From Thermosynechococcaceae cyanobacterium YX3bin19 (GTDB lineage Bacteria > Cyanobacteriota > Cyanobacteriia > Thermosynechococcales > Thermosynechococcaceae), in NCBI GenBank assembly GCA_030447595.1, contig JAUJON010000006.1, forward strand, positions 1-64,000: DNA of 64,000 bases. The letters run 5' to 3'. A program made the translations under genes and the position numbers. This document shows positions 1 to 64,000 of the stretch, piece by piece (the stretch's first letter is position 1; each line of letters begins with the position of its first letter). The notes beneath the pieces are model-generated. The model saw only the letters and a list, made by a program, of their open reading frames with translations, did no database searches and had not been told where the DNA came from.

Positions 1-206
1 TATTGACTAGCAACTCCGGGATTCTCGTCCGTATTCAGCTTCACGACCTTTACCCGACCGTTATACTGTTCCGCAATTTCTTTAACTACCGGAGCTACCA
101 TTCGGCAGGGGCCACACCAAGGAGCCCAAAAATCTACCAAGACAGGAACGTTGCTCTCAAGGACTTCTTGCTGAAACGTGGAGTCCGTAACGTGCTGGTC
201 AGTCAT
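1..206 (-). CDS. trxA: Thioredoxin, partial at window edge
   Basis: Reverse complement from ATG at 206 reads [73 protein letters not shown] active site. Confidence 0.93.
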
Positions 207-607
207 TTCCTGCTCCTTACCTTAATGGGGTTGAAGTTGAAGTGCCGGATAGTCGATGTATCCTTTCTCATCGCCGCCTCAGCTTGCTCCCGGTCGTAGC
301 CACCGTTGACCATGAGTTTGCCTTGAAAATTGGCCGGAAGTGGCTGGTCGAGATCGGGGTACCACCGTGCCGCAGATCGGTGTCACTGGGTTCTAGTAGA
401 GGGCCAAGCTGAACGGGCGAGAGAAGATACTCAATACTCATAGACTTTTCCATCAATACAAGTGGAGTTCAGCAGAGTTTAGATCAAGACCATTGATCTA
501 GATCTTGAGCACTTAGCAGAGGGAACACAAACTCTGTGAGTCTTTCTTCGATTGTTCAAGTTTATCGAATAAGTAAACTATAGGGCTTTAAATGAGATAA
601 TGCAAGT

Positions 608-955
608 ATGAGACCGATTTATCATCCTGATAGAAGGGACATCTCCCTGCCCGGGGTTCTCTATGCCCTGTGCGACCCTGTGCGTATAGAGATCATTAAG
701 CGTTTAGCGGCTGGCAGGGAGCTAACCTGTGCTGCTTTAGCAGTGCCGATCGCCAAGTCAACGTTATCCCATCACTTTCGCATCCTGCGGGAGTCGGGCG
801 TTCTTTACTGCCGTAAAGAAGGAACCCAGCACTTTAACTCCCTCCGGCGAGAAGACTTAGATGCCCGGTTTCCTGGCCTGCTCGACACGATATTACAGGC
901 AGCTAGACCCTTTGAGCTGGCAGAAGAACAGTGTTCTGCAGCAAAATCTTTTTAA
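608..955 (+). CDS. ArsR-family winged-helix transcriptional regulator
   Basis: LCDPVRIEIIKRLA...LTCAAL...AKSTLSHHFRILRESGVLYCRKEGTQHFNSLRREDL is typical of ArsR HTH. Confidence 0.85.
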   Translation: MRPIYHPDRRDISLPGVLYALCDPVRIEIIKRLAAGRELTCAALAVPIAKSTLSHHFRILRESGVLYCRKEGTQHFNSLRREDLDARFPGLLDTILQAARPFELAEEQCSAAKSF

Positions 956-1035
956 AGTCTATAAAGATTTAGACTCGCGCGTCTTAGAACCCTAGGTATC
1001 ATAGGCATCTAGAACCGCGTTGGCAGGGGAATGGG

Positions 1036-2797
1036 ATGGATGACGATTTAAAGGATTTTGACAAGCCAGTTCCTAAAAGTACAGGCCGGACTCGCTACAC
1101 ACCGCGCCATCATCGCCGAATTCTCTGCATCTTTCCTAAGTACAGCCGCTCTTTTGGCACCTTCCATCACGCTTACCCGCTGATGGGTAAGGTTCAGGCT
1201 TTTATGCCACCTCAAGGCATCCTACTTGTAGCAGCCTACCTACCTCAGGCATGGGAGGTCCGCTTTATTGACGAAAACATCACACCCACAACCCATGCTG
1301 ATTACCAATGGGCAGATGTAGTGATCGTCAGCGGTATGCATATCCAGCGCTCCCAGATTAATCAAATTAACGAGTTGGCCCACCGCTGGCAGAAGATTAC
1401 GGTCATCGGCGGTCCTTCCGTATCAGGCTGCCCGGAGTACTACCCGGAGTTTGACCTGCTGCACCTGGGGGAGTTGGGCGACGCCACCGACCAGATGATT
1501 CAGTATTTGGACGAGCATACGGAACGTCCAGTAGCGCAAATCCGGTTTGAAACGAAGGAACGCCTCCCGCTCACTGAGTTCCCGGTACCGGCCTATCACT
1601 TAGTTAACCTCAATCAGTATTTTCTGGCTAATGTGCAGTTCTCCAGCGGCTGCCCCTATCGCTGTGAGTTTTGTGACATTCCCGAACTCTATGGCCGCAG
1701 TCCCCGCCTGAAAACACCGGAACAGGTATTGAGTGAGCTCGATGCCATGCTGCGATCGGGGAATCCAGGCGCTGTCTACTTTGTCGATGATAACTTTGTC
1801 GGCAACCGCCGCGCTGTCATGGAACTGCTGCCCCACCTAATCGACTGGCAGAAGCGCAATGGCTATCCAGTACAGTTTGCCTGTGAAGCAACCCTGAATC
1901 TAGCTCAGAGTCCAAAGCTGCTGGAGATGATGCGTGAAGCCTATTTCTGTACGGTTTTCTGTGGCATTGAAACCCCTGAGCCGGAGGCTCTCCACGCCAT
2001 TGCCAAAGACCAGAATCTGAGTATGCCAATTCTAAACGCTATCCAGGTCTTGAACAGCTACGGTATGGAGGTAGTATCAGGCATCATCATTGGGTTCGAT
2101 ACCGATACACCGCAAACCGCAGACCGGATTCTCGAGTTTATTCGCCAGTCCCAAATTCCGATGCTGACGATCAACCTGCTGCATGCATTACCCCGGACTC
2201 CCCTATGGCGCAGGCTAGAGCAGGAAGGGCGGCTGGTGCTTGATGAAAATCGTGAATCCAAGATCCAGTGTGTCCTGCGCTGTGAACAGGGGAGTGAGAT
2301 GTGGAGTCGCTGTATGGCGCAGGCTAGAGCAGCAAGGGCGGCTGGCCCTTGATGAAACTCGTGAATCCAACATCCAGTTTGTCCTGCCCTATGAACAGGT
2401 GATTGAAATGTGGCGTCGCTGCATTACTACAGCCTATGAGCCAGAATTTTTGTACCAGCGCTTTGCCTACCAGATTAGGAATACTTACCCCAACCGGATT
2501 ACTGTGCCCAACAGCCCTGCTCGGACCTCTTGGGCCAACGTCCGCAAAGGGCTGACGTTGATGAAGAATATTCTACTGCGGGTTGGCTGCGGTCAGTACC
2601 GCAAAACCTTCTGGCAGATGGCTCAGCCAGCCTTGAAAGCCGGTAACATCGAAACCTTAATCCATGTAGGTTTAGTCGGCCACCATCTAATCCAGTTTGC
2701 CCAAGAGTGCGCCATTGGTGAAGAATCTGCCTCCTTCTACTCCCAGAAACTGCGGCAAGGCCCTCAAGTCGTTGAGGTGGGAGCTGGCCATGGATAA
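1036..2797 (+). pseudogene. hpnP: B12-binding radical SAM hopanoid C-2 methylase (HpnP), frameshifted by an internal 109-bp tandem duplication
   Basis: RRILCIFPKYSRSFGTFHHAYPLMGKVQAFMPPQG...SSGCPYRCEFCDIPELYGRSPRLKTPEQ (CxxxCxxC); C-terminal part continues in ORF 2240..2797. Family assigned from remembered HpnP motifs. Confidence 0.8.
2205..2422 (+). repeat. Imperfect direct tandem duplication, 2 x 109 bp, within hpnP
   Basis: Units 2205-2313 and 2314-2422 both begin ATGGCGCAGGCTAGAGCAG and align without gaps with about 14 mismatches. Confidence 0.9.
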
Positions 2798-2830
2798 TCA
2801 GGGTATCAGCGATTCGAGCCAGGCCCAAAT

Positions 2831-4054
2831 ATGAATCTCAGCCTCTGCATGATTGTTAAAAATGAGGAGACTGCCCTCCCCCGGTGCTTGACCAGTGTTA
2901 AGGCTATCGTAGACGAAATGGTGGTACTCGATACAGGCTCTACGGATCGGACTCAGGAGATCGCCCAGGAATTTGGGGCTAGGGTTTATGAGTTTGAGTG
3001 GTGCAATGACTTTTCGGTCGCTCGCAATGAGTCCCTTAAGTATGCTCAAGGTGACTGGATTCTAGTTTTGGATGCGGATGAAGTCCTGGTGGCCGATATC
3101 GTCCCGGCACTGCAGCAGGCAATCAAGACTGACAATCACCTTGTAATCAACCTGCTGCGGCAGGAAGTTGGTGCTGAACAATCTCCCTACTCCCTGGTGT
3201 CACGGTTATTTCGCCAGCACCCCAATCTCTACTTTTCCCGGCCTTATCATGCCCTAATTGATGACAGTGCAGCCCAGGTTTTGAGCCAGGAGCCCCAGTG
3301 GCGGGTGGGGTACCTACCTGAAGTTGCCATCTGGCATGAAGGCTACCAGACCGGAGCGATCGCCGGCAAGCAAAAGCTGCAAAAAGCCCAGACTGCAATG
3401 GAGGGCTTTCTGGCCAACCACCCCGAGGATCCTTACTTGTGCAGCAAACTAGGAGCCCTGTACGTGCAAACAGGTCACTTAAACCGAGGTATTGAGCTAC
3501 TGCAACGGGGGCTAGCTCACCTGCAAGGAATTCCGGCTGGGAAGGCAGCACACTTATCCCAAGATAATGCCACTGTTCGCTACGAGCTGCATTACCATCT
3601 CGGTATTGCCTATCGTTGGACCAACCCTGCAGAAGCAGAAGCGCACTACCAAGCAGCGGTTCAGCAGTCCATCCCGCCTAAGCTCAAACTGGGTGCGTAT
3701 AACAACTGGGGGAACTTGCTGCAGGCAAAGGGTCACTTAACCGGAGCCAAGGCAGTTTACCAACAGGTCTTGCAAATCGATCCCAACTTTGCGACCGGCC
3801 ACTACAATCTGGGGATGGCCCTGAAAGCTCTGGGGGATCTAGCAGGAGCGATCGCTGCTTATCAACAGGCCATTGGCCTGAAGCCTGACTATGCTGAGGC
3901 TTACCAAAACCTAGGTGTAGCCTTACTGAAAACCGGCAACCTGCCAGCTAGTCTGTCTGCCTTTCGCCAAGCCATCACACTACACGAGCAGCAACAGCCC
4001 TCAGAGGCTGAACGCCTGCATCAGGGGTTAAGGGAATTAGGCTTTACCCTTTAA
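2831..4054 (+). CDS. Family 2 glycosyltransferase with C-terminal TPR repeats
   Basis: MNLSLCMIVKNEETALPRCLTSVK..VVLDTGSTDRTQEIAQEFGA (GT2) followed by TPRs (NFATGHYNLGMALKALGDLAGAIAAYQQAIGLKPDYAEAYQNLGVALL). Confidence 0.9.
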   Translation: MNLSLCMIVKNEETALPRCLTSVKAIVDEMVVLDTGSTDRTQEIAQEFGARVYEFEWCNDFSVARNESLKYAQGDWILVLDADEVLVADIVPALQQAIKTDNHLVINLLRQEVGAEQSPYSLVSRLFRQHPNLYFSRPYHALIDDSAAQVLSQEPQWRVGYLPEVAIWHEGYQTGAIAGKQKLQKAQTAMEGFLANHPEDPYLCSKLGALYVQTGHLNRGIELLQRGLAHLQGIPAGKAAHLSQDNATVRYELHYHLGIAYRWTNPAEAEAHYQAAVQQSIPPKLKLGAYNNWGNLLQAKGHLTGAKAVYQQVLQIDPNFATGHYNLGMALKALGDLAGAIAAYQQAIGLKPDYAEAYQNLGVALLKTGNLPASLSAFRQAITLHEQQQPSEAERLHQGLRELGFTL

Positions 4055-4091
4055 TCACTCAACCACGTTTTGGTATCGAGGGAATACTGTA

Positions 4092-5508
4092 TTACTTCTG
4101 GAGTGTTTGCTTGGCTCCCTCTAACTTTTGTAAAATTTGCGGCTTCAGCCGTTCAAACTCTGCTTTCAGCAAGTTTTTTGTGGTTACCGGTGCCGCTGCT
4201 GAGGTATAGGAGCGGCTCATCTGCAGCCACTCTCGCAGCAACTGGCATTGGTAAGGAGCAATAGTGACGGTCATCACGTTGCTGCACCGCTGCGGCGACT
4301 CTATGGCAAAAAACACTAAAGGATAGTGCCCTACCTCCGACAGCAGTGAAGCAATTTCATAACCCCGAGACTTTAAATCTAAGTAACAAGGGAGCCATCG
4401 TGGACCTGAACCGGGGTCATAGACTGCTGTAATCCACAGCACCATCGGGTGGGGGGTTATTGAGCAGAGAAACTGATTGTAGCGAGTACTGAGTAAACGC
4501 TTGACAATATCTGCTTGAGGCATCATCACCCACAGGGCTGCCGCAGCTTTTGGGGGTGCCCGCATCGGTTGAGGAAAAACAATTTCAGCAATGGGTTTGT
4601 TTTCCGGCCAAGCTGCCTGCCAGCAGAGCTGGTCAATAGAAAGGGAAGCAATCGGTGACTTAAGTGCAGCCAACTGGCTGGGAGATGAAGCTCGCTGTCT
4701 CCGCTGAACACCTTCTACAACATCCAGACGTTGCTCGAAAGGCGCCAAAATATCGAGGATTGCCTCAACAGACTGCGGGCGATCGCCGGGTAGCTTGGCT
4801 AAACAATCCATCACCAAATCCTTCAACTGCTGAGGCAACCTGAGGGACGGATCACGCCTAGGCTGTAAATATCAGAGCGACTGTCGAGTTCATAGCCCTC
4901 CATCTGTTCTGGAGAACAGTAAGCTGGGGTACCCATAAACGTTTGAGTTTGCTGACTTTCAACGGATGGCTCAAAAACTTAGCAATGCCAAAATCCAGAA
5001 TTTTTAGCCAACTCACCCAAAGCGGAGTCTTGGATCAGTAGGCACATTGCTTGGTTTAATATCGCGGTGAATAATCGGGCAGCTTTCCCTCCAGGTTGAT
5101 GCCTTGGTGAGCACACTGCAATCTAAGCAAACATGACGGGTAAGCACTAAAAACCGGGGTAGCGAAAGGGGTTGAACACTGATTGCATCGCTCAAATTTT
5201 CTCCCGCCAAGTACTCCATCACATAGAAGGGCACTTCAGCTGGGTTGACGCCATAGTCCAGTACCCGCACAATGTGGATACTTTTCTGGCTCAATTGGGC
5301 ACCTGTTCTGGCTTCGTGGGCAAAACGGAGCTTCATCCGTTCATTCAAAGAGCCTGGGCGAGAAACTTAACAGCAACAGGTACCTTGCCCAGCAGGGTAT
5401 CTTCTGCAAGGTAGACCCTCCCCATTGACCCTTGCCGATCAACCCCGAAAGCTCATAGCGATTGATCAGGAGTTGACCAATGTTTGGATCTGACGAAGTA
5501 CCTTTCAT
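4092..5508 (-). pseudogene. Serine/threonine protein kinase, frameshifted
   Basis: N-term MKGTSSDPNIGQLLINRYELSGLIGKG..., then NERMKLRFAHEA...VPFYVMEYLAGENL...IIHRDIKPSN, then C-terminal ORF 4092..4838 in other frames. Confidence 0.75.
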
Positions 5509-6029
5509 GACAGCGCTGCTCCCAACAGTAGTAAACCTCCTTGCCAGCGAACTTTGAGTTAATTCAACTAGCTATCAATTTTTGCTGAATTGGGTTCAAG
5601 CTTGTCGAACCGAAAAATGTCAACTGAGGAATGTCCAGAAGCGTTTTACTTTAATAGTGGAGAATGCCAGTATTTGAGGTGAATTACTCGCTTGAGCCAT
5701 AAAAAAGATGAAAAAGGAGACTCCCAATCCGTTGTATCTCCAACTGAAAATTTATTCATCAGTACTACTCATGGGTTATGGAGTTACTGCTCCTCAAAGA
5801 CGCTACCTATGGGTTGGCTCTACCCGTCTCCTTCGTTGGTGATAGACTGAAGACTGTAAAATGCTACGCCACGACGCTGCCCAAGGAGCTTGCAGAGGTT
5901 GACAAAGGTGACCTGTGACCAGGTCTGCCTGTAAGCCGACTAATTCCTTTGTAACGTTTGAATCTATAACTCCTACCGTAATTCCATGCAGGTTTCTACC
6001 GAGCGTTATAGATATTTAGAACATATTCT

Positions 6030-7013
6030 ATGCCCATTGTCATAGTTGAAAACCTGAGTAAGGTTTACCCTGTGGCGGTTAAGGAACCGGGTTTTAAGGG
6101 AACGCTCTCGCGCACTTCATGCATCGGACCTATCGCTCCGTCCAGGCAGTGCAAGATATTTCTTTTCAAATTGCTCCTGGAGAGATAGTAGGTTTTTTGG
6201 GGCCTAATGGGGCGGGAAAGACAACTACTCTGAAGATGCTCACGGGGTTAATTTACCCGTCTGCGGGCCGGGTCAGAGTTGCGGGACATGTCCCCTTTCG
6301 GCGAGAAGTCGGCTTCTTGGGCCAAGATTACGCTCGTTATGGGGCAGAAGCAGCAGCTTTTGTGGGATCTGCCAGCCTTAGACTTCGTTAAAGATTAATG
6401 CTGCGGTTTACGGAATTTCGGATAAGGAGTTCCGCTGGCGAGTGGGTGAGCTAGTCGAGATGCTAACCCTGCAGGACAAGCTCAACCAGCCGGTGCGGAA
6501 GCTTTCTTTGGGTGAGCGGATGAAAGCAGAACTTCTGGCTGCCCTGGTGCACCGTCCCCAAGTTCTATTTCTGGATGAGCCGACTCTGGGCCTGGATGTG
6601 AATGCTCAAGTTAGTGTGCGGGAATTTTGCGGGGAGTATAACCAGCGCTACGACGCAACTGTGCTCTTAACCAGTCACTACATGGCAGATATTACTGCCT
6701 TATGCCAACAGGTCCTACTCATCTATCAGGGCTGATCTATGACGGCAGTCTGGAAGGCTTAATTGAACAGTTTGCCCCCTGCCGTGAAGTTACGGTAGAG
6801 CTGGCCCAGCCTCGGCCTGAACCTGAACTGCACCCCTATGGTGAGTTGAAAGCAGTGGACGGCAAAAGGGTGCGGTTTCTTGTACGGCAGGAAGCGCTTA
6901 CCCGAGCAGTATCCCAAATTCTGGCAGAGCTGGATGTGGTAGATCTCACCGTGACAGAGCCACCAATTGAGGAAGTGATTGGCCAGGTTTTTCAAGCAGG
7001 GGTTGTTCCGTGA
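6030..7013 (+). pseudogene. ABC transporter ATP-binding protein (ABC-2 type exporter), frameshifted
   Basis: Walker [22 protein letters not shown], signature LSLGERMKAELLAAL, Walker B VLFLDEPTLGLD, spread over three frames. Confidence 0.85.
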
Positions 7014-7794
7014 GCCCAATCAGGAAAGCCCGAACCTTGCTCTCGGTCTACTATGCCTATATGGTGGAATACCGGGCGGAGTTGATTCTGTGGGTCCTAT
7101 CTGGATCGCTGCCGTTAATTCTGATGGGGTTTGGATTGAAGCTGCCCAAGGCGGTCAGTTTGGCCTCAAACCGGTTGATTTTGCTCGCTACTTCATCTCA
7201 GCATTTATTGCCAGACAGCTCACTGTCGTGTGGGTAGTCTGGGAGTTTGAGAGAGAGGTGGTTGAAGGACGGCTTTCACCCCGGCTGCTTCAACCGGATG
7301 ACCCAGTTTGGCACCATGTGGCATCTCACCTCTCAGAGCGGCTGGCGCGGCTGCCGTTTACGCTATTACTCATCGTCTTATTTTTTGTTCTCTACCCGCA
7401 AGCCTTTTGGGTGCCGAGTCTGAGTCAGCTTTTACTCTTTTTGCTGGCGATCGCCTGGCCTTTGTTCTGCGCTTTCTCATCCAGTACACCTTTGCCCTAT
7501 TTGCCTTCTGGACAGGGCGAGCCAGTGCCGTTGAGCAGTTTTGGATGCTGTTTTTCCTGTTTCTTTCTGGCCTGATTGCTCCGCTCGATGTCTTTCCACC
7601 GCTCGTGCGCGCAGGTGGCGCTTTGGACGCCCTTTCCTATCTCGTTTATTTTCCGGCAGCTCTGCTCGTCGGTTTTACCCCGTGAACACCGGACGGGGTT
7701 TACTCCTGATTCTCGGTTGGACGGCTCTATTTTTGGCTTGAATCGCTGGCTATGGCGACGGGGGCTGAAGCAGTACTCTGGGATGGGAGCATAG
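7010..7794 (+). pseudogene. ABC-2 family permease, first subunit, frameshifted
   Basis: Hydrophobic fragments directly downstream of the ATPase (MSPIRKARTLLSVYYAYMVEYRAELILWVLSGSLPLILMG; IQYTFALFAFWTGRASAVEQFWML). Confidence 0.65.
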
Positions 7795-7796
7795 GA

Positions 7797-8572
7797 TGAG
7801 GCGATACCTTCAACGTGCTGGGGCTATTCTGGAGTACGGCGATCGCCGCCGAGTTGGAGTACCGGGCCAACTTTCTGCTGGCGGCCCTCAGCAGTCTGGG
7901 CAATCTCATTGGCAGCTTGTTTGGGTTATTCCTGTTCTACCGCACCGGCTAAGGCTTTGCCGGCTGGGCTTGGGAAGAAACTCTGGTGGTCCTAGGCATC
8001 TTTACCCTACTGCAGGGCTTTTCTGCGACATTTCTCAGCCCTAACTTGAACAAGATTGTCCAGCAGGTGCAGCAGGGAACACTAGACTTTGTGCTGCTTA
8101 AGCCCATCAGCAGCCAGTTTTGGCTCTCAACGCGCATCCTTTCCCCCTGAAATTTGCCCGACTTAATTTTGGTTTTATCCTCATCGGCTATGCTGGACGG
8201 CGCTCTGATTCAGAGTTCAGTAATTATCTGGAGCGTTATCCCCTAAGCTTTGGGCTTGAGCCTTTACAGTCTTTGGTTTATGCTAGGAGCCACCAGCATC
8301 TGGTTTGTCAAAATCTACAATGTTACTGAGGTCCTACGGGGCTGCTGGAGGCCGGGCGCTACCCAATGGTTGCTTATCCGGTTGCTTACCGTTTCTTCTT
8401 TACCTTTGTGATTCCTGTAGCTTTCCTGACTACGAATCCGGCAGAGGCACTGTTAGAGCGAGCTGAGCTAGGTTGGCTAACCGGTGCCGGGTTGCTGGCG
8501 CTGGCTTTGCTGTATGCTTCTCGGACTTTCTGGCGGTTTGCTCTGCGCTTTTATACCAGTGCTTCTAGTTAG
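7797..8572 (+). pseudogene. ABC-2 family permease, second subunit, frameshifted
   Basis: Split hydrophobic ORFs, including MVAYPVAYRFFFTFVIPVAFLTTNPAEALL. Confidence 0.6.
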
Positions 8573-8866
8573 ATATACTCTCGCTACACCTGCAGGCGAG
8601 TTTATCAATCCTGTGCAGGTAAAATTTCAAATTTGGGGAATACTAAGCGCAGCATCGATTAATGTAACTAAGCATTAATCAAAATAATAGCGGTTACTGA
8701 GAGAGGAGCTTGGACCCAGCCAATTCTTTACTACCACTGCAGCTTCTCACAAAGTGGGCAGTTATTAGCTCTGGCACCTGACTGCCAAGGATGGCTGCTG
8801 ATTCAAAAACCTTACTTTGCAGAGTTTTGCAGGTCCCGGTGCTGTAGGCGGCAGCTTTGATGTCCG

Positions 8867-9151
8867 ATGCACCTACGTTTACGTCATTGGCAAGGTCAAA
8901 TTCAGGCTCCGACAACCCAGCAGAACGACGGCAGGCCCTACCAGCAGCGAATTCGTTACATTGAAAAGCTACAAGAAATTGCGGCAGAACCATCTCCCTT
9001 GAGGCGCGCTTGTTCTATGGTTCATCAGCTATACGAATGGTGCGGCATTGATGAAGTGAAACGTATCCCCAGTGAATTAATTGCGCTATTGATTGATTTT
9101 ACCCGGCACTGTCACCACCGCCCGGCAGGAACGACCTCAGGACATGTCTAG
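8867..9151 (+). CDS. Conserved hypothetical protein (possibly 5' truncated)
   Basis: ORF with QQRIRYIEKLQEIAAEPSPLRRACSMVHQLYEWCGIDEVKRIPSELIALLIDF; no family assigned. Confidence 0.35.
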   Translation: MHLRLRHWQGQIQAPTTQQNDGRPYQQRIRYIEKLQEIAAEPSPLRRACSMVHQLYEWCGIDEVKRIPSELIALLIDFTRHCHHRPAGTTSGHV

Positions 9152-9334
9152 AACTCCTCAGCTAGCCTCTTAGCCTGTCTGTAGAGTCCTTATCTGTGTG
9201 TATTAAGAACATAGCGGGATCCGAGCGTACTTTAGTCTCGGCTAGAAAATAGCGATCGCCACAAAAAAGAGTCACTTCAACCCTTAAACTAAAGAGTGCG
9301 TTGGATACTGTTTTAAGTTTTAACTGAGTGACCT

Positions 9335-10069
9335 GTGCGTAAAATCGTTATCGCTGGCAATTGGAAAATGTATAAAACCCAAGCAGAAGCCTTGGTGTTT
9401 TTGCAGGAATTTCTCCCCCAACTCAACCAAACACCTGAGAGGCGAGAAGTCATTTTATGTCCTCCGTTCACAGCCTTAACAGTCTTATCTAAGAACTTAC
9501 ACGGTAGTCGCGCCCGCGTCGGTGCCCAAAATATCCACTGGGAAGACTTTGGAGCCTATACAGGCGCAATCTCCGGCCCCATGCTTGCAGAGCTAGGCGT
9601 ACGTTACGTGATTGTCGGTCACAGCGAGCGGCGTCGATACGCCCGGGAAGTCGATGATCCCATTATGAACTTACGTGTCAAAGCAGCCCAGCGCCACGGT
9701 CTCACGCCGATTCTCTGCGTGGGGGAAACGAAAGAGCAGCGAGATGCTGGAAAAGTAGAGTCCTACATTCTGAATCAGCTGCAAACTGATCTAGCAGAAG
9801 TAGACCAACAAAATCTAATCATTGCCTACGAACCTATCTGGGCAATTGGTACTGGCGAGACCTGCCCAGCGGGTGAAGCGAACCGGGTAATTGGCCTGAT
9901 CCGTAGCCTGCTGACTAACGCCAATGTGACAATTCAGTACGGTGGTTCCGTTAATCCCGACAACATTGACGAGATCATGGCGCAGCCAGAGATAGATGGC
10001 GTGCTAGTCGGCGGCGCCAGCTTAAAAGGTGGAAGCTTTGCTCGGATTGTGAATTATCAATCCCTGTAA
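9335..10069 (+). CDS. tpiA: Triosephosphate isomerase (GTG start)
   Basis: [14 protein letters not shown]...VIVGHSERR...[11 protein letters not shown]...YGGSVNPDN...VGGASL. Confidence 0.98.
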
Positions 10070-10074
10070 CTGGG

Positions 10075-10875
10075 CTACACAGCGCTGCTCTCGGAAGCTG
10101 CTTCCGGGAACAGGCTCACTAAACGAGAATCGGTAAAGTCACGAATACATAGTTCTGCTCCTGCTGCTAATAACTCTGATTCTGTTTCAGTTGTTAATAC
10201 TCCCCAGCAGCGCATATTGGCGTTACGAGCTGCTTTGACACCAGCGGTGGCATCCTCAAAAACCAGGCATCGTGAGGGGGATACACCTAAGCGCTCGGCT
10301 ACCAGCAAATAGCACTGGGGGTCAGGCTTCCCGCGGATAACATCTGTGTCAATCACTGTTGCCTCAAAGTAGTTGCGTAGATCTTGATGAGCAAGCAGCA
10401 AGTCAACGTTTTCTCGACAGGCTGAAGTTCCTAGACCTATCTTTAACCCAGCCTGGCGCGCTTGCTGTAACCACTCAGTTAAACCGGGTAGCCAGGTAAT
10501 TTCCTGGCGAATCAAGTCACGGTAGACCGCTTCTTTGCTGCTGCCCCAAAGCTGCACCTCTGCGTCGGTGAGGTGCTCACCTAGTAATTCACGAAGCAAC
10601 TCACTATTTCGCTTGCCCCCCATGCGGCTGAGGCGGTCTATCATCGAATCGGGAAGTTCTGGTGTCTCGACAATGTAGCGAGCCCAGGCTTTCAGGTGAT
10701 ACGGCATGGTGTCACACAGGACGCCATCCATATCGAAGATTAGAGCCTCGAGGGGGGTTGAACTATCAGTTCCTGCAAAAGCTGACTGAACAAACGTCGG
10801 TGATCTAACAGCAGAGAATTCCATGAAATTTGCTGGCTGAGGGATTGAGTTTACGAACTCAAAGTTTCTCAACAT
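10075..10875 (-). CDS. HAD-superfamily hydrolase, beta-phosphoglucomutase-like
   Basis: ALIFDMDGVLCDTMPYHLKAW...GLGTSACRENVD...KPDPQCYLLVAERLGVSPSRCLVFEDATAGVKAA. Confidence 0.92.
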   Translation of the reverse strand: MLRNFEFVNSIPQPANFMEFSAVRSPTFVQSAFAGTDSSTPLEALIFDMDGVLCDTMPYHLKAWARYIVETPELPDSMIDRLSRMGGKRNSELLRELLGEHLTDAEVQLWGSSKEAVYRDLIRQEITWLPGLTEWLQQARQAGLKIGLGTSACRENVDLLLAHQDLRNYFEATVIDTDVIRGKPDPQCYLLVAERLGVSPSRCLVFEDATAGVKAARNANMRCWGVLTTETESELLAAGAELCIRDFTDSRLVSLFPEAASESSAV

Positions 10876-10948
10876 CTGCCTGCATTCAGGCAGAAGTCCT
10901 TGTTATGCTAATTTCTATCAAGTTTTTTGGCAATTTATTTACAACTTT

Positions 10949-11425
10949 ATGTCGCTTCCCTTCTTTCTGAAATATATTGCTCCCTACTTTCATCCCGTCC
11001 TCATGTGGCTGGCTTTGGGACTGAGCTTTTATGCTTTGTACCTAGGAATGCAATCGCGGCGCATCCGCTATGTGGAAGGTGATGTCAAAAAAGAACTGAT
11101 CCAGGGAAGATACGGTGTCCGGCACTACCAGGCTGGTTCGTTACTGCTGTCGCTGATGGTCTTAGGTGCGATCGGCGCCATTGCCGTTACCTACATCAAT
11201 AATGGCAAGCTATTTGTCGGCCCCCACCTATTGGCAGGATTGGGTATGACTGGCTTAGTTGCGGTTTCAGCCTCCCTGGCTCCGTTTGTGCAAAAGGGAC
11301 GAGACTGGGCTCGGCTCACCCATATTACGCTGGGTCTGCTGCTACTCAGTGTATTTGCCTGGCAGGCCGTGACCGGCATGCAGATCGTTCAGAAACTAAT
11401 TAGTCAAAGTACGGGAAATGCTTAG
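10949..11425 (+). CDS. DUF4079-type membrane protein
   Basis: Multi-TM ORF MSLPFFLKYIAPYFHPVLMWLALGLSFYALYLGMQSRRIR...VGPHLLAGLGMTGLV. Confidence 0.7.
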   Translation: MSLPFFLKYIAPYFHPVLMWLALGLSFYALYLGMQSRRIRYVEGDVKKELIQGRYGVRHYQAGSLLLSLMVLGAIGAIAVTYINNGKLFVGPHLLAGLGMTGLVAVSASLAPFVQKGRDWARLTHITLGLLLLSVFAWQAVTGMQIVQKLISQSTGNA

Positions 11426-11639
11426 CATTGAGGCCTCTTTTCTAAAACTCCTTTGGGTATGGCGGTCAGCTACCTACCTGTTTAGACAGACTAGCGATCT
11501 TTGAGGCTGGAGTGCTGCCCCTCTTTGCCATAGAATGACCTACTGTGGAGGATATTTCGAGTTAGCATTATTAGCCATCTAGGAATCTTCCACAAATAGC
11601 TATAGAACTAGCTGCTGCCCTGTCTCCACTTTTGCCATC

Positions 11640-13213
11640 ATGTCAAGGTTCTTGTCTCCGTCCAATTGACCAAGCTGGGATTGATATTTTATCTCAGGTT
11701 GCTCAGGTTGATGTTCATACCAATTTGTCTCCAGAAGAACTCCTGCGGATCATTCCTGACTACGATGCCTGATGATCCGCTCTGGTACTCGTAACCCAGG
11801 CGGTGATCGAGGCAGGAACGCAGCTGAAAGTGATCGGTCGCGCGGGGGTTGGCGTTGACAACGTGGATGTGCCGGCAGCCACTCGCAAGGGAATTGTGGT
11901 GGTCAACTCACCAGAGGGCAATACCATAGCCGCTGCTGAGCATACCCTGGCTTTGATGCTGGCCCTATCTCGCTATATCCCTGATGCAAATCATTCCATT
12001 AAAAATGGCCAGTGGGATCGCGCGAAGTTTTACAGGAGTTGAGGTTTACAAGAAACTCTGGGAATCCTTGGGTTAGGTAAAATTGGCTCCCACGTCGCGA
12101 CCGTAGCGCAGGCAATGGGGATGAGAAGTACTGGCCTACGATCCGTTTCTTTCGAGCAGATGAGCCGATCAGCTAGGCCGTCGCCTGGTGGAGCTGGATG
12201 TGCTGTTCAGTGAGGCTGACTATATTACCCTGCACCTGCCGAAGACTCCCGAGACTCAGCACTTAATCAATGCGGAAACCCTTGGCAAAGATGAAACCAA
12301 CGGCCCGGATTATTAACTGTGCCCGGGGTGGCATTATTGACGAAACGTCCCTAGCTACGGCCTTGAAGGAGGGCAAGATTGCTGGCGCGGCTTTAGATGT
12401 CTACGAAACAGAGCCCCTGGGAGAATCGCCGTTGCGATCGCTAGGGCGAGAAGTCATCCTCACCCCGCATTTAGGAGTTTCCACGGAAGAAGCCCAAACA
12501 AACGTCGCCATTGATGTTGCCGAGCAAATCCGGGATGTCTTGTTGGGTCTACCCGCTCGCTCCGCTGTGAATATCCCTGGTCTCCGACCCGATCTCTTGG
12601 AAAAACTGAAGCCTTACCTGCAGCTAGCCGAGCTACTAGGCAACATGGTCGGCCAACTAGCAGGGGCCGGATTGAGGCGTTGGTCGTGCGCTTGCAGGAG
12701 ATTGGCAACCAACGAAAGCCAGCCAATTGTCATTGCGGCCCAGAAAGGGCTGCTTTCTCCGGCACTGCAAGAACGGGTGAACTACGTCAACGCGGGTATC
12801 GAAGCAAAGGAGCGAGGGGATTCGCGTGATTGAAACTCGTGATGCTTCAGTCAGAGACTACGCTGGCTCGATTCATTTATCGGCTACAGGCCGCTGGGCG
12901 ACGCTCAGTCACTGGAGCCCTGCTGGGGGGCAGAAGAGATCCGGATCACCGACATTGATGACTTTCCAGTAAATGTGGCCCCAACCCGGTATATGCTGAT
13001 CACCCTGCACCGGGATATGCCCGGTATTATCGGCAAGATTGGTTCCCTGCTGGGCAGCTTCAATGTCAAATTGCCAGTATGCAGGTAGGCCGGAAGATGG
13101 TCCGAGGGGATGCGGTAATGGTCCTCAGCATTGATGACCCGCTGCCGGAAGGTATTTTGACTGAAATTACCAAAGTACCAGGCATCCGTGACGCCTACGT
13201 GGTGAATCTATAA
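11640..13213 (+). pseudogene. serA: D-3-phosphoglycerate dehydrogenase, multiple frameshifts
   Basis: VIGRAGVGVDNVDVPAATRKGIVVVNSPEGNTIAAAEHT...INCARGGIIDETSLATALKEGKIAGAALDVYETEP...TPHLGVSTEEAQ... plus C-terminal ACT-like RYMLITLHRDMPGIIGKIGSLLGSFN. Confidence 0.88.
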
Positions 13214-13214
13214 A

Positions 13215-13581
13215 TTACGCTAAGAAGTCCTGTGGACGACGTAGTTACTACAGCTCTTCCCATTGCTAGTCCGTCTTCGTTTGCTGACTGAAAGTGAATC
13301 CCACCATAGATACGGCTGATACCGGTTTCATCTGCTGCTTCCGTGAAGCTATCGAAGGAGCGAACCACACCGGGTAACGGATGTCGCCAAGCTGATGTCG
13401 CCGAAAGACGTTAGTGTTCGCGTCTGCGGCACCACTAAACGCGCTGTGCCCCGACACGTATTCAGGAAATGGTGGAGTTTGAGCAGGGGAGCCCAGCCTG
13501 AGCAGCAGTTGTATCTGGTTGCCATCCGTGTCTGCTTGCTGAATTGCAGTAATTGGACGCCAGAAATCATTGCTCGAGCTA
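13215..13581 (-). pseudogene. Vanadium-dependent haloperoxidase / PAP2-like protein, C-terminal segment
   Basis: SSSNDFWRPITAIQQADTDGN...PPFPEYVSGHSAFSGAA and, in another frame, YGGIHFQSANEDGLAMGRAVV. Confidence 0.8.
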
Positions 13582-14506
13582 TAGTCATTCAGGTTAGGAC
13601 GTAGACTAGGTAGCGGCCCTCTGCGTCTACCGTGGCTCAACCCTACAGTGATGACTTCCGGCGAAAGTAATGCAAGCGATTGAGTTGGACGGTCTCAAGA
13701 AAAGTGAGCGAGCCAACTGTTTAATATCGAGTCGCAACACGATAGGTATGGTTCAGCGCAAAGCCGAAACAGGTGATGTCAAGCCAAAGCCGGAACAAAG
13801 GGATTCCACAGAACTCAAAATCAGCAATTGGGAAAGTTTCGGGACTTTGTCAGGCCTGGGGATAAAACCTAAGCGGAAATGGCACAGCTATGGGATGAAA
13901 TTAGTCAGCGGACAATTTCGAGGGCATTGCGGAAAATTAAGCATACTCGTAAAAAACCTACGGGTATTGCCAACGGGATGAAGCCAAACGGGGCGGACTT
14001 TTAAGCACAACTGCAAGACCCCAAAGCGCCGCACTTGATCTATGTCGATGAATCGGGTATGGATGAACGCGATAACTACGGCTATGGGTACTCCCCAGCC
14101 GGGGAACGCTTCTACGACTCAAATCGGGTCGGCGGCAGGACGTATTAATATGATCGCTGGGTATCGGGATGGTCAACTGATTGGTGCCTTTACGGTCGAG
14201 GGGGCGTGTAACCGTAGTGTGTTTGAGCTCTGGATAGAAACCTGCTTGATTCCAGTGTTGCGTCCGGGTGAGTGGGTGATTGTGGATAATGCGACGTTTC
14301 ATCATGGCGGTCGGATTGCCCCATTGATTGAAGCCGCAGGGTGTCAACTTGTCTACCTGCGCCGCCCTATTCACCCGACCTCAACCGGATTGAGAAGTGT
14401 TGGGCATGGGTTAAAGATCGGATTCGCAAACTGTTTACCCAAATCGGATAATTTGTGGATGCGATGGAAGCCGTTCTCGCTAAAGCAGCGTCCTACTGAA
14501 GGTGGC
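13582..14506 (+). mobile_element. IS630-type insertion sequence with decayed transposase
   Basis: IYVDESGMDERDNYGYGYSPAGERFYDS, INMIAGYRDGQLIGAFTVEGACNRSVFELWIETCLIPVLRPGEWVIVDNATFHHGGRIAPLIEAAGC; flanking TA at 13580-13581 and 14507-14508; imperfect terminal repeat sharing TATAG and TAGGACG. Confidence 0.82.
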
Positions 14507-14954
14507 TATAGCTATACTTGGCATCCCAGGCAACAATTCCGGCATCGGCCTCAGCAACGTTCAGTAGTGCAAAGAGTCTTGCATTCTCGGACAAGTGTTC
14601 CCTTGAGCTAGGAGACTCGTTCTGCAATCAAGTTCCCATTAATGGTGGGTAAAGGTGTCTGCACCATCGGCCCAAAACTGGGCAATTTCTCTGCTCTGCT
14701 GCGTGAGTTGTGCTACTTCGAGACTGCCTAGCGCTTTGACTTGATTGAGATCCGCTGTGTACTCAGCACTGTCTAGAGCTGGAGACCCTCTGGACCAACT
14801 GGGAGCTGCTGGTTATGGTAAAGGGCGTTACATCAAGCCATTGGGGTAAAAGGGCTAGAAGAAGATCTGGTGGAGTTGGCTGCCAATCACCCGGCTCAGT
14901 TCCCGGAGTATATGAGACCACGTTGTTTGAGCCATCAGTGTTCCGCCAAGCCAA
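14507..14954 (-). pseudogene. Vanadium haloperoxidase-like protein, middle segment
   Basis: LLAWRNTDGSNNVVSYTPGTEPGDWQPTPPDLLLALLPQW..TPFTITSSSQ; SALDSAEYTADLNQVKALGSLEVAQLTQQSREIAQFWADGADTF; ending WDAKYSYS. Confidence 0.8.
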
Positions 14955-14956
14955 TA

Positions 14957-17359
14957 AAGTAGGTGTGCAGAATTAATGACACATAGCAGAGGGAGGGTAG
15001 CTAGACTCAAAAGCAGAAGCATCGTTGTGAGCTTGCATGAGATTTATTCAAAACGGGTATGTCAATAGTTTTGTGTAAGCGCGAGAAAGTCAATAGGGAA
15101 GCGCTCTGGGAACTCAATGGCAAAGCAAGTCAGAGCAGCCAACTGTCTTTGAGGGCATCGTCCATTTCTGGTAATATTCCTGAGGGCCAAGTAAAGCAAC
15201 TTGAGTACGGCATCATCTGGAAATGGGCCTTCGTCTTGAGCACCTTGCGCAAAGAGCGGCTGAGCGACTCCAATAGCATTGGTGGTGTAGACCACCCGCC
15301 GGATATCAGCCGGATAGGCAAAGAAGGAATAATCCTTTCCCAATGCCTCCCACAGGCCACTGATGACCGGTAGAGGTAGCAGGTATCCCACTTCTACAGG
15401 CAAAGGCTGTGAGCGCATCTTCTGCCTGCTCAAGCGTACTGGTTTTTAGTAGATACTCTTGAGGTCAGCGGCCACTGCGCTGTTGCTTCCAGGGGACATA
15501 CTTGAGGGAATTGAGGGACGGTGGTGGACAAATGCTACAACCGCACCTGAGTTTGAGGGTAAAGCCTTCAATTGCCTCTGGGAACCCAGTGAGTCCATCC
15601 ACGCAGGCAATCAAGATATCTTGGAGGCCCTGGTTCTTGAGTTCGGTGAGGATTGCTAACCAGAACTTGGCTCCTTCAGTTTGGGCTATCCACAGTCCCA
15701 GCAGTTCCTTGTTGCCTGAGAGGTTCACGCCCAGGACTAGATAGACCGCCTTGTTCATCACCCGGTTATGTTCGCGGACTTTGATGATGAGGGCATCCAA
15801 CCAGATGGGGTAGAGCGCCTCTAGGACGCGCCTGCCATTGACGCACTTCCTCAATGACAACATCAGTCACTTGGCTAATCAGGGTGGCAGAAATTTCTAC
15901 GCCATAGAGGTCCTGCAGGTGAGCTGAATTACCCTGGGTGCTGCAACCTTCGCATACGGTACGACCTTCTCTTCTAATCCAGCTAGACGCCGCTGCCCTT
16001 TGGGGACTAACACTGGCTCAAAGGTACCTGGCGGTCCTGAGGGACTTGAATTGGAAGTTGGCCTAGGTCTCCCTGTTCGTTTTCGCTGAGTAGCCGTTGC
16101 GGTTGCTGCGGGAGGTCTTCGGCTTGGGCGGGTGCTTCCACTTCAAACTGAGCAGTGCTCTTGTTCCAGGTGATGGCTCAGTTCTGCTTGCAGGGCTCGC
16201 TCCACTAAGCGTTTGCTCAGTTGTTTGAGCAGACCATCTTTCCCAGGATGGCTTCAAATCTGGGGTAGTCTCCTCTCCAGCAACTCATCGAGGAGTTCAT
16301 CGGCTCGGGTTTTTCAATTCTTCTTCTAGGCATGGCGGTCTCCTCTAATAGGTTCTAGCTACTTAAACCGCTATTGTCATCGAATTTACACTCTCAAAAC
16401 CCAGTCCAGAAACCATCGGCTTACTTCGAACGGATTTATTCTGTGGACAAAGTCGCCATCATCAAGTCCGACAATCGCGCTCATTGTATTGTGCTAAGTT
16501 TTCATAGTTTTACGCTGGCTCAATTAATGAGCATCTTTGGGGTCAGTCGCAAGACCCTTCATAACTGGTTGAGAGCATGGGAAACGGAGAAATTCGTCGG
16601 TTTGTGGCGGATCAACCGCCGTGAGGCAGAAAGCCGACGTTCACGGTAAGCAAGGAGTAGATTCAAGAGTGGGCAACAAGACCCCAAGAATCTCAAGCAA
16701 GTGTTAGCGAAAGTGAAAAGCGTGGGGCATCAGCGCAGGCAAGACACGATTAAGCGAGTCTGAAAGCGTTGAATATGAGTTGGCATCGGATGAGACGAGT
16801 TGTGAATCGACAACCGAGCGCAATGCAAGACGATCAACAAAAGCAAGAAAATCTCGAACAGTTGAATGATTGAATGAACAGGGGAAATTGATTTGAGATA
16901 CTTCGACGAGACCGGCTTAACGCCCTATGTACCTTATGCGTGCAGGACAAAGGCACAACGACTTGCTTAAACAGTGCTCAAAGCAAACGATTAAATATCT
17001 TGGGATTGATGAACCACAGCAATGATTTATCGTCGCAATTCTTTGAAGGCAGAGTAACCAGTGAGGTCGTCATCGCTTGCTTGTGATCAATTTAAACATT
17101 AGCAAACGAACGGTTGTGATGGATCAAGCGTCAATTCATACCAGTCATGCCATTCTCGTGCTGGCTGAGTGGCAGGAGAAGCAGTTAGAGATTTTCTGGT
17201 TGCCGACCTATTCTCCGCACCTGAATCTCATTGAGATCCTCTGGCGCTTTATGAAATATGAGTGGATGAAGTTGAGGCCTACGTAACTGACGAGCCTGGT
17301 CAATACGTCGAAAAGGTTAATTTTGGCAGCAAATACGTAATTAATTTTGCTTAGGCATG
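14957..17359 (+). mobile_element. IS630-type element with a nested IS256-type insertion
   Basis: Flanking TA at 14955-14956 and 17360-17361; similar ends GCAGAATTAATGAC / GCAAAATTAATTAC; transposase fragments at 16374..16649 and 17077..17286 (VVMDQASIHTSHAILVLAEWQEKQLEIFWLPTYSPHLNLIEILWRFMKYEW). Confidence 0.75.
15040..16395 (-). mobile_element. IS256/mutator-type insertion sequence, decayed, nested in the IS630-type element
   Basis: ALYPIWLDALIIKVREHNRVMNKAVYLVLGVNLSGNKELLGLWIAQTEGAKFWLAILTELKNQGLQDILIACVDGLTGFPEAIE. Boundaries approximate; ends share ATGTCAATAG / ATGACAATAG. Confidence 0.75.
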
Positions 17360-18085
17360 TATTGGATCCGCAACAAACTGGCTCAAGGGCAACGCTGTTA
17401 TTCTCAGAGTGACCGTTAGCCACCTCTGCCAGAGACAACCCTAGTTGCGTGTCAAATGTTGCCGTTTGAGTTGGGTACAAATTAACTAAGATCCGGTGCG
17501 CTGCGGTAGCTGCCGTGGCAGCTTTCGTGACATTCCCTCTGGAGCTACAGTGTCTACATCCCCGTTGTTGCTTAGCTGATCAATGAGACAGTAGCATAGA
17601 TTCCTGCGTGAACCATCGCCATGTTTCGCGCTGCTAATGGAGGTGCTGTTCTGTCGGTTGCTACAGCGTTTAGCAGGGTGGCATTCCAGTCAAGCACAAC
17701 ATCAGTCCCTGTTGCAGAAACACGGGCGCTGGCTAAGTTATTGTTTTCATTGCTTTCAGTGATCGCGTCGTCACCATCAATGTCAGTAATAAGATAGTAA
17801 GCTCCTGGTGCTACACCCTCTGGATTCGTAAAGTCTAGGGTATAGGTTTGGGATGAACTCGGTAATAAGTTAACCCCTGGGGACCTCAAACTACTGAGAA
17901 GCTGATCGTTGCTATCGAGAATAGAGTCAGTTGATGCAAAGATACTGATCTCTAAGAGTTCTGCTTTGATTGCCTTGATTTCTGACAACAACCTGCACTT
18001 GACCCTGATCGTCTGCAGTAATAGTCTTTGGCAGCTTGACCTTGCCTATCGCGCTAGTGAGATCGGGTAGAAAGGTAGTCTTTTG
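17360..18085 (-). pseudogene. Vanadium haloperoxidase-like protein, N-terminal segment with CARDB-like domain
   Basis: DVVLDWNATLLNAVATDRTAPPLAARNMAMVHAGIY and YPTQTATFDTQLGLSLAEVANG, preceded by DLTSAIGKVKLPKTITADDQGQVQVVVRNQGNQS and VAPGAYYLITDIDGDDAITESNENNN. Confidence 0.78.
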
Positions 18086-18556
18086 CCTGTTTTAAAAGCG
18101 CACTACGAGTTAAGGGGTCGCTAATAAAACTACCCACAAGAGGGTAATCCCTAGTTTTGCCAGTTAGAAGGTCTCTATCCGGTCCATAGTCAAGTGTAGA
18201 AACATTCCCACAACTCTTGTGAAGCAGTCTAGTTTAGAGGTGAGTGAATCCTTGTACTCAGAAGCCCTGAGGCTATCAAAGGTGCGATTTACTAGAAATT
18301 TTGTCAGCCAATCATCTTCTAGAGTTTTAGGCCCCTGACCTAAACTAAGTTCACGTCGGAACAGTAGCCCCCAATGCTTTCCATCGTCAGTACTCTGGTG
18401 GTATAGCTTTAGTATCAAGGGATATATCAAAAAAGCTGGATCTCATCGAACCTTAGTGCAAACATTCTTCATGCTTAGCAGAAAGTAACCAGTTCCAGGC
18501 AGGGACAAGAGAAGTGGACACAACTGTAGAAATACATCCTGATTGAGGCTCTATTG

Positions 18557-19441
18557 GTTACAACCTGGTGGGGAGATTCAAATTCTCAGTGATCCTGCCC
18601 TGGAGGATCTAATTTTCTGGCGGCTAGAGGATTTGGCTGTCGCGGAACTTCCAGCCAGCCTCAAGGCGCTTAGGGTTTGGTGCTAGTCTTCTTACGCCAT
18701 GATCAGTTGCATCAGTCAGACTTAGAAGGCTTGGCGCGGGTCCTTGATCAGGACGCCGTAGGGGTTGGTTTTACCCCTTCTACCGTCAGTTGGCACCTGC
18801 TTAGTGAAGAAGACTGGGCCAATAGCTGGAAGCAGTACTGGCATCCTCAGGAGGTTGGCGATCGCCTGTTGATTTACCCGGCCTGGTTGCCCTTGCCGGA
18901 GACGACAGAACGGATGCTCCTGCGACTGAACCCGGGTGTTGCCTTTGGCACAGGTGCTCATGCGACAACACAACTTTGCCTGGAAGCACTGGAAACGCAG
19001 TTAGACCAGACGGATCAGGAAGTGATTGCAGATATTGGCTGTGGTTCGGGCATTTTATCGATTGCAGCAATTCTGTTGGGTGCCCAGCAGGTCTACGCTG
19101 TTGATGTTGATCCCCTGGCTGTCAAGTCGGCCCGGGACAGCCGTGCGCTCAATCAGATTGACTCTCGACGGGTGGTGGTTGAGCAGGGGAGCGTGGAGCG
19201 GTTGATGGAACTCATTGACCGCCCCGTGGATGGCATTGTCTGCAATATTTTGGCAAACGTGATTATTAACCTGATTCCTCAAATGACGGCGATCGCTAAG
19301 GCTTCCACTTGGGGCATTCTCAGCGGCATTTTGGGCAATCAAGCTAAACCGGTGAGTGAGATCCTGGAACAGCACCACTGGAGAATTATCGCCTTGCAGC
19401 AACAGCAAGAGTGGTGCTGTATTCACATCCGGCGGTCATAA
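18557..19441 (+). CDS. prmA: Ribosomal protein L11 methyltransferase; N-terminal frameshift near 18650
   Basis: [22 protein letters not shown]...[23 protein letters not shown]...[34 protein letters not shown]; upstream [24 protein letters not shown] in another frame. Confidence 0.9.
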
Positions 19442-19442
19442 C

Positions 19443-19760
19443 TTAGAGCAGGGGTTCTAAGCGTTGGATGAGCTGTTCCACGGGCACCACGCCTTCAATG
19501 CGGTCTACGGCCTGACCGTTCTTAAAAAGTACTAGGGTCGGCAGGGCATGGACCTGGTACTGAGAAGCCAACTGGGGATAGTTGTCCGTGTTGATCTTGA
19601 CAACCTGTATCTTTTGCTTCATCTGCGCGTTCACCTGATCCAAGATTGGTTCCATCATCCTGCAAGGACCGCACCAGGGAGCAGAAAAATCAACTAATAA
19701 CGGCTTATCTGCTTCCGCCAGCAAATCCTCAAAGCTGTTGAACTGTTTTTTAGTCGCCAT
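19443..19760 (-). CDS. trxA: Thioredoxin
   Basis: [59 protein letters not shown]. Confidence 0.95.
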   Translation of the reverse strand: MATKKQFNSFEDLLAEADKPLLVDFSAPWCGPCRMMEPILDQVNAQMKQKIQVVKINTDNYPQLASQYQVHALPTLVLFKNGQAVDRIEGVVPVEQLIQRLEPLL

Positions 19761-19920
19761 AGGATGTAATGAACTGACAGTATCCTGTTAAATTCTATTC
19801 CAAGTTTAAATAAGTAAATAAACTGGATTCAATTTATTTACAGCCTTGGTCAAACTCTGGCTCCTGAACGCCAAGCAAGTTCTGAAAGCCTTTGATGAGT
19901 CGCAGCCACCAATGTCCTAA

Positions 19921-22325
<2,405 letters not shown>

Positions 22326-22460
22326 ACTCAGGACAAGGTTGGCTTTTACAGATCCTTATTATAAGCTCCGCCTAGAAGGACCCAAATTATAAGCTGCGGC
22401 TCCAGGTCAATGCTGCAGCAGCAAGCGGCTTCTAAAATACTACTCAGAACTCCTGAACTA

Positions 22461-22655
22461 CTACCCTTTGCGGGTCATTTCAAATAAATTTCTGGCCTGG
22501 GGACTGAGAAATCCTTTAAACAATTCTCGCTGACCAGAAGTGACTTCTACTAGGGCCCGTTCGGCAATTTCGTAGTAGGCGTAGGTCCAGGGAATCTGAA
22601 TCAGCTCACCGCTAGTATCCTGCCGCACCGTGACCGCTTCCGTAACGGCCCGGGC
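22461..22655 (-). pseudogene. Conserved hypothetical protein, C-terminal remnant
   Basis: Reverse strand reads AVTEAVTVRQDTSGELIQIPWTYAYYEIAERALVEVTSGQRELFKGFLSPQARNLFEMTRKG*; start disrupted. Confidence 0.4.
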
Positions 22656-22696
22656 AGCAGTTTGAGATCAGGCGAGGTCAAGCCAATATTTGCGGT

Positions 22697-23794
22697 TTAA
22701 CTTAAGCGGGTAGCAATCGCCTCTGCCATTTCTTGAGTCCCTACAGGCTGGGTTCCCGGTAGGGCTAAGTCGTAGGTGACGTGCTTCTTCTCGCCAATAA
22801 TCGCCTCCACCGCTTGCTGCAGCCGCTCCGCTGCGTCTATCTCGCCCAGGTGTTGCAGCATCAACACCCCTGAGAGAATTAGAGCCGTGGGGTTAGCGCG
22901 ATTTTGTCCGGCATATTTAGGGGCAGAGCCATGAATTGCTTCAAATACTGCATACTCGTCACCAATGTTGGCCCCCGGTGCCACCCCTAAGCCGCCGATC
23001 ATCCCAGCACAGAGATCGGACAGGATATCGCCGTAGAGGTTGGGCATCACCAAAACCTCGTAGAGTTCGGGTTTCTGCATCAACTGCATGCACATGTTGT
23101 CGACGATGCGGTCCTCATACTCAATATCGGGGTAGCTCTTCGCCACTTCCCGTGACACTTCCAGAAATAGGCCATCGGTGAATTTCATGATGTTGGCTTT
23201 GTGAACTGCCGTCACCTTTTTGCGACCAAAAGCCTGGGCATGTTTGAAGGCAAACTCGACGATGCGACGGCTACCTTCCACCGAGATCGGCTTGACCCCG
23301 ATCGCAGAATCTTCCCGGATTGCTTTGCCAGAAAGCCGCGATAGGCAGTCCCGGGCCTCAGCCCCTTCCGGACTGTCGTGGGTGAACTCAATGCCGGCGT
23401 ATAAATCTTCGGTATTCTCCCGGACAACGACCACGTCAATATCGCTGAAGAAACTTCTAACTCCGAGAATCGACTTGGCAGGCCGCAGGTTGGCATAGAG
23501 ATTGAGCCGCTTCCGAATTTCCACGTTCACTGAGCGAAATCCCTTACCCACTGGGGTTGTAATCGGCCCTTTGATCGCCACTTTAGTTTCGCGGATTGAG
23601 TCGAGAACATGCTCCGGTAAAGGAGTGCCGTACTCCTCCATGACATCCACACCCGCATCGACTACTTTCCAGTCAATCGGGACTCCCGTTGCGTCAACAG
23701 CAGTTTGAGTTGCCTTAGCCACTTCTGGTCCAATGCCATCGCCACGAATTAAAGTAACCGGGTAGCCCACGCGCATCTCCTCTCTACTGCACAA
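22697..23794 (-). CDS. Isocitrate/isopropylmalate dehydrogenase family protein (probable NAD-dependent)
   Basis: [18 protein letters not shown]...[19 protein letters not shown]...[15 protein letters not shown]...[27 protein letters not shown]...[21 protein letters not shown]. Confidence 0.93.
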
Positions 23795-23871
23795 TTAAGA
23801 TCGAATTATAGTGGAACCTGGCTAGCCGTTTAGTGAAAATCATTACCAATGCTTGACATGCAGTGGGAATC

Positions 23872-24384
23872 ATGACGTTCAACGTTTATACCGTAGCGGA
23901 ACTCCAGCAGACGATTGCCGAGAATCCCACAGGCTGGCGACCTCTGGTTGTCACCAATGGTTGTTTTGACTTGCTGCATGCCGGTCATGTTCGCTACCTG
24001 CAGGCGGCAAAATTATTGGGGCGATCGCTGGTGGTGGGGCTCAACAGCGATCGCTCCGTCCGGCAAATCAAACCCGCTGCCCCAGGCTTCCCGGCCCGCC
24101 CGATCATGCCGGAAGCTCAGCGAGCCGAGGTGCTTGCTGCCTTAAAACCTGTGGATGGCGTGGTAATTTTTGCTGAGCAAACTGCGACTGAATTAATCCA
24201 AGCCCTGCGGCCGGAAATCTATGTCAAAGGGGGGGACTACCAGATGCAAACCTTACCGGAAGCAGCGGTCGTTCAAGCCTATGGCGGACAGGTTGAGCTG
24301 GTGCAAATTGAGGTTCCTAGCTCGACGACCCAGATCATTAATCGAATTTTGCAAAACGTATCGGCTGCCCCAACCCTGCCCTAA
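23872..24384 (+). CDS. RfaE2-like ADP-heptose synthase nucleotidyltransferase domain
   Basis: RPLVVTNGCFDLLHAGHVRYLQAAKLLGRSLVVGLNSDRSVRQIK...RAEVLAALKPVDGVVIFAEQTATELI...YVKGGDY. Confidence 0.9.
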   Translation: MTFNVYTVAELQQTIAENPTGWRPLVVTNGCFDLLHAGHVRYLQAAKLLGRSLVVGLNSDRSVRQIKPAAPGFPARPIMPEAQRAEVLAALKPVDGVVIFAEQTATELIQALRPEIYVKGGDYQMQTLPEAAVVQAYGGQVELVQIEVPSSTTQIINRILQNVSAAPTLP

Positions 24385-24433
24385 GTAACCGGCTGCAAAT
24401 GTTAACGGCCGCCCCTCTGACGTTGTTAGTTTT

Positions 24434-24916
24434 ATGACCAAACCGATGAATCCCCTTCTAGGTATGCTGCATTCTGATCGTGGAATTGATTACGAGCCTT
24501 TGCAAACGCTTTTAGCACAACAGCAATTTCAAGCTGCCGATCAGCTGACGTTGGAGAAATTATGTGAACTGGCAGGTCCGGCTGCGGTCCAGCGAAAATG
24601 GCTGTACTTCAGTGAAGTGGATGGCTTTCCAGTTGCAGACCTCCAAACTCTAGACCAGCTGTGGTTGACGCACTCCCAGGGTAAATTTGGTTTTTCCGTT
24701 CAGCGAAAGATCTGGTTGAGCTTAGGCAAAAACTGGGAGGAACTTTGGCCCAAAATTGGCTGGAAGACCGGCAACAACTGGACCCGCTACCCGCAAGAGT
24801 TCACCTGGGATCTCACTGCGCCTAAAGGTCACTTGCCGTTGTCCAACCAACTGCGGGGTGTACGCGTGATTTACTCCTTACTGGCTCACCCTGCCTGGTC
24901 TGTACCGGGGCAATGA
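24434..24916 (+). CDS. GUN4 domain protein
   Basis: [29 protein letters not shown]...[37 protein letters not shown]. Confidence 0.92.
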
Positions 24917-26697
24917 TAGTGCTGGTAAAGATAGCTACTCACTTGCTGCCTTGCGGGAGTGTTGGCAAAACAACGTTGGTCCTTAAGTTCTGGCTCTGTC
25001 GCAAAGTTGACCAGCCACAGGTCTAGGGGACGGGGCTGTTGCCTCAGGGCTTGGACTAAAGTAGCTTCAGCGCTCTGAGGATTCTGACTGTACTGGGCCA
25101 AGAGAAACTGCGGCGGAGCAGTCCAGCCTGGGGCTGGAGATTCCAGGTTGAAATGGCGCTTGATTTCCCAGGCCACGCCCAGAAAATCATGTCCAATCAC
25201 GGTAGGATGTTGGGTTTTGTGCACTGTGGCAGCAATGAGGACGGGAGCCTGGGATTGTTGGATAATTGGGATCAGCTGCTCAGGCCGATAGAACTTGGCA
25301 AAGCCAAGATTGTTGACGACCGTGAGAGCACTGAAGAATCCGATCGCCCAAAGCAAGACTACCGTCTGTTTACCGCTGATCGAGAATCGACGGTCAGGCT
25401 GCCGCTCGCTCCAGATGGCAGCCAGGCTCGCTCCTGCTAAAACAATCATGCCGGGGAAGTAAACAAAGTTGTAGCGAGACCCGCGAGTAATATCCAGGCC
25501 CGAAACATAGGTGATGCTGAAGAACAACGCGATCGCACCCAAAACAAAACTACCCAGAGTTTGAGTTCCCAGGCGCTCAGGCCGTTGCAACTGAGCTTTC
25601 AGGCCCCGACTAAGAATAGGGGTGGCCCAAATCAGAACCACCAGCATCGTCAGGGCTGAGGCAATTACCACCAGTAAGTTTTTGGTCTCCACAGGCAGCA
25701 ACATCAGCATGGTGAGCCAACCCGCCATTACTTGAAAAATCGGATTGATCCACTCCATGAACGAGCGATGCTCACCCATACTCAGCCAGCTCGTTTGTTC
25801 ACTACCAGAGAAACTCTGCCAGGCAGGCAGCCAGAGCAGCCCCCCCAATAAAGTGCCGGCTCCGACAGCGTAGAGCCGCCAGCCCTGAATCCAGTTTTTT
25901 TGCCGCCAACACCACAACTGCAAACCGGCTAAGGCTAAGGCTTCAGCAGCAAGGGTAATGGCAAAAAAATAATGAACTGCAATCCCAAGGTTGTTGATCA
26001 GCAGCCACAGGAGACCAACCCAAACAGGTAGGGGCCTGCGGTTGTTAATCGCCTGGGCCGCTAGGACCAAGCAGCAAAGGGAGGCGATCACTAAGAGAAT
26101 TGCCAGGGTGTAGTGGCGAGCTTCTTGAGCTAGGTAAATTCCATAGGGAGAAACCGCCATGATTGCTGCCGCCAGTTGAGCGACTAAGCGAGACCGGACC
26201 AACCAACCCAGAATAAAGGCTGCCGGAATTGCCAGGACACCGAGCAGCGCCGGCAGCGATCGCGCCGCCCCAACCGAGGCAACCCCATTTTCTGGCGGAA
26301 ACAGCTTCATCCACTCGTGGGCCAGCATAAAGTAAACCGGGGGATGGTTGTCTTCTGCCAATAAGTGCTGAACGACTGAGCCAAGACCAGCCTGGGGATT
26401 AGGCTGGAGTGGCCGTAGCAAGTCATCAAGAGCTACGACCCGGTCCAGGGGAATGCTGTGAGAACTGTTACCGAGGCTAAAGATAACGGTAGCCACCTCA
26501 TCCATCCAAGGAGGCTTTGCAGTCAAATGGGCAAAGCGCAAGCCAGCTCCCACAGCAATCCAGATCAGGAGCAACAGACAATGGAACGGAGCACTGCGGT
26601 AAACATGCTTGAGCTGGAAGGCCTTGCCAGAAAAGGGTAATCGTTTCATTGATAGATTCAAACTAAAACGATGGAGCATCGCTCTGGCAACAATCAA
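24886..26697 (-). CDS. Membrane glycosyltransferase (GT39/ArnT-like)
   Basis: Long multi-TM ORF with [20 protein letters not shown] near the N-terminus and [18 protein letters not shown]; converges with the GUN4 gene and overlaps its 3' end. Confidence 0.82.
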
Positions 26698-26834
26698 GTT
26701 GAAACGTCACAACCTCTGCTTCAGAATTTTTAACGGAAACACTGCCCAAACCAGTCTACTGTAGCTTAGGGGGCTTAGCGCCTTTTGAAAACACCAATGA
26801 TCGAAGCGTTGGCTTTAATTTTAAGGAATTTAGG

Positions 26835-27554
26835 ATGACCAGCAATCTAGCAACTAAACTCCGTGAGGGTACGAAGAAGGCCCACACCATGGCCGAAAAC
26901 GTTGGCTTTATCAAATGCTACTTAAAGGGAACAGTTGAAAAAAACTCTTACCGCAAGTTGGTTGCCAATTTTTATTTCGTCTATTCGGCGATGGAAACAG
27001 AAATGGAGCGGCATCGTAGCCATCCAGTTCTCTCCAAAATCTATTTTCCGGAGTTAAATCGCAGAGCGAGTCTAGAACAGGACTTGGCCTTTTACTACGG
27101 TCCAAACTGGAAAGAACAAATCAAGGCTTCAGCGGCGACAGAGGTATATGTCCAGCGGATTCAAGAAATCTCTGTGACTGAGCCGGAACTCTTAATAGCA
27201 CACTCCTACACTCGCTATATTGGGGACCTGTCTGGCGGACAGATTCTCAAAGGAATTACAGAGCGGGCTATGAACTTGTCTGATGGTCAAGGTACTGCTT
27301 TCTACAGGTTTGAGTCGATTCCTGATGAGAAGCAATTCAAAGCAAAGTACCGCCAAGCAATGAATGAAATGCCAGTGGATGAGGCAACCGTCGAGCGAGT
27401 TGTCGAGGAAGCCAACGCCGCTTTTGGCATGAACATGAAGATGTTCCAGGAGTTAGAAGGTAATTTGATCAAGGCCATTGGTCAGATGCTGTTTAATACC
27501 CTAACTCGACGCCGCATCAAAGGCAGCACAGAGCTTGCTACTGCAGCGGATTAA
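26835..27554 (+). CDS. ho1: Biliverdin-forming heme oxygenase
   Basis: MTSNLATKLREGTKKAHTMAENVGFIKCYLKGTVEKNSYRKLVANFYFVYSAMETEME...YTRYIGDLSGGQILKGI. Confidence 0.97.
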   Translation: MTSNLATKLREGTKKAHTMAENVGFIKCYLKGTVEKNSYRKLVANFYFVYSAMETEMERHRSHPVLSKIYFPELNRRASLEQDLAFYYGPNWKEQIKASAATEVYVQRIQEISVTEPELLIAHSYTRYIGDLSGGQILKGITERAMNLSDGQGTAFYRFESIPDEKQFKAKYRQAMNEMPVDEATVERVVEEANAAFGMNMKMFQELEGNLIKAIGQMLFNTLTRRRIKGSTELATAAD

Positions 27555-27658
27555 GCGAATCTATTTCGAGGTTCTGGGTATTTATGCTACCCAGCGCATT
27601 GGATTTAGCAAGGGCTGTACCAGGCTGACAGCGGCGGGGAGCTTAATTGTCTACCCAT

Positions 27659-28549
27659 TTATTGCGAAAATTCCATGATGTGCTGGGCGGTGATCTGAGG
27701 CCGTTCCAGGTGGGGTACATGACCGCAGTTTTTGATCCAGACCAGTCTGCTGTTGGCAATTGCACCGTGAAACTTCTCAGCGTCATCCGTGCCTAAGATC
27801 CGGTCAGAGTCACCCCATAAAATCAGGGTTGGCTGTGCAAGTTCAGTAAGCTTGTCCTTAAAGGAGCTGTAGCCGCCACTTTTAGTAAATGCAATCAGGG
27901 CTTGGCGCCAACCGGGTCCATTCAGGTGCAGGGCGGCACACCCTTGAGCATCTAAAGAGGCAAAGCTGGGATCATAATAGGCGTTTTGACTAATCCGTTG
28001 GCGCACTTTGGGGTGACGCAAAAAGGCAGCCGCCAGGTAGCCCAAGGGTGGCACTAGAAACTTGCCCATAGAAGGGCCAGCGGTGAACCCAGCGCTGTCA
28101 ATCAAGACTAACTTGCATGTCGCTTGCGGATAGGTGAGGGCAAAATCGATCGCTGCCGCTCCACCCATGGAGGCACCCACTAGCACCATGGGTTTGTTAA
28201 TCTGTGCTTTCCAAAAGGAATACAGGTGGGTCTTGATAGCGGTGGGGCTGAAGGGTAAACCAATCGGGCGATCGGTAAATCCAAACCCCAGCAGATCGAC
28301 GGCCCAAGGGCTCATTTGAGCGGCCAGCAGCGGCAGGAGGCGACGAAATTCAAAAATGGAGCTGTCAAAACCGTGCAGCAGTAAAATCGGCGCCCCGGCA
28401 TTACCTGCACGGATATAGGTTGTCAAAATTTCCTGCTTACTGAGAGGAGTGGCAATGGGTCGACGCTCAATCTGCTGAGCTAGAGCGATCGAGGTCGGCT
28501 CTGTCAAATTTTTGATTTCAGCAGGAAGGAAGTGGTTAGGGAGGATCAC
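27659..28549 (-). CDS. Alpha/beta hydrolase
   Basis: PILLLHGFDSSIFEFRRLLPLLA...MVLVGASMGGAAAIDFALTYP...PTLILWGDSDRILG...NCGHVPHLERP. Confidence 0.92.
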   Translation of the reverse strand: MILPNHFLPAEIKNLTEPTSIALAQQIERRPIATPLSKQEILTTYIRAGNAGAPILLLHGFDSSIFEFRRLLPLLAAQMSPWAVDLLGFGFTDRPIGLPFSPTAIKTHLYSFWKAQINKPMVLVGASMGGAAAIDFALTYPQATCKLVLIDSAGFTAGPSMGKFLVPPLGYLAAAFLRHPKVRQRISQNAYYDPSFASLDAQGCAALHLNGPGWRQALIAFTKSGGYSSFKDKLTELAQPTLILWGDSDRILGTDDAEKFHGAIANSRLVWIKNCGHVPHLERPQITAQHIMEFSQ

Positions 28550-28859
28550 TGATACGGTACGTGGTTCTTCACCATAACTTTAATCGGGTAATCAGGAGAA
28601 ACTTATGTTTCTATCAATGGTGACAGCAATCACCAGCATATTCTGTTGGACAAGCGGCAGAACTTTCAGTCCCCTGAGGTTTTAATGTCTACCCTTCGGC
28701 ACAAGCATTACGCCTTTATTCCTGCATGCGGCAAGAGGAATCTCACCATAGCAAGGTTAGGCTATTCAGAGTAGGGCAAGATTCCTCTTAATCTCACCTG
28801 ATGGTTAAACATCGCCCAGTCTATTGAGCGAGGTAGGCATCATCCCATCCGCTTTTTTG

Positions 28860-29250
28860 CGTTTCGCCTTCACGCCCTTTTGCTGTCTTCTCCTGGGTGA
28901 GCAAGTTCAGCGCAACCTGGCGCAGCAGGGCGAATTTTGAGCGGCGTTTTCGGTGCGAATGCGGCAGTGGTCTTCACCGAACGAAACATCCAACACCCAA
29001 TGAAGCGAGTTTTCAATTGCCCAGTGGATTCCTGCGTTAATCTCAAGCATTCCCGGACAAACTGCTGATGTATTCGGTTTATTCTTCGTCCGTTGCCGTT
29101 GGTTATCATCGCGATACTTTGCAACCCTTTCCACTGTTGTTTTTGCAGTCAACAAATCGTCAACAGCGACTTCAATGCGACATGTCCTTTGTCGATTCTG
29201 ATGGAAGTCATGGGAACCTGTAGCACTGCTCTTTGCTTTCTATTCGATGG
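28860..29250 (-). mobile_element. ISAs1-type transposase remnant
   Basis: Fragments [12 protein letters not shown] and [36 protein letters not shown]; heavily frameshifted. Confidence 0.7.
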
Positions 29251-29800
29251 CCGAGGATTAGACAACTCGTTTTTGGCTGTAATCTATTTTTCATCGACTT
29301 GACGCTGCCCCATAGTTGCTCGTTAGGCGCTGACCATGTTAGACCTTTGTTTGTTTGTCGTAGGAATGCCGCAACTGCTTGCCCCTCGCAACTCCAGCTT
29401 GCTTCAATCACTGCTGTAGCTGCCAGGGCCCGTGTCGTGCGAAGGGACCTGTCCAGTCTTGTTTGGCTTGCCCATACGCTTCGCAACTATTCCTGGCCAC
29501 AATATCCCAGTCGATGTTCCGGACACGTGGGTCCTGTAAGGATGCTGGGCGGACCTGTGACAACTTCTCAGCCTAACCAATTTAGATGTCGTTTTGCCCT
29601 GATTGCTGGCGCTGGTTTCTAGTCAACAAATCGTACTTACGAGGGCCTTTGCTATCTATTGATTAGTTGTATTGTGTAATCTTCCCTTATTAGACGACCT
29701 GGAAAGCAATAGCCCGTAACCTGTCCCTCAGCCTATTCCTCACCAGTCGGAGCCCGTACCGGGACCTGTCTCCAACTCACCTGTCACCTCTCCAACTAAG

Positions 29801-30892
29801 ATGCTAAGAGCCGGAATTGTTGGCCTACCCAATGTAGGTAAGTCCACTTTATTTAACGCATTAGTTGCTAACGCAAAAGCTGAAGCCGCTAACTTTCCCT
29901 TCTGCACCATCGAGCCCAATGTCGGTGTTGTTGCAGTTCCTGATCAGCGGCTAGAAGCATTGAGTAATCTTTCATCCTCTGCAGCAGTGGTACCCACTCG
30001 CGTAGAGTTTGTTGATATCGCTGGTTTAGTTGAAGGCGCTAGTAAGGGCGAAGGGTTGGGCAATCAATTCCTAGCAAACATTCGGGAAGTTGACGCCATC
30101 GTGCATGTGGTGCGCTGCTTTGACGACGATGACATTATTCATGTTTCTGGGTCTGTTGACCCGGTGCGGGATATTGAAGTGATTAACTTGGAACTTGCTT
30201 TATCTGACCTAGCTCAGATTGAGCGTCGTCTAGACCGGACCCGTAAAAATGCCCGTACCAGTAAAGATGCCCAATTGGAACTGGCTGCTCTAGAAAAACT
30301 CAGTGCGGCGTTAAATGAAGGTAAGTCCGCCCGCCAAGCAGGCCTAGATGCAGAAGAGTCTCAATTAGTCGGAATTTTAGGTCTACTTACCAGCAAACCA
30401 GCAATTTATGCGGCAAATGTGTCTGAAGACGATTTAGCAACTGGAAATTCTTGGGTGGAGCAGGTGCGACAGGTTGCTGCTCAAGACCAGGCTCAAGTCG
30501 TAGTTGTCTCTGCCCAGGTCGAATCAGAACTGGTCGAGTTATCAGAGTCTGAACGAGTTGATTTCCTAAACTCACTGGGAGTCGAGGAGGGAGGACTTCA
30601 ATCTTTAATTCGAGCAACCTACGAACTTTTGGGTCTACGGACTTTTTTCACTACAGGTCCCAAGGAAACTCGCGCCTGGACCATTACAGCCGGAACCCGT
30701 GCCCCACAAGCAGCTGGAGTAATTCACTCTGATTTTGAGCGGGGGTTTATCCGAGCAGAAACCGTTGCCTATGAAGACCTAGTTGCAACAGGGTCTACAA
30801 CTACTGCTAAGGAAAAAGGCTTGGTCCGCAGTGAAGGAAAGGAATACGTCGTACAGGAAGGTGATGTGATGCTCTTCCGGTTTAATGTTTAG
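29801..30892 (+). CDS. ychF: Redox-regulated ATPase/GTPase YchF
   Basis: MLRAGIVGLPNVGKSTLFNALVANAKAEAANFPFCTIEPNVGVVAVPDQRL...VDIAGLVEGASKGEGLGNQFLANIREVDAIVHVVRCF. Confidence 0.98.
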   Translation: MLRAGIVGLPNVGKSTLFNALVANAKAEAANFPFCTIEPNVGVVAVPDQRLEALSNLSSSAAVVPTRVEFVDIAGLVEGASKGEGLGNQFLANIREVDAIVHVVRCFDDDDIIHVSGSVDPVRDIEVINLELALSDLAQIERRLDRTRKNARTSKDAQLELAALEKLSAALNEGKSARQAGLDAEESQLVGILGLLTSKPAIYAANVSEDDLATGNSWVEQVRQVAAQDQAQVVVVSAQVESELVELSESERVDFLNSLGVEEGGLQSLIRATYELLGLRTFFTTGPKETRAWTITAGTRAPQAAGVIHSDFERGFIRAETVAYEDLVATGSTTTAKEKGLVRSEGKEYVVQEGDVMLFRFNV

Positions 30893-30906
30893 TGCCCACT
30901 GCAACA

Positions 30907-30960
30907 CAGCTCAAAAATCAGTGAACTACTCTGAGCGTTACTCCACTAGGTTTTGAGCTG
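30907..30960. terminator. Candidate bidirectional terminator hairpin between convergent ychF and the Tic22-like gene
   Basis: Arms CAGCTCAAAA / TTTTGAGCTG (perfect 10 bp) with inner CAGTG / CACTA complementarity. Confidence 0.6.
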
Positions 30961-30972
30961 CGTCCGTTACTC

Positions 30973-31743
30973 TTATTTCTTTGGGGCTGCAGGTTGCTGA
31001 CTGCGAATAAACTTCAAAGATTCTTGAGATGGAATAATGGCAATCTGCTTGAGTTGAGGTTCGTTTTTCTCCTTCAGCAGCTTAACTGTGCCTTCAAAGG
31101 ACCCGACCCCAACTTTAGTTGTTGCCGCCAACTTAGGATTCTTCTTCCGGAGCTGCACTAAGAACCCATCTAAGTCTTCTTTACTCAAAAACAAGGGGAT
31201 TACCTGTTGCTTCCCTTGCTGGATAGTTAAGTAACCCTTTTCCTTCTCACCGGCTGTGGCAAAGAATACCGGGATGTTGTTGAATTGCTGAACTTTTTTG
31301 CCTTCTGCTTGCAGAACTTTCACTGCAGCCTGCATTTGCTTTGCAGGAGGCATAAAGCGAAAAGCCGTTTCTTTATTACTCCTTTGGGTCAATTCGTAAG
31401 CCTTGTCAAGACCCACAGCTGTTATCTGAGCACTTTTACCCAGTTGAGGAGTTTTAGCTTTGATTTGATTCAGTGTAGTTTGGGCCTCTTGTTGGCTAAA
31501 GAAGAATATCCCTAGCTTGCGCTTATCCTGACCCGTTTGCGAGGCCAAGAGAGGCTGACCTTGATTATTTGTGATAGTAAAAACAGGAACTACCTGAAGG
31601 CGTTGGTTGACTTCTTGAGCAGGAAGCGCTACAGCCTGGACTTTGGGAAAAACGTTTGATGAAATTCTACCCATCAGTGCCGGAACTAATAACGTACTAC
31701 CCACTAAACTAAACATCAAACTATTGCGAATCAGTGGTTTCAT
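30973..31743 (-). CDS. Tic22-like family protein
   Basis: QEVNQRLQVVPVFTITNNQGQPLLAS...GIFFFSQQEAQTTLNQIKAKTPQLGKSAQITAVGLDKAYEL...IPVFFATAGEKEKGYLTIQQGKQQVIPLFLSKEDLDGFL. Confidence 0.85.
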   Translation of the reverse strand: MKPLIRNSLMFSLVGSTLLVPALMGRISSNVFPKVQAVALPAQEVNQRLQVVPVFTITNNQGQPLLASQTGQDKRKLGIFFFSQQEAQTTLNQIKAKTPQLGKSAQITAVGLDKAYELTQRSNKETAFRFMPPAKQMQAAVKVLQAEGKKVQQFNNIPVFFATAGEKEKGYLTIQQGKQQVIPLFLSKEDLDGFLVQLRKKNPKLAATTKVGVGSFEGTVKLLKEKNEPQLKQIAIIPSQESLKFIRSQQPAAPKK

Positions 31744-31802
31744 AGATATTCCTTAGATTTGTGTGGAATTAATAAGCAATAAAAGTTAGCTAGGCAGCTT
31801 GG

Positions 31803-32387
31803 CTATGAACCAAGCATAGCGGCCCAAGTCTGAGGCCCAACAACGCCATCACTGGTTAAGTTTTTGGATTCCTGAAAACTTTCAACTGCCGCTTGGGTTT
31901 GCAGGCCATAAACGCCGTCTATCGGACCTGAGTAGATCCCAGCTGCTCTTAGGAAGCTCTGAACGTCTCTGACTACCTGCCCTTGGCTACCAACTGTGAG
32001 CCTAGGAGCGCTACTAGCAGAGTATTGACTGAGGCTATTCCCTGCCGCAGGTGGTGTTGGAGATGGAGATGGGGTTGCAGGGGCAACTGGACTCGGGGTA
32101 GGAGTAGGTCCTGAGTCTGGACTTGGTGGAGTAGGCTGCGGGATTGCTGGAGCCGCGGGAGTTGGCGTTACAGGGGCCGTTCCCGGAGTCAGAGTAGGAA
32201 TCGCCGCCGGATTAGGCGTTGGAACTGCTGTTGAAGACGGTGCTGGACTAGATGTCGGGGTCACCGGTGTTTGAGTTTTTCCTGGCAAACTTTCAAACAT
32301 GAATGAGATTGAGGCGATCGCGCAAAGTGCCCCAAAGAACAAAGTAGGTTGACTCAATTTAGTTGCCATTTCTTCATCTCTCCTCAC
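31803..32387 (-). CDS. Proline-rich protein with C-terminal peptidoglycan-binding domain
   Basis: Pro/Ser/Thr-rich linker (TPTPSPVAPATPSPSPTPP) then LTVGSQGQVVRDVQSFLRAAGIYSGPIDGVYGLQTQAAVESFQESKNLTSDGVVGPQTWAAM. Confidence 0.9.
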   Translation of the reverse strand: MRRDEEMATKLSQPTLFFGALCAIASISFMFESLPGKTQTPVTPTSSPAPSSTAVPTPNPAAIPTLTPGTAPVTPTPAAPAIPQPTPPSPDSGPTPTPSPVAPATPSPSPTPPAAGNSLSQYSASSAPRLTVGSQGQVVRDVQSFLRAAGIYSGPIDGVYGLQTQAAVESFQESKNLTSDGVVGPQTWAAMLGS

Positions 32388-32568
32388 TATCGTGTAGACG
32401 GTCGCTGACCAGCATAGATAGTCTCTGAAACTGGTTAGCGACTAGACATACAGCAATCTAGACTGAATCGCGCTTATAACACTAACCATGCTACAGTGCC
32501 GGCACTGTGCAATGTACTGCCAAGGGTGACACCTTTGACACTGTCACTACTAACCCAATGCAAACCCT

Positions 32569-32900
32569 TTAGAAAACTCCGTCCCTTAGAATTATCTGGT
32601 GATTGGGTCCCAGCGTAATCCGTCCTTGTTGCTTTAGCTTGCTCAGCAGCCTTGTAACTGTAACCCGGCTGGTGCCAATTGTGTTGGCAAGGTTTTGGTG
32701 TGTTAGGCGAACACTTAAACGAGTTCCACCAACGACTGATTGACCAATTTCCTGCTTTAACAAGCGCAGCAGTTGACACAAACGGTCTTCTACCCGACGC
32801 TGTCCCGCAATAGCGAGTAGGGCTTCTGTCTGGCGTAGTCGCCAGCTCAGCCGGGGCAGCAGCTTTTGAGCTAATCCGAGAGACTCTCTATTTCTTTAGA
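32569..32900 (-). pseudogene. Crp/Fnr-family regulator, C-terminal HTH remnant
   Basis: RRVEDRLCQLLRLLKQEIGQSVVGGTRLSVRLTHQNLANTIGTSRVTVTRLLSKLKQQGRITLGPNHQIIL; no intact N-terminal domain found upstream. Confidence 0.65.
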
Positions 32901-33243
32901 GGAAACCAGATAAGGTTGGTATCCGACAAAGCCGTTGCCTGGTAGGTCTCTAAAGAGGTTAAACAAGAGCCAAAGGGCATTGAGGGCCTGCAAGCCCTAG
33001 CAGTACTTCTTCACCGTTAGAATGCAGCATACTCAACTGCACTAAACCTTGACAGACCTGCCAAATACCTAGGGGAGAGGAATCACTTCTCCCCTAGAGT
33101 AGACATGTAGCCGCCGATCCTCACCAAGGTTAGAGTATCTCTCTAGCATTTGCCAAATTGTTAAGAGATTGCTTGATTAATCACCTGTCTGCCTTGACTA
33201 CCTTGGAAAGGAGTCATTGCTTTGGATTCCATTTTTACTGAGT

Positions 33244-33729
33244 CTAGCCCTTAAGCATCTGTCGGACCTGTTGCTGAAGTGCCGGATTCTGTTGGACGGA
33301 AGCCAAAATCTGGTTGAAGCGCTCTACCTCTAAACCTTGGCTTTTAACTGCTTGCTGCATCTTAGGCTGACTTTGTTGCTGAATCGCTTTGATCTGGGTG
33401 ATGGCTTTCTCAAAGTTCTGCTTTTCCTGCTGGGTAACCTTTGTACCAGACTGAGGATTTTGCTGCGCTTGATAAATCTGAACAAATCGTTGTTCGCTTA
33501 AGCCAATATGACGCTGAACAGCCTGAACCATCTCTGTCCGGCTCTGTTGCTGAATAGCTTGTAGCTGCTTAATTGCACTCGTAAACTTCTGAAGCTCCTG
33601 TTGGCTAACGTTTGCCTGAGGGGCTACCTGCTTAGGCTGAAGCGCGGGTGCTTGAGTTTGAGCTTGAGCAGATAGACCGGCAAGCAGCAAAGCCAAAACA
33701 GAACTGCCCGTAAGGAATAGCTTGAACAT
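33244..33729 (-). CDS. DUF4168-type secreted protein
   Basis: From internal Met: MFKLFLTGSSVLALLLAGLSAQAQ signal peptide; two related repeats QKFTSAIKQLQAIQQQS / NFEKAITQIKAIQQQS. Confidence 0.72.
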   Translation of the reverse strand: MFKLFLTGSSVLALLLAGLSAQAQTQAPALQPKQVAPQANVSQQELQKFTSAIKQLQAIQQQSRTEMVQAVQRHIGLSEQRFVQIYQAQQNPQSGTKVTQQEKQNFEKAITQIKAIQQQSQPKMQQAVKSQGLEVERFNQILASVQQNPALQQQVRQMLKG

Positions 33730-34277
33730 GGAACTTTCTCCTGATATGTGCCTAGTTGACTCGAGGACAGAAGTAATTGGGAACCGATTACTTCTATTAA
33801 ACTTTCGTTCATTTCGGCTGTTTCGCCAAGGAATTAGCAATACTGCGTCTCCCTTATCTTGAATCATTTCTGCCGGGTGCAGGCCGATCCAAGCGATCTA
33901 CATGATTCAGTAGGAGCCTCATTAGTAACGATTTTTGACCCTAATAAAGCTTCAAGAATACTACGCGTATAAGGCTACGTTGCATTCACCTCCCTAAGGC
34001 ATTGCGTGGGGTGACACTTTTTAGATTGTCACGTTCATTGGGTGTTACCGCTAAACTCCCTTAACCCTTCAGTTTCCTGGTATCAACTTAGCAAGTTCAT
34101 CGGCTAGGCAGGGCAACCTAAAGATCAACTCCCAGCTCTCATGGGTCTTAGGCATGACTGTTAAAATCTTGCTCGTACTAGCTAGCGTCATGGTTGCGCT
34201 TGGCCCGCTCCCAAACCTAGTTCAAGCCAATCAAGTGCTCCCCAAATGGAGTACATCCAACTCACGCACCAGGAGCA

Positions 34278-34841
34278 TTGCTGAATGTTCAACTAAAGCA
34301 CGCGATTGATGCTCAAAACTGGCGCAGAGCTATCCAGATTGTGGACCAGATGATAGGGACTGTACCGCAACAGGCAACACAACTGCGAAGCTATCGAGCA
34401 GAACTACAAAAACTCCTCAAGGCTGGGGTTAGATTGCCGCCAACCCTCTCTCACCAGACAGAACCAGTCCGGGTTCAAATTAAACGACGGGATGGGGGGG
34501 TTGCAGTCATTGACGTTTTGTTCAATCGCCAGCAGCGATTTGAAATGGCTGTAGACTCTGGTGCTAGCATCACTGTTATTACCCGTCCCATGGCTAGGAC
34601 TTTAGGACTGACAACTGCTGATGTGATTGAGCGAGCGGTTTTTATTACAGCGAATGGCAAAATGATCATGCCAATTGTTTACATTGATGCCATTGAGGTG
34701 GGTGGTCTGGTGACCTCCCGAGTACCCGTGGCGATCGCTGGCTCTCAGATGACTATTGGGCTTTTAGGGCAAGATTTTTTACAAAAGTATGACGTCAGCT
34801 TCAAAGGAAATGTTATTGAGTTCCATGCTCACACCCAGTAA
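34278..34841 (+). CDS. Retropepsin-like aspartic protease domain; signal-peptide ORF at 34154 is in another frame
   Basis: FEMAVDSGASITVITRPMARTLG...IGLLGQDFLQKYDVSFKGNVIEF. Confidence 0.8.
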   Translation: MLNVQLKHAIDAQNWRRAIQIVDQMIGTVPQQATQLRSYRAELQKLLKAGVRLPPTLSHQTEPVRVQIKRRDGGVAVIDVLFNRQQRFEMAVDSGASITVITRPMARTLGLTTADVIERAVFITANGKMIMPIVYIDAIEVGGLVTSRVPVAIAGSQMTIGLLGQDFLQKYDVSFKGNVIEFHAHTQ

Positions 34842-34898
34842 TTGAAGCCTGAGAACAAGTGGTTCATTGTTATAGTTTGAGCTAAGTGCATCTAAAAA

Positions 34899-35699
34899 TT
34901 GGTTGAAGTGGTTGAGATTGCTCGAATCTTCGTTTACCCAGTCAAGTCGCTTGATGGCGTTGTCCTCAGCCAGTCAACAGTGCTTGAAAGTGGGGCTCTA
35001 AAGTATGACCGGGAATTTGCACTGGTAGACTCGCAAGGCCGGTTTATCAATGGAAAACGCAGCGCTCAAGTTCATTCACTTCGTTCCTCCTTTGATATTA
35101 CAGCTAGGACTGTCTCTTTCCAGGGCAAAGCGACTGATCCACAAACCTTCTACGTGGATCACGAGCGGCCCGCAATTGAAGCTTGGTTAAGCGACTATTT
35201 TGGCATTGAAGTTCAATGTGTGCAGTCACTGGTGGGGTTCCCAGATGATACCAATGCCTCAGGACCCACAATTATCAGCACAGCAACTCTAGAGGTTGTT
35301 GCCTCTTGGTTCCCTGGCATTAGCGTGGATGAGATGCGCCTGCGCCTGCGCACCAATATTGAACTGAGAGGTGTACCGCCATTTTGGGAGGATCAATTAT
35401 TCACTGAAGCAGGCACCGTGGTTCAGTTTCAACTCGGAGATGTGCTGTTTGAAGGGATAAATCCCTGTCAGCGGTGTGTTGTGCCCACTCGCAATCCTCT
35501 GTCTGGTGAAGCTTATGGCCAGTTTCAGAAAATATTTATCCAAAAGCGGCAAGAAACTTTGCCCTCCTGGGTACCGTCGTCTCGCTTTAATCATTTTTTT
35601 CGACTGGCTGTAAACACACGGGTTCCTAAATCGGAAAGTGGGAAAATATTACAGGTCGGAGACAGTGTTAGGATGCTTGGAGTAACTAAGAACAGCTGA
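34899..35699 (+). CDS. MOSC domain-containing protein (YcbX-like)
   Basis: VEIARIFVYPVKSLDGVVLSQSTVLESGALKYDREFALVDSQGRFINGKR...MRLRLRTNIELRGVPPFWEDQLF...NPCQRCVVPTRNP. Confidence 0.9.
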   Translation: MVEVVEIARIFVYPVKSLDGVVLSQSTVLESGALKYDREFALVDSQGRFINGKRSAQVHSLRSSFDITARTVSFQGKATDPQTFYVDHERPAIEAWLSDYFGIEVQCVQSLVGFPDDTNASGPTIISTATLEVVASWFPGISVDEMRLRLRTNIELRGVPPFWEDQLFTEAGTVVQFQLGDVLFEGINPCQRCVVPTRNPLSGEAYGQFQKIFIQKRQETLPSWVPSSRFNHFFRLAVNTRVPKSESGKILQVGDSVRMLGVTKNS

Positions 35700-35761
35700 G
35701 CTAAAGACTGTTTCAATAGCTTTGTGTAGTCTACAGTTTGACCACGATTTAGAAGAAGTAT

Positions 35762-36193
35762 ATGCGATTTCGCGCCCTGGCTGTGATTGCGTTTACCTGC
35801 CTGTTTTGGCTTACCAGTTGGCTTATTAGCCCACCTACTCATGCCTTAACCCAGGTTAAGCTTTCTGATCTTTCTTATCACGACTGCCCACCTGAACTAG
35901 TAGGAGGAACTCTCTCTGGTGGATCTGGTGCAATGGCAAAATGTTTTATCGTCACAGGTAAAGCAGTAAATACCTCAAACAAGCCAGTCATTGATGCAGA
36001 TGTCTTCGGGAGGATTTACGATGCCAATGACGAGCCAGTGATGCAAAATCGAACTCGGATTGGTTCGATAGAAGAGATCCCTCCTGGAACCAGTGATTTT
36101 GAGGTAAGAATCAGTGTTCCAGACAACCAACCCATACCACTCAAGTTGGAGCAGTTTAAAGCAAGTGGCTTCACTGGTAAGGTCCGCCGCTAG
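35762..36193 (+). CDS. Secreted conserved hypothetical protein
   Basis: Signal-like N-terminus MRFRALAVIAFTCLFWLTSWLISPPTHA then FIVTGKAVNTSNKPVIDADVFGRIYDANDEPV. Confidence 0.6.
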   Translation: MRFRALAVIAFTCLFWLTSWLISPPTHALTQVKLSDLSYHDCPPELVGGTLSGGSGAMAKCFIVTGKAVNTSNKPVIDADVFGRIYDANDEPVMQNRTRIGSIEEIPPGTSDFEVRISVPDNQPIPLKLEQFKASGFTGKVRR

Positions 36194-36233
36194 CCTGGTG
36201 CCGGACGGACCATAAATCCTAGTAGTTTATTGC

Positions 36234-36518
36234 CTAAACTAATCCACTTCCAGCACCTGCTAGCAAACTAATCAGCAGTTGTAGCAGAAGAAAACCGAGT
36301 ATTGGCGATAGATCAATGCCACCTAGGGGGGGAATAATTGAGCGAAAGATATTGAGATAGGGATCTGTGAGCTGGCTTAAAAATGAAAAAGGAGGGTTAA
36401 GCCAGTCAATTGTGGGGAACCAGCTTAACAGAACCCGTATCAGGATTAAAAATAAGTAAATTGGCAAAAAATTGGCTAAAGCAGTTGAAACTAATGAAAT
36501 TGCTGCTGCTGAACTCAT
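36234..36518 (-). CDS. YggT family protein
   Basis: FLPIYLFLILIRVLLSWFPTIDWLNPPFSFLSQLTDPYLNIFRSIIPPLGGIDLSPILGFLLLQLL. Confidence 0.92.
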   Translation of the reverse strand: MSSAAAISLVSTALANFLPIYLFLILIRVLLSWFPTIDWLNPPFSFLSQLTDPYLNIFRSIIPPLGGIDLSPILGFLLLQLLISLLAGAGSGLV

Positions 36519-36677
36519 AGGTTCTAAACCCTCTCCACAAATAAAAAGATTTGTCTAAAGTTTAATCTAGCTGATGGCTGATGAAGCTTCACGGCTTAGC
36601 TGGCTATTCACACTCACCGCTCTGCAGATCTTCCAGTTATTAGTCTAAAACTTGCTTCTACCACACAGCACAAACAA

Positions 36678-36995
36678 TTATTCCCTTCGGTTCTGTTCAC
36701 TCCCATTGACGTTGCTTAATTGTTGACGCACCTCATCGATCGCCTCGTTTAGTTGGGCAATTTTCGCCTCTAGACCTTGACGAGCTTCTTCAATGTTGAG
36801 TTCGGTTGCGGCTCGCAGTTGGCGTTTGCGACGTCTGCCTAGCTTACCGCTAGTTGAGTTATTTTCTAAGGAAAATTCTTCGCCAGTGTTTGGCAGCCGA
36901 GACGCCAATAAGGCACCAAATATACCACCTACAAGCCCACCCAGCAGTGCACCTGTCAAAAACCCACCTGTAAAATTGTCACCCTGGTTGTCCAT
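36678..36995 (-). CDS. Small YtxH-like hypothetical protein
   Basis: NFTGGFLTGALLGGLVGGIFGALLASRL then charged coiled region EARQGLEAKIAQLNEAIDEVRQQL. Confidence 0.6.
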   Translation of the reverse strand: MDNQGDNFTGGFLTGALLGGLVGGIFGALLASRLPNTGEEFSLENNSTSGKLGRRRKRQLRAATELNIEEARQGLEAKIAQLNEAIDEVRQQLSNVNGSEQNRRE

Positions 36996-37317
36996 ATATC
37001 ACCATCGTTATTTTCAGCTTCTTCATACTAGAACCTTTGTGATTGCCCGTTAATTTTGAGTTTATCCAGATTCTTTATTAACGCCTGGTTGTCAGCACAT
37101 ACAATAAAGCGTCGCATGCAAAGGTTTCAGTTGCCGGAACACGCCCAACAATTTCTCTATGCGTTTGAACTCATCTATTAACGCTTGCATACCAACACCA
37201 ATCCCTATCCCCAATACCGTCAACTCCGCCAGTATCTTGAAAACTAGCGCGAGCAGGGGGTAGCTTAAGTAACAGCACAGCTAGAAAGGATGAAATTGAG
37301 CTAGCCATTCCGCTATT

Positions 37318-37372
37318 ATTAAACTCAGCGAGTCCCTCACGGAACCCGCTGGTCTTCAGAACCGTGCTTGAG
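37318..37372 (-). mobile_element. Outer group II intron, 3' end (3' half of domain V and domain VI)
   Basis: CTCAAGCACGGTTC TGAAGACCAGCGGGTTCCGTGAGGGACTCGCTGAGTTTAAT: completes the domain V stem started at 39824 and forms a 10-bp domain VI hairpin. Confidence 0.75.
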
Positions 37373-39802
37373 GTAGGGTAGGCGACCAACGAGTTACCAT
37401 TGCTGGCACTTTTCCAATCGCCCCCCTCCAAACGACGCATGACCGTTTCCGTATCACGTCGCTCTCCAGTAATCTCAACATGAAAGGGCTTTGCCGTCAT
37501 AGCGCCCATACTGAATTTTGTGATGACATTCCAGGCACACCACCAGTGTTTTGCGGCGGCGTGCAGTCATCTTTTTCATCCAGTCTGGTCGTTCTGATTT
37601 TCCCTTTTGCGCCACGTCTGCTAGTTTGCGGATGTGGTGGACTTCAATCTTGTCCGTTGAGCCACAAAGTTCACATTTTTGGGCTAAGAGACGTTCAACT
37701 ACCTCACTACGGTTGCTCCAAATTCGACTATGACTGACATCATCATCGAGTGCGACCCACTTATTCCAATGCAGAGGGATTGCTCCAAAATGAGCTTTCA
37801 ATGGCTTCTTGGAGTCCCGATTGACCTTTACCTGAAGTACCTTGTAGGTACCCTCTTTGATGGTGATGGTGGTGGAGTATCGTCGGTAAATTCTCTGGCA
37901 GGAAGTTTTGAACTTGTTTGCCAGGGTCTTCACCAACGATAATTCCGTGACTCGTCGAAGCTTTCCCAGTGAGTGGAGGTTGTAAGCCATGCGGTAGTAT
38001 TGGACAACTCCGCGATACTCCGCCTGGTATTGGGACATGATGCTATACACATCATCGTTGATTCGCTGCGCGAGATGAATGGGTTTTCCCTTCCGCATGT
38101 ATTTTGCACAACGTGCGTTTTTCACGCTTGCAGGAACGCGAAGTCCGACACTGCCGTTGATGCAGCGTTGACCGCGATGGTCATGCTTGTCATCGGCGTG
38201 AAGGATGTGGATTTCGTACCCCAGGAATCGAGCCTTCTCGTCCCGCGCATGGGTAACGAGTGTCTTTTCATCACTGAGTTCTAGCTTCAACTGGGTGCGG
38301 AGAAACGCAGCCAGTTTTTGCTTGATTTCCACGGCTTCTGCTTTGGTTCCCACCAGTCCCAGCAGGAAGTCATCGGCATACCTCGTGTACCAGAGACGTC
38401 GAAAGTTCGGGTCGTGGGGGGCACGCGACGGGATTTTCTGAGCTTCACGGCTCAACCGTCTTGCTTCTTCCAGGTTCCCTTGTTTTCGAGCGTCTGATGC
38501 CGCGAAGGTTAGAGCGACATAGGGAGGGTTTGTTCTTCGGCGTTTGCCACGCGTGTAGACCGGAGTGAGTTCGCGCTCGACAAATTGATCTAACCTGTCT
38601 AGCACGAGATTGGATAAAATCGGGCTCACGACGCCACCCTGCGGGACTCCGCTGTAGGTAGCATTGTATTTCCAATTCTCCAAATAGCCTGCACCCAGCA
38701 GTCCATCGATAAGCCGAATGAAGCGATTGTCGTGGATTTTCTCGCGCAGGATGTTTAACAGAACAGTGTGATCTATCCTGTCAAAACACGCGCTAATGTC
38801 TCCTTCGATAAACCACTTTGTGCCTCGACCTTTCTGTGTGACATCACGCAAGGCAGTGTGGCAACCTCGCTTCGGTCGGAATCCGTGGGAATGATCACTA
38901 AACTGAGGGTCGTAGTAGGCTTCCAAAATCAGACGGATCACTTCTTGGAGAAGCTTATCCGACCAAGTAGGCAGCCCTAGCGGTCTCCGTTTGTGATTCT
39001 TCTTGGGAATGTAGGTGCGACGCACTGGCGTCCATCGATACCGCTCATAGCGCAGAGCTTCAATCAGGGTATCAATCTTTTCCAGTGACATCCCATCTAC
39101 TGTTTCCGTCGTCGCACCCGGTGTCATCGCCCCAGCGTTGCTGGACAGCTTGGCGTAAGCGCGAAGATACAGCTCAGGGTTGTAGAGCAGTCGATAGACT
39201 CCCTCCAGGGGCAACCCCTTGTATCCACGTTCACGTATGATGTTCAGTACCGTTTCGGCTGTTCGCATCTCGCGTACCTCACGATTTCTGTTTCATCCGA
39301 TTACCTGTTCCACTTCGCCCTGTAAACGGTTCTCCCGTTTGCCCTGGTGGGGCGTGACTCCCACGACTACTATTGGAACTCCGTCACCTTAGGACTCGCG
39401 TCCCTTAGGCAATCCCATGTTCCGTCACCGATGAACGAACTAGAGCGACTTAGGCTTCCCATTCATGCCCTTCAATGAGTTCATTACTCATTGCCCATTG
39501 ATCAAGGCGTACTACAGACGAAACTTTAATCCATAGCTATCAATGGCATCGGTGTACAGACGTGATACCGAAGGATGTGCACGACCATCACTGGGCATTA
39601 GGATTCAGGCAGTTTAGCTTTAGCCGTATCGCTCAGGCGTTGCGGGACTGTACCATACACGTCTTCTGTTCCATCCCGCTTTACAAACAGGCTCTTGTCC
39701 CCCTTCTCTTTCGAGTTAAGGTAAGTTGTTCACCTTGGAGTCAATTGCCTTGAACTCCAGCCAACTGAGTTGGCAATTCAATCAGTACGTACCATGGCGC
39801 AC
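37373..39802 (-). mobile_element. Inner group II intron, apparently full length (about 2430 nt)
   Basis: 5' end GTGCGCC at 39802; intron-encoded protein; domain V GAGCGACGTGATACGGAAACGGTCATGCGTCGTT (37431-37464, GAAA tetraloop); domain VI stem with bulged A; 3' end CCCTAC at 37373. Confidence 0.8.
37475..39268 (-). CDS. ltrA: Group II intron reverse transcriptase/maturase with C-terminal HNH endonuclease
   Basis: RRPLGLPTWSDKLLQEVIRLILEAYYDPQFSDHSHGFRPKRGCHTAL...YSGVPQGGVVSPILSNLVLDRLD...YTRYADDFLLG...CELCGSTDKIEVHHIRKL...LVVCLECHHKIQYG. Confidence 0.97.
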   Translation of the reverse strand: MRTAETVLNIIRERGYKGLPLEGVYRLLYNPELYLRAYAKLSSNAGAMTPGATTETVDGMSLEKIDTLIEALRYERYRWTPVRRTYIPKKNHKRRPLGLPTWSDKLLQEVIRLILEAYYDPQFSDHSHGFRPKRGCHTALRDVTQKGRGTKWFIEGDISACFDRIDHTVLLNILREKIHDNRFIRLIDGLLGAGYLENWKYNATYSGVPQGGVVSPILSNLVLDRLDQFVERELTPVYTRGKRRRTNPPYVALTFAASDARKQGNLEEARRLSREAQKIPSRAPHDPNFRRLWYTRYADDFLLGLVGTKAEAVEIKQKLAAFLRTQLKLELSDEKTLVTHARDEKARFLGYEIHILHADDKHDHRGQRCINGSVGLRVPASVKNARCAKYMRKGKPIHLAQRINDDVYSIMSQYQAEYRGVVQYYRMAYNLHSLGKLRRVTELSLVKTLANKFKTSCQRIYRRYSTTITIKEGTYKVLQVKVNRDSKKPLKAHFGAIPLHWNKWVALDDDVSHSRIWSNRSEVVERLLAQKCELCGSTDKIEVHHIRKLADVAQKGKSERPDWMKKMTARRRKTLVVCLECHHKIQYGRYDGKALSC

Positions 39803-40603
39803 ATTTTCACCCTCTACACGGCTCCTCAATGTCTTGGTGTTTGTCATACAGACCTTACTATTGAACCGTCTTTGGCGGTTTTTTCGTCGTGGCAATGTCG
39901 ATGGAGAAGCTGGATGTTTTGATATTCATCTTACCGCCTTTTGAGCGGGGGATGTGGTGGTCTTGTTCCATAACGTCTCCATCCCTTGAAGTAAAGGTTG
40001 CAGTTAGGCATTTTCCCTTTTGTCTTTTGAGAAGTTTTGAGGTTCTCATGTTGATCTCAGGGTATCTTCCCCATTCTCGTGCTCCAGTAAATCCAGTCGC
40101 CATCGTAAGATCTCTGTTGCTTTGTACTTTTATGTGTCTCGTTATTGGAGTTTCAGAGTGTTTGGCAATCATCTTTATTGAGTCCCCAACTTTGGTGGCG
40201 AATCTCCATCCTTTCCCTTGGTCTATTAACCAGTATTTGTTAACAATCCAATGCTGGTTTTTGTTGGGATGACGGTGATTTGCCCAGCTTCTGAGCTGTT
40301 GGTGAAGCCAGTTGTTCATTTGGGAATATGCGTCCGAGCTGACCACTGTTGAAAAGTAGTTGGACCATCCGGTAATAACCGGGGCAAGTTCGTTTATAAG
40401 CGCCAACTGAGTTGAAGCTTTGTGAACTCTGATAATTTCCTTTAACTTCTCAATATGTCTGCTAATGTTTTCCTGGCTTGGTCTAATGAGTGTTTTGAAC
40501 CCCAGTGCTTTTCCATTAGGTGCTCTTAGCGGTTTGATTCTTTCCAGATGGGAATTGTCTTACCGTAAATCCTAGGAAGTCAAACCCTTATTTCCCTCAA
40601 GCT
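39803..40603 (-). mobile_element. Outer group II intron, 3' portion (maturase X/HNH remnant and 5' half of domain V); 5' part missing
   Basis: GFDFLGFTVRQFP..., LALINELAPVITGWSNYFSTVVSSDAYSQMNNWLHQQLRSWANHRHP, KGKCLTATFTSRDGDVMEQDHHIPRSKGG; 5' half of domain V GAGCCGTGTAGAGGGTGAAAAT at 39803-39824. Confidence 0.8.
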
Positions 40604-42048
40604 CTAAGCTCGACTTTATCCATTAAGCAGCATAGCAAAGCAAGTCAGACCAAGTGTTGAAGAGGGCACGAGGACTTCCAACGTGTCTACATCGGTACTT
40701 GACATCTGAAAAGTCTGCATTTGCCAAAGCTGTTGTCTGACAAGCGCGAGCGCATCTGCAAATGTCGGTAGCGCCTTCTGATACCAAGCTGCTTTTGGCA
40801 GCTCAAACGGATGCTGCTTTTGCTGCTGATGGGCAACGACGGTCACGATTGAGAACAGCGCGAGTAGCGCAGGGTGGTGCGTACGATGGCCTGCGGTGAC
40901 CATTGACGCTGAGATTCAGCTGGGTAGATGAGCACGGGCTTCCTCAAAAGCGACTTCCACCTGCCATCGCAACCGAAACCATTGCAAGATTTGAACTGGC
41001 GTGGCCTTAGGTCTGTGCATAGGAGCGCCTGGGTTTCAAACTTCCCTTTGGGATCTTTTATCAAGACCCAGCGAATGGGCACAGCTGGCATCCCGGTTTT
41101 GTACCAAACTGCGGTTGCTGAGGTGATGTGCAGCGGATAGTCACCCCGACCATACCAGTCCTGCATCTCAACCGTCTGCCAAGGAGTGTAAGGGTTATTC
41201 ACAAGCGCTTTCAGAGCAGGCAGTCGCTTGCCCACCTTCCGGGGCCGTCCCATTTGTTTGGGGCGACGAAGCGGTGCTGGTTGGTAGAGTTGAGCATCTA
41301 AGCGTAAGCGAGTGATGATATGCGCTGGCCTGCTCATCTGGCAGAGTGCCCACAACAGCTCCAATGCGGCAAAGCTGCCATCGGTAACCACAACCATCGC
41401 TCTCGTCGGCAACCATCGCCTTGCCGTACCATCTGTCTGGCCCAATCCGTCAGCTGCTTGTGTCGATGATTTCGCTGTTCATGGTAGCGTTGCGAAGGGG
41501 CTAAGACGGTTAGAAACGGTAATGCCCAGACCCGTTGTGCCCAGGGAATTGGTACCAGAAGCATCAGGCTCAACCACCGCAGACCGCTGGCTTTGACCAA
41601 GTGGCTATTGCTGGAACGACCGGGTCACGATAGATATTTTTGGCTGCGATTTGCTTGCCCCGGCGACGCTCAATCGTATCGTCTAGCCCCATTACCAGCA
41701 CTCCCGTTGGTGCAAACACCGCTATCAAATGACGTAACAGGATGTGACAGGCTTTGTGGCTAGACCAAACTGCTCGGCTCAGCACTCGGTGGTAGTTCTG
41801 AAAATGCGGCTGCTCATGCAAACCCATCACGCGCAAAATTGCACTCACTGTTCGTTTCCCAGGTGCTAGGAATTGCACCCACAACCAGCACTAAAACTGT
41901 CTGCCAAATCCGCTGGGAAAACAACGGCGCAAACAGGACCATCAAGCTGAGAAATTCTTTGGTAGGCAATAACATCAGAACTCATTCAACATCACCGTTC
42001 TGATTTTGCTACCTTTTCTACTCACCAAATGGATAAAGTCGAGCTAAG
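40604..42048 (-). mobile_element. IS4/IS701-like insertion sequence, frameshifted transposase
   Basis: Terminal inverted repeats [CT]TAAGCTCGACTTTATCCATT (40604-40624) and AATGGATAAAGTCGAGCTAAG (42028-42048); transposase pieces VLVMGLDDTIERRRGKQIAAKNIYRDPV, MVVVTDGSFAALELLWALC, VRWVLIKDPKGKFETQALLCTDL-like. Confidence 0.82.
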
Positions 42049-42342
42049 GTGCCAGTTCAGATAAACTCGGATACCCTTGCAGTTTGTAGTCTTCATAGTA
42101 GCCAGATGTTATTAAGAAGACAGGTCTTTGCTCCTTAATAGATCTGGTAATTAGGGATAATTTACTTGTGTATATTTCCAACTCATCCCCATCCTGACAA
42201 TCAAAATGCCCACAATAACCCTCATCGCTGACTTTGTGGGTCTGAACATAGATTGGACCATGCTGTAGTAAATGCTAGTTGATTTTAGCACAACCGGCCA
42301 TCATTAAGAGGCGGTGCATAATAGTCAATAGTTTACTTCTCC

Positions 42343-42362
42343 AGCCTGATCAGGCTTTTTTT
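42343..42362 (+). terminator. Candidate terminator-like palindrome
   Basis: AGCCTGATCAGGCT palindrome followed directly by T run (AGCCTGATCAGGCTTTTTTT). Confidence 0.35.
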
Positions 42363-42378
42363 AGGTCTGGGATTTTTA

Positions 42379-42609
42379 TCAGCATTTCTTTCGGGAGGAC
42401 CGATAGCGAATAACAGCGCTTTCAATTCCTTCAAACTGTACCTGACGATGATGGTTTATATAGCGGTTTCTCAAGCTACGAGTAAGTCCGACATACATTA
42501 CTGGACAAACAGAATTACCTACATAGTAGATGCCAGATTTAGGCGGCAATTCTTTACGCTGGTTATAGGACAAAACTGACATCTCGTTGTAGTTAAGATT
42601 CAACTGCAT
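42379..42609 (-). CDS. Short GIY-YIG nuclease-like protein, C-terminally truncated
   Basis: LPPKSGIYYVGNSVCPVMYVGLTRSLRNRYINHHRQVQFEGIESAVIRYR; stops after the N-terminal GIY-YIG core. Confidence 0.65.
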   Translation of the reverse strand: MQLNLNYNEMSVLSYNQRKELPPKSGIYYVGNSVCPVMYVGLTRSLRNRYINHHRQVQFEGIESAVIRYRSSRKKC

Positions 42610-43244
42610 AATGCTTTACTTCTAGCTGAAGGGCGACTAGTTTAAGCTTGCCCATGAAGTGAAGTTGCCTAACTTAGGACGAGACCGATCAGTTTTTTGT
42701 TGTATTTCCCCTATATTAAGACAGATTAAGATAAAGGTTTGGTATATCTTCCAGTGAAAGAGGTGCTGCTTGTAGCACAATATTTCTAAAGGTAGTTAAG
42801 CTTACAAAATCCTATTTTGCATCTTCAAGAAATAGTGCCTGAAGAAGCTCCATTGAAGTGCGGCTGTTATGAGTTTCTAGGAGAAGGAAAATTTAAGCCC
42901 TAGTCGTCCCTAGTCGTCTACTGGCAGCAGTGGGATCTATGTCAATTTGTAAAGTTTTAGCCGCAGAAGGGTTCGTAGACGCGAGTAGCGGTAATGATAT
43001 TACCAGCTCAGGAAAGGTTCCTATGGCGTCTACAACAAAGCGATCGCAGTTCTCGTTAACCTCACCGCTCTTTCTGGAGCAGACAACCAGATTGGTTCCT
43101 CAAAGCAGTGAGGAGCAGCCGCTGAGTAGCCAATGGCCGGAGTGGGCAGCGGTTTTTCCTCAAACTGAGGCTGAAATTCTTGGATCTATCTGGCCAGTAG
43201 GGAATCTGTAGTAAACTTTGACTCAACCTTCAGGGTTAGGGATA

Positions 43245-44656
43245 CAGCCCCCGTAAAGTTGTTGTTGTCGGTGCTGGTTGGGCTGGGCTCGGTGCGAGCT
43301 ATCACCTCACGAAGCAGGGCTATGATGTAACGCTGTTAGAAGCAGGCTCCTATCCTGGTGGCCTGGTAGCTGGCTGGAAAACTGCAGCGGGCCGCTCAGT
43401 GGAAGCGGGCTTCTGGTACCCCTACCGAAACATCTTTGCCCTTGTCCGCGAACTGGGGAATTCAACCCTTCACGCCGTTTACCCGCTCCTGCCAATACTT
43501 CCCGCAGGGCTGGAAGTTGAATCACCACTCTTTTCAAGATCTCCCCGGCTTCCCTCGCCTTTGGGTACATTCCTCTACACCCAGTTCAGGCGGTTGCCGT
43601 TGGTTGACCGTCTGTCGGCGCTCCCCTTGCTCTACGCGGTCATTGACTTTGATAACTCCGATGCCGCCTGGCAGCGCTATGACTCGGTAACTGCGCGGGA
43701 ATTGTTAAAACTTTTGGCGTCTCTGCCCGCCTCTACCGTGATTCCTTTGAACCAATGTTGCTCAGGGTTTGTTTGCACCAGGGGAACAGTGTTCGGCAGC
43801 AGCAGCCCTGGGGATGCTTTACTACTTCATCTTAGCCCACCAGCCAGACTTCGATGTGTTCTGGTGCCGGGAACTGTGGGGCAACAGATCTTCCGGCCCT
43901 GGCTTGAACGGATTCAGCAGGCTGGGGGACGTCGCTGCCCAGCGACGAGTCAGCGATGTCACCCTAGACAGTACTGGTCAGGTATCAGCGGTGGTCTGTG
44001 AGGAGATGAAGTATTCCCGGCGGATGCAAATCTTGCCGTGGGGGTGAGCGGCATGCAGAAAATTGTTGGGGCAGCTCTCACTTAAGCGATCGCCAGGAGC
44101 CCTTTCGGGAACTTGGCTAATCTGAGCGCGATCGATGCTAGCCACTCGGCTCTGGTTTGACAAAAAGTAGCCGTTCCCGGCCTTCAAATGCCTGCTTTGG
44201 GTTTCATGCCGACCGGCTGGACTTTTTTTTGACCTGAATACCCTGCACGACGAGTATCACAGCGAACCCGGAACCGTGATTGAAGCAGACACCATGCCAA
44301 CCAATTTCTGGGATTGGATGACGAACAGATTGTGCCGCTGGTGCAAAGAGACTGGCAACCTGTATTCCGGCATTCCGGGCAGCCAAGGTAGTCGACAGCG
44401 TGATCCGCCTGCCGCGGGCAGTGACGCATTTGCACCTGGCAGTTACCGCTACCTGTTACCGGTACAAACCAGCTTTGGCAACGTCTTTATGTGCGGTGAC
44501 TGGGTTGTTAGCCGCCACGGTTCCTGGTCTCAGGAGAAAGCCTACGTGACTGGTCTGGAGGCAGCAAATCGGGTAATCGCTTCAGGCATGGGGTCAAAGC
44601 TGCAATCTTGCCAGTTGAGGCTGATGAACCGCATATTCAGCTGGCTGCACCTTTAA
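43245..44656 (+). pseudogene. FAD-dependent amine-oxidase/carotenoid-desaturase-like oxidoreductase, many frameshifts
   Basis: VVVVGAGWAGLGASYHLTKQGYDVTLLEAGSYPGGLVAGWKT at start; QTSFGNVFMCGDWVVSRHGSWSQEKAYVTGLEAANRVI at end. Confidence 0.7.
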
Positions 44657-45279
44657 CAAACAGCTACGCGGCTGGAGTAAAGTCTTACCTGATTTTTGGT
44701 TACCCTGACTCCCTTCTAAAGCTGGAATTTTAGGTTTCTCATTTTCACCTGCCTCACCTATAGCTTTCTGCCTCTGAGTCGTTGCCATAACAAAGCGCTA
44801 TTAAGCGGGTTAGGGACACCGGCTGCGGCACTGACATGTTCCCTTAGTCATAACCCTGCTATCACCAGCGAGCGTAGCAAACGATTCATTAGGGGCAGTT
44901 ATTCGTAAACTGGTTTAGCTTTGTGCTAGCCTATGTTAGACAATCTGTTATACAAGGACAAAAACCTGGACCGAAAGTAACGAAACTCTAGCGTTGAACC
45001 CTCTATAGGCTGTTCAGGGATTTATTAAGAGGGGGATGTGGTATATAAGCTGCCTGGGGTGCTCAGCTTTCAATTTAGAGCAAAAGAGGCTTTGCCTCTA
45101 TGGGGATATGGCGCTCCCTAAACTCACTATTAACGCCTTGATTTCTTCATCCAACTTGAAGATCAAAGGCTTCTATACTCGTATCACTATTTCACTCCTT
45201 ATTCAAACTACTAGGAATACCTAAGTATGGAACTTCTGGAGCGTTCCCTTTAAATGGGGAAGAGGCTGTAGTGGGATCT

Positions 45280-47770
45280 GTGTGTGTGGGATAATGCCGC
45301 TGCTTTAGATAGCAACGCCAGCCTCATGGGTGCACTCTCCGCGGTTCGTAAGACTGGCAAAGGTGCTTTCCGGGAAGAGTCTCTCTACCTATCTAGTACC
45401 AGAAGAGAGCTTACCTCTACTGCTGCTGAGAATGAGTCTTTAAGCGACAGTACATCTGAGGCAACCTAGACAGCACTCGCTTTGTAAAAGGCAGTACGTC
45501 TGAGGCGACCCTAGATGGCATCGCTTTTCCGACCTGGAGTTTTAGGGCCAATTGCTGCCATCAGACTAGCTCAAGATAAGGGCAATAGCACTGCTGCTGA
45601 TAGGGATGCTCTAACGGGGTGTGGCTGGGAGTGATCAGTTCGTTGGTGGCAACATCAAATTTAACTTCCAATCAGCAGGGGCGACTGTGCCCTTGGTTAT
45701 ACTGCCGATACAGGTGCAGCTTATGATGCTACTCGCGGCTACGGTTGGGTGAGGCAAGACAGCTTGAGCTCTACCACTCATGTGCCCCTCGACATCAGTG
45801 CTAATACCAGGGACGGCAACAAAACGGCGTTGATCAGCGGCTAGATACCCTGATCATATGCAGGGTAACAACATAACCAACTTTAGTGGGGTCAAGATCC
45901 CCTGCTGCCTGGGAGTATGCTTTGCCCACCGGCAAGTACAGCGTCACTGTTGGCGTTGGCGACTGCCGATACACCGACAGCACGCACAGGATTAGAGCAG
46001 AAGGAGTTGAGGTTATTAGGCCCTTTTGTGTAACTCCACGCATAACTGAGCTCGGCACTACCACGGTTAATGTTACTGATGGCAGGCTCACCATCGACGC
46101 GATCGACAGCTCCAATACCAAGATTAACTACCTTGAGATTGCCCAAGTCTCTGAGATCGCGAGTGCCACAGGTAGTTCACCGGCCAGTCGTGAACCAGCT
46201 GTAAACCGCAGCAGTGCTGTTGGTATTGATGTTTCTTTGCCCAACCTAGGGCAAGGAGTAGACGCGACAACACTAAACTCGACTAACGTTCAGCTCTACC
46301 AAACTGAGAGCAACATTCTGGTACCTGGAAATATCAATACCTCTGGGGGCGGCGATGCGATCGTTATCGAAGCCAATGCTCCGCTAAGTGCAAACACGCA
46401 CTATACCTTTAGAATCAACGAGGAGTCAGGGACGAATCGGGCGCTTCCTTCCTGCCGTTCAGTACGACCTTCACCACGGGAACCAGTACTAGCACACCTC
46501 AACTACTGGCATAAACTTTAGCAAATTGACAGTTTACGGCAGTGATGGAATGGGGGCCTCACTCTCCAGCCTGGTTATCAACCCTGACGACGCTACGCTC
46601 TATGCCGCTGCTCTGGATGGTGTTTTACGCCGCTGGACCATCAGAGTGATGGTACATTAGCAAATTTACAAACCTTTAGCGGTCTCGCCGGGAATGATCC
46701 CACTCGCCCCGTGCTATTGTTGGCATCGCCTTTGACCCCACAGATGCCAACGTTCTGTGGTTTCGCACAATGACACAGTCTTTCAACAGCCCGCTAATGA
46801 CTTCACTGGCAAAAATCTCAAAGTTGACCCTCGAGAATGGGTCAGATAACGTCGTATTGAGGATTACGTCATCGGTTTGCCCCGCTCTGCTAAAGACCAT
46901 TTGAGCAATAGTCTGGCCTTTGGTCCTGATGGCAAGCTTTACCTGACCCAGGGCGTAGGGGTAGTGCGATGGGCGCTCCCTGATGATGCCTGGTATCAAC
47001 GCTCAGAGCATTATTGAGTGCTGCTGTGCTCCAGATTGATCCTCGGCGGACCTTATCACAGCCCTTTAATGTACAAACACAGGATTATGGTGGCCAAAAC
47101 TGGTAGCTATGATCTATGCGAGTAATGCCCAGTCAAGCTTTACGCAACGGGTATTCGCAATGCCTATGATTTGCTTTGGCATAGTAACGGTAAGCTGTAT
47201 GTCCCTACGAATGGCAGCGCTGCTGGGGGCAATACTCCGATGATCCTCGAACAACAATCAATGAAGGACTAAATAACGTCGAAACTCAGAACGATTACCT
47301 CTTTGAGGTGGAGCGGTATCTACTACGGGCACCCTAATCCTGTACGTGATGAGGACCTCCTGAATGGGGGAAACCCTACCAGTGGAGTGGACCCAGCTGA
47401 GGTGGTTGCCAGGGATGGATACTCTGGCTATACTGCTGGCACCAGGCCCGATCCCAACTATCAGGGTTTCGCCTACGAATTTGGTCGGAATCGCTCACCT
47501 GATGGAATCATTGAGTATCAGAGCAATACCTTCGGTGGGGCGCTTAAGAACCAACTCCTCGTTGTGGAATACAGCGGTGGCAAGGACATTTTGGCCCTGC
47601 AACCAGGAGCTAACGGCGATATTGCTAGCGAAGGGATTACTCAGATTGTCTCGGGTTTGCAAAATCCATTGGACCTGACGGAGAACACCCGCAACGGCAA
47701 CCTTTATGTGGCTGAGCTGGTTGATGAAACGAGTGGCCAAGGCCAAATCTCTCTTCTGCGCCCAGCTTGA
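45280..47770 (+). pseudogene. Large secreted multidomain protein, frameshifted (malectin-like, Ig-like and beta-propeller-like sugar dehydrogenase segments)
   Basis: YALPTGKYSVTVGVGDCRYTDSTHRI...VNVTDGRLTIDA; TTLNSTNVQLYQ...NTHYTFRIN; SLVINPDDATLYAAALDGVLRRW...AFGPDGKLYLTQG...ATGIRNAYDLLWHSNGKLYVPTNGSAAGGN; ISLLRPA end. Confidence 0.6.
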
Positions 47771-47868
47771 TAGCAGCCTAGCCTTAAAAATTCGTACTTG
47801 TCGCTAGACTGCGATCGCCCCTGGTTGTGCAGGGCACGGGTGAGACAAGCTGAAGAGCCAACGCTAAC

Positions 47869-48768
47869 ATGGTGACTAGATCAGCGAGGAAGCCAACTAT
47901 GTCGGTACTAGAAGGTCCCTGGAAGCACGATTACCTAGTCAGTGAAGGGATGAAGCTGCACTACGTCACCCAGGGTGAGGGACCTTTGATGTTGATGCTG
48001 CATGGGTTCCCAGAGTTTTGGTATTCCTGGCGACACCAGATCCCGGAGTTCGCCAAGGAGTTTAAGGTAGTTGCCCTTGACCTGCGGGGCTACAACGATA
48101 GCGACAAGCCCCACGATCGCGCAGCCTATGTGATGGATGAATTTGTCCAGGACGTGGAGGGGGTAATTCAAGAACTTGGCTACGACCGCTGCGTGCTGGT
48201 AGGGCATGACTGGGGCGGTTTGATTGCCTGGAACTTTGCCTATACCTACCCCACGATGGTGGACAAGCTAATTGTGTTGAATCTGCCCCATCCAGTGAAG
48301 TTTGCTGAGGGTTTACGTACTCCCCAACAATTACTGCGAAGCAGCTATATCTTCTTTTTTCAACTGCCTTTTCTACCAGAACTCTTGTTGCAGTGGTCAG
48401 ACTACGAGGCGATCGCTGCTGCGTTCAGAGGTATGGCTGTCAATCAACGTGCTTTTACTCAAGCTGATCTTGAGGCATACAAAAATGCTGCGGCCAAGCG
48501 CGGGGCAGCAACGGCAATGCTGAACTATTACCGCAATATTTTTCAGCAAAAACTATTCAATCAAGAATGGAGTATTTTGGAAGTTCCCACCCTGATGATC
48601 TGGGGGGAGAATGATACAGCCTTAGGCAAGGAACTCACCTACGGGACGCAGGCCTATGTGAAGGACTTCCGTATCCGCTATATCCCGAATTGCAGCCACT
48701 GGGTGCAGCAGGAGCAGCCCCAGCTCGTCAATCAATACATACGAGAATTTCTAGCCGGCCAGATTTGA
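47869..48768 (+). CDS. Alpha/beta hydrolase, epoxide hydrolase-like
   Basis: MLMLHGFPEFWYSWRHQIPEFAKEFKVVALDLRGYNDSDKP...CVLVGHDWGGLIAWNFAYTYP...NCSHWVQQEQPQLVNQYIREFL. Confidence 0.94.
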   Translation: MVTRSARKPTMSVLEGPWKHDYLVSEGMKLHYVTQGEGPLMLMLHGFPEFWYSWRHQIPEFAKEFKVVALDLRGYNDSDKPHDRAAYVMDEFVQDVEGVIQELGYDRCVLVGHDWGGLIAWNFAYTYPTMVDKLIVLNLPHPVKFAEGLRTPQQLLRSSYIFFFQLPFLPELLLQWSDYEAIAAAFRGMAVNQRAFTQADLEAYKNAAAKRGAATAMLNYYRNIFQQKLFNQEWSILEVPTLMIWGENDTALGKELTYGTQAYVKDFRIRYIPNCSHWVQQEQPQLVNQYIREFLAGQI

Positions 48769-48834
48769 GCAATGAACAGAGCCCCTAGCTGAGAAATGTC
48801 ACAATAGGTTTAGGAAATTAGCGAAGGAATTGCT

Positions 48835-48948
48835 ATGAGTGACAAAAATTTTTCTTGGAAGGGCAGCCCAAATGCTGGCCTGGTTCTAACAATCCTGGCG
48901 GGGGTCTGTGGTTTAGTGATCTTCCTGGTCGGCTTTAGCGGTGGCTAA
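48835..48948 (+). CDS. Predicted 37-aa single-TM small protein
   Basis: MSDKNFSWKGSPNAGLVLTILAGVCGLVIFLVGFSGG*; clean start and stop, hydrophobic core, terminator-like hairpin downstream; below the ORF-track cutoff. Confidence 0.5.
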   Translation: MSDKNFSWKGSPNAGLVLTILAGVCGLVIFLVGFSGG

Positions 48949-49030
48949 GTACCAGATCCTATCTTGAGGCTAGCGGTTGAGTATTCGAGGCTGCTCTGAA
49001 TTAGAACGCAACAATCGAGCCTCAACCAAT

Positions 49031-49073
49031 AAAAAGTCTATGCCCATCTTTAGTCAATCAGCATAGACTTTTT
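49031..49073. terminator. Bidirectional intrinsic terminator between the small ORF and amt
   Basis: Perfect 13-bp arms AAAAAGTCTATGC / GCATAGACTTTTT. Confidence 0.75.
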
Positions 49074-49117
49074 AACTAACGTTTTGCAGATGCTAAGCGT
49101 CAAAAGCAAGGGCTAGC

Positions 49118-50482
49118 TTACTTGACATCTTCTTTAAGAAAGCCGCTGTAGGCTTCCATGCCATGTTCGCCGACATCTAGGCCGGCGAATTCCTCTTCTG
49201 GTGAGACACGAATGCCGCCAGCGGCCTTCAGGATCAACCAAACAACTGTGGAGAATAGAACGGTAAAGCCGCCGACTGAGAGAATACCGAGCAGTTGAGA
49301 GCCCACCTGTCCTAAGCCACCTCCTAGGAATAACCCCCTCGCTGGACCTAGATCCGCTGTGTACCAGGAGTATACGTCGGGTCCTGCGGCAAACAGGCCG
49401 ACTGCCAGTGTGCCCCAGATGCCATTGACCAGATGCACAGAAATCGCACCTACCGGATCGTCAATTTTGAGCTTGTCAAAGAAAGTGACTGAGAAGACAA
49501 CGATAATGCCACCGATCGCTCCAATCAAGGCTGCCCACGGGAGGCTGACAAAAGCGCAGGGTGCGGTAACAGCGACAAGACCGGCTAAGATACCATTGAT
49601 AATCATTGAAAGGTCCGGTTTGCCCAAGTAAGCCCAGGCGGTAATTGTCGCAGCGACCCCACCAAATGCAGCTGCCGTATTCGTGGTCAGGATAATGTGA
49701 GTAATGGCATTTGGATCAGCAGCCATGGTTGAACCAGGATTGAAGCCAAACCAACCGAGCCAGAGAATCAAGCAACCCAAAGTCGCAATTGCCATGTTGT
49801 GCCCCGGCATGGCAACGGCACCGTCCCGCTCAATGAAGCGGCCCATGCGGGGACCCAGAAAGGCAGCTCCCATCAGGGCGGCCCAGCCACCTACGGAGTG
49901 GACTACAGTTGAGCCGGCAAAATCCCAGAAGCCTACGTCAGCCAACCAACCCCCGCCCCAGATCCAATGACCTGTGATCGGGTAAGAGATTCCCACCAGC
50001 AACAGACTAAAGATTAAAAAGTCGACGAACTTAATTCGCTCAGCAACTGCACCGGAGACAATGGTTGCGGCAGTTCCGGCAAAGACGAGCTGAAAGAAAA
50101 ACTTGGCTGCTAAGGGAACTCCAGCCCAATTAAGGGCACTAAAAACACCTTGGTAGGTATCTGCGGTGGCGGGGCTGTTGTCTGCGCCACTCAAGAACCA
50201 GCCATTAAAGCCAAAAAAGGGCGTCCCGTCGCCGAACATGAGGCCAAAGCCAATCACCCAAAAAGCGATGGTTGACAGGGCAAACACAATCAGGTTTTTC
50301 GCCAAAACGTTGACAGCATTTTTGTAGCGGCAGAACCCCGTCTCTAACATACAAAAACCCGCGTTCATAAAGAACACGAGAAAGGCAGTAATCACTACCC
50401 ACATCGTATCCAGCCCCACTTTGAGATCGCTCATCATCTCTTCAGCGGTTGGGAGCCTCGGGCAACCCCAGCGTAAGACCAT
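49118..50482 (-). CDS. amt: Ammonium transporter (start probably [14 protein letters not shown])
   Basis: [37 protein letters not shown]...[40 protein letters not shown]. Confidence 0.95.
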
Positions 50483-50849
50483 CCCAGCAGGATCAAGGAT
50501 GTGAGTATCAGGCAGGAGGACAAACTGGGTGACAGCCTCAACCTTCTGGCAACAAGCGATCGCTTTAACTTGACTTCTTGACCTTCGGCTTAGACATCAG
50601 CATGGGACATTCCTCAATCAGCAAAATATATTCAACAGCCTCAGTGAATTGCTAACCAACACTCAGGCAACCCGTGTTGCAGAATCCACGGAATCTAGAT
50701 CTCAATGCGACAGGACGGACAAAAAAGAATTGCTTGCCTAGATGCAAAGAGTGTTAACCAGTGATACAAATTGCATCAGGTCTGGGGGGGAGATCAGTTC
50801 TCTTGTTACTGTATACAAACATCTCTACGATCTCTTAGCAGAATCCCAT

Positions 50850-51690
50850 AAATTACTGCTTGAGAAAGTTGAATGAAAGGGACGTTGTGGGGAGCAGCAG
50901 TCTGAGCAGGATAGTTGCGCCGGGGACCCAGTACAATCGCCGCAACCAGTGCCGCAACTCCAGAGCTAATATGTACGACAGTGCCCCGGCAAAATCAAGG
51001 GCACCAAAACCGCCGTACAGACCAGTGAAACCACCTTTTAGCCCAGACCATATGGGCCAGTGGACAGTAGACAAAAGTCATCCATAAAAGCATGAAAAGG
51101 GTATAAGCGCGAAAGCTCATCCGTTCCGCGATCGCCCAGAAATCAGTGCCGGAGTGATGATCGCAAACATCGCCTGGTAGATCATGTAAGCCTGGGGGGG
51201 AATCGTAGCCGCATAGGAAACTACCTCAGCCGGTTCGGACCTGCCCTGTAAGATAATCGGTTGTTTCTAGCCTAACGCCATTAAGAAATACCCACTGCAG
51301 CCCACCGATAAAGGGTAATCCAGGGGCAAACCCAAGGCTATAACCCCATAGCACGCCAAATCACGCCCACGAGGGCGATGGCAAAAAGCTCATCATCATT
51401 GTGTTGAGGACGTTGCGCGATCGCACAAATCCACCTTAGAAGGAAGCAAGCCCCGGCGTCATCAACAGCACCAGTGCTGACGAAATCAGCATAAAACCCG
51501 TGTCTGCTGACGCCGGGCGGCCTCAGCCGCCGCTGCCGGGTCGGGTGCATCCTGAGCTAATGCATTGCCCACCAAAGGGCCGCTGAGAGCCAGAGCGCTA
51601 TCGCTCCAGTGAACAAAACTTTCTTCAACATTAATTTTTTGCCTTACCATCTTTAGAGGTTTGATGAGTTTGATTCCAGCAATTCCAGGA
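50850..51690 (-). pseudogene. Second ammonium transporter, truncated and frameshifted
   Basis: Reverse strand, shifting frames: ADTGFMLISSALVLLMTPGLA, FVRSRNVLNTMMMSF, WGYSLGF, GGLQWVFLNGV, GALDFAGALSYI. Confidence 0.75.
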
Positions 51691-51838
51691 GCCAAGATTC
51701 TGTATCAGACATTACGAATCCCCGGGCCAGGCGCGCAGAGTAATCCCCTATCCACTCGCCGTGGGTACCAAGGTCAGGGATACTGGATAAGGCAGCGCCG
51801 TGCTACCGCTTGTTCTTGATTTCGCCTCAGGACTATAA

Positions 51839-52663
51839 ATGGATACGGTTTGGGAGTTAGATTTCTACTGCGTCCATCTTGGACGAGCAACAAAAAAGGC
51901 TTTGGGAAGTCCTGGTGTGCGACACTGACCGCACTTTTGAGTACGCTAGGTTTTGTCCCAGCAATCAGGTTAATTCAGGCTGGCTGCGAACTGCGCTTGA
52001 GGAGGCCCTGGCTGAGGCTCCCCAGGCACCGGAGAAAATTCGTTTCTTCCGCCGTCAAATGAATAACATGATTATGCGGGCGTGTGAAGAACTAAAAATT
52101 CCTGCCCAGCCCAGCCGCCGTACTTTACTCTCTACCAGTGGCTGCAGCAGAGAACCCAGGAAGTGTACCCAACCCATCCGGGGTTCCAGCCCCTCGCTAC
52201 CAACCCGATCCACTATGAACTAGCACCGCTGAAGCCGCTTCCAGATGCCCTCTTGGGGCAGCAGGGCCTTTGTGACTTTAGAGGCCAGCGCCCTTGGGGA
52301 CGTAGATGAGTGGGGCAATTGATTTTGGCGAGACTTTTTCGCTGTCCATGATTGAAGGATCACAGACGCAAATTCCGGGAATTATCATCTTCTCGAATCG
52401 AGCCAAAGCTTTAGCTGCCTGGATGTCTGGGCTAGAACCAGCATTTCTCAAGTTTGAGCATAGTTCTCCGCCGAGGCTGGTATTAGAAACGGGGCGAGCG
52501 ATCGGCTCTTTGCCAATTTGAAAGACCCCAGCTGCAGGCAGAAGCCCAAGGGTTCGAGGCTACCAAGCAGCAAGCTCAACAGGTGCATTTTTTAGCAGTC
52601 CAGTCTGATCCTGATGTAGAGGCCTTTGCGGGATTTTGGTTACTGCAGGAACTCGATATCTAG
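51839..52663 (+). pseudogene. Tab2/Atab2-like RNA-binding protein (DUF1092 family), frameshifted
   Basis: LDEQQKRLWEVLVCDTDRTFEYARFCPSNQVNSGWLRTALEEAL...KIRFFRRQMNNMIMRACEELKIPAQPSRRT...PWGRR-like, GIIIFSNRAKALAAWMSGLEPAFLKFE. Confidence 0.75.
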
Positions 52664-52692
52664 AATAATTAGATTCCAGAAGGGAGAAAGTG

Positions 52693-54059
52693 ATGGGATC
52701 TCAATTGCTACCGGCGGTGCCGGCAGAACAGCTGATCGAACTAGCCAAGCAATCAGGCGCACAGGCTGCCGAGGTGTTTCAATCCCAATCTTTATCCCGG
52801 CCTGTTTTGAAGCCAACCGGTTGAAGCAGCTAGAAAGTGTGCAGTCTGAAGGTACAGCCCTGCGGCTGTGGCGAGATAATTGTCCAGGTTTAGCGGTTGC
52901 CTACGGTCCGGTGGACCCGCAAGTACTAGTGGAGCGGGCGATCGCCTTGAGCCACCTCAATGCTCCGGAAACGATTGAACTGGCAAACAGTTCCCAGCAG
53001 GTCTACCCAGATTTGGGGGAAGCTGTCGCTGTAGAGCAGTTGTGGACTGGGGCAAGCAGGCGATCGCCTTGGTGCGAGACGTCTACCCAGAAGTTCTCTG
53101 CACCACTGAGGGGGGGGGGGGGGGGGGGGGAGTGCGAGGCCGAGACGACTCGCTTGCTTAACTCTCAAAGGGCTGGACTGTGGCTACACCGATACCACCC
53201 TCAGTTGCTACTTGGCAGCAGAATGGGTGCGCGGCGATGATTTGCTCAGTATTGCGGATGGGCAGACCCAGCGCAGCCAATTGGATCCTACGGCCCTGGT
53301 CAAGCAGATTTTGCAGCGCTTGCACTGGAGCCGAGAAAAGGCTTCACCCACTACTGGTCATGTGCCGGTCTTGTTTACCTCTAAAGCGGCGGATATGCTC
53401 TGGGATACGGTTCCTGCTGCCTTGAACGGCAAGCAGGTGATAGAGCGGGCAAGCCCCTGAGCGATCGCCAAGGCCAGCCGGTGATCTCAACCGCTCTTAC
53501 CTTATCCCAGGAGCCTGAGGCCGGACCCTTTAGTTGCCCCTTTGATGATGAGGGCACCGCCACACGATCGCTCACCTTGATCCACAATGGTGTTTTACAG
53601 CTTTTCTATACCGACCGGGCCACAGGACGGCTGCTGGGTAGCGGCAGTACCGGCAATGGCTTTCGTCCCGGTTTGGGCAGCTATCCGACGCCGGGGCTAT
53701 TTAATCTCTTAATCCAGCCGGGGCCTATTCACTCCCCGGAGCTAATCACCCACCTTGATCAAGGATTAGTGGTGGATCAAATGCTCGGTGGCGGTGCCGG
53801 TATTTCTGGTGACTTCTCAGTGAATGTTGATCTGGGCTACCAGGTACAGCAGGGCCAGATTATCGGTCGAGTCAAAGATACGATGGTGTCAGGCAATGTT
53901 TACACAGCCTTGAAGCAAGTGGCGATCGGCGGTGACGCAGACTGGAATGGTTCCTGCTATACGCCCTCTCTAATTGTCGAGGGGGCTATCGGTTACGGGA
54001 TGAAACTAGGTAGACTTCCCGCGAACCCACTGCCTGGATGCTCAGCCCCAATTCGTTAG
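52693..54059 (+). pseudogene. TldD/PmbA (TldE)-like metalloprotease modulator, frameshifted around a poly-G tract
   Basis: LIELAKQSGAQAAEVFQSQSLS...FEANRLKQLESVQSEGTALRLWRDN...AGPFSCPFDDEGTATRSLTLIHNGVLQLFYTDRATGRLLGSGSTGNGFR...DQMLGGGAGISGDFSVNVDLGYQVQQGQIIGRVKDTMVSGNVYTALKQV. Confidence 0.85.
53110..53130 (+). repeat. Poly-G homopolymer, 21 nt
   Basis: CTGAG followed by 20 further G residues, then AGTGCG. Confidence 0.95.
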
Positions 54060-54133
54060 CAGAAAGGTCAATTGATGCCGCTCTGGTGTTAGGTTGAATC
54101 TGCCTACCAAGGCGCAATTTCTTAGGAGCGTGG

Positions 54134-55412
54134 ATTAAATAAAGTGTAATACTTCCAGTTGTATCTGTAAGCTAGAGGAAACAGACTGATGAACTGGAGA
54201 ATCGATGCAACCCTACCCTGCGGCGATTGAAGCTCAAATGCAACGATACTATCAATCGCTCTGTGAGAAGGATTGCCGTCGCTATGCGGCAATTGAAGCC
54301 CGTGAAATTAGGGTACGGAGGGCAGGCATACATCCGTCGATTATTTGGATGTCACCACGAAACCTTAGCGTTGGGGATAGCGGAACTTGAGGACGAATCG
54401 GCGCTCAAAGGGGAACGGATTCGTCAAGTTGGAGGTGGACGTAAATCAGCGTTTGAGACCATTGCCGGATTAGACGAGGCATTTTTGCGGGTTTTAGAGC
54501 GTCACACGGCGGGTTCCAACCGATGCAGGGTCAAGTGGACGAATCTCAAGCGCCACGAGATTGCCGTGTTGCTCAAAGAAGCGGGCATTGACGTGAGTGT
54601 GACCGTTGTAGACCAGTTGTTGGAGAAGCACAACTTTCGTAAACGCAAAGCGGTGAAGACCCTGGCAACCGGAAAGAGTGAACATCGCAACGAGCAGTTT
54701 GAGACGATTGAGCGGCTCAAGCAATCCTATCAAGCAGCAGGCAATCCGGTGATGAGTATGGACACCAAAAAAGAGAATTGATTGGCAACTTGTACCGAGA
54801 TGGAAAACTCTACACGCGAGAACCGATTGAGGTGTTTGACCATGATTGGGCAACGCTTGCAACCGGGGTTGCCATTCCTCATGGGTTGTACGATATGACC
54901 CACAATGTGGGATATATCCAGATTGGCACCAGTCGATACCAGCGAGTTTGCCTGCGACTCGATTCGCTACTGGTGGAACACCTATGGCAAAGGTCACTAT
55001 CCGCTGGCTGACTCGATTTTGCTGCTATGTGATGGTGGCGGTAGCAATAGCTCACGTTACTACATCTTCAAGCAGGACTTACAGGCGTTGCTCAACGAGT
55101 TAGGAATCGAAATTCGCATCGCTCACTATCCACCCTACACCTCGAAGTACAATCCGATTGAGCATCGCTTGTTTCCTCATCTCTCTCGGGTGTGTCAGGG
55201 TATCATTTTTGATAGCGTTCAGACCGTACAAGAACTGATGGCAACAGCAAAGACTCGCACAGGTCTCAATGTGTTGACGACGATTCTCGGCAAAACCTAT
55301 CAAACCGGTCGAAAAGTCGCTGAAGATTTCAAATCCAACATGAAGATTGTCTTTGATGAGTTCCTACCACAATGGAATTACACCGCTAAGCCAGAATTAC
55401 AGGTTATTTAAT
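54134..55412 (+). mobile_element. ISAzo13-type insertion sequence with frameshifted transposase
   Basis: IRs ATTAAATAAAGTGTAAT / ATTACAGGTTATTTAAT; transposase FGCHHETLALGIAELEDE, RGKSAFETI-like, VKWTNLKRHEIAVLLKEAGIDVS, PVMSMDTKKENLIGNLYRDGKLY, LPLADSILLLCDGGGSNSSRYYIFKQDLQALLNELGIEIRIAHYPPYTSKYNPIEHRLFPHLSR. Confidence 0.88.
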
Positions 55413-55449
55413 TTACGAGCCTTAGACTTTCCCAGTATGGCCTTCCTTT

Positions 55450-58013
55450 TCCCCAAGCTGGCGTCAACTCTGGCCTAAACGTCTAGCTGTTCTAGAAGCC
55501 TGCTTAATTGGTCCTGATCGCAGCTTTAGCCGCAGTGCTGCTCAAACAAGGGATTGGCTGGCTAGGGACTTGGCGGGTGCAGGCATCCTATCTTCTGCCT
55601 GCCTGGGGGTGCTACCTTGCCATTGGCCTGAGCGGCGGAGTCTTGGCGGGCTGGTTAATTGAGCGGTTTGCTCCGGAAGCCTCTGGTAGTGGTATTCCTC
55701 AGGTTAAAGCAGCCCTGGCGCAAGCGCCGATCACCTTGGACCTGCGAGTGGCCTTGGTAAAACTTGTGAGATTTTAGCATTAGGCTCCGGACTGTTTCTA
55801 GGTCGACAAGGTCCTACAGTGCAAGTCAGGGCAGCCCTGGCTGCCCAACTAAGCCACTGGTTGCCGACCTCTCCAGACCACCGGCGGCAGATGATTGCCG
55901 CTGGTGCGGGTGCCGGACTGGCCGCTGGGTTTAATGCTCCGATCGCAGGCGTTCTGTTTGTGGTCGAAGAACTGCTTCAGGATGTATCCGGACTCTCGGT
56001 ACCGCTATTCTGGCTTCATTTATCGGGGCTGTAGTCTCTCGCGTGTTAGGGGGCCACAGCCTTGATCTGAATTTAGAATTGCTGGCTCCTCAGGCCAGCT
56101 TCTCTGCCCAAGAAATTCCTGCTTACCTGGTGTTGGGCGTGTTGGCGGGGTTGCTGGGTGCCCTATTTAATCACGGCATCCTCACCAGCTTGACCTGGAA
56201 CCACAAGGTCTCACGGGTGGGCCTGCCCTGGCGGGTGGGGCTAGCAGGACTTGTTTCTGGCCTCGCCGTTGCCCTGCTGCCCACTGACTTCCGCAATAGT
56301 AACGGGCTGCGAGAGATTTTCGCCTCCGGTGAGGCAGGGTGGCAAGTCGCAGCAATCACGCTGGTCGCTCAGTCGGCTTTAACTCTGATTGCTTACGGCT
56401 CCGGGGCTCCTGGAGGTCTGTTTGCTCCCGCACTGACCATTGGCTCTGCCCTGGGCTATCTCGTGGGGTTTGGTGCCCAGAATCTGCCAGGAGCAGGAGT
56501 GCCCACCACCTACGCTTTTAGCCGGAATGGGCACCTTCTTTAGTGCGGTGACCCGGAGCCCCGATTACGGCAATTGTGATCATTTTTGAGATAACCACAG
56601 ACTTCAACCTAGTGTTACCCTTGATGATTGGCTCGGTTGTCGCCTATTCCGTTGCTGAGATCGTGGCTAAAGGCTCAATTTACAGTCGTATCCTCGCTTG
56701 GCGGGGCATCCGTTTGGCAGAAACGACGGTGGCGAGAATTTTGACCGAGTTGACCGCAGATGATGTGATGCAGCGGCGCGTAGAAACCCTTGCCAGTCAA
56801 ATGACGCTTGATGAGATGGTGCAAGCCTTCTCCCGCTCTCATCATCGCGGCTTCCCAGTTGTAGACGACGGTAAGCTAGTGAGGTATCGTTACCCAGACT
56901 GATCTCGCGAAGGTGAATCAAGGTCAGTTCAGCGGCGACACTCAGCTGAGTCAGATCATGACTCCCAACCCCGTTACGGTTAATTCAACGGATACGCTTA
57001 GCCATGTGCTTTACTTGCTGAACCATTTTAGCCTCAGGCGTTTACCCGTCACAGAGGGCCGTAAACTCGTCGGCATTATTACCCGCAGCGACATCATCCG
57101 GGCGGAAGCGGATCACCTGAGCGGGGAAACAACTCAAGTGGGACCTCGACCTGAGCCCTCCTATGTGGTTTATCAAACCCGCGCTCCGGCTGTCGGTAAA
57201 GGGCGGCTGCTGGTGCCGCTGAGTAACCCCCAAACCGCGACTTCCCTGTTGCGCTTGGCTGTCACGATCGCCCGCGATCGTGACTACGAGCTAGAATGTC
57301 TCCAGGTTATTTTAGTCCCCCGTAATTGTTCCCCCGCTGAAACCCCAGTGGACATGACGATTAGCCATCATCTGCTGCGGCAGGCCGTCCAGATTGGGCG
57401 GCGATGGCAGATTCCTGTGCATACCCAGGTGCGCGTGGCCCACGAGCCAGCCCAGGCAATTTTAGAAACCCTGAAAGACCGATACATTGATTTAGTTCTC
57501 ATGGGCTGGAAAGGCAGCACCTCAACCCCCGGTCGTGTGTTTGGCAGTGGGGTAGACACGATTATCCGGCAGGCTTCCTGTGACGTGGTTCTCGTCAAGC
57601 TCCAGCATCCAGGGACCTTTGACCGGTGGCTAGTTTCCATTGCCGGTGGGCCTAATTCTCAGCAAGCAGTTCAACTCCTGCCAGCACTAATCTCCCTCAG
57701 CAAGCTGCCAGAAGTCAGACTTTGCCAGGTCTTTCCCCCTACTGAACCCGTAGCCAACACCACTGCTTTAGACCAGGCAACCCATTGGCTCAGCGATCGC
57801 CTCAACAGACCTGTGAAAGCCATACCCCTCACCGCCAAGTCTGTCGCCGATGCAGTCACCGAACTAGCCGAGAGAGAGCATTATGATGTAATCATGCTGG
57901 GTGCCAGCCGCGAGGGCCTGCTGCAGCAGGTGATTGGCGGTAATATTCCAGAGGCGATCGCCCGGAATAGTGACTGCACAGTCATTCTAGTCCGGGGCGC
58001 AATCGCCCCTTAA
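55450..58013 (+). pseudogene. ClC-type chloride channel with CBS domains and tandem universal-stress-protein-like domains, frameshifted in the channel part
   Basis: GSGIPQVKAAL, GRQGPTVQVRAALAAQL, AGAGAGLAAGFNAPIAGVLFVVEEL, GSGAPGGLFAPALTIGSALGYLVG; then CBS (MTPNPVTVNSTDTLSHVLYLL..RRLPVTEGRKLVGIITRSDI); then USP-like (LVLMGWKGS..GSGVDTIIRQASCDVVLVKL, VIMLGASREGLLQQVIGGNIPEAIARNSDCTVILVR). Confidence 0.87.
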
Positions 58014-58028
58014 TCCGGGAGCTTTGTC

Positions 58029-58745
58029 ATGACCGGGGCGATCGCAATTTTTGTCAAAACCGTTGGACTTTCTCCGATCAAAACACGCCTGGCTCAAGGC
58101 ATCGGTCAAACTGCCGCTGAGACCTTTCATCTCTTAGCGGCTGAAGCAGTTGCCGGGGTTGTCCGCCAAGCAGCCGCACAGCATCGGCTCGCCCCCTACT
58201 GGGCTGTCGCTGAGCCGCAAGGGGTGACTAATCCTGCCTGGCAAAGCTTTCCCCAAATTTTGCAGGGCAAAGGAGAGCTGGGTACAAGACTAGCCTGGGT
58301 TTACAATCAGCTGCTTCAACGCCACCGGTTTGTGCTGATGCTGGGAGCTGACTCCCCGCAGATTAGTCCCCATCACCTGAGTCAGGCGGCAATTTGGGCT
58401 GAGGCAGGTTACTTTACCTTAGGGCCAGCAGCAGATGGCGGCTTTTACCTATTCGCTGGCTCTCAACCCATTCCTCGGTCTATCTGGGAAAGCATTCCCT
58501 ACAGCAGTTCCCAAACGGCTAATTCTTTAATTCAGGCCATTACCCCCTTAGGCAAGGTACAGCAGCTCCCCACTTTACTAGATGTTGATACAACCCAGGA
58601 ACTTAAACAGCTTCAGACTCAGTTGAACCATACTGCTGCTAAGACAACACCTAACGATCACAAAAGAGAGTCGGAGGAACTTTGCCCTGAACAAGCTACC
58701 CTTTTAACTTGGATCAACCGTCTGTTGTCTGAGACCAACTGTTAA
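58029..58745 (+). CDS. DUF2064/TIGR04282-type glycosyltransferase
   Basis: MTGAIAIFVKTVGLSPIKTRLAQGIGQTAAETFH...VLMLGADSPQISPHHL...FTLGPAADGGFYLFAG. Confidence 0.85.
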   Translation: MTGAIAIFVKTVGLSPIKTRLAQGIGQTAAETFHLLAAEAVAGVVRQAAAQHRLAPYWAVAEPQGVTNPAWQSFPQILQGKGELGTRLAWVYNQLLQRHRFVLMLGADSPQISPHHLSQAAIWAEAGYFTLGPAADGGFYLFAGSQPIPRSIWESIPYSSSQTANSLIQAITPLGKVQQLPTLLDVDTTQELKQLQTQLNHTAAKTTPNDHKRESEELCPEQATLLTWINRLLSETNC

Positions 58746-58748
58746 ACA

Positions 58749-59450
58749 TTATTGTTTCCGAACCGCAATGGTATAAGAAGGCCGCTGTTTTGCTTCTCGT
58801 TGCGTTTTCACCAGGCGAAAGTCGTTATCAATATAGAGGTGCTCTAGCTGGGGAGTAGCCAAGGATATCTTTTCCAGCTTCTTGCCCATCAGCTTATGGG
58901 ACGGGTGAGCAGCTTCCCAAGAATTTATGGCTTGAGCAGAGCCCTTTAATTTAGACTGAACCACTTGGGTAAACCAATTCTCGGCCCGATCAACATCTAG
59001 AGGAATGTCCTCTTAACCTAAAGGCCTGTTCTATCGCCACGTTTTGGATGAACCATTGGCCATCTCGTGCCTCAAACCTCTGAACGATCATAAAGTCGTA
59101 AGCCAGCAGGAAAGAGGAAAATTTTGCACAAAGGAGCGCTGGTGTCCGGGAGCATAGCGAGCGATATTGGCGTAATATCCATCATTATGAAAAATCTGGT
59201 AAGACTGATTACGAATCCGCCCCGGCAAACTATCTTGAAAAGGAATAGTGGACCAGCGGGACAACCACACACCCGGAACAATAGACACTTGCTCCTCTGC
59301 CGCAGGAAATGGATTGCGCCGGCTCAATTCCTCAAAAAATGGCTTCAATTTGTTTTGATAAAACCGCACCTTTTTGTTGAGCGGTTCTATATCTTGGCCT
59401 TCAGTAAGCTGCAAAAGTTTGTTTTTGAGTTCTGTCGTACTGGCCGCGTT
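58749..59450 (-). pseudogene. Conserved hypothetical protein, split by frameshift
   Basis: Two reverse-strand ORFs: EGQDIEPLNKKVRFYQNKLKPFFEELSRRNPFPAAEEQVSIVPGVWLSRWSTIPFQD..., and downstream KKLEKISLATPQLEHLYIDNDFRLVKTQREAKQRPSYTIAVRKQ. Confidence 0.5.
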
Positions 59451-59797
59451 TAATTCTTCTGCACTGAGAACTTCTCTCTGACCATTGCTGAGACTCCGAC
59501 TAAGTTCAAAAGCTGGCAGGATAACTCAATCAATCATCAAGGGATTTGAGGACAAATCTTGATGATAGTTATTATTACGATATTTTAATATCGCAATCTA
59601 TAACAGCTTTCTGCATCAGTCTAGCGGGGTGAAATACTGGTGATTAAGACTCTGCCTGTGAACAAACTCAAAATGATAGGATTAAACAAGATTAAACGAG
59701 TAGCTCAGGTCTGAGATCGGTCTGTTCTTGAAACTTGCCAGACTGGGCTGGCCAGCGTTAGTCTCTTTAACCAAATAAATGTTTCCTTCCTGTAACC

Positions 59798-62599
59798 ATG
59801 CTTAAAACTCTGTTGGGCGATCCGAATAAGCGCAAGCTGCGGAAGTACCAGCCCGATATTGTCGAAATTAACCTGCTGGAAGATGAGATCCAAGCTTTGA
59901 GCGATCAGCAGCTGCAGGCAAAAACAGCGGAGTTTAAACAGCGGCTTGAGAAAGGAGAATCGCTGGATGCTCTGCTACCTGAAGCCTTTGCCGTAGTCCG
60001 GGAAGTGGGAAAACGGGTTCTGGGTATGCGCCACTTTGATGTTCAGCTACTTGGTGGCATGATCCTGCACGATGGGCAAATTGCTGAGATGAAAACGGGG
60101 GAAGGCAAAACCCTAGTTGCAACCTTGCCTGCTTACTTAAACGCCCTTACGGGTAAAGGAGTCCATATTGTCACCGTCAATGACTATCTGGCCCGCCGTG
60201 ACGCAGAGTGGATGGGGCAAGTGCACCGCTTTCTGGGGCTGGATGTAGGGCTGATTCAGCAGAGCATGGGTCCAAGCGAGCGGCAAAAAAACTATGCTTG
60301 TGACATTACCTACGGAACCAACAGTGAGCTGGGGTTCGACTACCTGCGGGATAACATGGCTACGTCTATCGCCGATGTGGTGCAGCGGCCCTTCAACTAC
60401 TGCATTATTGACGAAGTCGATTCGGTTCTCATTGATGAAGCCCGCACTCCCCTAATTATCTCAGGTCAGGTTGAGCGACCGACGGAAAAATACCTGCAAG
60501 CTTCACAAGTCGCTGCTGCCTTGAAGCCTGAGGAGCATTACGAGGTAGACGAAAAAGCCCGGAATGTCATCTTGACTGATGAGGGGTTTGTCGCGGCGGA
60601 AAATGCGCTACAGGTCCAAGATCTATTTGATCCGCAAGATCCCTGGGCGCACTACATCTTTAACGCGATCAAGGCCAAAGAGCTATTCATCAAAGATGTT
60701 AACTACATCACGCGCAACGATGAGATTGTCATCGTCGATGAATTCACTGGCCGGGTCATGCCGGGTCGTCGCTGGAGTGATGGACTGCACCAGGCGATCG
60801 AAGCGAAGGAGCGAGTCGAGATCCAAAACGAAACCCAAACCCTAGCCACGATTACCTATCAAAATTTGTTCTTGCTATACCCCAAACTGGCGGGCATGAC
60901 GGGTACTGCCAAAACTGAAGAAGCAGAGTTTGAAAAAATTTACAAACTAGAAGTTACTATTGTTCCTACGAATCGGACTTTGCGTCGGACCAATATCCCA
61001 GACGTAGTTTACAAGACCGAGCCCGCGAAGTGGCAAGCGGTTGCTGAAGAGTGCGCCGAGATGCACGAGATGGGCCGTCCGGTGCTGGTCGGAACAACCA
61101 GCGTTGAGAAGTCGGAGCTGCTCTCCCAACTGCTGCTGGAGCGCCATATTCCTCACAACCTGCTGAACGCTAAGCCGGAGAATGTGGAACGCGAATCGGA
61201 AATTGTTGCTCAGGCCGGCCGCAAGGGAGCCCTGACGATCGCCACCAATATGGCGGGCCGGGGAACCGACATCATCTTGGGTGGCAACGCCGATTACATG
61301 GCTCGGCTGAAGCTGCGCGAGTACTTTATGCCCCAGATTGTCCAGCCAGAGGATGATGAGCCCATGGCAATGGCCCGGGTGACAACGGAATCACGGGGCG
61401 GCGGTCAAGGCTTTGGGGCCAATACAGCTCAATCTGGCATCTCCCGCAAAACCTGGAAAGCGTCACCGAATATTTTCCCCACAGAGCTGTCGCCAGACAC
61501 TGAGCAGGTGCTCAAGTCAGCAGTAGAATTTGCGGTCAAACGGTACGGTGCCCGCAGTCTCCCGGAACTGGCCGCAGAAGACATGGTGGCAATCGCGGTA
61601 GAGAAAGCCCCGGTTGATGATCCGGTGATTCAAAAGCTGCGCGACGCTTATAACCAGCTCTTGCGGGAATATGAAGTATTTACGACCCGTGAACACGAAG
61701 AAGTCGTTGCCCTGGGGGGCCTGCATGTCATTGGTACCGAGCGGCACGAGTCGCGCCGGGTTGATAATCAACTGCGAGGTCGCGCCGGCCGCCAGGGAGA
61801 CCCTGGTTCTACCCGCTTTTTCTTGAGCCTCCAGGATAACCTGCTGCGAATTTTCGGTGGCGATCGCGTTGCCGGTCTCATGAACGCCTTCCGAGTTGAG
61901 GAAGACATGCCAATTGAATCCGGTATTCTCACCCGCAGCCTAGAAGGGGCACAGAAAAAAGTAGAGACCTACTACTACGATATCCGCAAGCAGGTCTTTG
62001 AATACGACGAAGTGATGAACAACCAGCGTCGGGCGATCTATGCTGAACGTCGCCGGGTGTTAGAAGGTCAGGACCTGAAGGAAATGGTGATCCGCTATGC
62101 CGAGGAGACGATGAATGACATTGTCCAGGCTTACGTCAACCCGGAGCTGCCCCCCGAAGAGTGGGACTTGAACAGCATGGTGGAGAAGGTCAAGGAATTT
62201 GTTAACCGCCTGGCCGATCTGGAGCCGGAACAACTGGCTGACTTTTCCATGCCGGAAATGCAAACCTTCTTGCATGAGCAGGTACGAATTGCCTATGACG
62301 CCAAGGAAGATCTGGTTGATCAAATTCAGCCAGGTCTAATGCGTCAGGCGGAACGGTTCTTTATTCTGCAGCAGATTGATACCCTGTGGCGGGAGCACCT
62401 GCAGCAAATGGATGCCCTGCGGGAGTCCGTAGGCCTTCGGGGTTACGGTCAGAAGGACCCTCTGGTTGAATACAAGAGCGAGGGCTACGAACTTTTCTTG
62501 GATATGATGACCGCCATTCGCCGGAATGTGGTCTACTCACTGTTCCAATTCCAACCTCAGTTTGAGCCAACTGTCGAAACTCCCTCTGAAATGGTGTAG
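59798..62599 (+). CDS. secA: Preprotein translocase ATPase subunit SecA
   Basis: [32 protein letters not shown]...GFDYLRDNM...[21 protein letters not shown]...[14 protein letters not shown]...[30 protein letters not shown]. Confidence 0.99.
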
Positions 62600-62848
62600 A
62601 CGCCTGCTACGGTCCACTATTAACTGATAAAACGCTACGGCTCGACCTTGGGGCCGCCAAGTTGGATTCGCTAGCCTATCAATCTTGAAGTGCTACTGCT
62701 GCGGTGAGGAGACTTCAGGACGATGATGTTGATCCGAAGAAAAACTGCTGCTGTCGCGTGCCCGTAAGTTCCCATTACTGAGCTTGGTCGCTGAGCCATT
62801 GAAGTGCGATCATGATCCTTGGCCCTTGAAGTAAGCAACAGAATTGAG

Positions 62849-63571
62849 ATGGCAAAAACAGTGGAAGTGCTGCCAGATTTGGCAAGCCTGATCCAGCGAT
62901 CGCTAGAAATTACCCTGGCGGAAATCAACCGGGCGATCGCTGAACGAGGACAGTGTACCTTGGTACTTGCTGGGGGTGGAACTCCCAAACCCCTCTATGA
63001 GGCAATGGCAACCGAGGATTTACCTTGGGAAAAAATTCATATCTTTTGGGGAGACGAGCGCTACGTCCCCCCCAGCCACCCGGACAGTAACGCAGGAATG
63101 GCTCGGCAAGTGTGGCTGGACCGGGTTGACATGCCTGCAGCTAACCTCCACCCAATGCCCACCGATGAGGCGGACCCCACGGTCTCAGCCCAGAAATACG
63201 AGCAACACCTGCAGCATTTTTTTGCCAGCAATCCAGGAGAATTCCCAGCTTTAGATCTGATTTTTCTCGGAATTGGGCATGATGGACATACCGCTTCCCT
63301 GTTCCCCCATACGGAGGCACTGCACGTTCACGATCACCTGATCACAGTCGGTAACAAAGACGGACAGCCACGGCTCACTTTCACAGCACCCTTGATCAAT
63401 CAGGCTCGCTGCGTAATGTTCCTGGTTGCTGGAGAAAGTAAACGCCATGCCCTGAGCCAAATCTTTGCTTCTCAAGCTGAGGCAACAGATTACCCCGCTC
63501 GATTGATCCAGCCTTCAGGAAAACTGTTGTGGCTTTTAGATCAACCCGCCGGGGATGGGCTTAAACCCTGA
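62849..63571 (+). CDS. pgl: 6-phosphogluconolactonase
   Basis: CTLVLAGGGTPKPLYEAMA..LPWEKIHIFWGDERYVPPSHPDSNAGMARQVWLD...IFLGIGHDGHTASLFPHTEAL. Confidence 0.95.
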   Translation: MAKTVEVLPDLASLIQRSLEITLAEINRAIAERGQCTLVLAGGGTPKPLYEAMATEDLPWEKIHIFWGDERYVPPSHPDSNAGMARQVWLDRVDMPAANLHPMPTDEADPTVSAQKYEQHLQHFFASNPGEFPALDLIFLGIGHDGHTASLFPHTEALHVHDHLITVGNKDGQPRLTFTAPLINQARCVMFLVAGESKRHALSQIFASQAEATDYPARLIQPSGKLLWLLDQPAGDGLKP

Positions 63572-63780
63572 TCAGTTCGAGGTGTTGATTCTGCAGCGAT
63601 TCAATTCTCTGTTGATTTGTTGCCCTGCTGTCTAGACGCAGCGCCTCCGAAGTCGTGACCGAAGCATCAACTTAGATTAGCCTGAAGCTTTCGCGTATGA
63701 CTTCTATCCACTCAAAAATTAGGTTTTCAGCGCCACTCGTTGAAGACACGCTATTTATTGGATGGTTGGAATACCAAGAT

Positions 63781-64000
63781 ATGATTGTCTGCCCTTATTG
63801 CCTCCACCAAAATTCTGATAGTGCTTCCGAGTGCGAAGCCTGCCGTGTTCCCTTACCCGCAAACACCCGCTGTTATCACTGTGGGGCATCTGTTCCCACC
63901 GAGGCTAGTTTCTGTGGTCAGTGCGGCTCCAAACTTGGACCAATGATATCACTGCCGCAAGCCTCTGATGCTCCAGGTTCTGCCCCTCAGGTAGAGCCAT
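63781..64000 (+). CDS. Zinc-ribbon protein, partial at window end
   Basis: MIVCPYCLHQNSDSASECEACRVPLPANTRCYHCGASVPTEASFCGQCGSKLG: repeated CxxC pairs. Confidence 0.75.
   Translation, partial: MIVCPYCLHQNSDSASECEACRVPLPANTRCYHCGASVPTEASFCGQCGSKLGPMISLPQASDAPGSAPQVEP

Follow-up and report, generated by a model that had tools for sequence, protein, structure and literature searches.

The locus at positions 37,318 to 40,603 of the window, the 64,000-nucleotide stretch of Thermosynechococcaceae cyanobacterium YX3bin19 that was analysed, raises the question of how one group II intron came to lie within the catalytic domain V (DV) of another. The original prediction described a single twintron. The nesting is present, but the locus is not a one-off; it is a case of a cross-phylum DV lineage with EBS/IBS pairing. 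The best explanation, and a highly probable one on the sequences compared here, is that a DV-specialised lineage homes into, and splices out of, the catalytic domain of other group II introns.

All of the window features given below are on the minus strand, and every string quoted in the original prediction was found there in its place. GAGCCGTGTAGAGGGTGAAAAT occupies 39824-39803, and the GTGCGCC of the inner intron begins at 39802. The inner group II intron (GTGCGCC...CCCTAC, 37373..39802) is 2430 nt long and ends in CCTACCCTAC at 37373, after which come CTCAAGCACGGTTC and then domain VI (DVI) as far as 37318. It has a GUGYG start and an AY end (GTGCGCC...CTAC). A covariance model had been proposed as a check, and the Rfam Intron_gpII (RF00029) match to the inner DV/DVI, at 45.1 bits with a cut-off of 40, stops exactly at 37373. 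A second copy, with the same ends but in another outer intron, gives independent confirmation of the boundaries. The intron's own DV was correctly located, but the 34 nt assigned to it (37464-37431) are best read as 35 nt (37430..37464). The inner ORF (37475..39268) is uninterrupted and encodes an LtrA-like protein of 597 aa, in which RVT_1 (RT), maturase, and HNH domains were detected. Residues 24-585 align with LtrA (E 8e-114), which is the closest among the solved group II proteins; T.el4h aligns only partially (3e-30). Judged by its protein, the inner element is an ML-type (LtrA-like) group II intron. A CL-type intron had been the first guess and was given up on finding the LtrA match.

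The DV of the outer intron is split into a 5' half (39803..39824), which ends in the IBS1 GAAAAT (39808-39803), and a 3' half (37359..37372). The insertion point is 2 nt past the GAAA loop, so that the claim of a full-length group II intron lying precisely within the DV of another is borne out to the base. When GAGCCGTGTAGAGGGTGAAAAT and CTCAAGCACGGTTC are joined, they form a 36-nt DV, followed by a linker and DVI (37318..37358, ending in GTTTAAT); the same DVI occurs in uninterrupted homologs. The joined DV-DVI folds as exactly the two expected hairpins (z-score -6.5 versus shuffles). The joined DV is indeed longer than usual, as had been noted, but DV measures 35 nt in the closest uninterrupted outer relatives and 34 nt in the majority of the others. 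A search for uninterrupted outer homologs, also suggested at the outset, gave about 25 in which DV is intact, is mostly 34-35 nt long, and precedes a similar DVI; the closest of them read TGAAGACCAGCGG...CTGAGTTTAAT. The two DV halves of the window therefore belong together.

The rest of the outer intron is poorly preserved. Its maturase/HNH tail (39803..40604) reaches DV and is frameshifted. It borders on an IS element (40605..42047) that has a DDE_5-type transposase in broken frames and terminal inverted repeats, TTAGCTCGACTTTATCCATT, at 42047 and 40605, and the outer intron 5' of the middle of the maturase is gone. The 5' neighbour of the IS element is unrelated to the outer intron. With the truncation at the IS end and the frameshifts in what remains of the maturase downstream of it, the outer intron is a relic that cannot splice in cis. 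It had been argued that outer splicing would await inner excision; this does not apply to the truncated and frameshifted window copy. By position, the window holds a complete group II intron within another, the outer one being a 3' fragment only; structurally complete outer introns are found around some of the Wolbachia copies. The outer host in the window has since decayed.

A second inner copy is present in the same genome (G000:C355:3696-6122) and has the same ends. It is identical to the window copy at 2427/2427 shared positions and lacks 3 nt in the DV-DVI linker. It occupies the same DV point, but in a different outer intron, one whose protein is an open frame of 580 aa. The tails of the two outer introns have 72% DNA identity. 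At the sequence level, identical inner introns in diverged outer introns imply a recent, separate insertion, and recent mobility of the inner intron is likewise implied by the identity of its copies.

The site is not confined to this genome. In a sample of 80 related loci, the closest relatives of the inner intron start right after GAGCYGNRTG....GAAANN, the DV 5' half, and the DV 3' half resumes after them. The same DV position is occupied in relatives from Cyanobacteria (Scytonema, Nostoc, Fischerella, Brasilonema, and Pleurocapsales), Planctomycetota (Gemmataceae and Singulisphaera), Bacteroidota (Rhodocytophaga and Spirosoma), and Pseudomonadota (Massilia, Microvirga, Emcibacter, and an alphaproteobacterial MAG). 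In about 20 genomes the position agrees to the single nucleotide. In the protein tree, all 19 DV-labelled rows fall within one 26-row clade (support 98/99), and the site label changes 7 times, versus 17 with shuffled labels. The other members are L051, L064, L017, L031, L019, L022, and L092. Later data place L051, from Wolbachia, in a DV, and L064 has the DV 3' half. The outer introns are of various kinds. The best match of the outer proteins at L003, L006, and L030 is T.el4h, and that at L012 is LtrA. The Wolbachia outer protein (437 aa) is nearest to a group II RT/maturase of another type (7uim), and an endonuclease was not detected in it. The feature common to the outer introns is DV. When 387 genomes of the phylum were scanned for the DNA pattern, the only hits were the second copy of this genome and one match with 2 mismatches; the scan is a poor census, and the 36-nt window DV itself was missed by it.

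Some relatives are found elsewhere. L019, L022, and L092 belong to the DV clade, are at other sites, and have altered EBS1 and EBS2; L019 and L022 share one site, apparently in coding DNA. L081, another member of the clade, is probably also outside DV. A separate cyanobacterial clade with about 56% protein identity (L023-L029, L033, L034, L047, L053, and L054) sits between ...GATATTGAAAAGTGC and TTCGAYAGG, and these two flanks together encode the RT motif DIxKC|FDR found in the proteins of other group II introns. From these flanks it seems to be specialised on the RT gene. L048 is a member of that clade with different flanks. A more distant relative, L044 (Streptomycetaceae MAG), is at the very end of a DV (..CGTCCGGT|..CGGGAGG), which is a second DV site, different from the main one; its intron start is about 535 nt before its ORF.

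The pairing between intron and target can indicate how the site is recognised. EBS1 of the inner intron (AGTTTC, 39520..39525) makes 5/6 pairs with IBS1; in the inner introns of Massilia (L030) and Rhodocytophaga (L010), EBS1 pairs at 6/6. EBS2 (GTGCAC, 39577..39582) pairs weakly at the window site and well in relatives. The EBS/IBS test proposed for the inner intron thus succeeded across the clade and for the window EBS1, but the window EBS2 match is poor. Another EBS2 candidate, CGTGTAT, had been picked by hand and was given up for the segment found by scanning. That scan compared every position in the 5' region of the ribozyme with every offset in the target (7792 position pairs), with no site specified beforehand. 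Its top was EBS1 against -6..-1 (family-wise p 0.0015), and EBS2 against -13..-8 was among the top (0.0035), with shuffles that ignore relatedness in both cases. The scan recovers two pairings that covary across loci, EBS1 with IBS1 at the loop of DV and EBS2 with IBS2 on its 5' strand. There were 97/114 Watson-Crick pairs between EBS1 and IBS1, versus 77 in shuffled loci, and the joined flanks gave 7.65 of 8 pairs in the DV basal helix, versus 6.64 with swapped flanks (p = 5e-5 for each, relatedness ignored). EBS1 tracks the loop, being UUUC with GAAA, UCUC with GAGA, and different in members at other sites. The one-nucleotide delta-delta' pairing gave no signal (10/19, chance level). Both EBS1 and EBS2 pairing are weak at L003. 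The poor pairing there and in the window could mean that the target drifted once the intron was in place, or that the match was loose from the start; both are possible. In most clade members, the intron's own 35-nt DV matches its EBS1/EBS2 less well than the target does, the exceptions being the window intron, L003, and L014. This is only suggestive of self-avoidance of the own DV.

Wolbachia provides filled and empty copies of the same site. The single-contig genome G620 contains eight full inner copies, each of 2423 nt and all identical. All eight are within DVs, and they are spread over three different outer introns. Three uninterrupted copies of one such DV are also present, and their sequence is exactly that of the joined DV. 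The outer-intron sequence of the filled L183-L185 and that of the empty L203 are 100% identical for about 1.8 kb. The filled L190 and the empty L204 are identical for 2740 nt upstream and 616 nt downstream, the inner intron being the sole difference. From these pairs the insertion point is known to the base, and nothing was deleted or duplicated there. Some of the outer introns that carry the inner intron are complete, and for these the original splicing-order argument would apply. The same outer and inner pair is found at more than one genomic site (L183-L190), so it may also move as a composite. In the wOc Wolbachia (L195; G598:C134 and C143), one inner copy is outside any DV, after ..GCTATAAAACC. 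This site shares only the IBS1-like AAAACC, and the copy is a probable ectopic insertion.

A mechanism can be proposed from these data. The inner RNP would recognise the DV DNA of other group II introns. EBS1 would pair with the GNRA loop and two further nucleotides (IBS1, -6 to -1), EBS2 with the DV 5' strand (IBS2, -13 to -8), and the protein possibly contacts the AGC strand. The inner intron would then insert two nt beyond the loop. Splicing from RNA would restore DV exactly, so that the outer intron would not have to suffer and would still carry the site. To our knowledge, DV is the one sequence common to all group II introns, and any outer class can therefore be a host. The precise insertion, the recurrence of the site across the clade, the EBS/IBS covariation, and the filled/empty pairs can be read from the sequences; the retrohoming route, in vivo splicing, and any control of the outer intron are what we infer.

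Other histories could also place an intron in DV. An ancient twintron inherited vertically together with its outer intron would share the site by descent and not by targeting, and neighbouring clade members often do have related outer introns (L004, L006-L008, and L011). Such inheritance is very improbable, however, given identical inner copies in outer introns that are only 72% identical in DNA, or in three different outer introns of one Wolbachia genome. Nor does it fit outer proteins that vary from T.el4h-like to LtrA-like to endonuclease-less, or an outer intron that exists side by side in filled and in empty form. An isolated, ectopic insertion into a DV by chance would agree with the poor EBS2 pairing of the window copy and with the rarity of the arrangement in the phylum-wide scan. 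It has equally little to recommend it when the site is nucleotide-exact in some 20 genomes and in 8/8 copies of one genome, and when EBS and IBS covary. An assembly chimera of two intron copies is the least credible of all. Repeats often break assemblies, and G000 consists of 446 contigs; but the window copy is inside a contig of 70,676 bases, the second copy agrees with it, and the single-contig Wolbachia genome has eight cases.

DV is essential for catalysis. The inner intron could accordingly act as a gate, with the outer ribozyme active only after the inner one has left and with the composite moving or splicing under control. The interruption of a domain that catalysis requires would favour this, as would the complete outer introns that, with the inner intron in place, are not limited to a single genomic site in Wolbachia. 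The window outer intron is dead, however, targeting alone can explain the common site, and there is no sign of regulation. Gating is thus unlikely, though less so than the other alternatives, and homing of a DV-specialised lineage is preferred.

When one mobile element parasitises another, its target is usually a single host family. A lineage that recognises a conserved ribozyme core would have targets in any genome with group II introns, and harm would be small if the inner intron splices out cleanly. Target choice may thus be able to evolve toward a universal safe site. A wider reading, possible but short of probable, is that of a cross-phylum hyperparasite guild on DV that can enter any class of host intron, hitch-hikes and, through the break it makes in the active site, may set the time at which its host splices or moves. 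The natural filled/empty pairs are available for the study of intron-on-intron parasitism and ordered splicing.

The inner intron resembles Ll.LtrB and its LtrA protein, of the ML lineage, in its protein alignment, its GTGCGCC start, and the logic of EBS1/EBS2. The target of Ll.LtrB is a relaxase gene, whereas that of the inner intron is the DV of other introns. In the study of Methanosarcina acetivorans by Dai and Zimmerly, homing was reportedly into related intron ORFs and not DV. The account of these nested introns (Dai and Zimmerly, 2003) in PMC4424553 describes homing into sites conserved in other introns; like the lineage described here, they enter other group II introns repeatedly and in a site-specific way. 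The twintrons of Thermosynechococcus elongatus also arise by homing, again to conserved sites within other introns, and, like the window case, have identical inner introns within diverged outer introns (PMC2882425). Their inner introns, however, are without ORFs and are in DIV between two start codons, in one family and one genome; unlike the present lineage, they are neither in DV nor cross-class (PMC2882425). The Trichodesmium group II twintron is also cyanobacterial, and its sequential splicing was demonstrated; it is a single case with the inner intron in domain I of the outer (PMC4649490). Insertion into DV was described for the psbF twintron of the Euglena gracilis chloroplast (Copertino and Hallick, 1991), which, in the account of PMC8393795, is a single organellar case; here the lineage is bacterial and protein-coding, and many outer introns carry it at a single DV position. 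Wolbachia twintrons have been mentioned, with the site not given (PMC8919778). A DV-specialised lineage in bacteria was not found described in the open literature searched; single cases may be in subscription papers and intron databases, which are outside it. Published survey pipelines for bacteria either leave out twintrons (PMC4028801) or fail to recover the outer intron (PMC8919778); the DV pattern may have escaped notice for this reason.
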